Part shown: positions 1-64,000 of the stretch, one piece after another
How positions within the stretch are numbered: position 1 is the stretch's first letter
How the letters are laid out: every line of letters begins with the position of its first letter
Source: Sideroxyarcus sp.
Lineage (GTDB): Bacteria > Pseudomonadota > Gammaproteobacteria > Burkholderiales > Gallionellaceae
Length of the DNA: 64,000 nt
Assembly (NCBI GenBank): GCA_030652215.1
Contig: JAUSBC010000005.1
Location: forward strand, 1-64,000
Direction of reading: 5' to 3'
The notes under the pieces: model-generated
What the model saw: the letters and a program-made list of their open reading frames with translations, nothing else
What the model was told of the DNA's origin: nothing
The model's database searches: none
Program-made: the position numbers and the translations under genes

Positions 1-180
1 AGCAAAGAAGCCAGCCGCCAAAAAAGTAGCCGCCAAGAAACCGGCAGCGAAAAAAGTGGCAGCAAAGAAGCCAGCCGCTAAAAAAGTAGCCGCCAAGAAA
101 CCGGCAGTGAAAAAAGTGGCAGCAAAGAAGCCAGCCGCCAAAAAAGTAGCCGCCAAGAAACCGGCAGTGAAAAAAGTGGC
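1..180 (+). repeat. 60-bp in-frame tandem repeat, three near-identical copies
   Basis: Bases 1-60, 61-120 and 121-180 are nearly identical, differing at a few positions (for example gcc/gct and gcg/gtg). A shorter, rearranged continuation runs to about 270. Each unit encodes 20 residues of the Lys/Ala-rich protein. Such arrays expand and contract by slippage, so length may vary between strains. Confidence 0.9.
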
Positions 181-331
181 AGCAAAGAAGCCAGCAGCAA
201 AGAAGCCAGCCGCCAAAAAAGTAGCCGCCAAGAAACCGGCAGCGAAAAAAGTGGCAGCAAAAAAACCTGCCAAGAAAGCCGCGAAAAAAGCCGCTGCTCC
301 TGCTGCAGGAAAAGGCATCCTCGGCGCCTAA
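1..331 (+). CDS. histone H1-like Lys/Ala-rich DNA-binding protein (3' part)
   Basis: The reading frame is open from base 2 to the TAA at 329-331, so the gene starts outside the window and 109 residues are visible. They are almost entirely Ala, Lys, Pro and Val in a unit of the form [20 protein letters not shown], ending in a short [11 protein letters not shown] tail. This composition is typical of bacterial H1-like/AlgP-type proteins that coat DNA through a disordered basic tail; DNA binding is inferred from that family. A GTG inside the repeat at 56 is not a convincing start. Any folded N-terminal part is not visible. Confidence 0.75.
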
Positions 332-633
332 GCTTCGTAGATTTGGGCGGGCGCCGGGTCGTTGCGTTTCGCCCTTTCTGCGAACTCCGTTTCGAGCGGA
401 GCGGGTTGTTTTCACTTAGTGTTTGTTGAGCCTCTTCAGCGAACCGTCCCCGCGTTTTCAAAAAAATTACCCCGTCCGGGAATGCTCTGGGCGCGAGTTC
501 CTGCGTCCCGATTTCATGGATTATTCTGCGCCCGCACGAACGCACAGTGTCGCGCACGTACTGTTGCGTTTGCTGAATCGTTGCCGGAAGTTGAACTGCA
601 ACGCGGACAGGGGCGTCCGCGCCCTTGCGCGAT
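332..633. other. intergenic region between convergent genes
   Basis: No credible gene was found in these 302 bases; the ORFs here are short and of shadow type. A hairpin CTCCG-(7 nt)-CGGAG at 385-401, followed by a modest T-rich tail near 405-411, could terminate the H1-like gene. A second hairpin, CGCGGAC (602-608) with GTCCGCG (615-621), lies just downstream of the HDOD gene on the other strand. Neither is a strong intrinsic terminator. Confidence 0.4.
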
Positions 634-1506
634 TTACTCGGGTGTGGAGACGATCTGTTTCGCTTCGGCGTACAGAAACTCCAGATCCTCGTCGTCGATC
701 TGCAGCGTTTCCAGGCTGGCGGCGCTGAATTTTGGCCATTCCTGGGTGAAGTCCAGTCCGAGTTGATGCTGCGAGAAGTGCTCGGCGAACTGGGTGGTTG
801 CGATGAACTGGCGGTGGGTTAACGGCAGGGCAGAATCCTGGGCCAATGCCGACAAATCGTGATGGTGGCGGATAGCCAGACACATGTCTTCCGGTAGCCA
901 CCAGCTTTGCGCAAGGGCGCTGCCGACCAGGGCGTGATTGGTTTTCACCAGCGCCTCTTCTGCCGCGGTGAATTCGTTCTGGGTGTCGCGGTTTGCCAGC
1001 CCCAGCACATCCTTGTAGTTCGGAAAACGCACCATCAGCACCGGAATGCCGCAGTCGTGAAACAGGCCGAAGGTATAGGCGTCGTCGGCGTTGAAGCCGG
1101 GTATGTCGAGCTTGTGGGCCAGCCAGGCGCAAAGCCGTGCCGTGCGTGCCGAGGCATCCCAGAAGCGCACCATGCTCGGCGTGTTGGGGAATAGATTGCG
1201 CAGGATGATGCCCGCAATGGTGTGGCTGGCGACCCTGAGGCCGAGTACGGTCAGTGCATCGTGCACCGTGCGTGCGCGCTGCGCACGGGCAAAAAACGGC
1301 GAGTTGGTGGTCTTGATGAGCCCGGCCGCAAGGGCGACATCGGCGCTGATGATGGTGCTCAGACGATGGTAGTCCGGCTCTTCCTTGTGCAGTTCCGCCA
1401 TGATGCGAACCAGAATTGCCGGGCAGGGCGGAATCTCAATATCCAGTAGGGAGCGTTCAAGCTGGGGATCGATTTTCGGAGGCTGGATGGATGGGCTATC
1501 AGTCAT
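634..1506 (-). CDS. HDOD domain signalling protein
   Basis: The 290-residue product is mostly an HDOD domain (about residues 20-215), a catalytically divergent relative of HD phosphohydrolases used in signalling proteins. It begins around the IPPCPAILVRIMAEL segment and keeps an isolated HD pair in FHDCGI. No output domain is fused, and no signal peptide or membrane segment is seen. I chose the ATG at 1506 because the family homology starts just after it; the frame stays open upstream to 1737 but that part is not HDOD-like. The gene is divergent from the GGDEF/EAL gene at 1737, so the two may share regulation of motility or surface behaviour, which is inference. Confidence 0.78.
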   Translation of the reverse strand: MTDSPSIQPPKIDPQLERSLLDIEIPPCPAILVRIMAELHKEEPDYHRLSTIISADVALAAGLIKTTNSPFFARAQRARTVHDALTVLGLRVASHTIAGIILRNLFPNTPSMVRFWDASARTARLCAWLAHKLDIPGFNADDAYTFGLFHDCGIPVLMVRFPNYKDVLGLANRDTQNEFTAAEEALVKTNHALVGSALAQSWWLPEDMCLAIRHHHDLSALAQDSALPLTHRQFIATTQFAEHFSQHQLGLDFTQEWPKFSAASLETLQIDDEDLEFLYAEAKQIVSTPE

Positions 1507-1736
1507 TTCTATGTCATGTGCGTGATAAGATCGTTTCTGATAATGCGTGACGCAAAATGTCATCGTGCCACTCCCGAAAAATAGCACACGACGCGTTTCG
1601 CTGGCTATAGATTTCGGCAACGATTGCGATTTGACATCGGCGCGCATTCTGTCCGGCATGTGCGCCATTATTCGCCCGCGGGCGATATAACAATAAAGAT
1701 AGCCCGGTGTCGCCCGGGCAGGAGAGATTTTCCGCA

Positions 1737-3992
1737 ATGAAAAAGCACGGGCCGTTCAGTCTTGTTTTCAACAAAGATGAACGGGATCAAAGATACAAAT
1801 TCGTCTTTCTGAGCAGAGTGCTCCTGCTCGGCGGAGCCATTTCATTCGTGATGGCCTTCGCCCACTGGCCATCCGGCACGGCAATCGCCAAGATCGCGCT
1901 GGGATTCGCCGGACTTTGTTTCGCGCTGCTGGCCTATTTGCGCGGGCACCGGGCGCAGGTCGAGCGGCTGTCTTCGGTCGTGTTGGCGCTTTCGTTCGCG
2001 ATGTTCTTCGCCATCTATGTTCTGGCTTCCTACAACTCGATGCGCCTGGCGCTGTTCTTTCTGCTGCTGGCGGGGGCGTTCTTTCTCAAGGGGCGCAGCA
2101 CGGGACGTCTCTTTCTCGGCATCAGCCTGTTGACCATTGTGGCGGTGCATCTGCATCCGCACTTCGCTGCCGCTTACTCCCATATCGAAATATTCAGCAC
2201 ATGCCTGTACCTGATTGCGCTTTTTCTGATTTTCGAGAGCTACGAGTCGTTCAAGGAATCGCAGCACGCGAGCCAGGGCGAGCAGGAAGTGCTGCGCCTG
2301 ACCGAGGAGCGCTGGCGGCATGCGCTGGAAGGCTCCGGGGACGCGGTATGGGACTGGAAACCGCAAACGGGGGAATTTCACTACTCGAAGCGCTTTGCCG
2401 AAATGCTGGGTTACGCAGACGGCGACTTCGGCAACGATGCGGATCATTTTTTCGGAATTGTCCATGCCGACGACGAGTTGCGGCTCAGGGACGAGCTGCA
2501 GGATTTTCTTGCGCGGAATGCGGGGCACTTCGTTTCGGAAGTGCGGTTGGTGTGCAAGGACGGCAGCTGGAAATGGGTACTCTGCCGGGGTACCGTCACG
2601 CGGCGCGACGACGCGGGTGCGCCCATCCTGATGGTCGGCACCTTTTCCGATATTACGCTGCTCAAGCAGCATGAAAAACAACTGGAGCGCATCGCGCATT
2701 ACGATGCGCTGACCGGCATTCCCAACCGCGTGCTGCTGGCGGACCGCCTGCAACAGGCATTGGCGCACACCAAGCGCGAAGGCAGTCTGCTGGCGGTCTG
2801 TTATCTCGATCTGGACGCATTCAAGTTGGTCAACGACACGATGGGGCACGAGGCTGGCGACACGGTGCTGATCGAAGTGACCAAACGCATCAAGGCCACG
2901 ATACGCGGCGACGATACGGTGGCGCGTTTGGGGGGCGACGAATTTGCGGTTCTCCTGCTCGGGCTCGGCGCGCCCGAGGAATGTTCGGCCAGCCTGAATC
3001 GCCTGCTGGAAGCGATCAGCCAGCCGATAGAGATCAGAAACAAGTTGTTCGAGGTCAGCGCCAGCATCGGGGTGGCGCTCTATCCCCGCGACGATCACGA
3101 TGCGGACACCCTGTTGCGGCATGCCGACCAAGCGATGTACACGGCCAAGCAGTCCGGCAAGAACCGCTATTACCTCTATGATGCGGAAAACGATCAGCGC
3201 GCCCGCGCCCACCACGAGTTTCTGCGGCGGCTCGACCACGCGTTGGCCAACGATGAATTCGAACTGTATTACCAGCCCAAAGTGGACATGCGCACACTCC
3301 GGTTGGTGGGCGCAGAGGCGCTGATACGCTGGAACCACCCCGAGCGCGGACTGCTTTCGCCTGCCGAGTTCCTGACGGCAGTTGAGGGAACGACACTGGA
3401 AGTGGAGCTGGGCGACTGGGTTGTGACCACCGCGCTGGCGCAGTTGTGGGCATGGCATCAGGCGGGACTGCCGATGGAGTTGAGCATCAACATCTCGGCG
3501 CGCCACCTGCAGGCCAGCGATTTCACCTGGAAGCTGAAACGCAAGCTGCTGCGTTATCCGGATCTGCCCAAGGGTAGTCTGCAAATCGAAGTGCTGGAGA
3601 CGGCGGCCCTGGAAGACATCCCGCTGGTCATCAGCACCATAGAGCGCTGCCGCAAAATCGGCATCAGCTTCGCGCTGGACGATTTCGGCACCGGATACTC
3701 CTCGCTGTCCTATCTGGGGCGGCTGCCCATCGACACGCTCAAGATAGACCAGTCCTTCATTCGCGACATGCTGCAGGATAAGGGCGACCGCGCTATTGTG
3801 CAGGGCGTGATTGCGCTGGCCAAGGCCTTCGACCGCAGAATCGTGGCCGAGGGCGTGGAAACGGAAGAGCTGTTCCGCGCGCTGCTGGAGATGGGGTGCG
3901 AGTGCGGGCAGGGCTACGGCATTGCGCGTCCCATGCCGGCGGGCGAGTTGCCCGTCTGGCTGGAAAAGTGGAACAGGGCGCCGTTCGGCTGA
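1737..3992 (+). CDS. membrane PAS-GGDEF-EAL cyclic-di-GMP enzyme
   Basis: The 751-residue protein has a hydrophobic N-terminal region with several membrane segments (about residues 25-175), a PAS domain (about 195-320), a diguanylate cyclase domain and a phosphodiesterase domain. The GGDEF signature is intact at residues 399-403, with an RxxD inhibitory site (RGDD) five residues before it. The EAL triplet is at 527-529 and the DDFGTGYSSL loop is present, so both active sites look competent. The ATG at 1737 has AGGAG about 12 bases upstream and is preferred over an in-frame GTG at 1707. The membrane region presumably senses a signal that sets the balance of c-di-GMP synthesis and breakdown. 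Confidence 0.9.
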   Translation: MKKHGPFSLVFNKDERDQRYKFVFLSRVLLLGGAISFVMAFAHWPSGTAIAKIALGFAGLCFALLAYLRGHRAQVERLSSVVLALSFAMFFAIYVLASYNSMRLALFFLLLAGAFFLKGRSTGRLFLGISLLTIVAVHLHPHFAAAYSHIEIFSTCLYLIALFLIFESYESFKESQHASQGEQEVLRLTEERWRHALEGSGDAVWDWKPQTGEFHYSKRFAEMLGYADGDFGNDADHFFGIVHADDELRLRDELQDFLARNAGHFVSEVRLVCKDGSWKWVLCRGTVTRRDDAGAPILMVGTFSDITLLKQHEKQLERIAHYDALTGIPNRVLLADRLQQALAHTKREGSLLAVCYLDLDAFKLVNDTMGHEAGDTVLIEVTKRIKATIRGDDTVARLGGDEFAVLLLGLGAPEECSASLNRLLEAISQPIEIRNKLFEVSASIGVALYPRDDHDADTLLRHADQAMYTAKQSGKNRYYLYDAENDQRARAHHEFLRRLDHALANDEFELYYQPKVDMRTLRLVGAEALIRWNHPERGLLSPAEFLTAVEGTTLEVELGDWVVTTALAQLWAWHQAGLPMELSINISARHLQASDFTWKLKRKLLRYPDLPKGSLQIEVLETAALEDIPLVISTIERCRKIGISFALDDFGTGYSSLSYLGRLPIDTLKIDQSFIRDMLQDKGDRAIVQGVIALAKAFDRRIVAEGVETEELFRALLEMGCECGQGYGIARPMPAGELPVWLEKWNRAPFG

Positions 3993-3998
3993 GTTGCA

Positions 3999-5450
3999 TC
4001 AGATCAGGAAGATCGTCGCCAGTCCCAGAAAGATGAAGAAGCCGCCGCTGTCGGTGATGGCGGTCAGCATCACGCTGGCGCCGATGGCGGGGTCGCGGCC
4101 GAGGCGCTGCATCAGCAGCGGGATGCCGATACCGACCAGCGCACCAAGCACGAGGTTGAGCATCATCGCGCTGGTCATCACCAGGCCGAGCGGCACGCTG
4201 TGATACAGGAAATAGGCAAACAAGCCGGCGATGCCGCCCCACACCAGGCCGTTCAGGCCGCTGATCGCCAGCTCCTTGTACATGAGCCTGCGCGCGTTGC
4301 CCTGAGTGATTTGCCCCAGCGCGAGCGAACGGATGATGATGGTGGTGGTCTGGTTGGCCGAGTTGCCCGCGATGCCCGCGACGATGGGCATGAGCGTGGC
4401 GAGCGCGACGAACTTTTCGATGGTGCCCTCGAAAGCCCCGATCACGCGCGAGGCGAAAAAGGCGGTGCACAGGTTCAGCGCCAGCCAGGTCCAGCGGTTC
4501 TGCGCCGATTTCCACACCGACGCGAAAATATCCTCTTCCTCGCGCAGACCGGCCTGGTTTAACAGGTCGGTCTCCGATTCGGCGCGGATGAAGTCCAGCA
4601 CCACGTTCACCGTCACCCGGCCCACCAGCTTGCCGTCCTCGTCCACCACCGGGGCAGACACCAGGTCGTAGCGCTCGAACGCCTGCGCTGCCTGGTCGGC
4701 CTTTTCGTCGGGATTGAGCTGGATGGTGTCGCTCAGCATCAGCTCGCTGACCACCGTCTCCGGCTCGTTGACCACGATCAGGTTGATCGGTAGCACACCT
4801 TTGAAGCGGTCGTCGCGGTCCACCACGAACACCTGGTCGGTGTGGTCGGGCAGTTCGTCGAAGCGGCGCAGGTAGCGCGACACCACTTCCAGCGACACGT
4901 CCTCGCGCACATGCACCATGTTGAAGTCCATCAGCGCGCCGACCGAATCCTCGGAATAGGACATCGCCGCGCGCAACTGCTCGCGCTCCTCGATGGAGAG
5001 CGACTTGAACACGTCGCGCATCACGTTCTGCGGCAGGTCGGGGGCGAGGTCGGCGATCTCGTCGGTGTCGAGCTGTTCCGTCGCCCCGACCAGTTCGTCG
5101 CGGCTCATGGTGGCGATCAGCGATTCGCGCACCGCATCCGACACCTCGATCAGAATGTCGCCGTCGCGGTCCGCCTTCACCAGTTCCCACACCATCAGGC
5201 GCTGGTCTATGGGCAGGGCTTCGAGGATGTAGGCGATGTCGGCGGAGTGCAGTTCTTCGAGTTTTTCGCGCAGCTCAGCCAGATGTCGCTTGTGCACCAT
5301 CTTGTCGAGCAACTCGTGGCGTTCGTCGCGCGGCAACTCCTGGCGATGTGTCACCGTTTCCACCAATGCCTGCTTGTCCAGCAAGTGCTGCACTTGCTGG
5401 AGATGGTTCTGCACGTTCTCGGTGTAGTGGTGTTCGCTGTTTTCGGTCAT
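3999..5450 (-). CDS. mgtE: MgtE family magnesium transporter
   Basis: The 483-residue protein has the MgtE layout: an acidic N-terminal superhelical domain (about 30-150), two CBS domains (about 160-285) and five membrane helices (about 310-480). The membrane part carries the characteristic PIVAGIAGNSANQT segment and the TAITDSGGFFIFLG ending. In this family the cytoplasmic domains sense Mg2+ and gate a Mg2+ channel. The frame remains open far upstream, but homology begins at the ATG at 5450. It converges on the GGDEF/EAL gene with six bases between stops. No magnesium riboswitch was recognised upstream. Confidence 0.93.
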   Translation of the reverse strand: MTENSEHHYTENVQNHLQQVQHLLDKQALVETVTHRQELPRDERHELLDKMVHKRHLAELREKLEELHSADIAYILEALPIDQRLMVWELVKADRDGDILIEVSDAVRESLIATMSRDELVGATEQLDTDEIADLAPDLPQNVMRDVFKSLSIEEREQLRAAMSYSEDSVGALMDFNMVHVREDVSLEVVSRYLRRFDELPDHTDQVFVVDRDDRFKGVLPINLIVVNEPETVVSELMLSDTIQLNPDEKADQAAQAFERYDLVSAPVVDEDGKLVGRVTVNVVLDFIRAESETDLLNQAGLREEEDIFASVWKSAQNRWTWLALNLCTAFFASRVIGAFEGTIEKFVALATLMPIVAGIAGNSANQTTTIIIRSLALGQITQGNARRLMYKELAISGLNGLVWGGIAGLFAYFLYHSVPLGLVMTSAMMLNLVLGALVGIGIPLLMQRLGRDPAIGASVMLTAITDSGGFFIFLGLATIFLI

Positions 5451-5654
5451 GGCCTGGCCTTTGCGTTGGCGCGTATTGTAAAGAAATTGCCTGCCGCGAG
5501 TAACAGATTCTCGGCTTTGTCTGCCATCGGGCGGGCCGGTCTTGTGTTTGCGGGCGTTCTGTTTAACACTAGCCGCAAGTTTGACCGAACGTGACTGCGC
5601 GCTATCCGAACTGTCACGACCGGTCGAATACCGACTTTTACACGAAGGACATGC

Positions 5655-6959
5655 ATGAGAATAATTTCGTATCCTGCCCTGGTCCTGGTCTGTGCCTGTG
5701 CCACGGCGGTGTTCGCAGCCGATGAGCCGGTCAATCTGCCCACCCCCTCGTCCTCCGCGCAACGCCTGTACGCTTCGGCCAAAGGCGATTTGCTGCAATT
5801 GCGCGTGCTGCTGAAAAGCGGACGCACCCAGTCCTCGGTGGGTTCCGGATTCCTGATCGGCACCGGCAATCTGGTGGTGACCAACTATCACGTCATGTCG
5901 CAGATCGCGCTGGAACCGGAAACCTATGTCGGGGAATACGTGGACACCAACGGCAAGCGCGGGGCCGTGGAATTGCTGGCCGTGGACGTGCTGCACGACT
6001 TGGCCGTGGTGCGCATCGAGAGAAAAGGCAGCGGATTCTTCAGCGTGCCGGACAAACTCCCCGCGCTCACGCAGGGGCAGTATCTGTATTCGCTGGGCAA
6101 CCCGCTGGATCTGGGTTTCGCCATTTCGGAAGGTGCCTACAACGGCATCGTCAGCCGCAGCTTTTACGACCAACTGATGTTCACCGGCCCGATCAATTCG
6201 GGCATGAGCGGCGGACCGAGCGTGACGGTGGACGGGCGCGTGGCCGGCGTGAATGTATCCAAGCGGCTGGACGGTGAGCTGGTCAGTTTTCTGGTGCCGG
6301 TGCGTTACGTGCGCGATTTGCTGAAAAAGGTCGCCGCGCAGAAAAGCCCGCCCGGAGATTTCAAGCCGGTGGTAGGGCAGCAATTGCTGGAGCACCAGAG
6401 CGCGATGATGGCGCGCCTGGACAAAACGCCTCTGACCTTCAAGGTGTTGAGCCCCTACAGCGTACCGGTGTGGGAGTCGGATCAGTTGCGCTGCTGGGGT
6501 TGGTCGAATGCCAAGCAAAACAAGCCCTACCTGATCGACCAGGTGAACTGCGCCATGGAGTCGGCCGTATTCGTGTCCGGCCAGATGCAGACGGGGCGCG
6601 TCTCCATCCGGCACAAACTCATCCGCAGCAGCGATCTGGGCGCGTGGCGGTTTGCCGCGTTGTCGAGCAGCCTGTTCAAGAACCAGAGTTTCGGCAGCCA
6701 CAAGGACATGCGCTTCACGCCGCCGCAGTGCGTCGAGGAATTCGTCGACAACGGCAAACTGCCCATGCGCGCGATGATTTGCGCGCGCGCCTACCGCAAA
6801 TTTCCAGAGCTGTACGATTTCGCGCTGCTCAGCGCCAGCACCGACGAAAGCCGCATGAGCCTGCAAAGCCGGATCGACATAAACGGTGTGTCGTACGAAA
6901 ACGGTCTGCGCATCTCGCGCATCTTTCTTGAAGCCGCCAGCCGGGAGGCCCAGCCATGA
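5655..6959 (+). CDS. secreted trypsin-like serine protease
   Basis: The 434-residue protein has a signal peptide (residues 1-21, ending VFAAD) and an S1C/HtrA-like protease domain. The likely triad is His79 in TNYHV, Asp115 in LHDLAVV and Ser185 in NSGMSGGPS, all in family context, so activity is expected. No PDZ domain is evident; the C-terminal 200 residues are unassigned and contain several cysteines. The ATG at 5655 follows AAGGA. Its stop overlaps the start of the FHA-domain gene (ATGA), so the two are probably translated together. A periplasmic protease coupled to a phosphothreonine-reading membrane protein is the simplest reading; the substrate is unknown. Confidence 0.82.
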   Translation: MRIISYPALVLVCACATAVFAADEPVNLPTPSSSAQRLYASAKGDLLQLRVLLKSGRTQSSVGSGFLIGTGNLVVTNYHVMSQIALEPETYVGEYVDTNGKRGAVELLAVDVLHDLAVVRIERKGSGFFSVPDKLPALTQGQYLYSLGNPLDLGFAISEGAYNGIVSRSFYDQLMFTGPINSGMSGGPSVTVDGRVAGVNVSKRLDGELVSFLVPVRYVRDLLKKVAAQKSPPGDFKPVVGQQLLEHQSAMMARLDKTPLTFKVLSPYSVPVWESDQLRCWGWSNAKQNKPYLIDQVNCAMESAVFVSGQMQTGRVSIRHKLIRSSDLGAWRFAALSSSLFKNQSFGSHKDMRFTPPQCVEEFVDNGKLPMRAMICARAYRKFPELYDFALLSASTDESRMSLQSRIDINGVSYENGLRISRIFLEAASREAQP

Positions 6960-7936
6960 GCGGCCCCTACTTCGTCGAAACACTGGCCCGCAACGGCGAC
7001 GTCAAGCAGCGCCAGCGCGCGGATGCCTTGCCCATCCGCATCGGGCGCGCATACGACAACGATTTCATCCTGGACGACCGGCACACTTCGCCGCACCACG
7101 CGGTGGTCGAGTTCGGTGCGGACGGCAGCCTGCAAGTGCGTGCGCTGGAAAGCAGGAACGGCGTGATCCACAAGGGGCGGCGCCAGACCACCCTGTCCCT
7201 GGATGGAAATGCTGTCTTCCGGCTGGGGCACACCAATCTGCGCGTGCGCTCGGTAGATTTTTGCGTGGATGCGGAAACGGCCGACACCACGCTGCACGGC
7301 TGGGAAGGCTGGCGGCCAGCCCTGACTGGTCTGACGATGCTGGTGCTCACCACGCTGGCGGGCGTCTGGATTTCGGATACGGAAAAAGGCGAAGCGATCC
7401 GCTATCTCACGGCGCTGGTGGCCATGTTAAGCATCGGTCTGGTGTGGAGCGGAAGCTGGGCAATGGTCAACCGCCTGTTCGAGGGCCAGATGCGCTTCGG
7501 CCGTCATATGTTCATACCTGCGTGCGGGCTGGTTGCGAGCGAAGTGACGTCCCTGCTGATCGCGATCGCAGCGTATGCATTTTCGCTGGAAACACTGACC
7601 CGCTATGACAATCATGTGGCCATCGCCATCGTTGCCGCCATGGTGTATTTCCATCTGATCACCATCAACCCGAACCGCACCCGGCGCTTTGCCCTGGCGG
7701 CCGTGCTGGTGTCGCTGCTGGGCTCGGGCCTGATGCTGATGGTCAATTACCAGAGCGGCGGTAGACTTGCCGACGAGCCGTACATGAGCGAACTGTTGCC
7801 CCCGTCGTTGCGTCTGAGCGCCGACAAACCCGTCAGCGAATTCCTGGCCGGTGCCGAACAAATGAAAGCCGACCTCGATATCGAACGCGGCAGGGATGTC
7901 GGCAACGACGGAGAAGGTGAAGAAGAGCCGGAATGA
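6956..7936 (+). CDS. FHA domain membrane protein
   Basis: The 326-residue protein begins with an FHA domain (about 25-100) containing the IRIGRAYDNDFIL strand-loop, SPHHAVVE and SRNGV motifs, which in this family bind phosphothreonine peptides. Four or five membrane helices follow between about 115 and 260, then an acidic C-terminal tail rich in Glu. It overlaps the protease gene by four bases. No Ser/Thr kinase gene is visible in the window, so its phosphorylated partner must be encoded elsewhere if it exists. Confidence 0.82.
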   Translation: MSGPYFVETLARNGDVKQRQRADALPIRIGRAYDNDFILDDRHTSPHHAVVEFGADGSLQVRALESRNGVIHKGRRQTTLSLDGNAVFRLGHTNLRVRSVDFCVDAETADTTLHGWEGWRPALTGLTMLVLTTLAGVWISDTEKGEAIRYLTALVAMLSIGLVWSGSWAMVNRLFEGQMRFGRHMFIPACGLVASEVTSLLIAIAAYAFSLETLTRYDNHVAIAIVAAMVYFHLITINPNRTRRFALAAVLVSLLGSGLMLMVNYQSGGRLADEPYMSELLPPSLRLSADKPVSEFLAGAEQMKADLDIERGRDVGNDGEGEEEPE

Positions 7937-7945
7937 AGCGGAAGG

Positions 7946-8287
7946 CTAATGCTCCGGCAACTGTCGGGCAAAGGCCTTGATCCGCGCAAACACGGGAGCC
8001 AGCGACAGCAGCGGGATGACCAGGAACACGGGAGCCCAGGCGCTGTTCGGCGGCGGCGCGTAGTCCCGGCCGAGGTAGCCGAAGGCAAGCATGAATACGC
8101 CGAACGCAAGCAGCAGCTTGCCGCCGTATGCGTTGATTTCGTACCAGTTGCGTTGCGAGGCGAACGCCTCGCGCACGCGGATGCCGTACCGGCGATTCAT
8201 CGGGATTATTCGCAGAACCAGCGGGAGGGAAAGCAGTATCGCCAGCACGCCGATTCCGCACTGCACATACGGTATTGGAATAATCAT
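7946..8287 (-). CDS. SdpI-like small membrane protein
   Basis: The 113-residue protein has three hydrophobic helices. Between the first two it has the segment MNRRYGIRVREAFASQRNWYEINAYGG, which matches the SdpI family signature (related to the Bacillus SdpI immunity protein) in character. The start ATG is at 8287, 44 bases after the histidine kinase stop on the same strand, so it may be the last gene of that operon. Its role in a proteobacterium is unknown. Confidence 0.68.
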   Translation of the reverse strand: MIIPIPYVQCGIGVLAILLSLPLVLRIIPMNRRYGIRVREAFASQRNWYEINAYGGKLLLAFGVFMLAFGYLGRDYAPPPNSAWAPVFLVIPLLSLAPVFARIKAFARQLPEH

Positions 8288-8331
8288 CGCTTCACTCTCT
8301 TTGCAGCGTTCAACAGTTGTTTCACCCGGCC

Positions 8332-9636
8332 TTAGTCAAGCGGTAGCGTAAGCCTGGCCTCAATTCCCCCGCCGTGGCGCGGCAGCAACTCGATCTTCCA
8401 ACCGTTCGCATCCGCCAGTTGGCGGGCGATGGCCAGCCCGAGGCCGCTTCCGCCCGTGGTATTGCTGCGCGAAGTTTCCAGACGGTAAAAAGGATGGAAC
8501 ACATTTTCCAGTTCCTGCGCGGGTATGCCCGGCCCCCTGTCCAGTATGCCGATCACGGCATGATTGCCAGCGGCAGCCAGTTCGATTTCAACCGGTTTCC
8601 CGACGCCGTAGCGAATGGCATTGCCGAGCAGGTTGGTCAATATCCTGCGCAACGCCATGGGATCGACCGTAACCGACAAGTTCGCGTGTGTCTGCAATTG
8701 CACGCGGGCGCCTTCGTTGCTTGCGTTGTCCGCCAGTTCTTCCAGCAGTGCGCCGAGTTCGAGCCGTTGCGGAGGGCCTTTCTGCAATTCCCGGCTTAGC
8801 ACGAGAAATTCGCCGATAAGCTGGTTCATCTCTTCCACATCATGTTGCAGGCGGGCGACCAACTTGGGGTCGGCGTTTGCGGGCAGCATTTCGATTGCCA
8901 GGCGCATGCGCGCCAAGGGCGTGCGCAGGTCGTGCGAAATGCCGGCCAGCAGCGTGGTGCGATTGGCGAGCAGTTCGCGCACCTGCAACGCCATCCGGTT
9001 GAAAGTCGCCGCCAGGCCGGACAGTTCCCGTATGCCGGTTTCCGGAAACGACTCGGGAATGTCACCCTCGCCGATGCGCTTTGCCGCCGCAGAAAATAAT
9101 TCCAGCGGTTTGGTGATGCGTCGCGCCAGCACCAGCGCGGTGAGCAGCGTCAGCACCGTGGTTGCGACCAGTGCCAGCAACAGCATCATGGGCGGATTCA
9201 CATTGAGGCGCTCCTTGGGGAAGCCGATGCGGATCAGTCTTTCGCCGGTATGTATCTCCGCCCAGAACCAGGTGGTTTCCAGTTCCGTCACGCGCACCGA
9301 AACGGGTTCGCCGGTGCGCGCCGTGAGTGCGCTGTCCAGCAGGGTCAGGTAGGGCAGAAATCCTTCACGCGGCGGCAACGGCGGGACGTCGTCGAACAGC
9401 ATGAACTGGTGCTTGCGCGCCAATTCCAGTTCAAAGTCCTGGCGCGTTTCCGGCGGAAGCTCCACCCAGGTTTGTGCCGACAACACCAACAGCGCGGCCA
9501 GATCGTCGGCGGAACGTTTGGCCATCGGCAATAAAACGTAGTTTATGGTGGCGGCAATCAGGATGAATTCCAGCAGCAGGAGCGCCGAGGCGACCGTGAC
9601 GGCAGTGCTGCGAAACAGGGTGCGGGAGCGTTGCAT
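8332..9636 (-). CDS. EnvZ/RstB-type sensor histidine kinase
   Basis: The 434-residue protein has two membrane helices (about 12-35 and 150-175) bracketing a periplasmic sensor of about 110 residues, then HAMP, a HisKA domain with ISHDLRTPLARMRLAIE, and an HATPase_c domain with NAIRYG, DRGPGIP and GGSGLGLAI. These are the catalytic motifs of a functional kinase. The ATG at 9636 lies two bases after the stop of the response regulator gene. The frame extends a little further upstream, but that would overlap the regulator. The signal is not evident from sequence. Confidence 0.88.
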   Translation of the reverse strand: MQRSRTLFRSTAVTVASALLLLEFILIAATINYVLLPMAKRSADDLAALLVLSAQTWVELPPETRQDFELELARKHQFMLFDDVPPLPPREGFLPYLTLLDSALTARTGEPVSVRVTELETTWFWAEIHTGERLIRIGFPKERLNVNPPMMLLLALVATTVLTLLTALVLARRITKPLELFSAAAKRIGEGDIPESFPETGIRELSGLAATFNRMALQVRELLANRTTLLAGISHDLRTPLARMRLAIEMLPANADPKLVARLQHDVEEMNQLIGEFLVLSRELQKGPPQRLELGALLEELADNASNEGARVQLQTHANLSVTVDPMALRRILTNLLGNAIRYGVGKPVEIELAAAGNHAVIGILDRGPGIPAQELENVFHPFYRLETSRSNTTGGSGLGLAIARQLADANGWKIELLPRHGGGIEARLTLPLD

Positions 9637-9638
9637 GC

Positions 9639-10358
9639 TTACGCGGCGCCGGAATCGCTGCCGGGCGCGAACAGATATCCCTCGCCCCATACCGTGCGGA
9701 TAAACAAGGGGGCATTCGGATCGTTCTCGATCTTGCGCCGCAAGCGCGTGACCCGCACGTCGATGCTGCGGTCGAAGGGGGAGCGCTCGTAGCCTTTGAG
9801 CATGTCCATGATGTTGTCGCGGCTCAGCACGCGGTTGGGATGCTCGACGAAAATCCGCAGCAGATTGAATTCGCCTGCGGTCAACGGCACGTTGCTGCCA
9901 TTCCGGTGCAAATCGCGCGCCTCGACGTTGAGTACAAAATCGCCGAAACGGCGCGTCTCGTGGGCGGGCTGCGCGGCATCGGCATGCGTATTCTCGCTGC
10001 GGCGCAACAGAGCGCGGATGCGGGCCAGCAACTCGCGCGGATTGAAGGGTTTGGACAGGTAATCGTCCGCACCCACTTCCAGGCCCACGATGCGGTCTAC
10101 ATCCTCGCCGCGCGCAGAAAGCATGATGATGGGCACGTTGCCCCGCGCCCGCAGCCTGCGCGCCAGCGACAAACCGTCTTCGCCCGGCAACATCAGGTCG
10201 AGGACCACCAGATCGGCGGTGCCGACGGCAAGATGCGCATCCATCGCGCCCCCGTCGGCAACCGCCGTCACCCCATAACCCTGCGCAGACAGGTATTGCT
10301 GCAGCAGCTCGCGCAAGCCGGCGTCGTCGTCCACAACCAAAATATGTCTGGTATCCAT
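9639..10358 (-). CDS. OmpR family response regulator
   Basis: The 239-residue protein has an N-terminal receiver domain (HILVVDDD acidic pocket, phospho-acceptor in LVVLDLMLPGEDG, Lys in DDYLSKPF) and a C-terminal winged-helix DNA-binding domain (about 135-230). It pairs with the downstream kinase gene. I used the ATG at 10358; a GTG three codons upstream is also possible. A 10-bp-phased direct repeat upstream (10412-10427) is a candidate binding site between this gene and the divergent exported-protein genes. Confidence 0.9.
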   Translation of the reverse strand: MDTRHILVVDDDAGLRELLQQYLSAQGYGVTAVADGGAMDAHLAVGTADLVVLDLMLPGEDGLSLARRLRARGNVPIIMLSARGEDVDRIVGLEVGADDYLSKPFNPRELLARIRALLRRSENTHADAAQPAHETRRFGDFVLNVEARDLHRNGSNVPLTAGEFNLLRIFVEHPNRVLSRDNIMDMLKGYERSPFDRSIDVRVTRLRRKIENDPNAPLFIRTVWGEGYLFAPGSDSGAA

Positions 10359-10411
10359 GCGGCTCACTATACCCGAGTGCGAATTGTGCTGTCAGCGGTG
10401 AATTTTCGACT

Positions 10412-10427
10412 GTTACACATCGTTACA
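10412..10427. promoter_or_regulatory. candidate response-regulator box, GTTACA direct repeat
   Basis: Two GTTACA copies begin at 10412 and 10422, exactly one helical turn apart, giving TACA-N6-TACA. This differs at one position from my recollection of the enterobacterial RstA box (TACATNTNGTTACA). It lies between the OmpR-type regulator gene and the divergent gene at 10534. Control of both directions by that regulator is inferred. Confidence 0.5.
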
Positions 10428-10533
10428 ATTTGCCGCAAATCGGAAATCGTTGGGAAACAGCCCCGGTGCATCATGGGCTCGTCAGGCAAGCAACCTGATT
10501 ATTGCGGTATCACCCAATTGACAGGAGACCATC

Positions 10534-10980
10534 ATGAAAACGAAGACATTGTTACTCAACACAGTATTGGCACTGGGTTTGGCCGCTGCGGGATCGGCTT
10601 TTGCAGCAGACGAACCGTTGCAGAAACGCGATCAGGTTCGGGATCAGGTAAGCGACCAGACCCAGTTGCGCGACCAGACTCAGACGCGTGATCAGTTGCG
10701 CGATCAGACCAATACGGGCGACCAGGTTCTGGACCGCGAGACAGTGCGTGCCCAGCACCGGGCCGAAACGGCGAACATGACCCAGGAAGAGCGCGAAGCC
10801 TATCGTGCCGAAAAGCAGGCCGAAATGACTCCGGAACAACGTGCCGCCATGCGTGCAAACGCCGGCAACAATTCCGGCAAGGCCAATGGCGCCAAGTTGC
10901 GCGACGGATCGGGAGCGGGTTCGCAAAGTCGCGGCAGCAGCGCACGGGGTGCGGGTGCCGGACAGGGCATGGGGCGTTGA
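10534..10980 (+). CDS. exported RDQ-repeat protein
   Basis: The 148-residue product has a clear signal peptide (residues 1-24, AAGSAFAAD). A short Arg-Asp-Gln repeat follows (KRDQVRDQVSDQ..., about 31-68), then a charged helical stretch containing EMTPEQRAAMRA, and a Gly/Ser/Arg tail. The LTPEQ-like segment recalls Spy/CpxP-type periplasmic proteins, but the resemblance is too short to assign a family. A good ribosome site (ACAGGAGA) precedes the ATG. It is divergent from the two-component operon and probably its target. I do not recognise a function. Confidence 0.7.
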   Translation: MKTKTLLLNTVLALGLAAAGSAFAADEPLQKRDQVRDQVSDQTQLRDQTQTRDQLRDQTNTGDQVLDRETVRAQHRAETANMTQEEREAYRAEKQAEMTPEQRAAMRANAGNNSGKANGAKLRDGSGAGSQSRGSSARGAGAGQGMGR

Positions 10981-11090
10981 TCTGACCTTGTGCCATTCCT
11001 GCTCCGTCCCGGCTGAAGAAAATGGCGCGGACGGGGCGGGAACGGCCAATTCTGAAACGATTGAAATGCGGGCTACGGGAATAAACGAAA

Positions 11091-11753
11091 ATGAAAATAG
11101 CTGATGCAATGCGCTTTTTGATGCCGGTCGTGTTCGTCGCGGCCATAACCGGGTGCGGCGGCGGCGGGGGAAGCGGCGAGGGCAGAACGATTGCCCTGGG
11201 GACCTTGCAACCACTGGTCGGAAACGAAGAGGCAACCATGCTGTTCATACGCGAAGAGGAAAAAATGGCGCGCGATGTCTATCTGGCACTATATAGCCAG
11301 TGGGCGGAGCCGACTTTCGATATGATCGCGACCAGGTCCGAACAAAAGCACATGGATAGCGTGAAGGCGATGCTGGATAATTTGTCCATCCCCGACCCTG
11401 TGGCGGACGACAGCGTGGGTGCGTTTACCAACACGGACATTCTTGCAATGTATGGCGCTTTGCTGGCGCGCGGTTCGGTCACGCTGGATGAAGGACTGGC
11501 GGTTGGCGCATACATTGAGGAATACGACATCGTCGATGTGCAAAGAGCCCGGGATGAAGTCGTTAGCGGCTCCAATCAGCTCCCCATCCTGCAGACCTAC
11601 GATAGCCTGCTGTGCGGTTCGCGCAACCATCTGCGCTCGTTCGTCGGGCAAATCAGGGCGGGCGGGGCTGTCTATACGGCACAGCTCATGACGCAGGCTG
11701 CAGTCGATGCCATCGTCAACAGTTCAAGTGAGCAATGCGGAAGACAAATATAA
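11091..11753 (+). CDS. DUF2202 ferritin-like lipoprotein
   Basis: The 220-residue protein has a lipoprotein signal ending at a Cys in ITGCGGG. A helical DUF2202 domain follows with FIREEEKMARDVYLAL near the start and SEQKHMDSVKAML later; their Glu and His residues fit the ferritin-like pattern of possible metal ligands. The family function is not established. Ribosome sites are weak, so the ATG at 11109 is an alternative start. It sits in a run of exported-protein genes (10534-13003) and could be co-transcribed with them. Confidence 0.75.
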   Translation: MKIADAMRFLMPVVFVAAITGCGGGGGSGEGRTIALGTLQPLVGNEEATMLFIREEEKMARDVYLALYSQWAEPTFDMIATRSEQKHMDSVKAMLDNLSIPDPVADDSVGAFTNTDILAMYGALLARGSVTLDEGLAVGAYIEEYDIVDVQRARDEVVSGSNQLPILQTYDSLLCGSRNHLRSFVGQIRAGGAVYTAQLMTQAAVDAIVNSSSEQCGRQI

Positions 11754-11821
11754 GGTGTACGGGCGAGAGGCAATGCCCGGCGGATAAATGACGGGCCAAG
11801 CTGCGGACAAGGAATACGGCA

Positions 11822-12196
11822 ATGAAACATTCAACCCAAATGACATGGAAGGCAAGCGCGGCATTGCTGCTGGGCGTGTGCCTGTTCAACTCAAACGCAC
11901 TGGCAGCGGAAGCGCCGGTGCCGTTGAAAAGCATGAGCCAGGCGGAATACGAAATCTATCGCCAGAAACTCGACCTGCAGGTGAAAGACGTAGCAGCGGG
12001 GGCGTCCGGACAAAATTCGGCAGCAGTTGAAAAAGAGCCGGCGCCGGAGGCAACAAGCGAATCCGATTCCGACGCACCCAAGAGCGGATATGGAAAAGGC
12101 TACCGTGCGCGTATGGAACGGGGCGGCAGCACGGGCGGGACCGGCGGCTATCGCGGCGGCTCCATGAGTCGTGGCGGCGGCGGACGCAATCGATAA
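11822..12196 (+). CDS. small exported protein with Gly/Arg-rich tail
   Basis: The 124-residue product has a signal peptide (cleavage near ALAAEA, residue 29), a short central segment containing MSQAEYEIYRQKLDLQ, an acidic linker and a C-terminal tail of Gly, Ser and Arg. There is no recognised domain. It is followed 15 bases later by the outer-membrane barrel gene with a strong ribosome site, so the two are likely one unit. Function unknown. Confidence 0.62.
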   Translation: MKHSTQMTWKASAALLLGVCLFNSNALAAEAPVPLKSMSQAEYEIYRQKLDLQVKDVAAGASGQNSAAVEKEPAPEATSESDSDAPKSGYGKGYRARMERGGSTGGTGGYRGGSMSRGGGGRNR

Positions 12197-12211
12197 CAAA
12201 GGATGCTCAAA

Positions 12212-13003
12212 ATGAAACAGCAAATAAAATGGATCGCAGTTCTGCTGGCGGGCGCACAGGGATTCGTTCCCGGCATGGCGCATGCGCAAGATGAGGCTTA
12301 TGTGACGCTGAGTGCCGGTTACGAATACAGTACCGGGAAATACGGCACGGACGCCACAACCGAAATCGTCACGATTCCGGTGACTGCAGAGTACGAGACC
12401 GGTCCGTGGGTACTGCGGCTGATCGTGCCCTATCTGCGAATTACCGGAGAGGGCGACGTCGTCGTGAGCGGCGGATTCAGGGGAGGACGCGGATCAACAT
12501 CAACCGTGAGCCAAACAAGCACCACCCGATCCGGCCTGGGGGATGTGGTAACGATGCTCAGCTATAACCTGTATGCGGATGACGCGACCGCTTCCGGCCT
12601 CGACCTCGCCGGCAGGGTCAAGTTCGGCACGGCAAGCCAGACCATGGGTACCGGGGAAAACGATTATGCGGTTCAGTTGTCTGCCTATCGGGATGTCGGC
12701 AATTTCACGCCCGGCATCATGCTGGGCTATGAAATGCTGGGAAGCACCGAACTGCTGCCTTTGGACAATGTGTACTATGGTTCGGCGTGGTTGGGCTACA
12801 TATTCAGCGAACAAGCGGACGCGGGGCTGGAATACAAGTACGTGCAAAGGGCCTCAGCCACCGCCGCAGAGCAGCGTCAGCTCACGTTCTACGCAAACTA
12901 CCGGATCGCCGACGATGTGTATCTGCGGGGTTACCTGCAGAAGGGATATGCAGACGGCAGTCCCGATACCGGCTACGGAGTTTCGATTGCATCGGTGTTT
13001 TAG
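12212..13003 (+). CDS. outer-membrane beta-barrel protein
   Basis: The 263-residue protein has a signal peptide (ending AHAQDE) and then alternating amphipathic strands with many Tyr, Gly and aromatic residues. It ends in a terminal Phe (SIASVF), the usual signature for barrel assembly. The ATG at 12212 follows AAAGGA at 8-base spacing and is preferred over the ATG at 12203. It closes the exported-protein run downstream of the two-component system. The substrate, if it is a channel, cannot be told. Confidence 0.72.
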   Translation: MKQQIKWIAVLLAGAQGFVPGMAHAQDEAYVTLSAGYEYSTGKYGTDATTEIVTIPVTAEYETGPWVLRLIVPYLRITGEGDVVVSGGFRGGRGSTSTVSQTSTTRSGLGDVVTMLSYNLYADDATASGLDLAGRVKFGTASQTMGTGENDYAVQLSAYRDVGNFTPGIMLGYEMLGSTELLPLDNVYYGSAWLGYIFSEQADAGLEYKYVQRASATAAEQRQLTFYANYRIADDVYLRGYLQKGYADGSPDTGYGVSIASVF

Positions 13004-13058
13004 TGCTTGTCGCGGCTGAGGAGGTCTTCCACGATGATGGTGAATTGAACTGGTAGAA
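13000..13058 (-). pseudogene. frameshifted C-terminal remnant of a paralogue of the 13205-14392 gene
   Basis: Read on the minus strand, this stretch matches the last 19 codons of the neighbouring gene. FYQFNS aligns with FYQFDS; then, after a one-base deletion, IIVEDLLSRDKH-stop aligns with IIVDDIRARDKY-stop. The rest of the copy is gone; the upstream side is occupied by an inverted-repeat element at 13069. Its stop codon overlaps the end of the outer-membrane protein gene. I read it as the decayed tail of a tandem duplicate. Confidence 0.7.
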
Positions 13059-13068
13059 ACCCAGATGT

Positions 13069-13144
13069 GTAGGTTGGGCAAAGCGCAGCGTGCCCAACAT
13101 TTGCAACGATGCCTGTTGGGCACGCTACGCTTTGCCCAACCTAC
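13069..13144. repeat. dispersed inverted repeat, family A (copy 1)
   Basis: Arms of about 30 bases at 13069-13098 and 13115-13144 are near-perfect reverse complements (GTAGGTTGGGCAAAGCG... and its mirror). The same element recurs at 33805-33886 with a different loop. It is non-coding and MITE-like, without a transposase. Confidence 0.88.
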
Positions 13145-13204
13145 ATGAATACATGACTGCAGTGAGCACCAAACCACATATTCCGTTATTTATGAATTGC
13201 AGTG

Positions 13205-14392
13205 CTAGTACTTGTCGCGAGCGCGAATATCATCCACGATGATAGACGAATCGAACTGGTAGAACTCCAGCACACCTTTCTGAAGCCGCACCGGATAGGT
13301 GTCGTCCTTGCCGAACTCGTTCCAGAATTTCTTCTTCGCAAAGTAGTCGATCACGGGCATGCCCTCGATAACCGGACGCAGCACGACGCCGTCCCTGCTT
13401 TGCGTCACGTAATAATCGTAAGTGGTGCCACCGTCGGAATCAGTGAGCGCATTGATGCGCAATGCACCCGGAACCATGGCAACCGCAACCAGCATGCCGA
13501 TCAGCAATGCCAGTCCGTTATTTTCTGCGGCGGGTAACGTGCTTTTGTGCAGCCAGATGCGCGCCAGGATTGCGCCGACGATGCCTGCCGGAATAAACAG
13601 GTGCAGCAGGGCGGAGGGTTCGTCGACGTAGGAATAGGGGATGGCGACAAAGTCCGCGATGGCATACAGGATTAGCAGCGCGACGATGCCCAGTGCCATC
13701 CGCCCGTGAGGATGCTTCTCCAGGCTGGTTAAGACTTCCGCCGCGCCCGTGGCCTGCTCGATGGAGAGTTGGGGTAAGCGGTTCGAGATATAGCGTACGA
13801 CCTCGGATGCCATGGCCGATTTGAAGATTTCGTCGCGTGCGGGCGACGCCAGCGCGAAGCGGAAGCGGAACGCGGGGCGCGAATAGTTTCCGGCGTTGAC
13901 CCAGTGGACCGGGAATATGCGCTGCTTGCCCGCAGCGGAATAGAGCGTCAGCAGCACGAACTCGGGGTTGTTCAATCGCGCGTTGAGCGAGCCCAATTCG
14001 GCCTTGCAGACTTCGTTCCAGGCCAGCGACCAGTCCGGCTTGAGTCTCTTGAGTATGCGCGGCAACGGGGAGGTGTAGCGAATGCCGTCGGGAGATAGCG
14101 TAAGTCTTTCGAACTGCTGCGCCTGTTTCAGGTACAGGATCTGGCCGAGTATGATGCAGAACAGGAAGAGTCCATCGAGATGCCCGAGCAGGGCATCGCC
14201 CCAGTTCAGCTTGCTCAATTTCTCTACTATCAGGGCGGGCAGTTTGTCCCACAGCCCGTCGGGAAGGATCACGGTCAACGCAAAAACCATCGCCGCAATC
14301 ATGGCCGCCAGCACCAGTGCGGCAGGCAGCAGCACGGTCTTCCGCAGATTAAGCCAGCGCCTGTCGCAAAGTACGATTGTGGAGGTGTCCAA
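13205..14392 (-). CDS. hypothetical membrane protein
   Basis: The 395-residue protein has two N-terminal membrane helices (about 18-45 and 68-88), a cytoplasmic or periplasmic middle of about 130 residues, and three more helices around 232-320. A soluble C-terminal part (about 325-395) ends FYQFDSSIIVDDIRARDKY. No family was recognised. The start is a TTG at 14392 with GGGAGG five to six bases upstream, the only reasonable start near the first helix. A decayed copy of its C-terminus lies just beyond its stop, so the gene was once duplicated. Confidence 0.62.
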   Translation of the reverse strand: MDTSTIVLCDRRWLNLRKTVLLPAALVLAAMIAAMVFALTVILPDGLWDKLPALIVEKLSKLNWGDALLGHLDGLFLFCIILGQILYLKQAQQFERLTLSPDGIRYTSPLPRILKRLKPDWSLAWNEVCKAELGSLNARLNNPEFVLLTLYSAAGKQRIFPVHWVNAGNYSRPAFRFRFALASPARDEIFKSAMASEVVRYISNRLPQLSIEQATGAAEVLTSLEKHPHGRMALGIVALLILYAIADFVAIPYSYVDEPSALLHLFIPAGIVGAILARIWLHKSTLPAAENNGLALLIGMLVAVAMVPGALRINALTDSDGGTTYDYYVTQSRDGVVLRPVIEGMPVIDYFAKKKFWNEFGKDDTYPVRLQKGVLEFYQFDSSIIVDDIRARDKY

Positions 14393-14408
14393 CTGCGCCT
14401 CCCGCTAA

Positions 14409-15104
14409 TTAGGGAATCTCCGCATCCGGCATGCGATCCAGGATGACGATAGTCTTGGCCAGCATGCCGCGCGCCTCGCGGTTGCGGTCGTAGTAGCGCG
14501 GGTTGGGCACCATGGCGGCGAGCTTGGCGGCCTGCTCGGGGCTGAGCTGTGCGGCACTGGCACCGAAATAATGTTGAGCCGCCGCTTCCGCGCCGAACAC
14601 GCCGTTGCCCCACTCGATGATGTTCAGGTAAATCTCGAGGATGCGCCGCTTGTCCATCACCGCTTCCAGCATCAGCGTGATGAGCGCTTCCTCGCCTTTG
14701 CGCCACGGTGTGCGTTTGGTGGAGAGGAACAGGTTTTTCGCGAGTTGCTGGCTGATGGTGGAACCGCCCGCCACGATCTTGCCCTTCTTCATGTTCTTCT
14801 CGTATGCCTTGGCGATGCCTTCCCAGTCGAAACCCTCGTGATCGACGAACTTCGCGTCTTCGGAAACGATGAGCGCGCGCTTGAGGTGGTTGGAGATTTT
14901 TTTGTAATCCACCCATTTGTGTTTCAGACCGGCCTTCGGATTCTTGTCCTGCATTACCTCCAGGCGGTCTTCCATGAAGGAGCTGGTCGCGGGATTGAAT
15001 TTGACCCACCAGACCACATGCGCGAACAGCCACAACTGGTACAGCACCAGCAGCGCAAGCAGGGCCAGCAGGATGCGCCAGAACAGACTCTTGAAAAATC
15101 TCAT
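14409..15104 (-). CDS. mtgA: monofunctional peptidoglycan transglycosylase
   Basis: The 231-residue protein has one N-terminal membrane anchor (about 8-30) and a GT51 domain. The family motifs EDAKFVDHEGFDWEGI (containing the catalytic Glu), GGSTISQQLAKNLFL, RKGEEALITLMLE and KRRILEIYLNIIEWGNGVFGAEAAAQ are all present. MtgA polymerises glycan strands from lipid II at the inner membrane. The ATG at 15104 overlaps the aroE stop (ATGA), so the two are translationally coupled. Length and motif order are normal. Confidence 0.95.
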   Translation of the reverse strand: MRFFKSLFWRILLALLALLVLYQLWLFAHVVWWVKFNPATSSFMEDRLEVMQDKNPKAGLKHKWVDYKKISNHLKRALIVSEDAKFVDHEGFDWEGIAKAYEKNMKKGKIVAGGSTISQQLAKNLFLSTKRTPWRKGEEALITLMLEAVMDKRRILEIYLNIIEWGNGVFGAEAAAQHYFGASAAQLSPEQAAKLAAMVPNPRYYDRNREARGMLAKTIVILDRMPDAEIP

Positions 15105-15907
15105 TTGCGCAGCAAGTCGAGTACGGGTTGGGTATCCGGACGCACGTTGCGCCACAAGTAGAACGCATCGGCCGCCTGTTCCACCAGCATGCCGAGTCCG
15201 TCGGAGACAATCTCCGCCCCCTGCTTGCGCGCGTACGCCATGAACGGCGTCTCGCGGCCGTACATCATGTCGTAGGCGAGTGCGCCGGGTTTGAACAAGC
15301 CGTCCGGCAGCGGCGGCAGCTCGCCCGACAAACCGCTTGAAGTCGCGTTGATGACGAGGTCGTATTTTCTGCCCGCCAGCTCCTCGTAGCGCCGCGCGTA
15401 CACGGTGCCTGAGCCCTTGAATTCATCGGCCAGCAGTTGCGCTTTTTCGATAGTGCGGTTGGCGATGTCCACGCCCGCCCCGGCGTTGAACAGCGGCCAC
15501 ACCACGCCCGCTGCGGCCCCGCCCGCGCCGAGCAGCAGCGCATCCTTCCACATCAGTTTGATGCCGAGATTCTTTTCGATGTCGGCCAGCAAGCCCGCGC
15601 CGTCGGTATTCGTGCCGAGAATCTCGCCGTCGCGGAAGACCAGGGTATTCACCGCCTTGGCATCGCGTGCGCGGTTGCCGAGCCGGTTGCACAGCTTGTA
15701 CGCCTCGAACTTGAACGGTACCGTGACGTTGCAGCCCAGATAACCTTCGTCGCGCAGGCGCTGTATGGTCGCGGCGAAACCGTCCAGCGGAGATTCGATG
15801 GCTTCATAGCTCATGTCCTGCCCGGTTTGTTGCGCGAACAAGGTGTGGATGAGCGGCGACTTGCTGTGCGAGATGGGATTGCCGATAACGGCGTAACGGT
15901 CGGTCAT
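15101..15907 (-). CDS. aroE: shikimate dehydrogenase
   Basis: The 268-residue protein is a full-length AroE, which reduces 3-dehydroshikimate with NADPH in aromatic amino-acid synthesis. It shows GNPISHSKSPLIH at the shikimate site, NVTVPFK with the catalytic Lys, NTDGAG with the paired Asp, and the GAGGAAAGV nucleotide-binding loop. The NATSSGLSGELPPLP and YGRETPFMAYA segments are also typical. It leads a two-gene unit with mtgA. Confidence 0.96.
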   Translation of the reverse strand: MTDRYAVIGNPISHSKSPLIHTLFAQQTGQDMSYEAIESPLDGFAATIQRLRDEGYLGCNVTVPFKFEAYKLCNRLGNRARDAKAVNTLVFRDGEILGTNTDGAGLLADIEKNLGIKLMWKDALLLGAGGAAAGVVWPLFNAGAGVDIANRTIEKAQLLADEFKGSGTVYARRYEELAGRKYDLVINATSSGLSGELPPLPDGLFKPGALAYDMMYGRETPFMAYARKQGAEIVSDGLGMLVEQAADAFYLWRNVRPDTQPVLDLLRK

Positions 15908-16040
15908 GCGGGTGCGAGAGTCTTAAAAGGGTGCAGATTATAGCGGAAGCAGGCGCACAGGCTTGTCCGCGAAACGGCAACATCAATTTGTCCACGAAGT
16001 GGGGTAAGCAGGCAATCCGCGTAGCGGATGCTCGCAAAAA

Positions 16041-16098
16041 CACGAAAGGCACGAAAATGGCCCACAGGGATCGGGGTTCTCTTTCGTGACTTTCGTGG
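16041..16098. repeat. dispersed inverted repeat, CACGAAAGGCACGAAA type
   Basis: The arms CACGAAAGGCACGAAA (16041-16056) and TTTCGTGACTTTCGTG (16082-16097) face each other across about 25 bases between aroE and the kinase gene. A smaller hairpin ATCCGC-GTA-GCGGAT lies at 16015-16029. It is probably a mobile palindrome and may help terminate the kinase gene transcript. Confidence 0.65.
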
Positions 16099-16120
16099 AC
16101 TGAAGTCCTTGTTTTGCGGC

Positions 16121-17464
16121 TTATGCGGAGAGAGGCAGCACGACATGCGCCTCCAAACCGCCCTCTGCGCGGTTAGTTAGCGTCAACTCACCGTTGTGGC
16201 GCAGCACAATGTTGCGGGCGATGGAGAGGCCCAGTCCGGTGCCGCCGCTTTCGCGCGAGCGCGAATGCTCGATGCGGTAGAACGGCGTGAACACGGTTTC
16301 CAGCAATTCCGGCGGGATACCGGGCCCGAAATCCCGGACGCGGATGTGGCAACGGCCTGCTTCGCGCGTCAGGGAGACCTCCGCGCGCTGGCCGTATTTC
16401 ACCGCGTTGTCCAGCAGGTTGGACAGCGCGCGGCGCAAGGCCAGTGGATGTGCTTTCAGTTGCACCGCCGTGTGTTCGGTGTATTCCACCTGCTGTCCGG
16501 CTTCCACCGCATCGCTGCACAGGCTGTCCAGTAGCGAATCCAGATCCAGCAGTTGCACTGGCTCGCCGTTATCCATGCTGCGCGCCAGTTCCAGCCCTTC
16601 CTGCAGCATTTGCTGCATGGCCTGCATGTCGCCGACCAGCTTGTTGCGCAGTGCTTCGTCCGGCAGTTTTTCCAGACGCAGGCGCAAGCGCGTCAGCGGG
16701 GTTTGCAGGTCGTGGGTGATGGCGGACAGCATGCCGGTGCGCTCGCGCACGTCCTCGTAAATGCGCTTCTGCATGCGGTTGAAGGCGCGTGTGGCGACGC
16801 GCACCTCGGTGCTGCCCTGTTCCGGCAGCGGTTCCCCCGCCCGTGCGATATCGAGTTTGTCGGCGGCATCGGCCAGTTGACGCAACGGCCGCGTGGCGAT
16901 GCGCGCCACCAGCCAGGCCAGCAGGCCGATACACAACGCGAATACCAGCAGGGAGAGCGGTGTCGGCGGCGTGTAGGCCGGTTCGCGCATTGGCGGCATC
17001 GGGATGGTCAGCAGCAGCGCGCTGCCATCCTTCAGGGTGAGCAGTACGCGCTGGCACAGCGGCGGGGCGGGGCCGCGCCTGGGCCGTCTTGTTTCGTCAT
17101 TGGCGCAGGCCTGCTTGCCGGGCAGTTCGGCGTCGACGCGTACGTCGTCCAGTCGGCGGCGCAGGACTCTTTCCAGCAACTCGTCGCGGGCGACAAAGGA
17201 CGGCGCGTCACCCGCCACCATGCGCCCGTGTATGCCCATGCCGCGCGGCACATGCAAAAAAGCGTCGCGCTGCGACGGCGGGAGTTCTTGCAGCGATTCC
17301 ACCAACTCCTCGATCTCGCCGACCAGATGATGGGCGCGCACCCGTTCGAAGATCTCCTGCTGTCTGCCATGGGTGAACAGGATGGTGGTGGCGGCAGTTG
17401 CGATGATGCCCGCCACCAGGATCAGGAACAGGCGGCCGTGCATGGAACGGAAGATTGCAAACAT
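16121..17464 (-). CDS. sensor histidine kinase
   Basis: The 447-residue protein has an N-terminal helix (about 10-32), a periplasmic sensor of about 125 residues with two Cys and an Arg/Pro-rich segment, and a second helix (about 168-190). HAMP, HisKA (AITHDLQTPLTRLRLRLE) and HATPase_c (NLLDNAVKYG, DFGPGIP, GGTGLGLSIA) follow, all with intact catalytic motifs. It lies one base after its response regulator gene. The pair faces a Spy/CpxP-like gene, which suggests an envelope-stress role. Confidence 0.88.
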   Translation of the reverse strand: MFAIFRSMHGRLFLILVAGIIATAATTILFTHGRQQEIFERVRAHHLVGEIEELVESLQELPPSQRDAFLHVPRGMGIHGRMVAGDAPSFVARDELLERVLRRRLDDVRVDAELPGKQACANDETRRPRRGPAPPLCQRVLLTLKDGSALLLTIPMPPMREPAYTPPTPLSLLVFALCIGLLAWLVARIATRPLRQLADAADKLDIARAGEPLPEQGSTEVRVATRAFNRMQKRIYEDVRERTGMLSAITHDLQTPLTRLRLRLEKLPDEALRNKLVGDMQAMQQMLQEGLELARSMDNGEPVQLLDLDSLLDSLCSDAVEAGQQVEYTEHTAVQLKAHPLALRRALSNLLDNAVKYGQRAEVSLTREAGRCHIRVRDFGPGIPPELLETVFTPFYRIEHSRSRESGGTGLGLSIARNIVLRHNGELTLTNRAEGGLEAHVVLPLSA

Positions 17465-17465
17465 G

Positions 17466-18194
17466 TCAGTTGCCCCTCTTTACGCTGGCGGCCAGCAAAT
17501 AGCCTTCGTTGCGCAGCGTCTTGATGAGTTTCGGCGCGCGCGCATCGTCGCCCAGTTTCTGGCGCAGGCGGCTGATGTGCAGGTCGATGGAACGGTCCAG
17601 CGGGTCGGTCTCGCGGCCCTGTGTCAGGGTCAGCAACTGGTCGCGGTTGAGTGCGCGGTTGGGGCGTTCCAGCAGCACCTTGAGCAAGCGGTATTCGCCA
17701 CCGGACAGCATGACCACTAAGCCCGTGCTGTTTTGCAGTTGCCGCGTCGTTTCGTCCAGTGTCCAGCCGGCGAAGTGCCAGAGCGCGGGTGAACTGTGGT
17801 TATCGCCCGGGGTCTGAGTACTGCGGCGCAGAATGTTGCGGATGCGCACCAGCAGTTCGCGCGGCTCGAACGGTTTGCACAGATAGTCGTCCGCGCCCAT
17901 TTCCAATCCCAATATGCGATCCAGCGGCGCACTGCGCGCCGTGAGCATGATCACGGGAATGGCGGAACGGGCGCGCAGGTCGCGGCACAAGGTCAGTCCG
18001 TCGCTACCGGGCAAAGTGAGATCGAGCACGATCAGGTCTATGGGTGCGCTGTCGAGTACTTGTTGCATCTCCGTACCGTCCTGTGCCGTGCTGATATGCC
18101 AGCCCTGCTCGCCGAGGTAATCGGCCAGCAGGGTGCGGATATCTGCATCGTCGTCCACGATCAGGATGCGCGGCGCTGTGTCGGTGTGTGTCAT
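17466..18194 (-). CDS. OmpR family response regulator (RstA/CpxR-like)
   Basis: The 242-residue protein has a receiver (ILIVDDDAD pocket, phospho-acceptor in LIVLDLTLPGSDG, Lys in DDYLCKPF) and a C-terminal winged helix (DRSIDLHISRLRQKLGDD). I chose the ATG at 18194; the frame stays open to 18302 but would run into the divergent promoter. A TACA-N6-TACA direct repeat at 18237-18250 lies between it and the divergent Spy-like gene. Confidence 0.9.
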   Translation of the reverse strand: MTHTDTAPRILIVDDDADIRTLLADYLGEQGWHISTAQDGTEMQQVLDSAPIDLIVLDLTLPGSDGLTLCRDLRARSAIPVIMLTARSAPLDRILGLEMGADDYLCKPFEPRELLVRIRNILRRSTQTPGDNHSSPALWHFAGWTLDETTRQLQNSTGLVVMLSGGEYRLLKVLLERPNRALNRDQLLTLTQGRETDPLDRSIDLHISRLRQKLGDDARAPKLIKTLRNEGYLLAASVKRGN

Positions 18195-18236
18195 GGAGCG
18201 GACATTACAACGAAATCCGAGTTCGCGGGTAACCGA

Positions 18237-18250
18237 TACAAATCCGTACA
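18237..18250. promoter_or_regulatory. candidate response-regulator box, TACA-N6-TACA
   Basis: TACA at 18237 and 18247 are set in two imperfect 10-bp repeats (CGATACAAAT and CCGTACAAAA). The spacing equals that of the box upstream of the other OmpR-type system at 10412. It is suitably placed to control the regulator gene and the Spy-like gene in opposite directions. Confidence 0.48.
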
Positions 18251-18346
18251 AAACGTTCGTTGCCGGACATACGCCGGATACATGCGGCGGGTTAAATGGC
18301 ACTGTGCTTCAACGCACTTCATTCAACTCAACAACGGAGAACTATC

Positions 18347-18808
18347 ATGAAAAAATCAGCGAAGATGATATTGGCGGGTTTGGCGATTGTCGCTTTGTCC
18401 GCAGGTGCATATGCACGCGGCGGCCCGGATTGTGACTATGGCTATGGCGGCGGCCCGATGATGGGCCAGAAAGCCGAGCGCATGGAAAAGATGCACGAAA
18501 AGCATTTGGCCACGTTGCACGACAAGCTGAAATTAACGCAGCAGCAGGAAGCGGCGTGGAAGAAGTTTACAGCCAGCAGCCCGATGCAGGACAAGTCGGC
18601 GCGTCCCGACCCGGCCGAAATGCAGAAGCTGAACGCCCCGCAACGCATGGAGAAGAAGCTGGAGTTCATGCGCACAATGGAAAAGAAAATGACCGAGCAT
18701 CTGGTCGCGCTGAAGGAATTCTACGCAGTGCTGACGCCGGAACAGCAAAAGGTGTTCGACGAGCAGGTACCCATGTACGGCAAACCGGGTATGAAACGCG
18801 GTCGTTGA
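18347..18808 (+). CDS. Spy/CpxP family periplasmic protein
   Basis: The 153-residue product has a signal peptide (residues 1-22, GAYARG), a Gly/Tyr-rich start, and a basic helical body with two LTxxQ motifs, LKLTQQQEAAW and VLTPEQQKVF. That is the hallmark of Spy/CpxP/CnrX-like proteins, which act as ATP-independent periplasmic chaperones or stress sensors. The ATG at 18347 follows CGGAG. It is divergent from the two-component operon, as cpxP is from cpxRA, so it is probably a target of that system. Confidence 0.85.
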   Translation: MKKSAKMILAGLAIVALSAGAYARGGPDCDYGYGGGPMMGQKAERMEKMHEKHLATLHDKLKLTQQQEAAWKKFTASSPMQDKSARPDPAEMQKLNAPQRMEKKLEFMRTMEKKMTEHLVALKEFYAVLTPEQQKVFDEQVPMYGKPGMKRGR

Positions 18809-18915
18809 GATCGGAGCGGTGCCGGGCAAATTCGTCCGGCACCGGACGACGCTAACATTGGTGCATTTTGAATACGCATGCTCATGTCTGGCATGTCGGT
18901 AACTGAAAGGAAATC

Positions 18916-19398
18916 ATGATTATTCAACGCAACTGGGTCACACCACTGGCAGCCGGGGCATTTCTGCTTTCGGCAGTCACCGGCGTACTCATCTTTTTTC
19001 ATGTGGATTCGGGCGCGAACAAATTCGTCCACGAATGGCTTAGCTGGGTGTTGCTGGTGGGCGTGGCGCTGCATGTGGTGGCGAATCTGGCCGGGCTCAA
19101 AATCCATCTCGCCTCGGTGCGGGGGCGGCTGCTGATCGGCGTGTTTGCGGCGGCGCTATTGGCCAGCTTCATGCAGTTCGGGGCTTTCTCCGACGAACCG
19201 CCGTTCGTGCAACCGATCCGCTCCCTGTCGCAAGCGCCGCTGTCTACGCTGGCGCTGGTGGCGAAAATTTCACCCGAGCAATTGCGCGAAAATTTGTCGA
19301 AGGCGGGTTTTCAGCCGGTGTCCGACCAGCAAAGCGTGAGCGACCTGGTGGGGTCGGATTTGAAACAGCAGATGCATGTGCTGAGCGCAGGCAAGTAA
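18916..19398 (+). CDS. DUF4405-like membrane protein
   Basis: The 160-residue protein has three hydrophobic segments (about 8-30, 40-62 and 72-92) with His residues in FFHVDSGANKFVHEWL and VALHVVANL, an arrangement resembling small b-type cytochromes and the DUF4405 group. The C-terminal 65 residues are soluble and contain a helix-turn-helix-like ISPEQLRENLSKAGF segment. AAAGGA precedes the ATG. It may be co-transcribed with the Spy-like gene 107 bases upstream. Haem binding is plausible but not shown. Confidence 0.6.
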   Translation: MIIQRNWVTPLAAGAFLLSAVTGVLIFFHVDSGANKFVHEWLSWVLLVGVALHVVANLAGLKIHLASVRGRLLIGVFAAALLASFMQFGAFSDEPPFVQPIRSLSQAPLSTLALVAKISPEQLRENLSKAGFQPVSDQQSVSDLVGSDLKQQMHVLSAGK

Positions 19399-19463
19399 CG
19401 CGTTTCAATGCTTGAGCGAGGAGGGCGCAGTTCTGCAAAGGGCTGCGCCCTCGTCGTGCCGAT

Positions 19464-22400
19464 TCAGTCCGATTTGCCGGTTTCCACGACTCTTCTCATC
19501 GCTTCGACCAGAATTCCTGTCTCGCCTTTTTCGATATAACAGGCCGCGCCTTTGGCCAGTGCGGCTTCGGCGAATTGATCTTTTGCATGCGTGCTGAGCA
19601 TGATGATGGGCAAGGCGGGTTTCGCTTTCGCGACTTCTTCAAGCACGGTCAGGCCGTCCTTCCCCGGCAAGGAGATGTCCAGCAACATGACATCCCAGTC
19701 TTCTTCGAGCGCCATCCGCACTGCTTCGACTCCGTCTGCCGCTTCGCCTTCAACAGAAAAATCGTCGGTCTCGTTCAATAACCGCTGGAGTGCATTGCGC
19801 ACTAGCGCGTGATCGTCAACGACCAGCACCCGCTTCTTGTCCTTTTTCTTCGCGCTTCCGAGTGGAATTTTCAGATGCGCCGTCGTTCCCTTGCCTTCTT
19901 CGCTTTCAATCTTCATCGAACCGCCCAGGTTGCGGGCACGCTCCTGCATTCCGAATATGCCGTGCCCCGCCTTGCTTCGTCCGCGAGGCAAACCTTGTCC
20001 GTTGTCTTGTATTGTCAGTTCAAGGAAGCCGCCATTACACTCCGCCGTGACGACCACCCCGGTGGCTTTGGCGTGTTTGGCAATATTGGTCATGCACTCC
20101 TGGGCAATTCGATACGCCGCGAGTGAATATGGATTTTCAATGCCGATGTGCTCTGGCAGCGACGATTTCACGTCAAGGCCGGACCGTTTTCCGAACTCTC
20201 TGATCAGCCACTTCAATGCATCGGAAAAGCTTTCATGTTCGAGAACGCTCGGGTAAAGCTGATTGATTACATTCTGCTTGATCTGCACTGCGCTGGTGAT
20301 AAGACTCTTGAGGACGGACAGGGATTTCAGGTGTTCGGGATCGGATATCTTGCCCTTCAGATGACCGACCTCCATACTCATTCCCACCAGTGTGCTGCCC
20401 AATTCGTCGTGCAATTCCCGGGCCAAAGCGGCCCGCTCATTCTCCACAATGGTCTGGACATGCGCGGCAAGCTCGGCCAGATCGGCGGTCCGTTCGGAAA
20501 CTTCGAGTTCAAGCTTGCTGTTCATATGGCGAAGTTCCTGCTCGGCCCGTCTGATATCGGTAATGTCCTTGAACACGACAACAAAATATCCCTGGATCGG
20601 GCTGAAAATGGAAATCGAAAACCATTTGTTCAATGCCGCGATGATAGTCTCGAAGTTCGCCTCACCCCCTCGCGACGCGATCCGTCTGCCGAGTTCCAGA
20701 AACTCGGGAATGTCGGTCAGGATGCCGGGAACAAATTCACCGAACGACATGCCGGCTGCATCGGTGATGCCGCTCAGCCTGACGAATTGATCGTTCACAT
20801 CGACAAAAATGTAGTCCTGCAGCGTGCCGTGATCAAATACACCTTTCAGATACGCAATGCCGTCCGGCATATTCTCGAACAGGGTGCGGTATTTTCTCTC
20901 GCTTTCCTGGAGCGCCATTTCCGCTTTCTTGCGCTCCGTAATGTCGATCAGGATGCCCAGGAGGTTGCCGTTTGAAAGTTGTCGGCCCCTGACTTCCCCG
21001 AGAAATATCGAGCCATCTTTGCGCAGGAAACGCCATTCGTTGACGATCACGTGCCCGCCCGCGTAACTTGCCACGGTCGCGCCGAGGCGTGGAATTTCCG
21101 CTGGGTCGACGACGTCCGCGAGCGTCAGGTTCAGCATCTCGTCCCGTGTATAGCCCAGCATACGGCAGCCCACGCTGTTGGCGTCTATGTAGTTGCCCTG
21201 AGAATCGGCCAGGAAAATCCCGTCGGCGGCCTGCTCCACAAGAGAGCGGAAATGCTCTTCGCTCTTGCGCAGCGAATCCTCGATCAGCTTGTATCCGGTG
21301 ATGTCGCGTATGGCTGCAATGCGCCGCGTTACGGAACCGTCGTCGAAATTCTGGCCATGCACTTCGACGATGACGCGCCTGCCGTCCTTGCGGATGACCG
21401 AATACTCGAGTGTGCTTTCGACGCCGTCCGCAATGGCTTTCAATGCTCGCTCGTGATCGTCCGGAGCAATAATGTCGGCAACGTGCATGCCGAGCAGTTC
21501 CTCGCGCGTATAACCCAGCATATCCAGCAGTTGTTCGTTGGCATCGACAACGCGCCCCTGCTCGGTAATGGCGATACCCTCGAAGGTGGCCGAGGCGAGC
21601 AGCCGGAAACGCGATTCGCTTGCTCTCAGTTCGGCTTGCTGGATGTCGCGCGCTGCACGCAGGCGCAGTTCCTTTTCGGCTTTCTCGCGGGCACCGATTT
21701 CGGCGGTCAACTTGCGGGTGCGTACTGCCACCTGCCGGCGCAGCGTCCATGTCCACAAACCCAGCAATCCCAAAAGGCCGGCCGCAACTGCCACGCCCGT
21801 CGCGACCTGCTTCGAGGTGTAGCGGGGCGGGTCGTAGATGCCCAGCCATTTGCGATAGAGGCGGTCATACTCGCCGCTGGACTTGACCTTGAGCAATCCC
21901 TGGTCGAGACGGTCGCGCAGTGCGGTATCACCCTTGCGGACGGCGAAGCAGAATTCGCGGCGGTATTCGGAGAGCAGAGGCCCGGGAGAGATCTCGCCGC
22001 TCAGGCCGAGCAGACTGGTCTGCATTTGTCCCTGCAGACGCGGCGCGAGCAAGGCATCGTGCTGGCCGGAGGCGAGCAGCCGGAATCCATCCGCCAGATC
22101 ATCCACCATGACGAACTGACTTGCGAAGCCCCGGGCTGAGAGTTGTTGTTGCGCGGCATCCGAACGCAGAACGATGATTTTCAGCGGCCGCGCCTGCTCG
22201 ATGGTCGCGATGGGCGTGCGATCCTTGCGGGTGAAGAAACTGTCGTAGCCGAAAGTGTGCGGGTTGGTGAACTCGACCTGTCCTTCGCGCTCTGGAACCC
22301 TCGCGACCAGCGGCAATGCGTCGATCTCGCCGTTCTTGAGTTGATTCCACACGATGTTCCAGTGATTCGGGTGGAAACTGACTTCCAAGCCCGCCGCCCC

Positions 22401-22601
22401 GGCGGCGGCGGCAAACAGTTCGACTGCGAAGCCGGTGGCATTGCCTTGCTCATCCACATCGGCATAAGGCGCAAAACCGATTTCCGAGCCGATGTGCAGC
22501 GGCGGCGCTGTCGCAGCCAGTGCAGGACCGCCCGGAATTGCGCAGGCAGTTATCAGCACAAGAGCCGCAAGAATGTTCTGTATGCACCTGCTGAAAAACA
22601 T
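19464..22601 (-). CDS. hybrid sensor kinase: periplasmic binding domain, three PAS, HisKA_3, HATPase, receiver
   Basis: The 1045-residue protein starts with a signal peptide (1-29) and a periplasmic solute-binding family 3 domain (about 36-265). One membrane helix (about 275-297) and three PAS domains (about 330-440, 450-570 and 575-690) follow. A HisKA_3 dimerisation domain carries AALARELHDELGSTLVGM with the likely phospho-His. An ATPase domain has NIAKHAKA and DNGQGLP, and a receiver at about 920-1040 has LLDISLPGKDG. The receiver is NarL-like but no DNA-binding helix-turn-helix follows, so the output must pass to another protein. Neighbours give no clue to the ligand. Confidence 0.9.
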   Translation of the reverse strand: MFFSRCIQNILAALVLITACAIPGGPALAATAPPLHIGSEIGFAPYADVDEQGNATGFAVELFAAAAGAAGLEVSFHPNHWNIVWNQLKNGEIDALPLVARVPEREGQVEFTNPHTFGYDSFFTRKDRTPIATIEQARPLKIIVLRSDAAQQQLSARGFASQFVMVDDLADGFRLLASGQHDALLAPRLQGQMQTSLLGLSGEISPGPLLSEYRREFCFAVRKGDTALRDRLDQGLLKVKSSGEYDRLYRKWLGIYDPPRYTSKQVATGVAVAAGLLGLLGLWTWTLRRQVAVRTRKLTAEIGAREKAEKELRLRAARDIQQAELRASESRFRLLASATFEGIAITEQGRVVDANEQLLDMLGYTREELLGMHVADIIAPDDHERALKAIADGVESTLEYSVIRKDGRRVIVEVHGQNFDDGSVTRRIAAIRDITGYKLIEDSLRKSEEHFRSLVEQAADGIFLADSQGNYIDANSVGCRMLGYTRDEMLNLTLADVVDPAEIPRLGATVASYAGGHVIVNEWRFLRKDGSIFLGEVRGRQLSNGNLLGILIDITERKKAEMALQESERKYRTLFENMPDGIAYLKGVFDHGTLQDYIFVDVNDQFVRLSGITDAAGMSFGEFVPGILTDIPEFLELGRRIASRGGEANFETIIAALNKWFSISIFSPIQGYFVVVFKDITDIRRAEQELRHMNSKLELEVSERTADLAELAAHVQTIVENERAALARELHDELGSTLVGMSMEVGHLKGKISDPEHLKSLSVLKSLITSAVQIKQNVINQLYPSVLEHESFSDALKWLIREFGKRSGLDVKSSLPEHIGIENPYSLAAYRIAQECMTNIAKHAKATGVVVTAECNGGFLELTIQDNGQGLPRGRSKAGHGIFGMQERARNLGGSMKIESEEGKGTTAHLKIPLGSAKKKDKKRVLVVDDHALVRNALQRLLNETDDFSVEGEAADGVEAVRMALEEDWDVMLLDISLPGKDGLTVLEEVAKAKPALPIIMLSTHAKDQFAEAALAKGAACYIEKGETGILVEAMRRVVETGKSD

Positions 22602-22730
22602 GATGTGAGCTCCTCCCCGGAGGTATCGCGGGTATGTTTTTTTTCGCCAGTCTACGGGAAAATCGGCAACCGCCCAATACGCAAGCGCTGCCCGGGAGGG
22701 GGCGATCCCCCGCTGCGCGAAGGGTGATGC

Positions 22731-23486
22731 TTAACGAGGGCTCGTCTGCGGCATCAGCGCCAGCGTAAACACGCCCGGCCTGATTTCGGGGCCGATGTGG
22801 TGCAGCAGTTCGTTCAATTCGGCTTCCGCCGTGCCGGGCGCCGCTTGTGCGGTGCCGCTGAAGCGCATGCCTGCGGTCTGGTCGAAGCTGCCCGTGCCGT
22901 TCAACTGCAACTTGCCGGAGAGCGTGGAAAGCTGCGCATCCAGCGCCGCGCCCTTGCCTTGCACCAGGATGCGGTAGTCGCCCAGGGGGCGTATCTCGGA
23001 AAGTCCGGAAGCGGCCTGCAGCCAGTCCAGCGTGATCTGTCCATCCAGGCCGACGGCATCCAGCGTCAAATGTTCGCTGCCGGCCTGGAGCGTGCCCTGC
23101 AACTGGTAAGGCGCGAGCTGCGGTGCGCCGATTTCCATGATGGAGGCGGGCAGGGTGAGTTGCAGCTTGTCGATGCTGACGCGTCCCGCAAACGGCAGGT
23201 AGCGCACGGTCATCGGCGCGGCCGTCCCCGCCTGCACCTGCAGCGCCGCGCTGAGCACCATGAGCTTCCAGCGATAGCTGCCCAGCGTTTGCGAGCGTGA
23301 TTTTTGCCGCAGCAGCAGCACGCCCGAACCCTGCCATACGCTGCCCGCCGTTCGCGCCAGCCGCAGCGTGCCGCCGGACGCGCGGTCGAGTGCGTAGCCC
23401 ATCAATGATGCGGGAGCGAAAGCGAGCAAGCCGAGCAGGAATACGCCGCCGAACAGCAGCGCCAGCAAGGCGCGGCGCAAGGTCAC
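22731..23486 (-). CDS. gspN: type II secretion protein N
   Basis: The 251-residue protein has one N-terminal membrane helix (about 7-28) and a beta-rich periplasmic remainder typical of GspN, an accessory T2SS component. The start is a GTG at 23486 that overlaps the gspM stop (GTGA); the frame extends upstream but would lie inside gspM. It is the last gene of the gspGHIJKLMN run. Sequence conservation in GspN is low, so position in the operon is part of the evidence. Confidence 0.85.
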   Translation of the reverse strand: MTLRRALLALLFGGVFLLGLLAFAPASLMGYALDRASGGTLRLARTAGSVWQGSGVLLLRQKSRSQTLGSYRWKLMVLSAALQVQAGTAAPMTVRYLPFAGRVSIDKLQLTLPASIMEIGAPQLAPYQLQGTLQAGSEHLTLDAVGLDGQITLDWLQAASGLSEIRPLGDYRILVQGKGAALDAQLSTLSGKLQLNGTGSFDQTAGMRFSGTAQAAPGTAEAELNELLHHIGPEIRPGVFTLALMPQTSPR

Positions 23487-23986
23487 AGATCCGCCCCGTT
23501 GGTCAGCGTGGCCTGGAGTTTGACCATGCCGGATTCGGGAGCCGCGACCAGCATTGCCGAAGATACGCGGATATGCTGTGTGGTTTCCAGCGTGCGTTGC
23601 CATTGCAGCCAGTTGGCGAAGGCGATGCTCTCGGCGCTGATGCGCACGCTGTTCTGTTCACCCGGCACGACCAGCAGCGGCAAGCCCGCCGCCTGCGCCG
23701 ATTTTTCCACGGCGATCTTAAGCGCGTCGCTGTCCAGCACGGCGAGCTTCGGCTGCTGGCGCAGGGATTGTGCCTGTCCGGCGAGCGCCTGCATCTGGTC
23801 GGCCTGCGCGCGCAGATTGGGAAGCGCGGTCTGCAGCTTGGGTAGCGCCTCGTGCGCGGGTTGCCACAGCAGGCCGTACATCAACAGCGGCACCAGCACC
23901 CACGCCCCGCGCAGGATGGTCTTCTGCTCGGTGGCGCTGAGCGTGTCCCAGTGCAACGCTTTGTATTTGGCGATCAGCGCTTTCAT
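23483..23986 (-). CDS. gspM: type II secretion protein M
   Basis: The 167-residue protein has one membrane helix (about 28-44) after a short basic cytoplasmic tail, then a coiled-coil stretch and a ferredoxin-like periplasmic domain. It belongs to the inner-membrane platform with GspL, F and C. It overlaps gspL upstream (ATGA) and gspN downstream (GTGA). Confidence 0.9.
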   Translation of the reverse strand: MKALIAKYKALHWDTLSATEQKTILRGAWVLVPLLMYGLLWQPAHEALPKLQTALPNLRAQADQMQALAGQAQSLRQQPKLAVLDSDALKIAVEKSAQAAGLPLLVVPGEQNSVRISAESIAFANWLQWQRTLETTQHIRVSSAMLVAAPESGMVKLQATLTNGADL

Positions 23987-25191
23987 TTCGCACCTCCCGC
24001 AGCAACTTGCAGTTGTATGTTGAGCGCGCTGCCGGCATCGTGCCGGTCGACCACTTTTGCCGTCAGGCCAGTTTCGGCGATGCGCAACTGCAGGGTGTCC
24101 AGCGCGGAGGCGTTGGCGAGCGTCATGTCGATATCCAGTTTGCCGTCGGCGTAGCGCAGGGTGCGCAGCGTGTTGCCGGGGATGCTGCCCGAGGCGCTGG
24201 AAAATTTCTCAAGTAGCGGCGAGAAATCCGCATCGTCGCTCACGCCCGCGCCGTGGCGCAGGCGCGCCACATTGCGGCGCATCTGCAGCGGCGCATCGAC
24301 GATGGTGGCGTCCGCACCGAACGTTTCGCGGAAGGTCTCCGTCATGTCGTGCACCAGCCGGCGTTTCTCGCCGGCGAGCAGCGCCCATTCCAGATTGGTG
24401 ATGAACACTTCCACCGTGAACAGCAACAATGCCGCCATCAGGGCCGGACGCAGCCAGGGCAGGAATTCGCTGATGCGCGGCGGCGGGGCGAACTTGCCCC
24501 ACAGCAGGTTGGGCGCTTCGGCAGGAATGGCCGCCTTGCGCCAATCGAAACTCTGCTTCTCGAAAATGACGGGAACCTTGATGCCCCAGTTGGGCGCCTG
24601 CACTTCGCTGCCGAGCGCGAACAGGCGCAGCGCGGCGGGCGGTTCGTGTTGCAGACGCAATTGCAGCCCGACCGGCGCGCGCGCATCGTCGCCGCTGTCC
24701 AGCGCGCCGCCCATGCCGTTTGCGGTGGCGAGGAAACCCTGTGTGCCGTCCCACGCCAGACTCCATTCGGCGGCGCGCGCGGGCAACAGGCAAAATTCGG
24801 GAACGATGCGGCGCACGCGCACCTTGGCGGCACTGCTCGCATCGAGGAAACGCGACAGCCAGTTCTTGTTCAGCGTGTAGAGTACGCTGCGGCCGTCCGG
24901 CAATTTTGCGCCGGCGGTGACATGCGCTTCCGTCGCGTCGTCGATCAGCGTGTCTTCGAGCGCGAAGGGGAGCGCCGTTTCCAGCTTGCTGCGCTTGATC
25001 TTGGGCAGGATGGCGGTGGTCGCCAGCACGCGGTCGGCGGAAACGATCACCGTCGCGCTGTCGCATTGCGGCAGCGCGGCCAGATTGCCCGAGCCGGATT
25101 CGCGGACCTTGCCGTCGTCTTCGAGCAGCGCCCAGGCGCAGGGCGAAGCGGCGTCCTGCCAGTGTGCGGTGAGATAGATGCGCAGGTTCAT
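23983..25191 (-). CDS. gspL: type II secretion protein L
   Basis: The 402-residue protein has a cytoplasmic actin-like domain (about 1-235) that in this family docks the ATPase GspE. One membrane helix (about 247-268) and a periplasmic ferredoxin-like domain (about 320-400) follow. ALPFALEDTLIDD is the typical GspL segment. The gene overlaps gspK and gspM by four bases each. Confidence 0.92.
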   Translation of the reverse strand: MNLRIYLTAHWQDAASPCAWALLEDDGKVRESGSGNLAALPQCDSATVIVSADRVLATTAILPKIKRSKLETALPFALEDTLIDDATEAHVTAGAKLPDGRSVLYTLNKNWLSRFLDASSAAKVRVRRIVPEFCLLPARAAEWSLAWDGTQGFLATANGMGGALDSGDDARAPVGLQLRLQHEPPAALRLFALGSEVQAPNWGIKVPVIFEKQSFDWRKAAIPAEAPNLLWGKFAPPPRISEFLPWLRPALMAALLLFTVEVFITNLEWALLAGEKRRLVHDMTETFRETFGADATIVDAPLQMRRNVARLRHGAGVSDDADFSPLLEKFSSASGSIPGNTLRTLRYADGKLDIDMTLANASALDTLQLRIAETGLTAKVVDRHDAGSALNIQLQVAAGGAK

Positions 25192-26120
25192 TGCAGGCTC
25201 TTTCTGACCTGGCTTGCCCAGAGGCCGTTGCGGCGCAGTAACGAACGCGCCGACGACGCCCCGTCGCCCTGGGTGGCGCGCCCGATCACCATGAAATATT
25301 GGCTGCTTACGCTAAGGTTCATCGTACTGTCCTGTATGACGTTTCCGGGCAATTGCCGTAAAAAATCTGTTGTATTCTTGAACGGGTCCGTCTTGATCCG
25401 CGTCTCGATCTGCCGCGCATCCTGCAGCGTCAAACCCGGCAGCATTGCCATCAGCACCTCCGGTGGCGCGAAGTTCACATTCACTGCCGTGTTCGAATCC
25501 GGCAGCACGCTTACAAACGGCTGCAGGCGCTTGATGATGGTGGCGTCGAACCCCTTCACCCACGACAGCTCGCCGATATCCGACAGCGGGCGGTTGGCGC
25601 AGCGGTAGGGTTGGGCGAGATTCTGGTAGTACTCGTCTTCCGCACCGTTCTCCGACACCTCGCTGTTCGCATCCAGCCAATCCACCAGCGCGCCGCCGAT
25701 TTCCTGCGGCAGGCCAAGCGCCGCGAGCAGGCGTTGAAAGCGCGCCAGGTCGGTAGCGCTCATCGTCCCGTTGCGCACCAGGTTGTTCAGGTTGAACAAG
25801 CCCTGCTGATCGTAGATGGTACCCTGCACCTCGCCGCCTTCCACCGGAATGGCTGGCAAGCGCAACGCCCACATTTCCTTCGCATTGTCGTTCGGGCTTT
25901 CCGACCTACCGTCAATATCCTTATCATCCGCCAGCACTGCGCGCGCCCAGTCTATGCCCGCCTCGGCAATACGCCGCGCCTGCGCCCGGTCGCGCCCGTT
26001 TTCCATCTCGCGCTGCCAGAAACCCTGCTGCTGCGCCATGAATGCCGCGATGGTCGTCGCCATGGCGACGATCAGGAGCACCATCACCAAAGCCACGCCG
26101 TGTTGTGTACGGATATTCAT
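25188..26120 (-). CDS. gspK: type II secretion minor pseudopilin K
   Basis: The 310-residue protein starts MNIRTQHGVALVMVLLIVAM, a prepilin-like leader and hydrophobic helix that lacks the usual Phe at +1, as GspK proteins often do. The large globular part carries the family segments GLFNLNNL, GLPQEIGGALVDWLD and LSDIGEL. GspK caps the pseudopilus with GspI and GspJ. The ATG at 26120 overlaps the gspJ stop; the longer frame upstream lies within gspJ. Confidence 0.93.
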   Translation of the reverse strand: MNIRTQHGVALVMVLLIVAMATTIAAFMAQQQGFWQREMENGRDRAQARRIAEAGIDWARAVLADDKDIDGRSESPNDNAKEMWALRLPAIPVEGGEVQGTIYDQQGLFNLNNLVRNGTMSATDLARFQRLLAALGLPQEIGGALVDWLDANSEVSENGAEDEYYQNLAQPYRCANRPLSDIGELSWVKGFDATIIKRLQPFVSVLPDSNTAVNVNFAPPEVLMAMLPGLTLQDARQIETRIKTDPFKNTTDFLRQLPGNVIQDSTMNLSVSSQYFMVIGRATQGDGASSARSLLRRNGLWASQVRKSLQ

Positions 26121-26722
26121 TGCAGCGAAAAAAACCGCGTCAATTTCTCGCCGCTCTTCAACACCAGCTCCACTTCCATCCCCTTGGGCAGAGTGGCATC
26201 GGCAATCGCGGGCGGCCATTGTTTTTCCCAGGTCATGCGGCTGGTCAGGTGGCGCACGTTGAATTCGCTCACGTTCTCCACTAACACGTCCACCGACGGC
26301 ACATTGTACGGGGCGCTATCCAGCGCAGTCCAGCGCAACAGCTCCAGCTTGTCCAGCCGCAGCCGGTAGCCGATGCGCTGCGGCGGCAGCGGTGTGCCAT
26401 CGGCATCGAAACCGCCGTTGCGCGTGAACGCCAATTGCACATCTTCCAGGCTGCCCGTGGCCGAAGGCGTGCCCGACCAGGCCGGGGCAAGCGCACCGGT
26501 TGCCGTGCGCACCGGGCGCTGCAGCGCCTGCGCCGTCTCGCCGTCCAGCCGCGCAAAGAAGCGTTCCAGCGCCTGCCACTTGCGCGTCTCCAGGTCGATG
26601 TGCGCGCGCGTCTGCGTCACCGCATTCAGGCCGCGATAGGCGGTGACCGCCAATATGGCGAACACGAACAGCGCGACCAGCAGTTCGATGAGGGTGAAGC
26701 CTTTGGCGGTGTTTTTCATCAT
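26117..26722 (-). CDS. gspJ: type II secretion minor pseudopilin J
   Basis: The 201-residue protein has a class III prepilin signal ([20 protein letters not shown], cleavage after Gly, with Glu at +5) and a beta-rich GspJ domain with RFFARLDGETAQA. Two ATG codons lie side by side at 26722 and 26719; the first overlaps the gspI stop. It forms the pseudopilus tip complex with GspI and GspK. Confidence 0.93.
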   Translation of the reverse strand: MMKNTAKGFTLIELLVALFVFAILAVTAYRGLNAVTQTRAHIDLETRKWQALERFFARLDGETAQALQRPVRTATGALAPAWSGTPSATGSLEDVQLAFTRNGGFDADGTPLPPQRIGYRLRLDKLELLRWTALDSAPYNVPSVDVLVENVSEFNVRHLTSRMTWEKQWPPAIADATLPKGMEVELVLKSGEKLTRFFSLQ

Positions 26723-27225
26723 CGCGGATACATCACCAGATACCCCGTCAACTCCCGCAGCGTATGCTGCTTATCGTTCGGCGCGTACACGTTGACGATG
26801 ATGCGGCGCATGGTGGGGTTGGGGGTGGCGACGACTTCTTCCTGCCAGGGATAGGTTTGCCCGGCCTGCACTTCCTCGCCGGTGTGGATGCCGGGTACGG
26901 GAAAGTCGCCGCGCGCTTGGTGCTCCGCCATCCGGTTCTGCGCCACCCAGTCGGCGACGATGCGGGTGCGCAGGGCATCGACGTGGTGGATGCTGGAACT
27001 GGCAGTGCGCGATACGGCGGCCATGGTGACGGCGAGGATGAAGAGGGCGACCAGGACTTCGAGGAGGGTGAAGCCGCCTTGGTTTTTTGATTTTGATGGC
27101 GTTGAACTTGGAAGGCGTAACCCCAACCCACCCCAACCCTCCCTTTTCAGGGAGGGAGCGGATCCGCTCCTCCCCTGAGAAGGGGAGGTTGGGAGGGGTT
27201 TGCCGTTGAAGGGCCACACGTTCAC
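26719..27225 (-). CDS. gspI: type II secretion minor pseudopilin I with repeat-derived leader
   Basis: The mature part is a normal GspI: a GG|FTLLEVLVALFILAVTM cleavage site and helix, then SIHHVDALRTRIVADWVAQNRMAE. The start by operon logic is a GTG at 27225 overlapping the gspH stop (GTGA). This gives a leader of 51 residues, far longer than usual for pseudopilins. Residues about 9-37 of that leader are encoded by an inverted-repeat element (27121-27201) that also occurs at 39939. The only later in-frame start I see before the helix is a TTG near the element's left end. Whether prepilin peptidase processes this protein is an open question. Confidence 0.88.
   Translation of the reverse strand: MNVWPFNGKPLPTSPSQGRSGSAPSLKREGWGGLGLRLPSSTPSKSKNQGGFTLLEVLVALFILAVTMAAVSRTASSSIHHVDALRTRIVADWVAQNRMAEHQARGDFPVPGIHTGEEVQAGQTYPWQEEVVATPNPTMRRIIVNVYAPNDKQHTLRELTGYLVMYPR
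27121..27201. repeat. dispersed inverted repeat, family B, inside gspI
   Basis: The palindromic element has G-run and C-run arms. Its right half (GCTCCTCCCCTGAGAAGGGG and onward) differs by about one base from the element at 39963-40017. It is inserted between the gspH stop and the codons for the GspI prepilin helix and is translated in frame. Confidence 0.85.
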
Positions 27226-27719
27226 GGCATTTTCCACGCCACAACTTCCACCTTGCCCAGCCCGTTGCCGACGATGTCGGACGACAGTTCACCGCTGTGC
27301 AAAGTCACGCGGAAATCTTTTGCCGACAGTTCGGGGCTGAGCACGACCAGCGAGCCGGGCTCGATGCGGCGACCGTTGAAACTGACTTCGCCGATGGTCA
27401 CCGCTTCCGGCAGATTGCGCGAGTGCAGCAGATTATCGCGCTCGATGCGCACCCATTCGCCTTCCTTGGTGCGCAGCCAGAAACGGTAGCTGTTGCCGGT
27501 GCCGGACCAAGCCAGCGGTTGTCCGCCGGCTTGCGAGGCCATCGCGCCATTCTCCATCAGGAAGGCGAGGCGTTGCGATTCTTCGCGCAGCACGGTCTGC
27601 GCGCTCGGCATCAGGCTCAACGTGGCCACGGAAAGCATGATGCTGGCGACGACCAGCACCACCAGCATTTCCAGCAGCGTGAAGCCGCGCATCGGATTGT
27701 TGATATTCAGTCCTGCCAC
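27222..27719 (-). CDS. gspH: type II secretion minor pseudopilin H
   Basis: The 165-residue protein has the prepilin motif [20 protein letters not shown] and a GspH beta domain. I use the GTG at 27719 (12-residue leader, 13-base overlap with gspG). The ATG at 27692 would leave a leader of only three residues. GspH/XcpU is a minor pseudopilin beneath the tip. Confidence 0.9.
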
Positions 27720-28147
27720 GAACCGATGTCTGCATCGTTGCCTTCACCGCCTGCAGCACGATCCGCACCGAAGCTGAAGACGTCAATGGCGCCGTGCACG
27801 CCGGGCTGCAGGTACTGGTAAGGCGTGCCCCACGGGTCTTTCGGCACACGGTCCAGATAGCCTTCGCTCTTCCAGTTGGTCGGGATAGGTTCGATGGTGG
27901 GCTTTTTCACCAGTGCCAGCAGGCCTTGTTCGGTGGTGGGGTAGCGCTGGTTGTCCAGGCGATAGAGGTTGAGCGCCTGGGTAACGGTGGCGATGTCCGA
28001 CTTGGCGGCGGTCATGCGCGCTTCGTCCGGGCGGCTCATCACCTTGGGCACGACCAGCGCGGCCAGTACACCGATGATGAGGATGACGACCATTAATTCG
28101 ATCAGGGTGAAGCCTTTTGCGTATTGCTGTTTAACCGTGGATTTCAT
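27707..28147 (-). CDS. gspG: type II secretion major pseudopilin G
   Basis: The 146-residue protein has the leader [12 protein letters not shown] and the helix [20 protein letters not shown], followed by the GspG core ([35 protein letters not shown]). The C-terminal segment [19 protein letters not shown] matches the usual calcium-site region. AAGG precedes the ATG at 28147. It is the first gene of the second secretion block and the main subunit of the pseudopilus. Confidence 0.95.
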
Positions 28148-28314
28148 GGCCTTTTGTCCTTGAGTTGAAGGAAGGGAGGAGTTTAGCAAATCTGCCTTTG
28201 GAAGATGCAAAACATGCTGACCCTGACTGCAGCAGGCAATATCGGGGGCGGACGGGCAAGCCGCAGGGATAACCGTTCCGGCTTTGCCGGTTTTGCAACC
28301 CGGCGGCGGAAAGC

Positions 28315-29526
28315 TCAGGGAAGGATGTAGCCGTCGGTCAGGGTATTGAGGAAAGCCACCACGTGGTCAATCTCGGCGTCCGTCAGCGCGGGCAGGTCTC
28401 CGGGGCGGCGGTCGTAGGGCGGTTCGGTGATGTTGACGTTGGTTTTGTACTGATCGGGCATGTCGTCGAATTTCACAATATTGCCGCTGCCATCCGGCGG
28501 ATACCAGAGCTCCGGATTGATGTCGCGCGTGACATAAAATTTGACGACATCGCGCAGGTTCGAGAATTTCCCGTTGTGGAAATAGGGCGCCGTGACGGCA
28601 ACATTGCGCAACGTGGGCACCTTGAATTTGCCGCACAGGGTGGGCGAGTTGAAGTCGGCGCGACCGCATAGGCCCAGGTCGAAATAGTTCGGGTCGCCGT
28701 TGGCGGGGATGGCGGTATTTCGGGGTACGCCCAGCGCATCGTAGGTGAAATCGGTGAACAGCGGCGGCGTGGCCGAACTCGGCGCAATACTGGGGTGGCA
28801 GGCGGCGCAGTTGCCCTTGTCGCGGGCGTTGAACAGGTTGAATCCGTCCAGTTCGTCGCTGCTCAACTGAACCCTGCCTTTGAGCCAATAATCAAATTTG
28901 GAGCTAAACGGAGCGAAGCGGGTATCCGTTTTTTCGAACTCGGCGACAGTGGCGGTGATCTTGCTATAGGCATCGGCGACGTTGTCGAAGACATCGTTGC
29001 CCCACACGCGTTTGAAATCGTCCGCATACGCCGCGTTTTTGACTTTGTCGACGTAACTGGCCATGTCCGGGTTGTGCATCTCCACCGGATTGGTGGGCGG
29101 TCCGCCCGCCTGATCGGCCAGCGTGGCAGCCCGTCCGTCGTGGAACAGGCCGCCGTACGGCCCCTCTTCGGCAAAGCCAAAGACGGGTGTCAGAACGTGG
29201 TAGGCAATGGTCGGGGTGTTACGCCCGCCGAACTGGCCGGGGATCACGCCCTCGGACACGCCCATGCTGATTGCCAGCGCATGCGAATCGGTGAAGGCTC
29301 GCGCCGGGTCGTGGCAAGTGGCGCAGGCCATACCGGCCGGCTCGGACAGACTGGTGTCGAAGAATATCTTTTCCCCGACTGCCGCCTTGGACACGGCTTG
29401 CGTTCCGGCGGTCGGGCTGGCTTCGCTGCCGCCGCCGCAGGCAGTGAACAACGTAAACAGCGCGGCGATTGAAACCGGCACGACAAGTTGTTTCAGCGTG
29501 GCCGTAAAAGTATTCATTGAGCGCAT
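28315..29526 (-). CDS. di-haem cytochrome c peroxidase/MauG-like lipoprotein
   Basis: The 403-residue protein has a lipoprotein signal with Cys in LFTACGGG. It carries two c-haem sites, CATCH and CAACH, in the order and spacing of the CCP/MauG family ([60 protein letters not shown]). Such enzymes reduce peroxide or oxidise substrates in the periplasm or outside. The ATG at 29526 follows TTAGGAG. It lies between the two type II secretion blocks in the same orientation, so it could be cargo of that system; this is inference. Confidence 0.9.
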
Positions 29527-29618
29527 TGGGGCTCCTAACATTGCAGGGAGTAATCTGAAGGCATGTTCGCAGAGTGGTATTGCAGATTCATTAAGCCGGA
29601 TAGTTCAATAGGGACTAC

Positions 29619-29785
29619 AAAATCCCCTCCCCCTTGCAGGGGGATAACCAGCGACTAGGCTGGCGTTGTTTGCCAGCCTAGTCGAATGGCTAGTAGTTCC
29701 ATCAGGGTTAGGGAGGGGGTAGAAGTGCTAGTGGTTCTCGACTCTACCCCCATCCTAGCCTTCCCCCTGCAAGGGGGAAGGGACT
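29619..29785. repeat. dispersed inverted repeat, C-run/G-run type, long loop
   Basis: The outer arms CCCCTCCCCCTTGCAGGGGG and CCCCCTGCAAGGGGGAAGGG mirror each other over about 165 bases. Inside is a second hairpin, GACTAGGCTGGC...GCCAGCCTAGTC (about 29653-29684). It is related in style to the elements at 27121 and 39939 but longer. Confidence 0.75.
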
Positions 29786-29826
29786 GTTCGGCTCTAATGG
29801 AATATTTGGGCTAACCCCGCAAAGAA

Positions 29827-29859
29827 AATTCCCCGGCCGCTTGTGGCGACCGGGGAATT
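29827..29859 (-). terminator. intrinsic terminator of the PhoX-like gene
   Basis: A perfect 10-bp stem AATTCCCCGG / CCGGGGAATT with a 13-base loop lies 27 bases beyond the stop at 29886. On the minus strand the stem is followed by a T-rich stretch (TTTTCTTT). Confidence 0.72.
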
Positions 29860-29885
29860 CGGGGAACGACTGCTGCGAACGTCGT

Positions 29886-32231
29886 TTAATGCATGGCAGG
29901 CAGGCCGCCGAGATAGCCGATTTCCGCTTTGTTGGCGTTGATCAGCGGCTTGATGCGGTTATAGAGGGTTGGATCACCGATCGGGTCGGCGGCATGCTGG
30001 TAGTTGCTCATGATGTAGGCATGGCCGTTCATGTTGTCCACGACTTGCAGGCCGGTGGATTCCGCACCCATCGGCAGCGAGAGGATACGCACCAGGCTAC
30101 CGGTGTCGACATGGTAGGCCCACAGGGCGTTGTTGACGTGGCTGCCGGAGTCTTCGCCGATGAACAACACGCGCATGCGGTCGGAGAACCACAGGTTATC
30201 CGGCGCGGAGATTGCGTTCAGGTCGGACTTGTTGCCATCTGCATCCGCCGTGATGTCCTTGCCGAGCACAATCGCCTTCATTGAGACCGGTACGAAGTCG
30301 CTGTTGATCGCGGCACCCAGAGAGTCGCCCTGATTGGGCTTGAGCGACATCTCGTATACACCGCCGGACAGGTTCTTCTTGATGCGGATATGGTTGGCCG
30401 GATCGGTTCCCACATCTTCCATGCCTTTCGACATGCGGGCAAACGCGGCGTAGGCCTTGTTCTCCTTGGCGTTGTAAGCCACGCCCTCGTACTTCTCGAA
30501 TTCGGTCGTTGCGCCCATGTATGCGGCATAACGGCGGGTTTCGAGGAAGGCGGCCAGTGTGGCGATTGGAGTTGCTGCCACGCCGAACGTACCGGCTTTC
30601 AGTTGCAGATACTCGACTTTGGCGACTTCATGGCCGGTCTTGACTGCGATGTATCCGGCAGTGGGTACCGTGGCAGTCAGGAACAGGTCGTTGAAGGTCA
30701 CGCCCGCATCGACAGCGGCCTTGAGTTCGGCATGGGTCGCATGCCCCAGCTTGATCCACGACAGGTTGGCTTCGCCGCCGTCCGTGCCCACGGGCGACAT
30801 CTGGTTCCATTTCGCCGCATACAGGCTGCCCGCAGACAGGTCGCCCGCGCTGTCGGCAATGAACATGGTGAGGCTGGTGAAGGTTCCGTCGTCACCCTGG
30901 ATCGCGGTGCGCGAGTCGCCGAACATCTGCACTTTCTCGCGCGAGATACGGCCCAGCGTGTACCATTTTTCCACGGTGGAGGTGCCGTTGCTGGCGATGG
31001 TCACTTCGGGCACTGCGCCGTAGTGGTAAGGAGAAGCTGTCGTTGCGCCGTAGATGGTACGGAAGCCATCCATGCGCGCAGTGTATTCCATGGCGAGGCA
31101 TGAACCGCCGCCGATGGCGGCATAGGTTGCATCGACTTCGCAACGCGCATCCGGCTCATACTCTTCGGAACCTAGGTGGGTGTTCCAAGGCGAACGGCTG
31201 CCTGCGCAGGGAATCCACAGGCCGTTGACCGCGGAGAAATCGACCTGCTTGATCGAGTCGACGGTGAATTTTCCGTCAGTGCTGTTCTGCGCGAGTTTGG
31301 CCACGGTCATGACCATCGGAATTTTCCCGTATCCGGCAGCGCCCGTGCTGTCGACGTTTTCATATTCGAAATGGGTCACCAGATACGGCGTGCCGCCGAT
31401 GTCCAGCAATGAATTGGCATCCGGGGTTTGCGGGATGTACGGGTTGCCATTGCCATCGTTCTTGATCACGCCATTCTTGTCGCGAACGACGGCAGCGGCG
31501 CTGCCGTCGGCGGTCTTGTCGGTGTCGGTGTTGTTGAACAGAGTCGAATACGACAAGGGGAAATTCTTCACGCTGCCGTCGGCATAGGTCACATTCACGG
31601 TCGACGTGGTGTAGGCGATGGCGCGGTTCGCGTCGGACAAGCCGGTGATGTCGGTCGGGGTGAAGGTCACCGATTTCACCTTGGCGGGCGCATTCAACAA
31701 GTGTGTCGTGACATTGGAGAGCGGGGCCGGAGTCAGTCCTGCGCCGGTCAGTGCCGTGTTGGCAGCAGCGAGCGAGTCGATGGTGGAGGCGGTAGACAGC
31801 AGCGCCGCGTTGGTGCTGACGTCGATATTCGTGGCGGTGGTGGTGGCGCCCGCGACAGTCTGGATGACTTGCGCAACGGCAAGCGCTTTCTGGTCAGTCT
31901 CGTCGGTTACGCCCGCGATATCCTTGGGGCGAACGACTTTCTTTCCGCTCAAGTCGCTCAGCGCGGTATTGCCCATGTTCACGGAACCCAGAGTCGCCTG
32001 ACCGATCTTGAAGCTGACTGTATCGCCCGCAGCGTAGGTGAATTCGCCGTTGGTTCCGGTCACGCCGGAGGCGCCGCCGCTGGTGGAATAAGTCACACCT
32101 TTGACATAAGAGTCGGACAAGATTCCGGTCAGCGCAGTGCTGGCCGGAGAAGAGCTGCTGCCGCCGCCGCAGCCCGCCAGGGCCAGGGCCGATGCCACAG
32201 CCAGGTAAATTGTTTTCATGCGCATATCCAT
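29886..32231 (-). CDS. PhoX-like (DUF839) lipoprotein
   Basis: The 781-residue protein has a lipoprotein signal (ALAGCGGGSSSS) and an N-terminal beta module (about 35-90, LTGILSDSYVKGVTYST...GEFTYAAGDTVSFKIG) often found on secreted proteobacterial proteins. The long C-terminal region (about 330-780) carries PhoX/DUF839-type segments such as GGGSCLAMEYTARMDGF, FEKYEGVAYNAKENKAYAAF, ISAPDNLWF and VLFIGEDSGSHVNNALWAY. PhoX enzymes are calcium/iron phosphatases. The start at 32231 has GGAG eight bases upstream. It is codirectional with the flanking gsp genes, so type II export is plausible. Confidence 0.83.
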   Translation of the reverse strand: MDMRMKTIYLAVASALALAGCGGGSSSSPASTALTGILSDSYVKGVTYSTSGGASGVTGTNGEFTYAAGDTVSFKIGQATLGSVNMGNTALSDLSGKKVVRPKDIAGVTDETDQKALAVAQVIQTVAGATTTATNIDVSTNAALLSTASTIDSLAAANTALTGAGLTPAPLSNVTTHLLNAPAKVKSVTFTPTDITGLSDANRAIAYTTSTVNVTYADGSVKNFPLSYSTLFNNTDTDKTADGSAAAVVRDKNGVIKNDGNGNPYIPQTPDANSLLDIGGTPYLVTHFEYENVDSTGAAGYGKIPMVMTVAKLAQNSTDGKFTVDSIKQVDFSAVNGLWIPCAGSRSPWNTHLGSEEYEPDARCEVDATYAAIGGGSCLAMEYTARMDGFRTIYGATTASPYHYGAVPEVTIASNGTSTVEKWYTLGRISREKVQMFGDSRTAIQGDDGTFTSLTMFIADSAGDLSAGSLYAAKWNQMSPVGTDGGEANLSWIKLGHATHAELKAAVDAGVTFNDLFLTATVPTAGYIAVKTGHEVAKVEYLQLKAGTFGVAATPIATLAAFLETRRYAAYMGATTEFEKYEGVAYNAKENKAYAAFARMSKGMEDVGTDPANHIRIKKNLSGGVYEMSLKPNQGDSLGAAINSDFVPVSMKAIVLGKDITADADGNKSDLNAISAPDNLWFSDRMRVLFIGEDSGSHVNNALWAYHVDTGSLVRILSLPMGAESTGLQVVDNMNGHAYIMSNYQHAADPIGDPTLYNRIKPLINANKAEIGYLGGLPAMH

Positions 32232-32335
32232 CTGAAGTCTCCAAGTGGTGAGTGGTAAGGAGACGGCAGATTAGTTTGCGAAGATAACAAGCCGATGAAA
32301 CTTATATTGCTGCTGCGTGTGGGATTTGTTTCAGC

Positions 32336-33559
32336 TTACTTAACCATCTGGTTCATCTGGATGATGGGCAGCAGGATCGCCAGCACGATCAGCAGCACCA
32401 CAGCACCCATGAACAGGATCAGCAGGGGTTCCATGATGGAGGTGAGGGCGGTGGTGAAGCCGGAGACTTCCTGCGTCTGCTGCTTGGCGACGCGGTCCAG
32501 CATGATGTCGAGGCGGCCGCTTTGCTCGCCGCTGGCGATGAGGTGCACCAGCACCGGTGGGAATAAGCCGGAGACGGCCAGCGCGCGGCTCAGCGTCACG
32601 CCTTCGCGCACCTTGGATGCGGCATCTTCCAGCGCGCGCCGCATGGGCAGGTTGGTGACCACGCCGCAGGCGGCGTTGAGCGCGGTGAGCAGACCGACGC
32701 CGCTGCCCACCAGAATGGACAACGTGCTGGCCATGCGCGCGGTGTTGCTGCCGCGTATGAGCTTGCCGACGACGGGCAACTGCAACAGTTTGAGATGCAG
32801 CTGGAAGCGCAACGCTTCCTGTTGCAGTGCGCGCTTCGCGACGATGCTGCCGACCACCAGCGCCGCAATCAAGTATAGCCAGGTCGCACCGAGGAAATCG
32901 CTGAGCGCAATGAGTGCGACGGTGAGGAAGGGCAATTGCTGGCGCGTCTGCTGGAAAACTTCCACCACCGGCGGCACCACGAACAGCAGCAGTCCGCCGA
33001 CCACGAGGATGGCGACGGTGATGACGATGGCGGGATACACCATCGCCAGACCGATCTTCTGCTGCAAAGCCTGTTGCGCTTCCGAGTAGCTGGCGAGCTT
33101 GTCCATCACGTTGGCGAGTTCGCCGGACGCTTCACCGGCGCCGATCAGCGCGCGATGTATCTCGGGGAAGGTGTCTTTGTGTTTTTCCATGGCGCGCGCC
33201 AGCGTGTTGCCGGCCAGCACTTCCGAACGCATGGCGGCGATGACCTGGCGCATGGCCGGATTGTCGCCCTGTTCGATCAATACCGACATTGCCTGCTCCA
33301 GCGGCAATCCCGCTTCGAGCAGGGTGGCTAGTTGGCGCAGCATCAGGCTGACTTCGGACAACGGGATGCGTTTGCGGAACGACAGGTTGATGCTGCGCGC
33401 GGCGTTATTAGCGGGCGCATCGGACAGCGAATCCAGTTCGACCACGAACAGGCCCTTGTCGCGCAGTTGGGTACGGGCGAGCCGGGCCGAGTCGGCCTCA
33501 ATCATGCCGTTGCTGGGTTTGCCTGCTGCGTCAAGCGCGTTGTAGTGGAATGCGGCCAT
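32336..33559 (-). CDS. gspF: type II secretion inner-membrane protein F
   Basis: The 407-residue protein has two repeated GspF domains (about 70-195 and 275-395) and three membrane helices (about 170-190, 220-245 and 375-400). Its start MAAFHYNALDAAGKPSNGMIEADS is typical. GspF is the polytopic platform protein that couples the ATPase to pseudopilus assembly. The ATG is at 33559; the upstream extension of the frame runs into repeat DNA. It is separated from gspE by about 490 bases filled with repeats. Confidence 0.94.
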   Translation of the reverse strand: MAAFHYNALDAAGKPSNGMIEADSARLARTQLRDKGLFVVELDSLSDAPANNAARSINLSFRKRIPLSEVSLMLRQLATLLEAGLPLEQAMSVLIEQGDNPAMRQVIAAMRSEVLAGNTLARAMEKHKDTFPEIHRALIGAGEASGELANVMDKLASYSEAQQALQQKIGLAMVYPAIVITVAILVVGGLLLFVVPPVVEVFQQTRQQLPFLTVALIALSDFLGATWLYLIAALVVGSIVAKRALQQEALRFQLHLKLLQLPVVGKLIRGSNTARMASTLSILVGSGVGLLTALNAACGVVTNLPMRRALEDAASKVREGVTLSRALAVSGLFPPVLVHLIASGEQSGRLDIMLDRVAKQQTQEVSGFTTALTSIMEPLLILFMGAVVLLIVLAILLPIIQMNQMVK

Positions 33560-33591
33560 GGTTTCGAAATTGTAGAAATCAAATACAAAAA

Positions 33592-33690
33592 TTAGCCACA
33601 GAGGACGCAGAGTACACAGAGAAAGGGGGGCGTTTGCTCTCGGTGTTTTGAATTGCCTTTCTCTGTGGTCTCTGTGTCCTCTGTAGTTAA
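33592..33690. repeat. dispersed inverted repeat, CACAGAGGACGCAGAG type
   Basis: The arms at 33592-33626 and 33656-33690 are imperfect reverse complements (ttagccacagaggacgcag... and ...tctgtgtcctctgtagttaa). They flank a 29-base loop. No coding potential. Confidence 0.82.
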
Positions 33691-33693
33691 TGT

Positions 33694-33771
33694 GCAGGAT
33701 GGGTTGAGCGTAGCGATACCCATCATTTACCAATATTGGCGATGGGTATCGCTACGCTCAACCCATCCTGC
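33694..33771. repeat. dispersed inverted repeat, GCAGGATGGGTTGAGCG type
   Basis: The 31-base arms at 33694-33724 and 33741-33771 are perfect reverse complements around a 16-base loop. Confidence 0.88.
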
Positions 33772-33804
33772 GAGCTCAAGTCGGACGAGCCGAAAAATCT
33801 TTCT

Positions 33805-33886
33805 GTAGGTTGGGCAAAGCGCAGCGTGCCCAACGAGCTTATTCATCATTGTTAATGTTGGGCACGCTACGCTTTGCCCAACCTAC
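33805..33886. repeat. dispersed inverted repeat, family A (copy 2)
   Basis: The 30-base arms at 33805-33834 and 33857-33886 match those of the element at 13069-13144; only the loop differs. Confidence 0.9.
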
Positions 33887-34048
33887 GCTTGCTTTTCCCT
33901 GTGGCAAATGGGCTTGGAATTTCAGCAAGCAGCCCGGATGAAACACAGTGCAATCCGGGGATGAATATTGAAATACCCGGATTCCGCTTTCGCTGCATTC
34001 GGGCTGTGAATTTGTGCACTGAAGGTGAAGTGTGGAGACATAATGAGA

Positions 34049-35539
34049 CTAGTCCCGCGTCACCCGAATCACTTCTTCCAGCGAAGTATTCCCGCTCACC
34101 ACCCAACGCAATCCGTCATCCCGCAGATTCAGCATGCCGTTCTTCATCGCATAGTCGCGCAGGTGCTGTTCGCTTTCGCGCGAGTGCACCATGCTGCGCA
34201 ATGTCTCATCCACTTCCAGCAATTCGTAAATGCCGGTGCGGCCGCGATAGCCGGTCTGGCTGCATTTGGCGCAGCCGACGGGGCGGTAGATCACATTTGG
34301 TTTGCCGAAGCGGGCGAGCAGTGCGAGCTCCGATTCGTCCGGCGTATAGGCTTCGCGGCAATCCGGGCACAGGCAGCGCACCAGGCGTTGCGCCAGCACG
34401 CCGACGATGCTGGAAGACAGCAGGAAAGGTTCCACGCCCATGTCGGTGAGGCGGGTGACGGCGCTCACGGTGTCGTTGGTGTGCAGCGTGGCCAGCACCA
34501 GGTGGCCGGTGAGGCTGGACTGCACGGCGATCTGCGCGGTTTCGAGGTCGCGGATTTCGCCGATCATGATTACGTCCGGGTCTTGGCGCAGGATGGCGCG
34601 TAGCGCGCGGGCGAAGCTCATCTCGATGCGCGGGTTGACCTGGGTCTGGCTGATGCCGTCGAGGTCGTATTCCACCGGGTCTTCCACGGTCATCACGTTG
34701 GTGGTGGTGGCGTCTATGCACGCCAGTGCCGCATATAAAGTAGTGGTCTTGCCGGAGCCGGTGGGGCCGGTGACCAGCACGATGCCGTGCGGTTGTTTGG
34801 TGAGACGCAGCATGGCTTCGAGCGCGGTTGCGCTCATGCCGAGTTTCTTGAGATCCAGGCGACCGGCTTCTTTGTCCAGCAGACGCATCACCACGCGCTC
34901 GCCGTGGCCGGTGGGCAAAGTCGAAACGCGCACATCCACGGGGCGACCCGCGAGACGCAGCGCGATGCGGCCATCCTGCGGCAGGCGTTTTTCGGCGATG
35001 TCGAGATCGGCCATGACCTTGATGCGCGACACCATCGCGGCATGCAGTGCGCGGTGCGGTTCGGCGATGTCTTTGAGCGTGCCGTCTAGGCGGAAGCGCA
35101 CGACCGAACGGGTTTCGAACGGTTCGACGTGGATGTCCGAGGCGTTGTCGCGCACGGCCTGTGCCAGCAGCGCGTTGATCATGCGGATGACGGGTGCGTC
35201 GTTTTCGGATTCCAGCAGGTCGGCGGATTTTGGCAGGTCGTGCAGCAGCATGGACAGGTCCATGTCCTGCTCGGCATCGTCGAGCAGAGTGGCGGTGGAA
35301 TCTTCCGCCTGTGAATAGGCGTCGCTCAGGATGCGTTCGAAATCGGCAGCATCGACCAGCGTGGCATCCACCGGCAGCGCGAGATGGCGCATGACTTCGG
35401 CAACCGCTTCCGGTTTGGCGTCGCTGCGCACCGCCAGCGCGGCGCGGCCGTTGCAGTCGGTGAGCACCACCCCCTGCGCTTTGGCGAAGGTGTAGGGCAG
35501 GCGGCGCGCGGCGCGGCGATTGATCGTCGTCTGGGTCAC
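34049..35539 (-). CDS. gspE: type II secretion ATPase E
   Basis: The 496-residue protein has an N-terminal GspE-N domain and a RecA-like ATPase core with Walker A GPTGSGKTTTLY, an Asp box, Walker B IMIGEIRDLETA and the His box ATLHTND. A zinc-binding CLCPDC...CAKC tetracysteine motif is present. It is slightly short but complete. The start is a GTG at 35539 overlapping the gspD stop (GTGA). It hydrolyses ATP at the cytoplasmic face to power the pseudopilus. Confidence 0.96.
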   Translation of the reverse strand: MTQTTINRRAARRLPYTFAKAQGVVLTDCNGRAALAVRSDAKPEAVAEVMRHLALPVDATLVDAADFERILSDAYSQAEDSTATLLDDAEQDMDLSMLLHDLPKSADLLESENDAPVIRMINALLAQAVRDNASDIHVEPFETRSVVRFRLDGTLKDIAEPHRALHAAMVSRIKVMADLDIAEKRLPQDGRIALRLAGRPVDVRVSTLPTGHGERVVMRLLDKEAGRLDLKKLGMSATALEAMLRLTKQPHGIVLVTGPTGSGKTTTLYAALACIDATTTNVMTVEDPVEYDLDGISQTQVNPRIEMSFARALRAILRQDPDVIMIGEIRDLETAQIAVQSSLTGHLVLATLHTNDTVSAVTRLTDMGVEPFLLSSSIVGVLAQRLVRCLCPDCREAYTPDESELALLARFGKPNVIYRPVGCAKCSQTGYRGRTGIYELLEVDETLRSMVHSRESEQHLRDYAMKNGMLNLRDDGLRWVVSGNTSLEEVIRVTRD

Positions 35540-37575
35540 GGCTGACTGAAGAGGTCGTAAGTCGGTGCTGCAGCGGGTGCGCTGGCGGCGGCGGGTACGT
35601 CGGTTGCAGCCGGGACCGGTTTTTCCGGCTTGGGCGGCAGCGCCTTGTCCTTGTCGTCGTTGGGCAGGATCAGGTGATCGGGCATGCGTGCGGCTTCGCG
35701 GCGCTTGCTCATCAGGTCGTAACGCTCGTCGGTGATTTTCTGGTAGGCGTCCGCCTGATACATGATGTAGGGGCGGATGAATACCATCAGGTTGGTCTTG
35801 GTATGCTGGCGCGTCTCATAGCGGAACAGGTTGCCGAGCAGCGGAATGTCGCCCAGTAGCGGCGTCTTGCTCTGCACGTCGTTGACCGAATCCTGGATCA
35901 GGCCGCCCAGCACCACGATCTGGTTGTCGTCGACCAGGATGTTGGATTCGATGGAGCGTTTGTTGGTGATGAACCCGGCATCGGTGGTCGCGGACGCGAC
36001 CACGTTGGAGACTTCCTGATAGATCTGCAATTTGACCGTGCCGCCCTGCATGATCTGCGGTTTGATCTTGAGCGTCAGGCCGACGTCCTTGCGTTCGATG
36101 GTCTGGAACGGGGTGGCGGTGGTGGCTGAGCCGGTCTGCGCATACGAGCCGGTGACGAACGGCACGTTCTGGCCGACCACGATCTTGGCTTCCTCGTTGT
36201 CCAGCGTCATCAGGTTGGGCGAGGACAGGATGTTGGCGTTGGTGTCGGTTTCCAGCGCGTGCGCCAGCATGCCGAGGTTGAGTATCGTGGTGCCGCCCAG
36301 CGTGGCAGTGCCGTTCACGAGGCCGATGTTGAGTCCCTGCCCGATCGTGGTGAGATTCTGGGCCGCGCCGATGATGTTGTTGGTGGTGCCGAAATTGGTG
36401 CCGCCGATGATGTTGGTGCCGCTCTTGTTCACGCCCGTCAGGTTTTGCCATTGCACGCCGAATTCGGCGGCCTTGTCGGCCGTGACTTCGACGATGAGCG
36501 CCTCAACGAATATTTGCGGGCGGCGCACGTCCAGCTTCTCGATGACGGAACGCAGGTTGTTATACACCGGCTCGGATGCGGTGATGATCAGCGCATTGGA
36601 GGCGGTGTCGGCCTGGATCATGCCGCCGCCGGAGGGCGTGCTGCTGGCGGCCTGCTGCGCGGCGGGCGTGCCGGAAGGCTGCGCGAGGGCGGTGGTGTCG
36701 CCGCTCATTACCGAGCGCAGCGTCTGTGCGAGTTTGGTGGCGTCCGAGTTCTTCAGTTGCACGACATGGATGTTGCCGGGCACGTTGGCGGCGCTGTCCA
36801 GTTTGGACACGAGTTCTTTGACGCGGGCGATGCGTCCGGGGTTATCCGAGCGCAACAGCAGGCTGTTGGTGCGGCTGTCCGCTACGAGCACGAAGCGCTG
36901 GTTGTCGTCGCCCCCGGCCTGTGCCGCCGTGGCTTCCGGCATCAGGCGGTTGACGATGCCGGCAAGGTCGACGGCCGAAGCGTGTTTGACCGGGATCAGC
37001 AGCGGCGCGTCGGCGCTCGGCTGGTCGATGGAATCGATGAGTTTCTCGATGCGGCGGATGCTGCTGGCGTAATCGGTCACCACCAGGGCATTGCTGGATG
37101 GGTAGGCCACCACCACGTTGTTGGGCGCGATCATGGGGCGCACGATGTTGACCAGTTGTGAGGCGGATTCGTATTTGAGGATGAACACGCGCGTGATCAG
37201 CTTGTCGCCCCGGCCCTGCGCCAGCGAGTCGATGTGCATCTTGGCGTCGGCTTCGGGGATGATCTTGGTGACCCCGCCCGCTTCCACCGCCGCGTAGCCC
37301 TGCAGGCGCAGAGCGGAAAGCAGGATGTCGTAACCCAACGCGGGCGAAACCGGCGTGGCGGAGACTATATTAATAGTGCCTTTCACGCGCGGGTCGACGA
37401 GGAAGTTCTTTTTGGAGATTTGCGAGATGGCGCGGATGACCTCCTGAATGTCGGCGTTGACGAAATTCAGCGAGACCAGCTCTTCTTCCGCCTGCTTTTC
37501 CGCATGGCACGGGATCGCGATAAATAACGCCAGGCTGCATGCCAGCAGAATTCGTCGCAAGTTGCTGTTAATCAA
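35536..37575 (-). CDS. gspD: type II secretion secretin D
   Basis: The 679-residue protein has a signal peptide (1-25), N0-N3 domains (about 30-340) and a C-terminal secretin domain (about 345-620) with VPFVTGSYAQ and VGLTLKIKPQI. The ending DIPLLGNLFRYETRQHTKTNLMVFIRPYIM is typical. A Pro/Ala-rich tail follows. It forms the outer-membrane channel. The start is a TTG at 37575 with GGGGAAG upstream and overlaps the gspC stop (TTGA); no other start fits the signal peptide. Confidence 0.95.
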   Translation of the reverse strand: MINSNLRRILLACSLALFIAIPCHAEKQAEEELVSLNFVNADIQEVIRAISQISKKNFLVDPRVKGTINIVSATPVSPALGYDILLSALRLQGYAAVEAGGVTKIIPEADAKMHIDSLAQGRGDKLITRVFILKYESASQLVNIVRPMIAPNNVVVAYPSSNALVVTDYASSIRRIEKLIDSIDQPSADAPLLIPVKHASAVDLAGIVNRLMPEATAAQAGGDDNQRFVLVADSRTNSLLLRSDNPGRIARVKELVSKLDSAANVPGNIHVVQLKNSDATKLAQTLRSVMSGDTTALAQPSGTPAAQQAASSTPSGGGMIQADTASNALIITASEPVYNNLRSVIEKLDVRRPQIFVEALIVEVTADKAAEFGVQWQNLTGVNKSGTNIIGGTNFGTTNNIIGAAQNLTTIGQGLNIGLVNGTATLGGTTILNLGMLAHALETDTNANILSSPNLMTLDNEEAKIVVGQNVPFVTGSYAQTGSATTATPFQTIERKDVGLTLKIKPQIMQGGTVKLQIYQEVSNVVASATTDAGFITNKRSIESNILVDDNQIVVLGGLIQDSVNDVQSKTPLLGDIPLLGNLFRYETRQHTKTNLMVFIRPYIMYQADAYQKITDERYDLMSKRREAARMPDHLILPNDDKDKALPPKPEKPVPAATDVPAAASAPAAAPTYDLFSQP

Positions 37576-38135
37576 TTTCTTCCCCTTATCAATTCGCGTT
37601 GCTGCTGCTGCATTATTTTTTGCTGTTCCGGCGTGAGCTGGTCCAGTAGTTGTCCGCCCGCAGGGGGAACGGTCATGCCGCGCACCATCGGTGCAGCCGG
37701 GCTAACCCCGCCTGTGGCAGCGGGCGCCTGGCTCAGGTCGACGCGCTGCTTGACGCCGTTGCGCTCCAGAATCACATGGTCGGCATGCGTTTCGACAAGG
37801 CGTATGCCCGGCGCGACCAGTTCGCCCAGCCCCACGCCGACCTGGCCGGTCTCGGTCATCATGACGGCGAAACCGTTCTTGCGGCTCGCAAAGATGCCGA
37901 TGGGACGGATGCCGCTGAGCGACGAGGACGCGGCGACCGTGGTCACGGTACCGAACAATTGTTCCGTTTGTGCCGATTGCGTCGCGAGCGTGGTGCCGGG
38001 AACGGCATGTTCTGCGGGCGCAAACAGCACCCAGGCATGTTTTGCCAGCAGCAATGTCGCCAGCAGCCCCCCCCATAGCGGCCAGTTCATCCAGAGTCTG
38101 ACGGGCGCGGCAAAGACCTTATTACCCAATGACAT
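37572..38135 (-). CDS. gspC: type II secretion protein C
   Basis: The 187-residue protein has a membrane helix (about 17-35) and a homology-region domain (FGTVTTVAASSSLSGIRPIGIFASRKNGFAVM) that contacts the secretin N0 domain. It ends in a Gln-rich helix instead of a PDZ domain, a short form also known in other systems. The ATG at 38135 is preceded by AAGGGGAT. It heads the gspCDEF block. Confidence 0.88.
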   Translation of the reverse strand: MSLGNKVFAAPVRLWMNWPLWGGLLATLLLAKHAWVLFAPAEHAVPGTTLATQSAQTEQLFGTVTTVAASSSLSGIRPIGIFASRKNGFAVMMTETGQVGVGLGELVAPGIRLVETHADHVILERNGVKQRVDLSQAPAATGGVSPAAPMVRGMTVPPAGGQLLDQLTPEQQKIMQQQQRELIRGRN

Positions 38136-38214
38136 GCACGATCCCCTTATTGCGGAAGGCGAATATAGCATACCTCCCTTTAGCTGGATGTACGCAGTAT
38201 CGAGTAGCAGGGGG

Positions 38215-38964
38215 CTACGGCGGACTGTACTTGAGCAATGCCGCGGCCGTGCCGCACAGCATCAGCGCCCACACGATGGCAGCGCCCGCAGGCAGGTCGA
38301 AGCGGACGGACAGCAGCAATCCCAGCACGTAGCCGGCGATGCCGACGGCGAAGGCGTAGAGATAGCGCCGCTGCGGGTGGCGATGCGTGGCCAGCGCGGG
38401 CACGATGAGGCTGGCGAACACCAGATAGATTCCGACCAGTTGCACCGAAGCGGTGACGGCGAGGGCGAACAGGGCGTAGAAGCCAAAGTTGCCCAGGCGT
38501 TGGCGCAAGCCTTTCCAGATTGCGAGCAGGGCGCCCGTGAGCAGCGCGGTAGCGATGAGTTGCGTGTTGCTCACCCAAAGAATCTGCCCGACCAGCAGGT
38601 CTTTCAGGTGCTCGCCCGCGTGCACGTCGCGGCTCATGAGCAAAATGCCCAAGCTGGCGGCGAGCACAAAGGTCAGGCCGATGCAGGCTTCCTTCACTTC
38701 CGGCGCGCCGCGCTCTATCCACGCCAGCAACGCCGCACCGCACAAGGCGCTGGTCGCGGCGACGAGCTGCACCAGCAGCGGTTGCGCCCCGAGGTCGAGC
38801 AATTCGGCAATGATGACGCCGAGCCCCGCGATCTGCGCCACCGCGATGTCGGCAAAAATCACCCCGCGCTGCAACACGCGCATGCCGAAGGGGATATGCG
38901 TGGCGAGCACCAGCAGGCCCGCGAGGAAGGCGGGGAAGAGGATGCCGAGTTCGAGGGTGTTCAT
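38215..38964 (-). CDS. znuB: zinc/manganese ABC transporter permease
   Basis: The 249-residue protein is a polytopic ABC-3 family permease with about seven helices. It has the family segments GVIFADIAVAQIAGLGV and GIYLVFASLIVPALA. It lies 29 bases after the solute-binding protein gene. The expected ATP-binding subunit gene is not next to it or elsewhere in the window, so the transporter must use one encoded elsewhere. Zinc is the most likely metal by family, but manganese is possible. Confidence 0.85.
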   Translation of the reverse strand: MNTLELGILFPAFLAGLLVLATHIPFGMRVLQRGVIFADIAVAQIAGLGVIIAELLDLGAQPLLVQLVAATSALCGAALLAWIERGAPEVKEACIGLTFVLAASLGILLMSRDVHAGEHLKDLLVGQILWVSNTQLIATALLTGALLAIWKGLRQRLGNFGFYALFALAVTASVQLVGIYLVFASLIVPALATHRHPQRRYLYAFAVGIAGYVLGLLLSVRFDLPAGAAIVWALMLCGTAAALLKYSPP

Positions 38965-38993
38965 AAGCAAATTCTTTCGAGGACCATGGTTCT

Positions 38994-39887
38994 TTATTTC
39001 AATCCAGCCAATAACCGTGCGATGGAATCATCGAACAAACTATACAAGTCCCTCGCCCCGTCGCTGCCGCCGACCGTGTAAGGCAGCACCACTGCCGCGA
39101 TCTGCGCGCGTTGTGAAATCCATTCCGACGGCCGCCCGTCCTGATAGGCCGCGCGCAATACCATCTTTGCCGGATGTTGCTGCAATGTGCCCAGCACCCG
39201 CGACAAGTGGGCGGCACTCGGCTCCATGCCGGGTTTCGGTTCCAGCGTGGTCACTTTCTTGAATCCCAGCCAGGCGCTCAAATAGGGAAAGCCCTGATGC
39301 TGCACAACGACGGATACCCCGCGCAACGGAGCGGCCTGCGCTTCCCAGCGGACGATGGCGGCATTCCATTCCTGCGTGAAGGCGGCGAGACGTTGCCGGT
39401 ATGCGGCGGCGTTTGCCGGGTCGAGTTGTATCAATCGCTGGGCCAACGCTTCGGCGACGGGCAGGAAATTGCGCGGGTCGGTCTGGATATGCGGATTGCC
39501 CATGCTGTGCACATCGCCCTCGGCGCGGTCCATGCGGGTCGGCACTTCCAGCATGTGGACCACGGACGCCGCTTCGAAATATCCGGTGCTGCCGGGTTGC
39601 ACTTTGTTGTTGCCGGATTCGCGCAACACCACCGGCAACCAGGCCATTTCCAGATCCGCTCCGGTGCAGATCACCAGGTCGGCGCGGCGCGCCTTGGCGA
39701 TCAGGCTGGGACGCGCCTCGATGTGGTGCGGGTCCTGCAGTGCGGCAGTGGCGGTGTAAAGGCTGACCTTGCCGCCCGCCAGTTGCTGTGCAAGCGCTGC
39801 CCATTCGGGTTCGCAGGCGAAGATGTTGAGGGCGGCGTGGGCTGTGTGGCTGAATAGAAACAATACGAAGAAGAAATATTTTTTCAT
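38994..39887 (-). CDS. znuA: zinc/manganese ABC transporter substrate-binding protein
   Basis: The 297-residue protein has a signal peptide (1-18) and a cluster A-I metal-binding fold: LNIFACEPEWAALAQQL, DPHHIEARPS with a ligand His, GNPHIQTDPRNFLPVA and VVQHQGFPYLSAWLG with further His. The His-rich loop of classical ZnuA is absent. It delivers the metal ion to the membrane permease and lies in a metal-uptake cluster with an outer-membrane protein. Confidence 0.88.
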   Translation of the reverse strand: MKKYFFFVLFLFSHTAHAALNIFACEPEWAALAQQLAGGKVSLYTATAALQDPHHIEARPSLIAKARRADLVICTGADLEMAWLPVVLRESGNNKVQPGSTGYFEAASVVHMLEVPTRMDRAEGDVHSMGNPHIQTDPRNFLPVAEALAQRLIQLDPANAAAYRQRLAAFTQEWNAAIVRWEAQAAPLRGVSVVVQHQGFPYLSAWLGFKKVTTLEPKPGMEPSAAHLSRVLGTLQQHPAKMVLRAAYQDGRPSEWISQRAQIAAVVLPYTVGGSDGARDLYSLFDDSIARLLAGLK

Positions 39888-39938
39888 GTTGTGACTCCAA
39901 TATTTATTGCAATCAATTGGTATGTAGGGAACTGGAGC

Positions 39939-40017
39939 AAAACCCCCTCCAACTCCCCCTTATCAGGGGGAGAGCCGAGCCGCTCCTCCCCTGATAAGGG
40001 GAGGTTGGGAGGGGTTT
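39939..40017. repeat. dispersed inverted repeat, family B (second copy)
   Basis: The arms AACCCCCTCCAACTCCCCCT and its mirror enclose a small hairpin (CTTATCAGGGG...CCCCTGATAAG). The right half is nearly identical to the element embedded in gspI at 27121-27201. Here it lies harmlessly between znuA and the outer-membrane protein gene. Confidence 0.88.
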
Positions 40018-40032
40018 GTTGGTTCACGGCTA

Positions 40033-41241
40033 TTAATACTGATGCGCCCCGTGCGCCCCCAAACTCATGATGTACTGCACGAACAACTGGTTGTCGGCCA
40101 GGCCTTGCCGCGAGTTGTCGTGCGCCAGTTGCAGGCGCAGGCGCGAGAACTCGCTCGGGCTGTAGTCCAGCATCCAGGTGGTGCGCGTCGGGGTGAAGGC
40201 GTAATCGGCGATCACATTGCCGGCGTTTGCCGCACCTACCTGCGCCACGCCCGAATCGAGCCGGACGTAGCGCAGCCCGCTGAGACAGCGCGGCATGAAC
40301 TGGTATACACCCTGTACATAGAAGCCGCTTTGCGTGACGGAGTAGCTGCCGGCAACATTTGCGCCGGCGGTGTCGTAAGTCAGTTCACCGTCTTCCTTGC
40401 GCCGGAAATACTCGGCTTGCAGCTTCATGTAACTGTTGCGCACGTTGCCGTCGGGCGCGTATTTCCACACCAGGTCCACGCCCACGGTGCTGCTGTCGCC
40501 GCTGAACAGGTTGGATACCGCGTTGCCGCCCAAGTCAGGTACGTCGGCGCTTTCCGCATCCACACGGCGCGTGCGGTGCAGCGAGGCGCCCGCGCGCCAA
40601 CTGTGCTCGATGCCGATGTCGTCGCCGACATGCGCGAACAGCACGCCCGCGCCGCTGCCGTTTTTCTCGCGCTCCGTGCCGGGGAAGCCGCGACCTTTAC
40701 CGGCTTCGACGCCAATCTCGAAGAACATCTCGGCCGGTGCCAGCCACTTCAGTTGCACACCGTCCTCGCCCAACTGGTTTTCCCAAAGCACGGCGTATAC
40801 CAGCGGCTGGTCGGTGAAATCCCAGGCATGCGCGTGCTGCTCGTTGAGATAACCGAGGCCGGAGAAATAGCGGCCGAACTTCAGGTTGAATCCCTCGCCC
40901 AGCGCAGTGGTCTGCACGTAGGCATTCTCCACGCCGACTTCACCGGCCGGGTCGAACGCGAACGTGGCGACGCCGCGATATTGCGGATCGATATTGGCCG
41001 AAATGCCCATCTCCGATTCGCCGAGGTTGAAGCCGCGCTCGTGACCCGAATTGGGATTCATGGCGAAACCGGTGGCGGGAATGGCCGCATCCTGTTGCAG
41101 GCTGCCGTAAGTGCCGGACAGGATGAGCGAGAAGGCGGGGTTGAAAGAATTATCCGCGTTGACAGCATCGGCGGCGCAAGCCTGGATGGAATGACTCAAC
41201 AATACGGCGATGGCCGCACTCGAAAAAATACGCTTGAACAT
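40033..41241 (-). CDS. outer-membrane barrel protein of the metal-uptake cluster
   Basis: The 402-residue protein has a signal peptide (1-24, QACAAD) and a porin-like barrel pattern with many aromatic-ended strands: FGRYFSGLGYLNEQHAHAWDFTDQPLVY near the N-terminus, and the last strands LFVQYIMSLGAHGAHQY. The terminal HGAHQY contains His residues that could bind metal. No plug domain or TonB box was seen, so it is more porin-like than receptor-like. It lies upstream of znuA in the same direction, so a role in zinc passage is inferred. Confidence 0.72.
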   Translation of the reverse strand: MFKRIFSSAAIAVLLSHSIQACAADAVNADNSFNPAFSLILSGTYGSLQQDAAIPATGFAMNPNSGHERGFNLGESEMGISANIDPQYRGVATFAFDPAGEVGVENAYVQTTALGEGFNLKFGRYFSGLGYLNEQHAHAWDFTDQPLVYAVLWENQLGEDGVQLKWLAPAEMFFEIGVEAGKGRGFPGTEREKNGSGAGVLFAHVGDDIGIEHSWRAGASLHRTRRVDAESADVPDLGGNAVSNLFSGDSSTVGVDLVWKYAPDGNVRNSYMKLQAEYFRRKEDGELTYDTAGANVAGSYSVTQSGFYVQGVYQFMPRCLSGLRYVRLDSGVAQVGAANAGNVIADYAFTPTRTTWMLDYSPSEFSRLRLQLAHDNSRQGLADNQLFVQYIMSLGAHGAHQY

Positions 41242-41282
41242 GCTTTGCTCCAGAATAAATAGTGATCAAAGCCCATGTAATT

Positions 41283-41337
41283 TGTAGGAGCGAGCTTGCT
41301 CGCGAAAAATACCTTCGCCAGCAAGCCGGCTCCTACA
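41283..41337. repeat. REP-like palindrome
   Basis: TGTAGGAGCGAGCTTGCTCG and the mirrored half ending GCAAGCCGGCTCCTACA form an imperfect inverted repeat. This resembles the REP sequences known from Pseudomonas genomes. Confidence 0.8.
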
Positions 41338-41357
41338 GCGTGGGCTGTTAATGAAAA

Positions 41358-41663
41358 CTAAGCGGAGTATGGCGGTGCGCGCGCCGCGAAGGCGGCAAAC
41401 GCAATGGAGCGGAAAGTTGCGGAGTGAGTAGTGAGGGTTGCTGTCGCATCTACACCAAAATCGAAATCGACATCGCTGCTGCCGACCGCGCTGCCGATAT
41501 GGGCATAGGCCGCGCATAGCTCGCATTGCCCGTCGTGCGGTAGCGACTGGTCTTGCGCTTGCTCCGCCAACGTATGCGCGATGCCGTGCATCACCGCACC
41601 TTGCTGGGCAAACAGCAGGGCGAAGAGGAGAAACAGCGGCAGGAACAGGCGGGACGATCTCAT
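41358..41663 (-). CDS. DUF2946-like small exported protein
   Basis: The 101-residue protein has an N-terminal hydrophobic signal (MRSSRLFLPLFLLFALLFAQ). The core GAVMHGIAHTLAEQAQ and PHDGQCELCAAYAHIGSAV contains His and a CxxC pair. This pattern fits the DUF2946 family, often found beside metal-transport genes. It precedes the outer-membrane protein and znuAB on the same strand, so a metal-related role is likely, though unproven. Confidence 0.65.
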   Translation of the reverse strand: MRSSRLFLPLFLLFALLFAQQGAVMHGIAHTLAEQAQDQSLPHDGQCELCAAYAHIGSAVGSSDVDFDFGVDATATLTTHSATFRSIAFAAFAARAPPYSA

Positions 41664-41704
41664 GGCGGAGCGACCTTAACAAAGGTGTGGATGTGCGGCA
41701 AGCG

Positions 41705-42580
41705 CTACTCGCTCTCCAGCTTGTCCGTCGAAGTGAATATCCAGGTGCGCGTGATGCTCAGAACGTCGGTGTCCTTGCGGATTTCCGGCGGGAAGGGCGG
41801 GAAGGGGGCGGAGAGTTTGACGATGCGGATGGCGGAGGCGTCGAGGATGCGCTGGCCGGAGGGACGGTTGACTTCGATGCTTTCCACGCTGCCGTCGGCG
41901 CGGATGGAGACGGTGAGGGCGAGCTTGCCGTAGATTTTGTCGCGGCGCGCGACTTCGGGGTAGTTCAGGTTGCCGATGCGTTCGACTTTGGCGCGCCAGT
42001 CTTCGACATATTGCGCAAAACGGTATTCCTGCGTGCGTGCGCCGATGAATTTGCGGCGCGGCAGTTTTTCGTACATGTCCAGACTCTTGTTGATCTGCGC
42101 TTCCAGGCGCGCGATCTCCAGCGAGCGTTGTACCAGATCCCGGCCGTTGGTTCCGGAATTTTCGCGCTGCTGTTTTTGGGTCTTGTTTTCCGCCACGAAG
42201 TAATCGCTCTTGCTGCGCGTCAGCAGGCGTTTGGTTTCCTGCTCCAGTTGGCGCAGGCGCTGCGCGGTTTGTTCCGGCGTGAATCGCTTGCCGTCGCCGA
42301 GCACCGGGAAAGGTGTCTTGGCGCGGTGCTCCTCTTCGGTGTTGCCGCCGCCATCGAGATTGCTCTGTGCATAGGCGGTGGCTTTGTTGGGCCGGTTGCT
42401 CGATTTGCTGTTAACCAGCGTCACTTCCAGCGGCTGGCTGATGACGGGGATATTTTTCCAGTCGGGCACGACGAAGCCGATGCCGAACAGGACGAAGGTG
42501 TGCAGGCCGAACGAAAACAATACGGAGAACGACAAGCGTTGCTTCGGTTGTCGCAGCGCGCGGGCGGCCGGGAATTTCAT
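41705..42580 (-). CDS. TonB family protein
   Basis: The 291-residue protein has one N-terminal membrane helix (about 22-42) and a charged, coiled-coil-rich periplasmic linker. A TonB C-terminal domain (about 195-290) contains GNLNYPEVARRDKIYGKLALTVSIRADGSVESIEV. The linker is not Pro-rich as in classical TonB. It overlaps the RNB gene by four bases (ATGA). No ExbB/ExbD genes are next to it, although TolQR-type motors occur in the window. It may energise outer-membrane receptors. Confidence 0.82.
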   Translation of the reverse strand: MKFPAARALRQPKQRLSFSVLFSFGLHTFVLFGIGFVVPDWKNIPVISQPLEVTLVNSKSSNRPNKATAYAQSNLDGGGNTEEEHRAKTPFPVLGDGKRFTPEQTAQRLRQLEQETKRLLTRSKSDYFVAENKTQKQQRENSGTNGRDLVQRSLEIARLEAQINKSLDMYEKLPRRKFIGARTQEYRFAQYVEDWRAKVERIGNLNYPEVARRDKIYGKLALTVSIRADGSVESIEVNRPSGQRILDASAIRIVKLSAPFPPFPPEIRKDTDVLSITRTWIFTSTDKLESE

Positions 42581-44427
42581 GCGGCCACTTCCACGTTGGC
42601 CTGATGACGGGCATCGAAATTCAGGTCGAGCAGGTCGACCGAGACGATCTCCAGCGTCACTTTGGTATTGGGCGGTGTTTCCGGCAGCGAAGAAATGCGC
42701 CCGATCAGCGGGATGTTGGCGAGCTTGACCAGGTTCTCGCGAAGTACGGAAGCTTCGACATGCTTCACGTTCTCCTGCAACAACCAGCGCAAACACCAGT
42801 AGCGTTCCATGTCGCGCTGGAATTCACTATATATAGTATAGGCGGCGTCGAAGCTGCTCAGGATGGCGAACAGCGCGGTGTCGTTTTTGGCGTAGGCGGG
42901 GGGGGCGCCGCGCAGCACGCTGATAATCTGGCGCTGGTTCACCAGGTCGACATAGCGCCGCAGCGGCGAGCTCGACCAGGCGTAGTGCGCCACGCCCAGG
43001 CCCTGGTGCGGCGCGGCGACGGTGCTCATCTTCACCTTGCCGTTGTTCTGGGTGCGGTAGATGCCGGCCACTTTGTGGTCGTCCAGCAGTTTGCCCCACA
43101 TGCTGTTGGCCAGGATCATGAGTTCGGACACGACCTTGTCGATGGGCGAGCCGCGCAGGCGCTGGCCGATAGTGATGCGGTCGTTCTCGACATTAAAGGT
43201 GTAGTCGATCTGCTGCGTGCTGTTGTCGGCGGATTTGCCGCGACCGGCTTCCAGTTTCTGCGCGAAGTCCCACAACAGTTTGAGTTCGGGTGCGTAGGCA
43301 TAGTCGAGCTTGCCCGCAGCCAGCGTTTCTTCGTTGAACAGCGGTTCCAGCGTGTCATGGCGCAGGTTGGCGGCGATGTGCAGGCGTTCGACGCGGCTTT
43401 CGCTGCTGACGACAGCCAGTGTTTCTGCATCCGCTTCCACATACAGCGAAAGCGCGGGACAGACTTTGTCTGCGCACAGCGTGAAAGCCTGCACCACGTT
43501 GTCCGGCAGCATGGTGATCTTGTCGCCCGGCATATATACGGTGGACATGCGCTGGGCGGCGATGGCGTCTATGGGCGAGTTGGGGGCGATGCCCAGCGTG
43601 GGCGCGGCGATGTGCACGCCGATGCGCCAGTTGCCGTTGGGGAGTTTTTCGACCGAGAACGCGTCGTCGATCTCGGTGGTGCTGGCGTCGTCGATGCTGA
43701 AGGCGTTGACGGCTGCCTGTGGCAGTTCGGGATGCTCTTCCACGCTCACTTCGGGGAAGCCGGTACCGCGCGGGAAGTTCTCGAACAGGAACTTGTTCAA
43801 ATGGTAGTCATGCGTGGAAGGCAGGGCGCCGCATTTTTCCAGCAGATGTGCTGCAGAAAGGTGCGTGGCGGCACAGGCGGCTTCCAGCGCCTTGACTTCG
43901 ATGGTGTTGCGGTCCGGTTTGTACAGAACCATGGACAGGTGTTCGGCGAACTCGGCCGGCATCTGGAAATTGCTTAGCTGCTCGGTGTAACGCGCCTGCA
44001 GTTCGGCTTGCAGGCGCTTTTTTTCCACGCTGGCGAGTGCGGACTTCAGCGCCTCGGGCGGTGCGGCCTTGTAGCGGCCCTTGCCCTTCTTGTAGAAATG
44101 CATGGGCGAGCTGTGCAGACGGATCAATGCCCCTGCCGCCTCGATGGGGTTGGGCGCGTGGCCGAAATACTCCTGGGCCAGGGTGCCGAATTCGAATTCG
44201 TCCGGCGGCGAGGCTTCCCACAGGAATTCCACGTCGATGTCGGCGGCCACTTGCTCCGCCTGCGTCAGGAACTCGGACAGGCCGGGCTGGGCGAAACGCA
44301 GCATCACGTTGGCCGATTTGATCTTGCTGCGCTTGCCGTGGGTGTTCTCGACCTGCAGGGAGGTGGTGTTGTCGGTAAGGATATTGCCGACCTTGAAACC
44401 ACCGTCTTCTTCGTAAAATATGTTCAT
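42577..44427 (-). CDS. RNase II/R family (RNB domain) ribonuclease
   Basis: The 616-residue protein has a divergent N-terminal region and a central RNB catalytic domain (about 240-530). The acidic motif AFSIDDASTTEIDDAFSVE coordinates metal in this family, and HYAWSSSPLRRYVDLVNQRQI is the second conserved block. A C-terminal S1-like stretch may be present (about 565-610). It degrades RNA 3' to 5'. It is coupled to the tonB-like gene downstream. Confidence 0.88.
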   Translation of the reverse strand: MNIFYEEDGGFKVGNILTDNTTSLQVENTHGKRSKIKSANVMLRFAQPGLSEFLTQAEQVAADIDVEFLWEASPPDEFEFGTLAQEYFGHAPNPIEAAGALIRLHSSPMHFYKKGKGRYKAAPPEALKSALASVEKKRLQAELQARYTEQLSNFQMPAEFAEHLSMVLYKPDRNTIEVKALEAACAATHLSAAHLLEKCGALPSTHDYHLNKFLFENFPRGTGFPEVSVEEHPELPQAAVNAFSIDDASTTEIDDAFSVEKLPNGNWRIGVHIAAPTLGIAPNSPIDAIAAQRMSTVYMPGDKITMLPDNVVQAFTLCADKVCPALSLYVEADAETLAVVSSESRVERLHIAANLRHDTLEPLFNEETLAAGKLDYAYAPELKLLWDFAQKLEAGRGKSADNSTQQIDYTFNVENDRITIGQRLRGSPIDKVVSELMILANSMWGKLLDDHKVAGIYRTQNNGKVKMSTVAAPHQGLGVAHYAWSSSPLRRYVDLVNQRQIISVLRGAPPAYAKNDTALFAILSSFDAAYTIYSEFQRDMERYWCLRWLLQENVKHVEASVLRENLVKLANIPLIGRISSLPETPPNTKVTLEIVSVDLLDLNFDARHQANVEVAA

Positions 44428-44558
44428 TGGGAGGTGCTGAAAAAATTCCGTCGGATTATAACCCGCCGACCTGCCGCTGAACTTCCCTCATGTTAATCTG
44501 TCTGCGATGGCACTGCCCGATAGACAGGCAGGCTCATCAACTACAAGGGAGAGTAAGG

Positions 44559-45053
44559 ATGAAAGTAATATCAAAATTGATCGTGGCGGGCTGTCTGGTG
44601 TGCGCCGTCCCGATGGCGCAGGCCTGTGATGTGAAATATCAGGGGGCTGCAGGCGGGATGTATATGCAGGGAATGGACAAAAACGGCGACGGAGCCGTCA
44701 GCCGCAAGGAGTTCGACGCGTTTCACGGCACCCATTTCAAGGAAATGGACGCGAATTCCGATGGCAAGGTCACCCAGCTTGAGATGGATGCCTTGCACCG
44801 GAAAATGATGGACAAATGCGATGTGGGTTACGACAAGCGCTTCAACGAGGTCGATATCGACCATGACGGCGCCTTGAGCAAGGATGAGGCGGAAATCGGG
44901 ATGCCCATGCTATTCGCCCGTTTCGACGATGCCGATGCCAACAAGGACGGCAAGATCAGCAAGGAAGAAATGAACGCCAGCATGAAGAAGATGCATGAAA
45001 AGATGCAGGAAAAGCACAAAAACGGCGGCATGATGATGAAGCGCGACCAGTAG
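44559..45053 (+). CDS. exported four-EF-hand protein
   Basis: The 164-residue protein has a signal peptide (1-24, QACDV). It carries four EF-hand loops in calcium-binding form: DKNGDGAVSRKE, DANSDGKVTQLE, DIDHDGALSKDE and DANKDGKISKEE, so it probably binds calcium in the periplasm or outside. The C-terminus is Met/Lys-rich. The ATG at 44559 follows GGGAGAGTAAGG. A strong terminator follows. Function beyond calcium binding is unknown. Confidence 0.87.
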   Translation: MKVISKLIVAGCLVCAVPMAQACDVKYQGAAGGMYMQGMDKNGDGAVSRKEFDAFHGTHFKEMDANSDGKVTQLEMDALHRKMMDKCDVGYDKRFNEVDIDHDGALSKDEAEIGMPMLFARFDDADANKDGKISKEEMNASMKKMHEKMQEKHKNGGMMMKRDQ

Positions 45054-45079
45054 CCGGTTGCAAAAACCGGTTATGGAGC

Positions 45080-45113
45080 AAACAGGCCAGCTTGAAGCTG
45101 GCCTGTTTGTTTT
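45080..45113 (+). terminator. intrinsic terminator after the EF-hand gene
   Basis: The stem AACAGGCCAGCTT / AAGCTGGCCTGTT has almost no loop and is followed by TGTTTT. It lies 26 bases beyond the stop and could also act on the convergent cytochrome gene. Confidence 0.85.
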
Positions 45114-45126
45114 GCGGATGAGGTTC

Positions 45127-45438
45127 TTACTTGAGTGTGAGGATGTAGGCGATGGCGGTCTTCAGGTCGGCATCGCTCACGGTGGCCGGAGCTGGTGCCA
45201 TTTGCACAGTTCCCCAGTTACCCCCCCCGCCTTCGCGTACCTTCTTCGCCAGCGTGGCGACTATGCCGGGAGTGCCCTTGTATTTGGCCGCGATATCCTT
45301 AAGTGCCGGGCCCACTAGCTTTTTTTCCACCGTGTGGCAGGCAAAACAGCCGCTTTTCCTGAGCAGGGCTTCATCGGCGAGCGCGTTACCGGCCAACAGC
45401 AGTCCGGCGGAGAGAATCAGCAAATGGCGTGACTTCAT
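45127..45438 (-). CDS. small mono-haem cytochrome c
   Basis: The 103-residue protein has a signal peptide (1-20, NALADE) and one haem site, CFACH. A likely distal Met lies in TVQMAPAPATVSDADLKTAI, the c551/c552-type pattern. It is a soluble periplasmic electron carrier, for instance to a terminal oxidase. AAGGAGCAACCC before the ATG is a good ribosome site. It is divergent from yebC. Confidence 0.92.
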   Translation of the reverse strand: MKSRHLLILSAGLLLAGNALADEALLRKSGCFACHTVEKKLVGPALKDIAAKYKGTPGIVATLAKKVREGGGGNWGTVQMAPAPATVSDADLKTAIAYILTLK

Positions 45439-45592
45439 GGGTTGCTCCTTTGAATTGACTAACGGTATGCGCGGATTATAGCGGCAGATTCGCATTTTCC
45501 TTATACATGTTGGGGCATTGTGTGCAGGCGTTTTGGTCTATGCGGCGCGAAATGTTACCATCCGGCTTATTTTGCACATTCAAGGAATTATC

Positions 45593-46318
45593 ATGGCCGG
45601 CCACAGTAAATGGGCGAACATCCAGCACCGCAAGGGCCGTCAGGACGCCAAGCGCGGCCAGATTTTCACCCGCCTGATCAAAGAGATCACCGTTGCATCC
45701 AAGCTGGGCGGCAGCGATCCGGACATCAATCCGCGCCTGCGTCTGGCGATGGAAAAAGCCTACGACCAGAACATGCCCAAGGACAACGTCGAGCGCGCCA
45801 TCAAGCGCGGGGCGGGCGAGATGGAGGGCGTGGACTATATGGAGCTGCGCTACGAAGGCTACGGCATCAACGGCGCGGCGGTGATGGTGGATTGCCTGAC
45901 CGACAACAAAACGCGCACCGTGGCCGATGTGCGCCACGCCTTCACCAAATACGGCGGCAACCTCGGCACCGACGGTTCCGTATCTTTCCTGTTCAAACAC
46001 TGCGGCCACATGATCTTCGCCCCCGGCACCGACGAAAACGCACTGCTGGAAGTGGCGCTGGACGCGGGCGCGGAAGATATCGTCAATAACGACGATGGCA
46101 GTATCGAAGTCATCACCTCGCCGCACGATTTCGGCGCGATCAAGCAACGTCTGGAAGCGGCAGGCTTCAAGCCAGAAATGGGCGAAGTCACCATGCGGGC
46201 GGAAACCGAAGTGAGCTTCACCGGCGACGACGCGGCGCGCATGCAAAAACTGCTGGATGCGCTGGAAGACTGCGACGACGTGCAGGAGGTTTATACGACG
46301 GCGGTGATTGAGGAATGA
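45593..46318 (+). CDS. yebC: YebC/TACO1 family protein
   Basis: The 241-residue protein has the invariant start [15 protein letters not shown], followed by [14 protein letters not shown], and is of full length. The family was first described as transcriptional regulators near ruvC; recent work links it to ribosome function at difficult sequences. The ATG at 45593 is clear from this motif. It precedes ruvC as in many bacteria. Confidence 0.95.
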
Positions 46319-46326
46319 GGCAAGAG

Positions 46327-46408
46327 AAGGGTAAAGGGAGAAGGGGGAAGGGTAAAACCTTGGAGCACCGATGAGTCACCCTTCCCCCTTCCCCCTTCCC
46401 CCTTCCCG
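46327..46408. repeat. inverted repeat (AAGGG/CCCTT) spanning the ruvC start
   Basis: The left arm is a purine run of AAGGG units (46327-46353). The right arm is a run of CCCTTCC units (46377-46408). The right arm carries the first codons of ruvC and the loop carries its ribosome site and ATG. Confidence 0.72.
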
Positions 46409-46928
46409 TTTAAGGATTTTAGGCATCGACCCCGGCTTGCGTATCACAGGCTTCGGCGTGCTCGACAAAGAAGGCCAGCACCTGCACTACGTTGCTAGCG
46501 GCTGCATCAAGACGCCGGACGGCGACTTGCCGGAACGCCTGAAAGTCATATTGAGCGGTTTGGCTGAAGTCATTGCGCTGCACAAGCCCGGGCAGGCCGC
46601 AGTAGAAAAAGTGTTCGTGAACGTGAACCCGCAATCTACATTGTTGCTGGGACAGGCCAGGGGTGCTGCAATTTGCGCGGCAGTGCTGGCGGATCTGCCG
46701 GTGGCGGAATACACGGCGTTGCAGGTGAAACAGGCGGTGGTCGGCAACGGCCACGCCGATAAGGAACAGGTGCAGGCGATGGTGCAACGGTTGCTGAAGC
46801 TGTCCGGCACGCCGAGCCCGGATGCGGCAGACGCGCTGGCTTGTGCGATCTGTCATGCGCACGGCGGCATGGGCTTGGGCGCATTGGCGACCAGGGGATT
46901 TCGAGTACGAGGAGGAAGACTGGTCTGA
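46371..46928 (+). CDS. ruvC: Holliday junction resolvase RuvC
   Basis: The 185-residue protein has the RuvC catalytic acidic residues in [20 protein letters not shown] and [15 protein letters not shown]. It cuts Holliday junctions with RuvAB. The usual N-terminus is M-RILGIDPG; here the codon before RILG is CTT-type TTA-encoded Leu, not a start. Translation must begin upstream at the ATG at 46371 (TTGGAG six bases before), adding about 13 Ser/Pro-rich residues encoded by a repeat element. The rest is normal. The stop overlaps the start of the prenyltransferase gene (CTGA). Confidence 0.94.
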
Positions 46929-47875
46929 CGCAGCCGCTGGAACCGACGCTGGAACTATTTGCCAATCCGCTTGCGCGCTATTTCGCCGCGACCCGGCCGG
47001 CCTTTCTTTCCGCGAGTTTGATGGCCTGCCTGATCGGGCTGGCGGCCGCGTGGCACAGCGATCTCGTTTTCGATATCCCGCTCGCACTGGTCACCGCATT
47101 GTTCGGCGTCTTGGCGCATGCCGGGGTGAACGTGCTCAACGATTACTACGACGCGCTCAACGGCACCGATGCACAGAACACTGACCGCATCTTCCCGTTC
47201 ACGGGCGGCAGCCGTTTCATTCAGAACGGCGTGATGTCGCCGGCCCAGACGCGCAATTACGGTTTTGCGTTGATGGCCTGCGTGGCGGTAGCCGGATTGT
47301 GGCTGATGGCGAACACGGCTCCGCAACTGATGTTTGTCGGGCTTGCCGGGTTGTTCATCGGCTGGGCCTAGTCCGCGCCGCCGTTCCGTCTGAACAGCCG
47401 CGGGCTGGGCGAACTGTGCGTGGCGGCCGGTTTTCTCGCCATCACCGTCGGCAGCGACTTCGTGCAGCGCAAAGGCTTCAGCGCGGAGCCGTTCATCGCG
47501 GGCCTGTCGTATGCGCTGCTGGTCGCCAACCTGCTCTACATCAACCAGTTCCCCGACCGCACCGCCGATACGGCGGCAGGCAAGTTGCACTGGGTGGCAC
47601 GCCTGCAGATACATCAGGCACGCTGGGGTTATGTGCTGATCGTCGCACTGTCTTATATATTGCTGCTTGCCAGCGTACTGCTGGGCTGGTTGCCGCTGTG
47701 GGCGCTGCTTGCATTCCTGGCTTTGCCGCTGAGTGTGAAAGCCGCGCGCCTGCTGCTGCGCCACGCCGCACAACCGCAGCAACTGGGCGAAGCGATCAAG
47801 GCGACCATAGGCGCGATGATGGTGCACGGCACGCTGCTGTCGCTGGCGTTGATATTGACCAAGGGAAACACATGA
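46925..47875 (+). pseudogene. UbiA/MenA-type prenyltransferase with in-frame TAG
   Basis: The frame encodes a UbiA-superfamily membrane prenyltransferase: NDYYDALNGTDAQN (first Asp-rich motif), then after the stop [14 protein letters not shown] (second motif), with about eight helices. A TAG at 47369-47371 interrupts it where relatives have a Tyr ([19 protein letters not shown]); the frame continues perfectly to 47875. The expected start overlaps the ruvC stop as CTGA, preceded by GAGGAGGAAG, so the start codon is CTG. The gene is probably inactive, or the TAG is a base error. The two halves alone are not plausible enzymes. A role in quinone synthesis is inferred. Confidence 0.8.
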
Positions 47876-48449
47876 TCGGAAGACTGAGCGGCATTCTGCT
47901 GGAAAAGAACCCCCCGCAGATATTGCTCGATGTGCAGGGCGTGGGCTACGAGGTGGACGTGCCGATGAGCACGTTCTACAACCTGCCCGCCCTGAACGAG
48001 AAAGTGGTGCTGCACACGCACTTTGTGGTGCGCGAAGACGCGCAGCTGCTGTACGGTTTCGCCACCCATGAAGAACGCGTCGCCTTCCGCCAGTTGCTCA
48101 AGATCAGCGGTGTCGGCCCCAAGCTCGCGCTGTCGGTGCTGTCCGGTTTGAGCATCGGCGATTTGGCAGTGGCAGTGGCGAACAAGGATGCCTCGCGCCT
48201 CACCAAAATTCCCGGCGTGGGCAAGAAGACCGCCGAGCGCTTGCTGCTGGAGCTGCAAGGCAAGTTCGCGGTGTCGGGCGCAACCGCCTCACCGGGCGCA
48301 GCGGCCGCTTCGTCCGGCAGCGACATCGTCAACGCGCTGCTGGCCTTGGGCTACAACGAGAAAGAAGCCGACTGGGCGGCGAAGCAGTTGCCCAAGGATG
48401 CGGATGTCTCGGGCGGCATCCGCCAGGCGCTTAAGTTATTATCCAAAGC

Positions 48450-48453
<4 letters not shown>
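47872..48453 (+). CDS. ruvA: Holliday junction branch migration protein RuvA
   Basis: The 193-residue protein has the OB-fold start [28 protein letters not shown], two helix-hairpin-helix motifs ([37 protein letters not shown]) and the C-terminal RuvB-binding domain ([17 protein letters not shown]). It binds the junction and loads RuvB. The ATG overlaps the prenyltransferase stop (ATGA), and its own stop overlaps ruvB. Confidence 0.97.
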
Positions 48454-49497
<1,044 letters not shown>

Positions 49498-49505
<8 letters not shown>

Positions 49506-49902
49506 ACACAAAGTCTTCTCCTGGCCGGTTCGGGTATATTTTCAGGATACGGATGCGGGCGGTGTCGTTTATCACGCCAGTTATGTGAACTTTATGGAGC
49601 GTTCGCGTACAGAGTGGCTGCGTACGTTCGGTTACAGTAATGCGGGTTTGATGAAGGAGTTGGGTGTGATGTTCGTGGTGCGCTCGCTCAAACTGGACTA
49701 CCTGAAGCCCGCGCTGCTGGACGATATGCTGGCCGCGACTTCGCAAATCAAGGATGTCGGGCGCAGCCGTTTGAACATACATCAGGTTGTGATGCGCGGG
49801 GAAGAGAAACTGGTCGAGGGCGAGGTGCATCTGGTGTGCGTGAACGCCGAGACTTTCAAGCCGGTGAGCATTCCGGATGTGTTGCGTAAACAGTGGGATT
49901 GA
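49498..49902 (+). CDS. ybgC: Tol-Pal-associated acyl-CoA thioesterase
   Basis: The 134-residue hot-dog fold thioesterase has the family motif [30 protein letters not shown], including the catalytic Asp. It acts on acyl-CoA or acyl-ACP and is the first gene of the tol-pal cluster in many proteobacteria. It overlaps ruvB by eight bases. Confidence 0.95.
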
Positions 49903-49906
49903 GCAA

Positions 49907-50584
49907 ATGGACTTGATACAAGACTTGTCATTCATACATCTGATCGCCAACGCCAGTTTGCTGGTGCAGTTGGTGATGGGCCTGTTGTTGCTGGTGTCGC
50001 TGATGTCGTGGTGGTACATCTTTCTGAAGATGTTTGCGGTGCGCTCGGCAGTGCAGCAGGCGCGCGAATTCGAGGACGCGTTCTGGGGGAATCCGAATCT
50101 GAATGCGCTCTATCTGCAGGCGAACAGCCAGTCGCGACGCGACGTGGGTGCACTGGAGCGCATTTTCGCGGCGGGCTTTGCCGAATACGTCAAACTCAAG
50201 AAGACACACGGCGTGGACGGCGCGGCCGTAATGGACGGTGCGCGCCGTGCAATGCGCGCACGCTATCAGCGCGAAATGGATCATCTGGAATCGCATTTGT
50301 CGTTTCTCGCCACGGTTGGCTCGGTCAGTCCCTATGTGGGTCTGTTCGGTACGGTGTGGGGCATCATGAACGCGTTCCGCGGCCTGTCCAATGTCGGGCA
50401 GGCAACCCTGGCGCACGTTGCGCCCGGCATTGCGGAAGCGCTGGTGGCGACGGCGATGGGCTTGTTCGCGGCGATTCCGGCGGTGGTGGCTTACAACCGC
50501 TACGCGCACGATGTGACGCGATTGGCCTCGCGCTTCGAGAGTTTTATTGAAGAGTTTTCGAATGTGCTACAGAGGCAGCCATGA
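49907..50584 (+). CDS. tolQ: Tol-Pal motor protein TolQ
   Basis: The 225-residue protein has three membrane helices (about 15-38, 130-155 and 170-195). The conserved segment LSFLATVGSVSPYVGLFGTVWGIMNAFRGL is present. With TolR it forms the proton-driven stator that energises TolA. The ATG at 49907 lies shortly after the ybgC stop. Confidence 0.96.
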   Translation: MDLIQDLSFIHLIANASLLVQLVMGLLLLVSLMSWWYIFLKMFAVRSAVQQAREFEDAFWGNPNLNALYLQANSQSRRDVGALERIFAAGFAEYVKLKKTHGVDGAAVMDGARRAMRARYQREMDHLESHLSFLATVGSVSPYVGLFGTVWGIMNAFRGLSNVGQATLAHVAPGIAEALVATAMGLFAAIPAVVAYNRYAHDVTRLASRFESFIEEFSNVLQRQP

Positions 50585-50677
50585 CATGGTGTGCGAGAGC
50601 AACGAGTGCGGGAATGGCTGCCTGCACCTCCTCCCGCAAGCGGCTGGCTACGCCAGTAACGCGTCGGAGGTGCTGCC

Positions 50678-51097
50678 ATGAACAATAGCCGCCGCACCAC
50701 ACATCAGCCGATGTGCCAGATCAACGTTGTGCCGTATATCGATGTGATGCTGGTGCTGTTGGTTATTTTCATGATCACTGCGCCGTTGATGAATCCGGGG
50801 CAGATCGACTTGCCCAGCGTCGGCAAGTCGCTGGCGCCGCCGGTGGCGCCGCTGGAAATTGTGATCAGGAAAGACACCACGCTGGCCCTGCGCGACCATA
50901 CCCGTGGCGGGCAGGAGTCGCCGGTATCGCGCGACGAACTGGCGGATCGTTTGAAGCGAAGCATCGCCAAAAATCCGGACCAGCCGGTGGTGATCTCCGC
51001 CGACAAGAATGTGCGCTATGAGGAAGTGATCAACGTCATGGATATGCTGCAGCAGCAACACATTAAAAAGATCGGGTTGCTCGCCAAGAGCCGATGA
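50678..51097 (+). CDS. tolR: Tol-Pal motor protein TolR
   Basis: The 139-residue protein has one membrane helix with the proton-carrying Asp in INVVPYIDVMLVLLVIFMITAP, then a periplasmic domain. Unusually, 93 bases separate it from tolQ. GGAGG about 8 bases before the ATG gives it its own ribosome site. It overlaps tolA by four bases. Confidence 0.95.
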   Translation: MNNSRRTTHQPMCQINVVPYIDVMLVLLVIFMITAPLMNPGQIDLPSVGKSLAPPVAPLEIVIRKDTTLALRDHTRGGQESPVSRDELADRLKRSIAKNPDQPVVISADKNVRYEEVINVMDMLQQQHIKKIGLLAKSR

Positions 51098-51819
51098 GTG
51101 CCACGCTGAATTTTCGGGAGCCGTATCGTTTTTCCGCCGGGGCATTGGCACTGGCGGTGCATTTGGCGTTTTTTGTGCTCCTGTATTTTGGCGTACGCTG
51201 GCAATCGCAGCCGCCGGAAGAATTCATGGTGGAGATGTGGGAGAGCCTGCCGAATGCCGAAGTATTGCCCGAGCAGGAGCCGCCACCGCCGCCCAAAATG
51301 GAACCAATAGTGCAACCCAGGGTCGTAGCCCCTGTTCCGCCTCCGGCGAAGGCCGATATCGAGTTGCGGGACAAGAAGGCCAAGAAAGCTGAAGAGAAGA
51401 AAGCCAGAGAAAAAGCGGCGGCCAGGCAAGAGGCCGAACGCAAGGAACTGGAAGCGTACTCGGAACGAATCAGAAAGCAGGAGCAGGAACGGATTAAAGC
51501 CGAACAGGCGCGGGTTCGCGCCGAGGTGAGTGCGGCAACCAGGGTGCAGGTCGAGCGCTATCAGGATCTGATACGCGCCAAGATCCGGCGCAAAATGAGC
51601 AAGGTTGCGGATGTTCCCGAGAGCGCCGAGGCGATATTCAGGATCACGCTGTTGCCGGACGGGACGGTCATGGATGTTGCGTTGCAGAAGAGCAGCGGCT
51701 ACCCCGCATACGACAATGCGGCGGAACGCGCGATTCGCCTGGCGGACCCGCTGCCGATGCCCACCGATGTCACGTTGCAGATGATGTTTCGCGAGTTGAA
51801 GTTGTCGATCAGGCCGTAG
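51094..51819 (+). CDS. tolA: TolA
   Basis: The 241-residue protein has an N-terminal membrane helix (about 15-35) with conserved His, a Pro-rich then Lys/Ala/Glu-rich helical linker (about 60-150), and a C-terminal domain (about 155-241) with FRITLLPDGTVMDVALQKSSGYPAYDNAAERAI. It spans the periplasm and links the motor to Pal/TolB. It is short compared with E. coli TolA because the helical linker is shorter. Confidence 0.94.
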   Translation: MSATLNFREPYRFSAGALALAVHLAFFVLLYFGVRWQSQPPEEFMVEMWESLPNAEVLPEQEPPPPPKMEPIVQPRVVAPVPPPAKADIELRDKKAKKAEEKKAREKAAARQEAERKELEAYSERIRKQEQERIKAEQARVRAEVSAATRVQVERYQDLIRAKIRRKMSKVADVPESAEAIFRITLLPDGTVMDVALQKSSGYPAYDNAAERAIRLADPLPMPTDVTLQMMFRELKLSIRP

Positions 51820-51831
51820 GAGAAAAGGTAT

Positions 51832-53091
51832 ATGCGTATTTGGGTAGCCATCGTTTTATTGTGCGCAGCGTTTTCCGCACGGGCCGAATTGACGATTGAA
51901 ATTACCGGGGCGGGCGAACATCAGATCCCTATTTCGCTGGTGCGTTTTGCAGGCGAAGAACAGTTGCCCGAGCAGAAGATCAGCAGCGTCGTGTCCAACG
52001 ATTTGCTGCGCACTGGTCTGTTCAAATTGATCGACCCACAGGGCAAGGCGCCGCACGAGCCCGGCGAGGTCAGCTACGTCGAGTGGCCCGGAGTGGAGGC
52101 GTTGCTGATCGGCAAAGTGCGCTTGCTGGACGGCGACCGCGTGGAAGTCAGGTTTCGATTGCTGGATATGGTGCGGCAAACCGAGTTGATCGGCCTTGCG
52201 GTCACTGCCAGGACCGAGCAGTTGCGCGCCATCGGGCACCGCGTTGCCGATCTGGTTTACGAGAAGCTGACGGGCAGTCCCGGCGTGTTCAGCACGCGCA
52301 TCGCCTACGTGAACCGCGAAGGAAAAAAATACCGGCTGGTGGTGGCGGACAGCGACGGCTACGGCGAGCAGACTTTGCTGGCGCTGAACGAGCCCATCAT
52401 GTCGCCGACCTGGTCGCCGGACGGGAGTCAGATCGCTTATGTGAGTTTCGAGCGCGGCCATGCGACGGTATTCGTGCAGTCGCTGGCGACGCGGCAACGC
52501 AGCGTGCTGGCGGATTTTCCCGGCAGCAATAGCGCGCCGGTCTGGTCGCCGGACGGCAAGCGGCTTGCCCTGGTGCTGACCCGCGAAGGCAGCTCGCAGA
52601 TTTATACGGTACGACCGGACGGCAGCGATTTGCGCCGCATTACATTCAGCGACACTATCGACACCGAACCGAATTTTTTGTCCGATGGCAAGACTCTGCT
52701 GTTCACTTCGGACCGCGGCGGAAGCGCGCAGATATACAGCGTGCCGGTCGAGGGCGGCGCGGCCGAGCGACTCACTTTCGAAGGCAGCAGCAATTTCTCG
52801 CCTCGGGTCAGCCCGGACGGGAAAAAGTTCGTGTTCTCTCACTTCATCGGCGGCGTCTTTTATATCGCGGTGCAGGAGTTTGAGAGCAAACAGATGCAAA
52901 TATTGACCAGCGGAGGTTGGGAGAAAAAGCCGAGTTTCGCACCCAACGGCAAGCTGGTCTTGTTCGCAACGGAGTCGCAGGGTCGTGGTATATTGGCGAC
53001 CGTATCCAGCGATGGTAGGGTGAAGCAGAAGATGGTTGCTCAGCGCGGCGACATACGCGAGCCGATCTGGGGTCCTTTTATCAAGCAGTAA
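51832..53091 (+). CDS. tolB: TolB
   Basis: The 419-residue periplasmic protein has a signal peptide (1-18, SARAE), an N-terminal alpha/beta domain and a six-bladed beta propeller made of repeats such as PTWSPDGSQIAYVSFE, PVWSPDGKRLALVL and PRVSPDGKKFVFSH. It binds Pal and TolA. It starts 12 bases after tolA. Confidence 0.97.
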   Translation: MRIWVAIVLLCAAFSARAELTIEITGAGEHQIPISLVRFAGEEQLPEQKISSVVSNDLLRTGLFKLIDPQGKAPHEPGEVSYVEWPGVEALLIGKVRLLDGDRVEVRFRLLDMVRQTELIGLAVTARTEQLRAIGHRVADLVYEKLTGSPGVFSTRIAYVNREGKKYRLVVADSDGYGEQTLLALNEPIMSPTWSPDGSQIAYVSFERGHATVFVQSLATRQRSVLADFPGSNSAPVWSPDGKRLALVLTREGSSQIYTVRPDGSDLRRITFSDTIDTEPNFLSDGKTLLFTSDRGGSAQIYSVPVEGGAAERLTFEGSSNFSPRVSPDGKKFVFSHFIGGVFYIAVQEFESKQMQILTSGGWEKKPSFAPNGKLVLFATESQGRGILATVSSDGRVKQKMVAQRGDIREPIWGPFIKQ

Positions 53092-53107
53092 ACATTTGGA
53101 GATCAAG

Positions 53108-53629
53108 ATGAAGAAAATATTCCTGAGTATTGTATTGGTTAATCTGCTGGCCGCCTGCGCGAGCGACGTGGCGAAGGAAGAAGTAACGGAGCCTGCGACT
53201 CCGGCTGTCGCCGAAACACCCGCCGCCGTTGAATCGGCACCGACCGCAACCGCTGTCGCCGAGCCGGCACCCGTGGCCGCGAGCGACGAGGCCGATCTGA
53301 CTGCTACCCGCAGCGTATTTTTCCCGTTTGATGTGGATGCGGTTCAGGAATCCGACCGTGCCGTGATTCAGGCGCACGGCGCATATCTGGCCAAGAACGG
53401 CAATGCCAAGGTTCGTGTGGAAGGCAATGCCGACGAACGCGGCAGCAGCGAATACAACCTGGCGCTGGGCCAGCGTCGCGCAAACAACGTGAAGAAATTG
53501 CTGGTCTTGTCCGGCGCCAAGGCCTCGCAGGTCGAGACGGTGAGCTACGGTGAAGAGAAGCCGCGCGACACCGGCCATGACGAATCGGCCTGGTCGCAAA
53601 ACCGCCGCGCGGATATCCTGGCCAAGTAA
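53108..53629 (+). CDS. pal: peptidoglycan-associated lipoprotein
   Basis: The 173-residue lipoprotein (lipobox LLAAC) has an Ala/Pro/Glu-rich linker and an OmpA-like domain binding peptidoglycan (VRVEGNADERGSSEYNLALGQRRANNVKKLL). It anchors the outer membrane to the cell wall as partner of TolB. The ATG at 53108 gives the expected signal; the frame upstream is tolB overlap. Confidence 0.96.
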   Translation: MKKIFLSIVLVNLLAACASDVAKEEVTEPATPAVAETPAAVESAPTATAVAEPAPVAASDEADLTATRSVFFPFDVDAVQESDRAVIQAHGAYLAKNGNAKVRVEGNADERGSSEYNLALGQRRANNVKKLLVLSGAKASQVETVSYGEEKPRDTGHDESAWSQNRRADILAK

Positions 53630-53640
53630 GCAGTCTGCAT

Positions 53641-54405
53641 ATGCGTTTCTGGCTGTTGACCTTCTTGTGTGTCGCGAGCAGCCCCGCCATGGCGGGGCTG
53701 TTTTCCGACGACGATGCGCGCAAGCAGGTTAAAGAGCTGGAAGTGCGCGTTGTTGCTCTCGAACAATCTCTGGCATCGGCGGAAGCGGAAAAGGAGCAGT
53801 ACATTCGCTCCACGCTGGATCTGCAGATACAGATGGAAGCTTTGAATACCGAATTGCGCAAGTTGCGCGGACAGAACGAGGAATTTCTGCACAGCCTGCA
53901 GGATGCCGAGAAACGCCAGAAGGATTTTTATATCGATCTGGACACGCGTTTGAGGCGCATCGAAGCGGGTGCAGTTGCCGCCACAGCGTCTGATCAAGCC
54001 GACGGTACAAAGGATGTTTCGGCCGACCCGGTCGGCGAAAACCGTGCTTTCGAATCCGCTTACACTTTCTACAAGTCGGAGAACTACAAGGGCGCCGTCA
54101 CGGCGTTCCGCGATTTTCTGAAGAATTATCCGCAATCCGTGCATGAGGCGAACGTCCACTACTGGATGGGCAACGCCTATTTCCTGCTGAAGGACTGCAA
54201 GAACAGCATCGCCAGCTATCAAGCGCTGGTGGCGAAATATCAGGATCATCCGCGCGTGCCGGAAGCAATGCTCAACAGCGCGGAATGCCAGTTGAGCCTC
54301 AACAACAAGACGGCCGCAAGAAAGACCCTGAAGCAACTCATCTCCCAGTTCCCGGGTAGCGACGCATCGGATAAGGCCAAAAAGCGCCTTGCTGCCATCA
54401 AGTAG
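53641..54405 (+). CDS. cpoB: cell division coordinator CpoB (YbgF)
   Basis: The 254-residue protein has a signal peptide (1-17, SSPAMAG), an N-terminal coiled coil (about 28-105) for trimerisation, and C-terminal TPR repeats (about 130-250). FESAYTFYKSENYKGAVTAFRDFLKNYPQS and NVHYWMGNAYFLLKDCKNSIASYQALVAKY are typical. It links Tol-Pal to septal peptidoglycan synthesis. Confidence 0.94.
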   Translation: MRFWLLTFLCVASSPAMAGLFSDDDARKQVKELEVRVVALEQSLASAEAEKEQYIRSTLDLQIQMEALNTELRKLRGQNEEFLHSLQDAEKRQKDFYIDLDTRLRRIEAGAVAATASDQADGTKDVSADPVGENRAFESAYTFYKSENYKGAVTAFRDFLKNYPQSVHEANVHYWMGNAYFLLKDCKNSIASYQALVAKYQDHPRVPEAMLNSAECQLSLNNKTAARKTLKQLISQFPGSDASDKAKKRLAAIK

Positions 54406-54419
54406 ACGGAGCGTTTGTT

Positions 54420-55073
54420 ATGTCCTCCGTGAACGATTCGTTGCGTATCAGCGAAATATTCTTTTCCCTGCAAGGCGAAACCAGCCGCGTCGGCCTGCCG
54501 ACCGTGTTCGTGCGTCTGACGGGCTGTCCCCTGCGCTGCACCTACTGCGATACAACCCACGCGTTTACCGGCGGCCGGACCATGACGCTGGACGTAATTC
54601 TGTCCGAAGTGGCGCGTTACGGCGCGCATTACGTCACCGTCACCGGCGGCGAGCCGCTGGCGCAGAAGAATTGTCTGCCCTTGCTGCGAGCACTGTGCGA
54701 TGCGGGCTACGACGTGTCGTTGGAAACCGGCGGGGCGCTCGATGTGAGTGCTGTGGATGAACGTGTGGCGAAGGTGCTGGACATCAAGACGCCAGCCTCT
54801 GGCGAAATGGAAAAAAACCTGTGGCGCAATCTGGAACACCTCAATCCGCATGACGAGATCAAATTCGTGCTGTGCGACGCGGAGGACTATCAATGGGCGA
54901 AACAGGTTCTGGAAGAGCGCAATCTGGCGCAGCGTTGTGCGGTGCTGTTCTCGACCGCGCAGGGGCAGCTCGCGGCCCGGGATGTCGCCGAATGGATATT
55001 GCGCGACCGCCTGCCGGTGCGCTTGCAGGTGCAGTTGCATAAATTGTTGTGGGGTAACGAGGTGGGGCGATGA
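54420..55073 (+). CDS. queE: 7-carboxy-7-deazaguanine synthase
   Basis: The 217-residue radical SAM enzyme has the CxxxCxxC cluster motif in [15 protein letters not shown] and the [17 protein letters not shown]-binding segment. It converts 6-carboxytetrahydropterin to 7-carboxy-7-deazaguanine on the way to queuosine. It overlaps queC by four bases. Confidence 0.96.
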
Positions 55074-55744
55074 AACGAGCAGTAGTCTTGTTGTCTGGCG
55101 GTCTGGATTCGGCCACGGTGCTGGCGATGGCGCGCGCGCAAGGGTTCGAGTGTTTTGCATTGAGCGTGGATTACGGCCAGCGTCATCACGCGGAGTTGGC
55201 AGCGGCTAAAAAAGTGTCGCAGGCGCTGGGCGCACGCGAGCATCGCGTGGTGAGCATCGATCTCACCGGGTTCGGCGGCTCGGCGCTGACCGATTCGAAT
55301 ATCGCCGTGCCGGAGCATGCCAGCAGCGGCATCCCCATTACCTATGTTCCCGCGCGCAACACCATCATGTTGTCGCTCGCCCTGGCGTGGGCGGAAGTGC
55401 TGCAGGCGCAGGACATCTTCTTCGGCGTCAACGCGGTCGATTACTCCGGCTACCCGGATTGCCGTCCCGAATATGTCGCGGCGTTCGAGCGCATGGCGAA
55501 TTTGGCGACGCAGGCCGCTGTGGAAGGCAAGCCGCTTACGCTGCACGCCCCGCTGCTGCATCTTTCCAAGGCGGAAATCATCCGTCAGGGCGTGCAACTG
55601 GGCGTCGATTACGGGATTACCGTGTCCTGCTACCAGGCCGACGAGCAGGGCAATGCCTGTGGGCGCTGCGATTCCTGCCGCCTGCGCCGCGAAGGATTTC
55701 AGTCTGCCGGAGTGCCCGATTCCACGCGCTATCGAGCTGTATAA
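55070..55744 (+). CDS. queC: 7-cyano-7-deazaguanine synthase
   Basis: The 224-residue ATP-dependent enzyme makes preQ0. It has the PP-loop [25 protein letters not shown] and a zinc site of four Cys ([17 protein letters not shown]). It is the last protein gene of the long plus-strand block before the tRNAs. Confidence 0.97.
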
Positions 55745-55761
55745 GCTATCCGCTGCTTCGT

Positions 55762-55789
55762 TTGACACTCGAAGTCAAACCCGTATAAT
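55762..55789 (+). promoter_or_regulatory. sigma-70 promoter of the tRNA operon
   Basis: A perfect TTGACA (55762-55767) and perfect TATAAT (55784-55789) are separated by 16 bases. A GC-rich discriminator (GCGCGCTCCC) follows, as expected for a stringently controlled stable RNA promoter. Confidence 0.9.
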
Positions 55790-55808
55790 GCGCGCTCCCT
55801 TTTGGGAC

Positions 55809-55884
55809 GGGTCGGTAGCTCAGTCGGTAGAGCAGCGGACTTTTAATCCGTTGGTCGCGAGTTCGAATCTCGCCCGACCCACCA
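55809..55884 (+). tRNA. tRNA-Lys (anticodon TTT)
   Basis: The 76-base cloverleaf has acceptor GGGTCGG/CCGACCC, anticodon loop CTTTTAA with TTT, T-loop GTTCGAATC and encoded CCA. Confidence 0.97.
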
Positions 55885-55898
55885 GTAGCAAACCCAAT

Positions 55899-55974
55899 GC
55901 CGCTTTAGCTCAGTTGGTAGAGCAACCGCCTTGTAAGCGGTAGGTCGTCAGTTCGAATCCGACAAGCGGCACCA
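55899..55974 (+). tRNA. tRNA-Thr (anticodon TGT)
   Basis: The 76-base cloverleaf has acceptor GCCGCTT/AAGCGGC, anticodon loop CTTGTAA with TGT, T-loop GTTCGAATC and encoded CCA. It lies 14 bases after tRNA-Lys and is presumably co-transcribed. Confidence 0.97.
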
Positions 55975-56040
55975 TTCTTCAGTAAATCGGCCGGTCTCAG
56001 CGGCTTTGCCGCCCCTCCACTCCATTTCAACAGTCGCGGA

Positions 56041-56071
56041 CTTAAGGAAGCCTTAAGTCTGGCCTTCTATT
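56041..56071 (+). promoter_or_regulatory. PmrA/QseB-type box and -10 of the di-haem cytochrome gene
   Basis: CTTAAG at 56041-56046 and 56052-56057 are separated by five bases, matching the PmrA-type direct-repeat layout. A -10-like TCTATT lies 8 bases beyond (56066-56071). The same architecture recurs at 60379-60409. Confidence 0.65.
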
Positions 56072-56107
56072 CTGCCCGCCTCGAATTGCTTGTCTAAAGA
56101 GGTCGGG

Positions 56108-56638
56108 ATGTCACGCATTGCATATATATCGGGTCTCATGGCCGTTTCTGCTGCCATATTGGTGGCGGGCGCGTTAGCGCCTGTTGCGCGGGCAGACGAT
56201 GACCATGGCCGGAAGCACGGCGGCGAAAATCGCGGCAAACCGGTGCAACCGGCGCAAATTAACGCCAAATGGCGGCAGGAGTGTGCGGCTTGTCATATCG
56301 CGTACGCGCCGGGGCTTTTGCCTCCCGAGTCGTGGCGCAAAATCATGGCAGGGCTGGACAAGCACTTCCACACCGATGCTTCGCTGACGGCGTCGGAGAA
56401 TGCCGAGATTACCGACTTTCTGGTGCGCAACGGTTCCAACCGCTGGAGTGCGCCAACGTCACCTCTGACGATCACCGAAAGCGCATGGTTCAAGCGCAAG
56501 CATAACGAGCGCGAGATTGCGCCCGCCGTCTGGAAAAGCCGGCAAGTGACAAGTCCCGCCAATTGCGGTGCCTGCCACACGCAGGCGGAAAACGGCGATT
56601 TTCGGGAACGCAACATCAAAATGCCCAAATGGCGGTGA
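56108..56638 (+). CDS. exported di-haem cytochrome c (DHC family)
   Basis: The 176-residue protein has a signal peptide (about 1-29, ARADD), a His/Gly-rich stretch and two haem sites, CAACH and CGACH. The DHC-type segments KWRQECAACHIAYAPGLLPPESWRKIM and LTITESAWFKRKHNER are present. DHC proteins are periplasmic electron carriers. The ATG at 56108 is preceded by AGAGG. The next genes are a QseBC-like two-component system on the same strand, and the CTTAAG box upstream suggests that system controls it. Confidence 0.9.
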   Translation: MSRIAYISGLMAVSAAILVAGALAPVARADDDHGRKHGGENRGKPVQPAQINAKWRQECAACHIAYAPGLLPPESWRKIMAGLDKHFHTDASLTASENAEITDFLVRNGSNRWSAPTSPLTITESAWFKRKHNEREIAPAVWKSRQVTSPANCGACHTQAENGDFRERNIKMPKWR

Positions 56639-56770
56639 AGGGGCGCGTAGACTCGCCGGTTTCGAGGTTGACGAACCGGAAGCGCTCGTAATCGCTTCCG
56701 CGCGTGGCGGGGTGTCATAATGTCCGTTGTCGCGGTGACAATAATTATGTGCGGTTTGCCTGGATAAAAT

Positions 56771-57439
56771 ATGCGCGTGCTGCTGGTCGAAGATGATGCC
56801 CTGCTGGGCGATGCCATACAGGCCGGATTGAAACAATCCGGCTATGCCGTGGACTGGATGCGCGACGGCGTCTCCGGAGATCAGGCGCTCACTACCGAGG
56901 CGTATGCGGCCGTCGTGCTGGATATTGGGCTGCCGCGTCTTTCCGGGCTGGAAGTGTTGCGTCGGTTGCGCGTCCGCGGCGATCCGATTCCCGTGTTGAT
57001 CCTGACCGCGCGCGATACGGTGAGCGACCGGATCGGGGGGTTGGACGCGGGTGCGGACGACTATTTGCTCAAGCCATTCGACATGGGAGAGTTGGCGGCG
57101 CGATTGCGTGCGCTGATCCGCCGCGCCAGCGGCAAGGCGGAACTGTTGCTGCAGCTCGCCGGAGTAATACTCGATCCCGCCGCGCACCGTGTGGTGTGCC
57201 GGGACAATCCCGTTGAAGTATCCCCCAGGGAATTTGCGGTGCTGCACGCCCTGATGCTGAATGCGGGCAAGGTCATGTCACGCGCGCAGATCGAGGAGCA
57301 GCTTTATGCATGGGGCGAGGAGATCGAGAGCAATGCGGTGGAGGTGCACATCCATCATTTGCGCCGCAAGCTGTTTCCCGAACTGATCGAGACGATACGC
57401 GGCGTGGGATACCTGATCCCCGCCGGCAAGGCGGGTTGA
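56771..57439 (+). CDS. QseB/PmrA-like response regulator
   Basis: The 222-residue protein has a receiver (LLVEDDALLGDAI, phospho-acceptor in VVLDIGLPRLSG, Lys in YLLKPFDMGELAAR) and a winged helix (SRAQIEEQLYAWGEEIESNAVEVHIHHLRRKLF), strongly of the QseB/PmrA subgroup. That subgroup binds CTTAAG-like direct repeats, as found upstream of both cytochrome units here. One base separates it from its kinase gene. Confidence 0.9.
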   Translation: MRVLLVEDDALLGDAIQAGLKQSGYAVDWMRDGVSGDQALTTEAYAAVVLDIGLPRLSGLEVLRRLRVRGDPIPVLILTARDTVSDRIGGLDAGADDYLLKPFDMGELAARLRALIRRASGKAELLLQLAGVILDPAAHRVVCRDNPVEVSPREFAVLHALMLNAGKVMSRAQIEEQLYAWGEEIESNAVEVHIHHLRRKLFPELIETIRGVGYLIPAGKAG

Positions 57440-57440
57440 G

Positions 57441-58793
57441 ATGCATCCTCACGTCTCCCTCAAGCAGCGTTTGCTGGCATTGTCGCTGACGACGGTGTTC
57501 GCGGTGTGGGTTGTGGCCGCTTCTATCATGTATTTCGAGGCGCGCGACGAATTCGACAAAGTGCTGGATGCGCATCTGGCGCAGGCGGCAGCGTTGCTGG
57601 CTGTGCAGGCCGAGCACGAGATTGATGAGTTGGATACCGACCATGCGCCGCTGCTGCACAAGTATGCGCGCAAGGTGTCTTTCCAGGTGTGGGAGCAAGG
57701 CAAGACGCTACGCCTGCATTCCGAAAATGCCCCGCGAGTGCGTTTATCGGGCGACGAGCTGGGTTACAGCAACAATACCATTGATGGAAATCGCTGGCGC
57801 GTGTTCAGCTTCTGGGACGAGAGCGGGCTATACCTGATTCAGGTGGCGGAGCAGGCGGACGTGCGCGACGAACTGGCGAACGATATTGCCATCAATCTGC
57901 TGCTGCCGCTGGCGTTCCTGTTGCCGTTGTTGGCGCTGCTGCTGTGGGCAGCCGTGACGCACAGCTTGCGTCCGCTGGATAAGCTGGCCAAGGAGGTGGA
58001 GCGGCGCGATCCGGAGACGCTGACACCGCTGGATACGGCAACGGCGCCGCGCGAAGTGATGCCGCTGATCGAGCGTCTCAACCGCTTGTTCGTGCGCATA
58101 GACGCCACCATGCAGAAGGACAGGCGCTTCACGGCAGACGCCGCGCACGAACTGCGCACGCCAATCGCGGCGATCAAGGCGCAGGCGCAAGTGGCGCGCG
58201 GTGCCACCGGTAATGCGGAGCGCCTCCATGCGCTTGACAACGCAATTCTGGGCTGCGATCGCGCCACGCATCTGATCGAGCAGTTGCTTACGCTGGCGCG
58301 GGCGGATGCGCCGGGCGGCGGCATGGCGGAAGCGTGCGATCTGCGGGCTATTGCCGCCGGGGTGATCGCGCTCATTGCGCCGTCCGCGCTGGAAAGAGGA
58401 ACGCGCATCGAACTGGCTGAAGGCGATGTCATCGTGCTGCCGGGCAATCGTGAGTTGCTGCGCATACTGATGCGCAATCTGCTCGACAATGCGGTGCGTC
58501 ATACTCCGGAGGGAACGACCATACTGGTAAGCATCGCGCGCGCGCAGGGCGCAGTGTGTCTGTCGGTGAGCGACAACGGCGGCGGTGTCACGGAACAGGA
58601 GATGGGCCGGTTGTCGGAACGGTTTTTCCGTCCGGCCGATACGCGCGGCAGCGGCAGCGGACTGGGGTTGTCCATCGTCAAGCGCATTGCCGAGTTGCAC
58701 GGTGCAGCAATGCACTTGATGCCGTCGGAGGCCAGGCAGGGTTTGTGCGTGCGTGTGATCTTCGTGCGCTCAACGCACGTGCTGCACGAATAG
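57441..58793 (+). CDS. QseC-like sensor histidine kinase
   Basis: The 450-residue protein has two membrane helices (about 12-32 and 150-175) around a periplasmic sensor of about 115 residues. HAMP, HisKA (RFTADAAHELRTPIAAIKAQAQVA) and HATPase_c (LLDNAVRHTPEG, DNGGGV, GSGSGLGLSIV) follow, as in QseC/PmrB. The signal is unknown; a role in sensing redox or metal conditions is suggested only by the surrounding cytochromes. Confidence 0.9.
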   Translation: MHPHVSLKQRLLALSLTTVFAVWVVAASIMYFEARDEFDKVLDAHLAQAAALLAVQAEHEIDELDTDHAPLLHKYARKVSFQVWEQGKTLRLHSENAPRVRLSGDELGYSNNTIDGNRWRVFSFWDESGLYLIQVAEQADVRDELANDIAINLLLPLAFLLPLLALLLWAAVTHSLRPLDKLAKEVERRDPETLTPLDTATAPREVMPLIERLNRLFVRIDATMQKDRRFTADAAHELRTPIAAIKAQAQVARGATGNAERLHALDNAILGCDRATHLIEQLLTLARADAPGGGMAEACDLRAIAAGVIALIAPSALERGTRIELAEGDVIVLPGNRELLRILMRNLLDNAVRHTPEGTTILVSIARAQGAVCLSVSDNGGGVTEQEMGRLSERFFRPADTRGSGSGLGLSIVKRIAELHGAAMHLMPSEARQGLCVRVIFVRSTHVLHE

Positions 58794-58804
58794 CGCGCGT
58801 TCCC

Positions 58805-60100
58805 TCAAGTAGTCCCGAACTTGGTTTCAACCATCACGCCGATTTCCTTGAGCATCGGCGTGGGCAGAATGCCGCCGGCGCATACGATGACCGCATCGTT
58901 GGGGAGCGCGATCATTTTTCCTTCCTGCTCAATAACGACTTTGTCTTTTTCGACCAATTTCACGTTTGATTTCAGGCGCACGGAAATTCTGCCCCTGTCC
59001 GCCATTTCCTTCAGGCGGTCACGGTTTTTCGGTTTGCCGCGCCCGAATGCATCGCTGCGGTAGGAAAGCGTAACGGTGGTGCCGGGTTGCTCGGCGATGG
59101 CGATGGCTGCTTCCAGCGCGCTATCGCCGCCGCCGACGACCAATACGTGCTTGTTCTGGTATTGCTCGGCTTCAATCAGGTGGTACACGACTTTCGGCAG
59201 ATCCTCGCCGGGCACGCCCAGTTTGCGCGGGGTGCCGCGGCGGCCGATGGCGAGCAGCACGGCGCTGGTTTCGTAGGAGCTCCTGGAAGTTTTGACAATG
59301 AAACCTTTGTCGATCTTCGTGATGCTCTCCATGCGCTCGTTGTAATTCAGTTTGATGCCGGTCTTGGCGATGATGCCGTGCCAGAACTCAAGCAGTTTTT
59401 CCTTGCTCACTTCCTTGAAGTGCATTTTGCCGACGACGGGCAGCTTAACCGGGGCGGTCATGACGATCTTGTTGCGCGGGTACTGGTAGATGCAGCCGCC
59501 CAGCGAGCTTTCCTGCTCGATGGTGACATGGCGCAATTTGTGTTCCATCGCACCCAGTGTGGCCGCAAGTCCGGCCGGCCCTGTGCCGACGATGACCACG
59601 TCGTAGGGGTGCTTGCTGCCTTTGAGTTTTGCAATGGATTCGATCGCCTGGGTGCCTTGCCCGGCCGCCTTGCGTATCAGCCCCATGCCGCCGAGTTCGC
59701 CCGCGATGAAAATGCCCGGTACGTTGGTTTCGAAGTTGGGGTTGACCTGCGGGATGTCCATGCCGCGTTTTGCGGTGCCGAACACCAGCTTGATCGCATC
59801 GTGCGGACAGGCTGTGGCGCATGCGCCGTGGCCGATGCAATGGGTCGGGTTGATCAGCACGGCTTTGCCTTTGATCATGCCAATTGCATCTTCCGGGCAC
59901 GCCGCGATACAACTGCCGGCGCCCATGCAGATGTTGGGATTGATTTCAGGGTGTAGCGACGAGGGTTCGGTTAATCCGGCTTCGATGGCTTCGTTAAATA
60001 CCTCGATGGCGGATGACTCTTTCTTGTATCGCCCCCGAAGATAGAAGAACACGATCAACGCGAGGGGGGCCAGGTAGATTGCAAAAGATTCGATATTCAT
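58805..60100 (-). CDS. ferredoxin-flavoprotein NAD(P)-dependent oxidoreductase
   Basis: The 431-residue protein has an N-terminal membrane helix (about 6-22), a ferredoxin-like domain (about 50-110) and a thioredoxin-reductase-like FAD/NAD(P) module (about 140-425) with VVIVGTGPAGLAA and VLVVGGGDSALEAA. The CxxC redox pair of true thioredoxin reductases is absent. The two cluster motifs CMGAGSCIAACP and CIGHGACATACP each lack the second Cys of the standard 4Fe-4S pattern (Ala and His instead). The ATG at 60100 is a conservative start. It is divergent from the b-type cytochrome operon and may feed electrons between NAD(P)H and the cytochromes. Confidence 0.85.
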   Translation of the reverse strand: MNIESFAIYLAPLALIVFFYLRGRYKKESSAIEVFNEAIEAGLTEPSSLHPEINPNICMGAGSCIAACPEDAIGMIKGKAVLINPTHCIGHGACATACPHDAIKLVFGTAKRGMDIPQVNPNFETNVPGIFIAGELGGMGLIRKAAGQGTQAIESIAKLKGSKHPYDVVIVGTGPAGLAATLGAMEHKLRHVTIEQESSLGGCIYQYPRNKIVMTAPVKLPVVGKMHFKEVSKEKLLEFWHGIIAKTGIKLNYNERMESITKIDKGFIVKTSRSSYETSAVLLAIGRRGTPRKLGVPGEDLPKVVYHLIEAEQYQNKHVLVVGGGDSALEAAIAIAEQPGTTVTLSYRSDAFGRGKPKNRDRLKEMADRGRISVRLKSNVKLVEKDKVVIEQEGKMIALPNDAVIVCAGGILPTPMLKEIGVMVETKFGTT

Positions 60101-60651
60101 AATAACCGTGGTAAGGAGGCAAATTGTGGATCGGGTTTCTGTTCGAAATTTCCAAGCTGCACCGGACTGTCCGCCCGCAGTCAGCAGGGGCATTCTATGG
60201 CGTGCTCGCACATCTGACAATTTGAAGCCGAGATTCGTTCATTTGCATGATGAGCTGTTTCGCCATTCCTGTTGAGCAACCAGCCTGTTTGCCTGAAACG
60301 GGGCGCCCAAATGTAATTTTCGCAGGATAAAATCTTGCCGCGAAACCGGGTTGTTGAATTCCCCTGCAAAAAAAAGTGCTTAAGCTTTTCTTAAGCTTGC
60401 TCCTATATTGTCAGAATCGAATAGTGCATGAGTGAATTCTTTAGCCATTTCAACAATATGGTTGTTGGTGGGGGGCGGAAAGCCATGCAATGGAACTCGG
60501 CATATATTCGTTTGCCGGAGACTGACGCAAAGCGACCTGTCGGGCAACATTGGTTTGTGCAGCAAGGCCAATTAGGTTGCCGGCTTGAAAGTGGTGTGTG
60601 TGCGGGAGACTCGCCCGGGCGAAGGGTTATTTAAGAAATTATGCAAAACAA
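60101..60651. other. 551-bp divergent promoter region
   Basis: It holds the CTTAAG box and -10 element at 60379-60409. A possible 68-codon frame at 60428-60634 lacks a ribosome site and resembles nothing known. The 240-base stretch downstream of the putative -10 would be a long 5' leader for the cytochrome operon. Nothing else was recognised. Confidence 0.45.
60379..60409 (+). promoter_or_regulatory. PmrA/QseB-type box and -10 of the cytochrome operon
   Basis: CTTAAG at 60379-60384 and 60390-60395 are separated by five bases, and TATATT lies 8 bases beyond (60404-60409). CTTAAG is its own complement, so the box could also act on the divergent oxidoreductase gene. Same layout as 56041-56071. 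Confidence 0.68.
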
Positions 60652-61548
60652 ATGAGAACAAATACTCAATCGGAACATCTGCACTGGATGCTGTTCATCG
60701 GCGTTGTGGGTGCCATTACGTTCGGGGGCTATTTCGTTCTGTACCCGCAAACGCTATACAAGCCGGGCGAGGAACTGTTCGATTTTGGATACAACCTCGG
60801 CTTGGCCGGCGGTTTGATGATGCTGGTGCTGCTGCTTTATCCCTTGCGTAAGCGCGTCAAGCTCTTCGATAAAATCGGATTTCTGCCGTCCTGGTTCAAA
60901 TGGCACATGGTGCTGGGCATTCTGGGGCCGCTGACCATTCTGTTTCATTCCACTTATCATGTGTATATCCCTTTCATCCACCCCATGGGTTCCCCGAATG
61001 CGGCGGTGGCAATGCTGTGCATGGTGCTGGTTTCGGGCAGCGGAACGTTCGGCCGATTTTTCTATACCAAAATCCACCACGGTCTTTACGGGCGCGTGGC
61101 CACGGTGAACGAGCTGCAGGCCGGACTGGAGCAATCCGGTGATGTAAAGTCGCTGTTCAGTTTCGCCCCGGCAGTGGAGAAAGCACTGGAAGACTTCCGT
61201 GTGCGCGCCGACAAATATGCACGGCAGTCGGGCGCTGGATTCGTGAATTTCATTACGGTGGGCTTTCAGACCGCGCTGTTGTCCAGGTCGCTCTCCAGGG
61301 AGTTGCGCCAGGCCATGCAGGCGCAGGCTGCGCAGAACAATTTCAGCGCCGCGCAGATGGAAAGCATGGAGGCATTGTTCGAGGACTATCGGGACAAGAT
61401 CGCTTCCTACCTCAAGGCGGTCCGCGACGCCGCGCAATTTCACACCTACGAGAGAATGTTCTCGTGGTGGCACATTTTTCACATCCCGCTGGTTTACATG
61501 ATGGTGTTCAGCGCCCTTTATCATGTTTACGCGGTTCACGCATATTGA
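60652..61548 (+). CDS. b-type cytochrome-like membrane protein
   Basis: The 298-residue protein has about five membrane helices with His residues placed like haem ligands: FKWHMVLGILGPLTILFHSTYHVYIPFIH, TKIHHGLYG and WWHIFHIPLVYMMVFSALYHVYAVH. A soluble helical insert (about 150-245) sits between them. It resembles ferric-reductase-type/cytochrome b561-like membrane subunits; I cannot name the family. The ATG at 60652 is the first with the helical start. It leads an operon with the multihaem cytochromes and could pass electrons across the inner membrane. Confidence 0.72.
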   Translation: MRTNTQSEHLHWMLFIGVVGAITFGGYFVLYPQTLYKPGEELFDFGYNLGLAGGLMMLVLLLYPLRKRVKLFDKIGFLPSWFKWHMVLGILGPLTILFHSTYHVYIPFIHPMGSPNAAVAMLCMVLVSGSGTFGRFFYTKIHHGLYGRVATVNELQAGLEQSGDVKSLFSFAPAVEKALEDFRVRADKYARQSGAGFVNFITVGFQTALLSRSLSRELRQAMQAQAAQNNFSAAQMESMEALFEDYRDKIASYLKAVRDAAQFHTYERMFSWWHIFHIPLVYMMVFSALYHVYAVHAY

Positions 61549-61564
61549 AGCGGGGCGCAGGCAA

Positions 61565-63151
61565 ATGATGGCGCTCTTACGTACCCTTGCACTTGCAAGC
61601 TTCCTGCTTGCGCTTCCCCTGCAGGCGCAGGCTAACAAGTTGCTCATGCCGGGCGATGTCATCAAGGGTCATGCCAAGGAAGAAGAAGCCTGCGAGAAGT
61701 GCCACAAGAAATTCGACAAGGCGGCGCAATCGGGCCTGTGTGCCGATTGCCACAAGGAAGTCGGCAAGGATATCGCCGATAAAAAGGGTTTTCATGGACG
61801 GGCGGAGCCGGGCAAGGAATGCAAGGAATGCCACCCCGACCACAAGGGGCGCGACGCCAAGGTTGCGGAATTCGATCACGACAAGTTCGATCACGCCAAG
61901 ACGGACTATCCGTTAAAGGGCGGTCACCTGAACGAGAAAGTGAAGTGCAAGGACTGTCACAAGCCGGAAAAGAAATTCCGCGAAGCCCCCAGTTACTGCA
62001 ACGAGTGCCACAAGAAAGACGACAAGCACAAGGGAGGCCTAGGCACGGACTGCGCGAAGTGCCATGTCGAAAAAGACTGGAAGACGACCGAATTTAACCA
62101 CGACAAGACCAAGTTCAAGTTGACGGGCAAGCACAATGACGTGAAATGCGCCAAGTGCCACATCGACAACAAGTTCAAGGACACACCGCTGGACTGCAAG
62201 TCGTGCCACAAGAAGGACGACGACAAGGCGCACAAGGGCAAGCTCGGTCCGAAGTGCGAATCCTGCCACACAGCGAAGGACTGGAAAGAGGTTCTGTTCG
62301 ATCACGACAAGAAGACCAAGTATCCGCTGCTCGGCAAGCACAAGGAAGTGAAGTGCGACAAGTGTCACATCGACAAGAAGTACAAGGACACGCCCAAGGC
62401 ATGCAGCTCCTGCCACAAGAAGGATGACGAAAAGGCGCACAAGAACAAATTCGGCAGCAAATGCGAGACTTGTCACACCGAAAAGGATTGGAAGGAAAGC
62501 ATATTCAATCACGACAAGACCAAATTCAAATTGCTGGGCAAGCACCAGAAAGCCAAGTGCGTGACTTGCCACAAGGGCGATCTGTACAAGGACAAGATCA
62601 AGGACATGACCTGTCTTGCCTGTCATGAAAAGGACGACAAGCACAAAGGCCAGGAAGGCAAGAAGTGCGAGACATGCCATAACGAGGAGCTGTGGACCAA
62701 GACCACTTTCAATCACAACAAGATGTCGACCTACCCGTTGCTGGGGCGGCATGCACTGGTGGCTTGCAAGAAGTGCCATGCTGCGCCGACCTTCAAGGAT
62801 GCGAAGTCGGACTGCTGGTCGTGCCATGAGAAGGACGATGTGCACAAACGCAAGCTGGGTACGGAATGCCAGACTTGCCACAATGCGCGCGACTGGAAGG
62901 CGTGGGACTTCGACCACAACAAGACCGGCTTCAGGCTGGACGGGGCGCACAAAAAAGGCGCCAACAACTGCTACGCCTGCCACAAGCGTCCGATGGACAA
63001 GAAGGTGCTGGTAATCAATACCTGCGGCGGTTGCCATGATCGTGACGATGTCCACAACGGCAGCTTCGGCGACCGTTGCGAGCGGTGTCATATAGGCAAC
63101 GATTGGAAGCAAATCAAGATAGGCGTAACCACAAGCTCGCGCAAAAAATAG
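61565..63151 (+). CDS. exported 21-haem cytochrome c made of seven tri-haem modules
   Basis: The 528-residue protein has a signal peptide (about 1-24, QAQAN) and 21 CxxCH motifs, with no other recognisable domain. They fall into seven repeats of about 65-70 residues, each with three haems and a shared frame (GKH..VKC..CH, FKDTP..C.SCHKKDD, HKG..G..C.TCH, DWK..FNHDK). This resembles cytochrome c7-type modules. It is very rich in Lys and Asp. No membrane helix follows the signal, so it is probably periplasmic. It is followed by another multihaem gene, a pair compatible with porin-cytochrome conduits of iron oxidisers (for example PCC3), which is inference. Confidence 0.93.
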   Translation: MMALLRTLALASFLLALPLQAQANKLLMPGDVIKGHAKEEEACEKCHKKFDKAAQSGLCADCHKEVGKDIADKKGFHGRAEPGKECKECHPDHKGRDAKVAEFDHDKFDHAKTDYPLKGGHLNEKVKCKDCHKPEKKFREAPSYCNECHKKDDKHKGGLGTDCAKCHVEKDWKTTEFNHDKTKFKLTGKHNDVKCAKCHIDNKFKDTPLDCKSCHKKDDDKAHKGKLGPKCESCHTAKDWKEVLFDHDKKTKYPLLGKHKEVKCDKCHIDKKYKDTPKACSSCHKKDDEKAHKNKFGSKCETCHTEKDWKESIFNHDKTKFKLLGKHQKAKCVTCHKGDLYKDKIKDMTCLACHEKDDKHKGQEGKKCETCHNEELWTKTTFNHNKMSTYPLLGRHALVACKKCHAAPTFKDAKSDCWSCHEKDDVHKRKLGTECQTCHNARDWKAWDFDHNKTGFRLDGAHKKGANNCYACHKRPMDKKVLVINTCGGCHDRDDVHNGSFGDRCERCHIGNDWKQIKIGVTTSSRKK

Positions 63152-63196
63152 TATGCGGGCTGTGGGGCGGAAACGTTAATCGAGGGAGGGTGGATC

Positions 63197-64000
63197 ATGA
63201 AACGACTGTTGACGATATTGGGTAATGTGCTTGCAGCGGTGCTAACCGTGTTTGCATTGCAGGCGAGTGCGGCGCCGCAAATGGCCGGGCGCGACTTCAG
63301 CCACATGACCACCGGCTTTCCGTTAACTGGAGTGCATGCAACTGCGGCGTGCGAAACCTGCCACGTGGCCGGGGTGTTCAAAGGCACGGCGAGGAATTGC
63401 GACGGTTGCCATGCCCTGGGCCGGCGCGTCGTGGCAACGCCCAAATCCAGCAACCACATCGTGACCGATGCGGAGTGCGATACCTGCCATTTCAATGCCG
63501 CCACGTTTCTGGGGGCGCGTTACAACCACGGCAATGCACAGCCCGGACAGTGCATGAGTTGCCATAACGGCAGGCTGTCCACGGCCAAACCGGCGAGCCA
63601 CAACAGCGGAAACAAAGCGACCAATTCCTGCGACCAATGCCACCGTTCCTACACTTGGCTGCCGGCGAGCTGGAATCACATCGGTGTGGCACCCGGGACT
63701 TGTGCAAATGCGGGTTGCCATGTGCAGGGCTCCAACCAATATTTCCGGGGTTCAACCCATACCGGATTCCAACTGTCCCATCCCGTGTGCGACGATTGTC
63801 ACAACATGTATGCCTGGAGTCCTGCCCCGTACAAGCACAACAGCCCGGCGCTGTGTTCGAGTTGCCACAACGGGACAACCGCCACCGGCAAAGGGCCGAG
63901 CCACGGATACACGACAGCCGAATGCAATACCTGCCACAGAAATACGATTAGCTGGGCGGGCGCCAGTTATCACTCGGGCGCCGTGGCGGGCATCTGCGGG
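63197..64000 (+). CDS. multihaem cytochrome c (5' part, runs off window)
   Basis: The frame is open from the ATG at 63197 to the window end (268 codons). A signal peptide (1-26, QASAAP) is followed by eight CxxCH motifs (CETCH, CDGCH, CDTCH, CMSCH, CDQCH, CDDCH, CSSCH, CNTCH) and one unusual CX4CH (CANAGCH, about residue 178). It has NHG.A...C.SCHNG modules, unlike the Lys-rich protein upstream, and could be an outer-surface partner. GAGGGAGGGTGGATC precedes the ATG. Its full haem number is unknown. Confidence 0.9.
   Translation, partial: MKRLLTILGNVLAAVLTVFALQASAAPQMAGRDFSHMTTGFPLTGVHATAACETCHVAGVFKGTARNCDGCHALGRRVVATPKSSNHIVTDAECDTCHFNAATFLGARYNHGNAQPGQCMSCHNGRLSTAKPASHNSGNKATNSCDQCHRSYTWLPASWNHIGVAPGTCANAGCHVQGSNQYFRGSTHTGFQLSHPVCDDCHNMYAWSPAPYKHNSPALCSSCHNGTTATGKGPSHGYTTAECNTCHRNTISWAGASYHSGAVAGICG

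Follow-up and report, generated by a model that had tools for sequence, protein, structure and literature searches.

The locus considered here lies in Sideroxyarcus sp. (assembly GCA_030652215.1), where a window of 64,000 nucleotides (positions 1-64,000 of contig JAUSBC010000005.1, which comprises 152,676 bases and runs on beyond the window's end at 64000) was analysed and the region 56041-64000 studied. Genes were typed by Pfam and NCBIfam profile matches, and haems were counted as CXXCH motifs (Table 1). The gene inventory of the original prediction, namely a di-haem cytochrome, a QseBC/PmrAB-like pair, an oxidoreductase, a b-type protein, a 21-haem cytochrome and a further multihaem cytochrome, was borne out. 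The region consists of two known modules, a reduced SHP operon on the left and a complete PCC3 porin-cytochrome conduit on the right.

Table 1. Features of the SHP operon and PCC3 cluster (contig positions).
Feature	Position	Strand	Remarks
Box 1, CTTAAGGAAGCCTTAAG	56041..56057	+	exact box; 50 bp 5' of DHC start codon (56108)
-10-like TATTCT, behind box 1	56068-56073	+	
DHC di-haem cytochrome c	56108..56638	+	PF09626; 2 CXXCH; opens reduced SHP operon
Response regulator, OmpR-family, QseB/PmrA-like	56771..57439	+	Pfam/NCBIfam
Membrane histidine kinase, QseC-like	57441..58793	+	2CSK_N sensor, HisKA, HATPase_c
Oxidoreductase	58805..60100	-	Fer4_10 (4Fe-4S) and YpdA-like FAD/NAD(P) domain, pyridine-nucleotide-disulphide type
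Box 2, CTTAAGCTTTTCTTAAG	60379..60395	+	exact box; 256 bp 5' of IMP start codon
-10-like TATATT, behind box 2	60404-60409	+	
PCC3 inner-membrane protein (IMP)	60652..61548	+	predicted di-haem b-type; motifs by eye
PCC3 multihaem cytochrome, presumed periplasmic	61568..63151	+	21 CXXCH
PCC3 multihaem cytochrome, presumed extracellular	63197..64000, on to contig position 64570	+	457 aa, 14 CXXCH
Outer-membrane barrel gene	about 64685-66844		3' of 14-haem cytochrome gene; 719-745-aa protein

The SHP operon has been described as comprising genes for SHP, DHC, cytochrome b, a response regulator and a QseC-like kinase, SK2 (Meyer et al., 2010; PMC2909971). As in that description, DHC, regulator and kinase lie here in one operon, but the SHP and cytochrome b (b561) genes are missing from the Sideroxyarcus copy and PCC3 follows it; within the window, no match to the SHP profile (PF09086, DUF1924) was found near box 1. 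In relatives, the orthologous operon carries the full SHP-DHC-cytochrome b-regulator-kinase set. Regulation of the operon was merely presumed in 2010, and neither an operator nor a tie to a surface conduit was found for it in the accessible text of that paper (PMC2909971).

PCC3 was described in 2017 (He et al., 2017; PMC5566968) and featured in a Gallionellaceae pangenome in 2023 (PMC10734462). Its inner-membrane protein is defined by two WX3HX13H motifs together with SGXXG (PMC5566968); the 298-aa protein encoded here shows, by eye, two WX3HX13H motifs and one SGXXG. It has no Pfam or NCBIfam match, its b-type assignment coming from the motifs, and its structure model is helical at modest confidence (pLDDT 65). 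The locus shares with published PCC3 clusters an IMP of about 300 aa, a 21-haem periplasmic cytochrome and a porin (PMC5566968, PMC10734462), while its extracellular cytochrome has 14 haems, 10-35 being reported in Gallionellaceae; the cell locations of both cytochromes are presumed. The porin gene sought beyond position 64000 is present as a barrel gene directly downstream of the 14-haem cytochrome gene, making the right half a complete PCC3 cluster. The barrel protein has no Pfam match, and its fold is taken from an orthologue (L119, 76% identical) whose model has, by our count, 22 strands from residue 282 on (pLDDT 79, pTM 0.51); among the 50 Foldseek matches listed for that model nearly all are porins, ushers and other outer-membrane barrels, with TM-scores of at most 0.43. 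The oxidoreductase, which is likely to have an N-terminal membrane anchor, is present at 32 of 36 PCC3 loci of the same type, and from its domains alone it could offer a route from NAD(P)H.

The two modules are each preceded by a box that the original prediction had called identical; this holds for the half-sites, whereas the 5-bp spacers differ. Both boxes are exact copies of CTTAAG-N5-CTTAAG and are the sole matches in the window at up to two mismatches, a tolerance at which shuffled windows yielded a mean of 0.50 sites and 8 of 100 shuffles reached two. The 3.64-Mb genome has four exact sites, including boxes 1 and 2, against none for a backwards control, ruling out a chance origin of the two boxes. 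Family-wide, 82 exact sites were counted against 30 for the control (hand-summed totals), and in six genomes a looser box (YTTAAG twice) did not stand out from its control (14 vs 11), indicating that single sites can be chance. The regions upstream of IMP in 36 loci were also scanned with all 180 permutations of the half-site: the exact box occurred in five loci, four permuted forms, all register shifts of the motif, in one locus each, and the rest in none, as implied by the mean of 0.05; with one mismatch allowed, the box was found in seven loci, the shifted forms TTAAGC and GCTTAA in seven and five, and the other forms shown in two at most. Spacers of 4 or 6 bp gave no site under three mismatches in any of 42 loci.

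Beyond this genome the box accompanies the SHP operon. It stands 5' of the orthologous operon in 9/9 PCC3-linked loci (at most one mismatch), and SHP genes across the order have it in front in 16 of 30 promoters at up to one mismatch and in 23 at up to two, mostly at -34 to -68. These occurrences suggest that CTTAAG-N5-CTTAAG, a candidate operator, is probably that of the SHP-operon regulator. Kinase orthologues, delimited by a cut-off of 57% identity that we set ourselves, were found in 58 places (five with one in-frame stop), and 30 of these have an exact box within 4 kb upstream where 0.04 would be expected; 75 of the 82 exact sites entered this count, two of G000, two of G154 and three of G155 being left out. 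Among 20 loci chosen for the kinase, 12 were chosen also for a known exact box; seven of the remaining eight have the box at up to one mismatch. The box is also found in front of b561/SHP/DHC modules, peroxidase-like genes, pntA and other genes, some without an evident link to electron transfer, in a survey whose loci beyond kinase and PCC3 were picked for having a box away from both.

At PCC3 loci the box is less constant. The DHC-regulator-kinase genes, the oxidoreductase gene and the IMP gene adjoin one another in nine of the 36 same-type loci (nine genomes, the window included), confirming that the gene order is conserved in relatives; in one of these, G141, the contig stops near the IMP gene and the rest of PCC3 is out of view. 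Allowing 0-1 mismatch, the box stands upstream of IMP in 7 of 17 loci whose genome is kinase-positive and in none of 19 whose genome is kinase-negative (Fisher p 0.002, counting loci as independent despite shared descent). Related genomes are dependent data points, G128 and G152 being near-identical at the locus, and genomes of at least 90% completeness account for only 8 of the 19 kinase-negative loci. The other 29 of the 36 loci show three or more mismatches. A second genus has the box inside PCC3, between its two cytochrome genes, in 2 of 11 kinase-positive loci vs 0 of 11 kinase-negative loci, one of which (G008) has a site at two mismatches; these 22 loci are part of the IMP matches, and for six of them the sequence covered is short and stops ahead of the second cytochrome gene. 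A box common to all PCC3 clusters was ruled out, as it is absent from 13 IMP promoters outside the family, where the IMP promoter alone was searched, and from six diverged copies (L082-L086 and L010), L010 being the Sideroxyarcus genome's own second PCC3. The regulatory link between the two-component pair and the cytochrome units thus gains comparative support from box conservation and kinase co-occurrence. The notion of a sensor dedicated to the electron route is not supported: the regulator belongs to an order-wide SHP operon, the box precedes other genes as well and most PCC3 loci examined have no box before IMP.

The half-site type, head-to-tail order and 5-bp spacer are those of the PmrA box of Klebsiella and Salmonella, and the regulator is likewise of the OmpR winged-helix type (PMC3973317). 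Aligned by eye with the PmrA contact residues given in that source, it keeps the base-contacting N188, H193 and H195, with T187 replaced by Ser and K153 by Arg. Both proteins fall below the NCBIfam equivalog cut-offs, the regulator scoring 252.8 vs 345 (QseB) and 239.7 vs 330 (PmrA), and the kinase 284 vs 475 (QseC) and 213.2 vs 314 (PmrB). The PmrA regulon is of the lipid A type, whereas the putative regulon here is rich in cytochromes and electron transfer. An alignment of 31 kinase sensor regions contains a conserved acidic stretch (HE[IL]DELETEH-like) that is absent from two paralogues of 36-38% identity and partial in a 50% relative (L138); that this periplasmic patch might sense iron is little more than a guess.

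We consider it likely that the kinase and regulator of the SHP operon control both their own operon and PCC3 through the shared box, acting as activators. The QseC-like kinase would perceive a periplasmic signal and phosphorylate the PmrA/QseB-like regulator, a dimer of which would occupy the two half-sites of CTTAAG-N5-CTTAAG in head-to-tail fashion, both before its own operon, giving autoregulation, and before the PCC3 IMP gene. Binding would most likely activate transcription, since the second half-site falls close to the -35 region and a -10-like element follows the boxes at a set distance of 8-10 bp. PCC3 would then connect the quinone pool, via the IMP, with the 21-haem periplasmic wire, the barrel of about 22 strands and the 14-haem surface cytochrome, a putative path for electrons.

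Three other readings bear on this proposal. Box 2 may repress, or may serve the divergent oxidoreductase gene instead of PCC3: it sits in a divergent promoter region, and in four loci (L059, L061, L066 and L067) about 35-45 bp separate the box from the start of the oxidoreductase gene, as against about 180 bp for IMP. We regard this as unlikely, given that in the window box 2 and the oxidoreductase start are 278 bp apart and that, over seven boxes, the -10-like element scores higher in the IMP direction (3.14 of 6 at +10) than in the opposite one (best 2.43). PCC3 might alternatively have landed beside the SHP operon, with box 2 a leftover without effect. The box before IMP is indeed missing from 10 of the 17 kinase-positive loci, including four of the nine kinase-adjacent ones (G150, G141, G155 and G137). 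Yet the exact box and its -10-like element persist in several genomes whose flanks barely align, and another genus has the box within PCC3; moreover, two of the seven loci with an IMP box (G140 and G136, one mismatch) belong to genomes in which the kinase operon sits on a different contig, so the box cannot be explained by adjacency alone, and a neutral origin appears very improbable.

It is also conceivable, though quite improbable, that another PmrA/QseB-type regulator reads the box and the adjoining pair is a bystander. Further OmpR-type regulators, 33-36% identical, are encoded in the window, and 14 of the 75 listed boxes occur in genomes without a kinase orthologue. A kinase paralogue (36-39%) found in G146, G147 and G154 lies about 6.6 kb from an exact box. 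In G146 and G147 this box precedes a CusC-like gene, and in these two genomes the paralogue has another box, with one mismatch, about 1 kb upstream. Against this stand the association of the box with SHP-type operons across the order and the PCC3 counts, in which no box at up to one mismatch was found without the orthologue (0/19 and 0/11). Control by the SHP-operon pair remains our preferred reading.

While the parts are known, the proposed regulatory link is new, being described nowhere in the open papers searched by term. No PCC3 regulator was found in these papers, including the accessible text of PMC2909971, PMC5566968, PMC10734462, PMC8788666, PMC12442390 and PMC12016527. The box before IMP and the linked two-component system distinguish the locus from PCC3 as published (PMC5566968, PMC10734462): in the available text, "two-component" occurs in neither paper and "regulat" not once in PMC5566968, and the one "regulator" in PMC10734462 is apparently unrelated to PCC3. 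No expression data were found for any box-bearing genome. The genome that we take to be that of Sideroxydans lithotrophicus ES-1 (G124) has no box before PCC3, and published ES-1 expression was for that reason set aside as a test of the box; the SHP operon of that genome (L134) has the box at one mismatch. Both PCC3 copies of ES-1 were reported to be lower with Fe(II) than with thiosulfate (PMC8788666), and one PCC3 copy of Sideroxydans CL21 had an inner-membrane gene that rose with iron-oxidising ability (PMC12442390); PCC3 has been described as functionally unverified (PMC12442390).

The position of the PCC3 box, before IMP in one genus and before the extracellular cytochrome in another, brings to mind a speculative and rather doubtful scenario, in which an order-wide cytochrome regulon, run by the SHP-operon pair through an old CTTAAG-N5-CTTAAG operator, repeatedly captured PCC3 in relatives of iron oxidisers and the acidic patch of the kinase senses iron or redox state outside the cell. 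If true, cells would build the electron wire only in the presence of an electron source or sink. Many iron oxidisers have PCC3, and a candidate regulator with a short operator provides a handle on the signal to which PCC3 may respond. The box would let responding genomes be predicted, and the same operator allows the regulon of the SHP operon to be tested.

All of the genes that the original prediction had named in the stretch 56041-64000 were borne out by reading frames and domain searches, and neither Pfam nor NCBIfam returned a match for its inner-membrane protein (IMP). The contig extends beyond the window to a total of 152,676 bases, in a genome that is approximately 90% complete and divided among 128 contigs.

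Features of the stretch 56041-64000
Feature	Position	Basis or remark
Box 1, before DHC	56041-56057	exact CTTAAG-N5-CTTAAG; -10-like TATTCT 10 bp past the box
DHC, di-haem cytochrome c	56108-56638	reading frame and domain search
OmpR-type response regulator (RR)	56771-57439	reading frame and domain search
QseC-like kinase	57441-58793	reading frame and domain search
4Fe-4S/YpdA-like oxidoreductase	60100-58805	divergent; reading frame and domain search
Box 2, before IMP	60379-60395	exact CTTAAG-N5-CTTAAG; -10-like TATATT 8 bp past the box
IMP, with b-haem motifs	60652-61548	reading frame
21-CXXCH cytochrome	61568-63151	reading frame and haem motif count
Second multihaem cytochrome	63197, continuing past the window	457 aa, 14 CXXCH

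In relatives, the same RR and kinase are held in an operon of the order SHP (DUF1924)-DHC-cytochrome b561-RR-kinase, of which the window copy retains DHC, RR, and kinase. The arrangement in relatives is the one given, in the portion of the paper cited here, for the SHP operon with a QseC-like 'SK2' kinase (Meyer et al., 2010; PMC2909971). The right half of the stretch fits the porin-cytochrome cluster PCC3 as set out in the cited portions of two papers (PMC5566968; PMC10734462), because IMP carries two WX3HX13H motifs and one SGXXG motif and is accompanied by the cytochromes and a predicted barrel protein. The latter (719-745 aa) is encoded on the contig beyond the window, directly after the 14-CXXCH cytochrome. 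The structure of its 76% identical orthologue at locus L119 was predicted from 20 input sequences, giving a beta domain at the N terminus together with helical repeats and, by our count, 22 strands (mean pLDDT 79, pTM 0.51); nearly all Foldseek matches listed were barrels, porins and ushers among them, and had low TM-scores. The same genome has a second, diverged PCC3 copy (L010, contig C65, approximately 65.4-75.7 kb) with a gene for a 1158-aa cytochrome and an additional 21-haem-type cytochrome gene interrupted by the contig end; this copy has neither a box before IMP nor the oxidoreductase. At three other loci (L069, L071, and L072), IMP genes 68-69% identical were found with PCC3 cytochromes, porin, and oxidoreductase unmatched within the stretch fetched.

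The oxidoreductase lies within 32 of 36 PCC3 loci in the Gallionellaceae, 31 times divergent and adjoining IMP and once downstream (L073), and within 11 of 13 outside the family, irrespective of kinase presence. Because it is found in loci with or without the kinase, it is assigned by this distribution to PCC3 and not to the regulator, and it seems to be a PCC3 partner that has gone unlisted (in the window, L047-L081, and L165-L177). In the main text of the 2017 PCC3 paper, as distinct from its figures and supplements, the words 'ferredoxin' and 'FAD' are absent and both mentions of 'Fe-S' refer to PCC4 (PMC5566968).

The two boxes are half of the four exact sites in the genome, where the box read backwards has none. 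The others lie approximately 180 bp before pntA (L015) and near dnaX (L016; gene names by our reading), and a site with one mismatch lies upstream of a cytochrome b561-SHP-DHC module at another place in this genome (L245). The box has the form of the Salmonella PmrA box, in which CTTAAG and XTTAAT stand head to tail 5 bp apart, and the regulator can be aligned to PmrA/BasR along its entire length; by eye, it keeps three of the five specific DNA-contact side chains described in the cited portion of the PmrA study, the other two being conservatively changed (PMC3973317). For 30 operon boxes, a set that includes two sites in L131 and two near a paralogous kinase, agreement with TATAAT is highest 10 bp past the box, with a mean of 3.63 of 6 versus 1.55 overall, and the same offset is best for seven IMP boxes (3.14 of 6 versus 1.72). 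PmrA and PhoP activate from a box close to the -35 region; since the box here sits so near that region, putative activation in the same manner is suggested.

An exact box is present in 53 of 158 family genomes, with 82 sites in total versus 30 for the backwards control (our sums). Kinase orthologues (at least 57% identity, a cut-off of our choosing) occur at 58 places; for 30 of them an exact box lies no more than 4 kb upstream, versus 0.04 expected (75 of the 82 boxes used). A box with at most one mismatch precedes the operon at 18 of 20 kinase loci fetched, but not at L139 or at L138, a 50% relative. Of the 20, 12 were known in advance to contain an exact box, and seven of the other eight have a box with at most one mismatch. 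Across the Burkholderiales, 70 of 300 genomes yielded an SHP protein, and at the best 30 places, three of them in family members, a box precedes SHP with at most one mismatch in 16 and at most two in 23. On the kinase-locus counts and these order-wide counts, the operator is judged to belong with the SHP-type operon and to be old.

Boxes distant from both kinase and PCC3 were also inspected, with genes lacking a Pfam match named by our reading. They adjoin cytochrome b561/SHP/DHC sets (L144, L146, L149, L158), SHP (L157, L160, L182, L188), NAD/2Fe-2S reductase genes (L145, L148, L151), multihaem cytochromes (L156, L159, L191, L192), di-haem peroxidase-like genes (L179, L186, and also L247), pntA (L150), and a CusC-like gene (L152-L154); the remaining sites inspected had no evident electron-transfer gene except for a cytochrome-like gene within the kinase locus set (L131, L138). 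The pntA arrangement, an exact box approximately 180 bp upstream of this NAD(P) transhydrogenase gene (our reading), occurs in two genomes of the genus (L015:5196, L150:3924). Three genomes have an exact box before the CusC-like efflux gene. At two of these loci, L153 and L154, a QseC-like paralogue (36-38%) is encoded approximately 6.6 kb from the exact box, has a one-mismatch box approximately 1 kb upstream of it, and is perhaps a sister system using the same operator. In two genomes, an exact box stands 23-39 bp upstream of an endonuclease/exonuclease-like gene (L184:2529, L185:2484; our reading).

Forty PCC3-type loci were fetched, 35 of which form, with the window, a closer-type set. Within 400 bp upstream of IMP, a box with no more than one mismatch was found in 7 of the 17 loci whose genomes have the kinase and in none of the 19 whose genomes lack it (Fisher p 0.002, kinship between genomes ignored); 11 of these 19 are from genomes less than 90% complete, in which kinase absence is less certain. 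With G128 and G152 merged and three orphan IMP loci removed, the counts are 6 of 14 and 0 of 18 (p 0.003). All remaining closer-type loci have at least three mismatches. DHC-RR-kinase, oxidoreductase, and IMP are consecutive in nine genomes including that of the window (in one, G141, the contig stops before the rest of PCC3); box 1 occurs with at most one mismatch in all nine and an exact box 2 in five. Two genomes, G140 and G136, have box 2 with one mismatch and the kinase operon on a different contig. A further set of 22 loci represents a second genus (21 loci) and a third (one locus), with six of the stretches too short to reach the second cytochrome. Here a box with at most one mismatch was found in two of the 11 kinase-positive genomes, G056 and G081, and in none of the 11 kinase-negative ones. 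In both G056 and G081, which had first been picked out by their boxes, it lies between the two PCC3 cytochrome genes, and G081 has another before IMP. In G054, an exact box is upstream of a separate extracellular-cytochrome and porin pair (L156). Outside the family, none of 13 PCC3 loci examined has a box before IMP.

The genome that we take to be S. lithotrophicus ES-1 has no box before PCC3. In the cited portion of a study of that strain, PCC3 was lower on Fe(II) versus thiosulfate (PMC8788666); for the present system, the papers searched gave no result on binding, expression, or electron transfer. When 11 IMP upstream regions were aligned, the boxes of L059, L061, L066, and L067 had common flanks, and the window, L047, and L052 had boxes that could not be aligned with this group; the non-aligning flanks hint that the box before IMP may have been gained several times. 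Upstream of the operon, queE and queC are found in both the window and L125, and queC also in L059 (names by our reading), from which the operon's location looks older than its linkage to PCC3.
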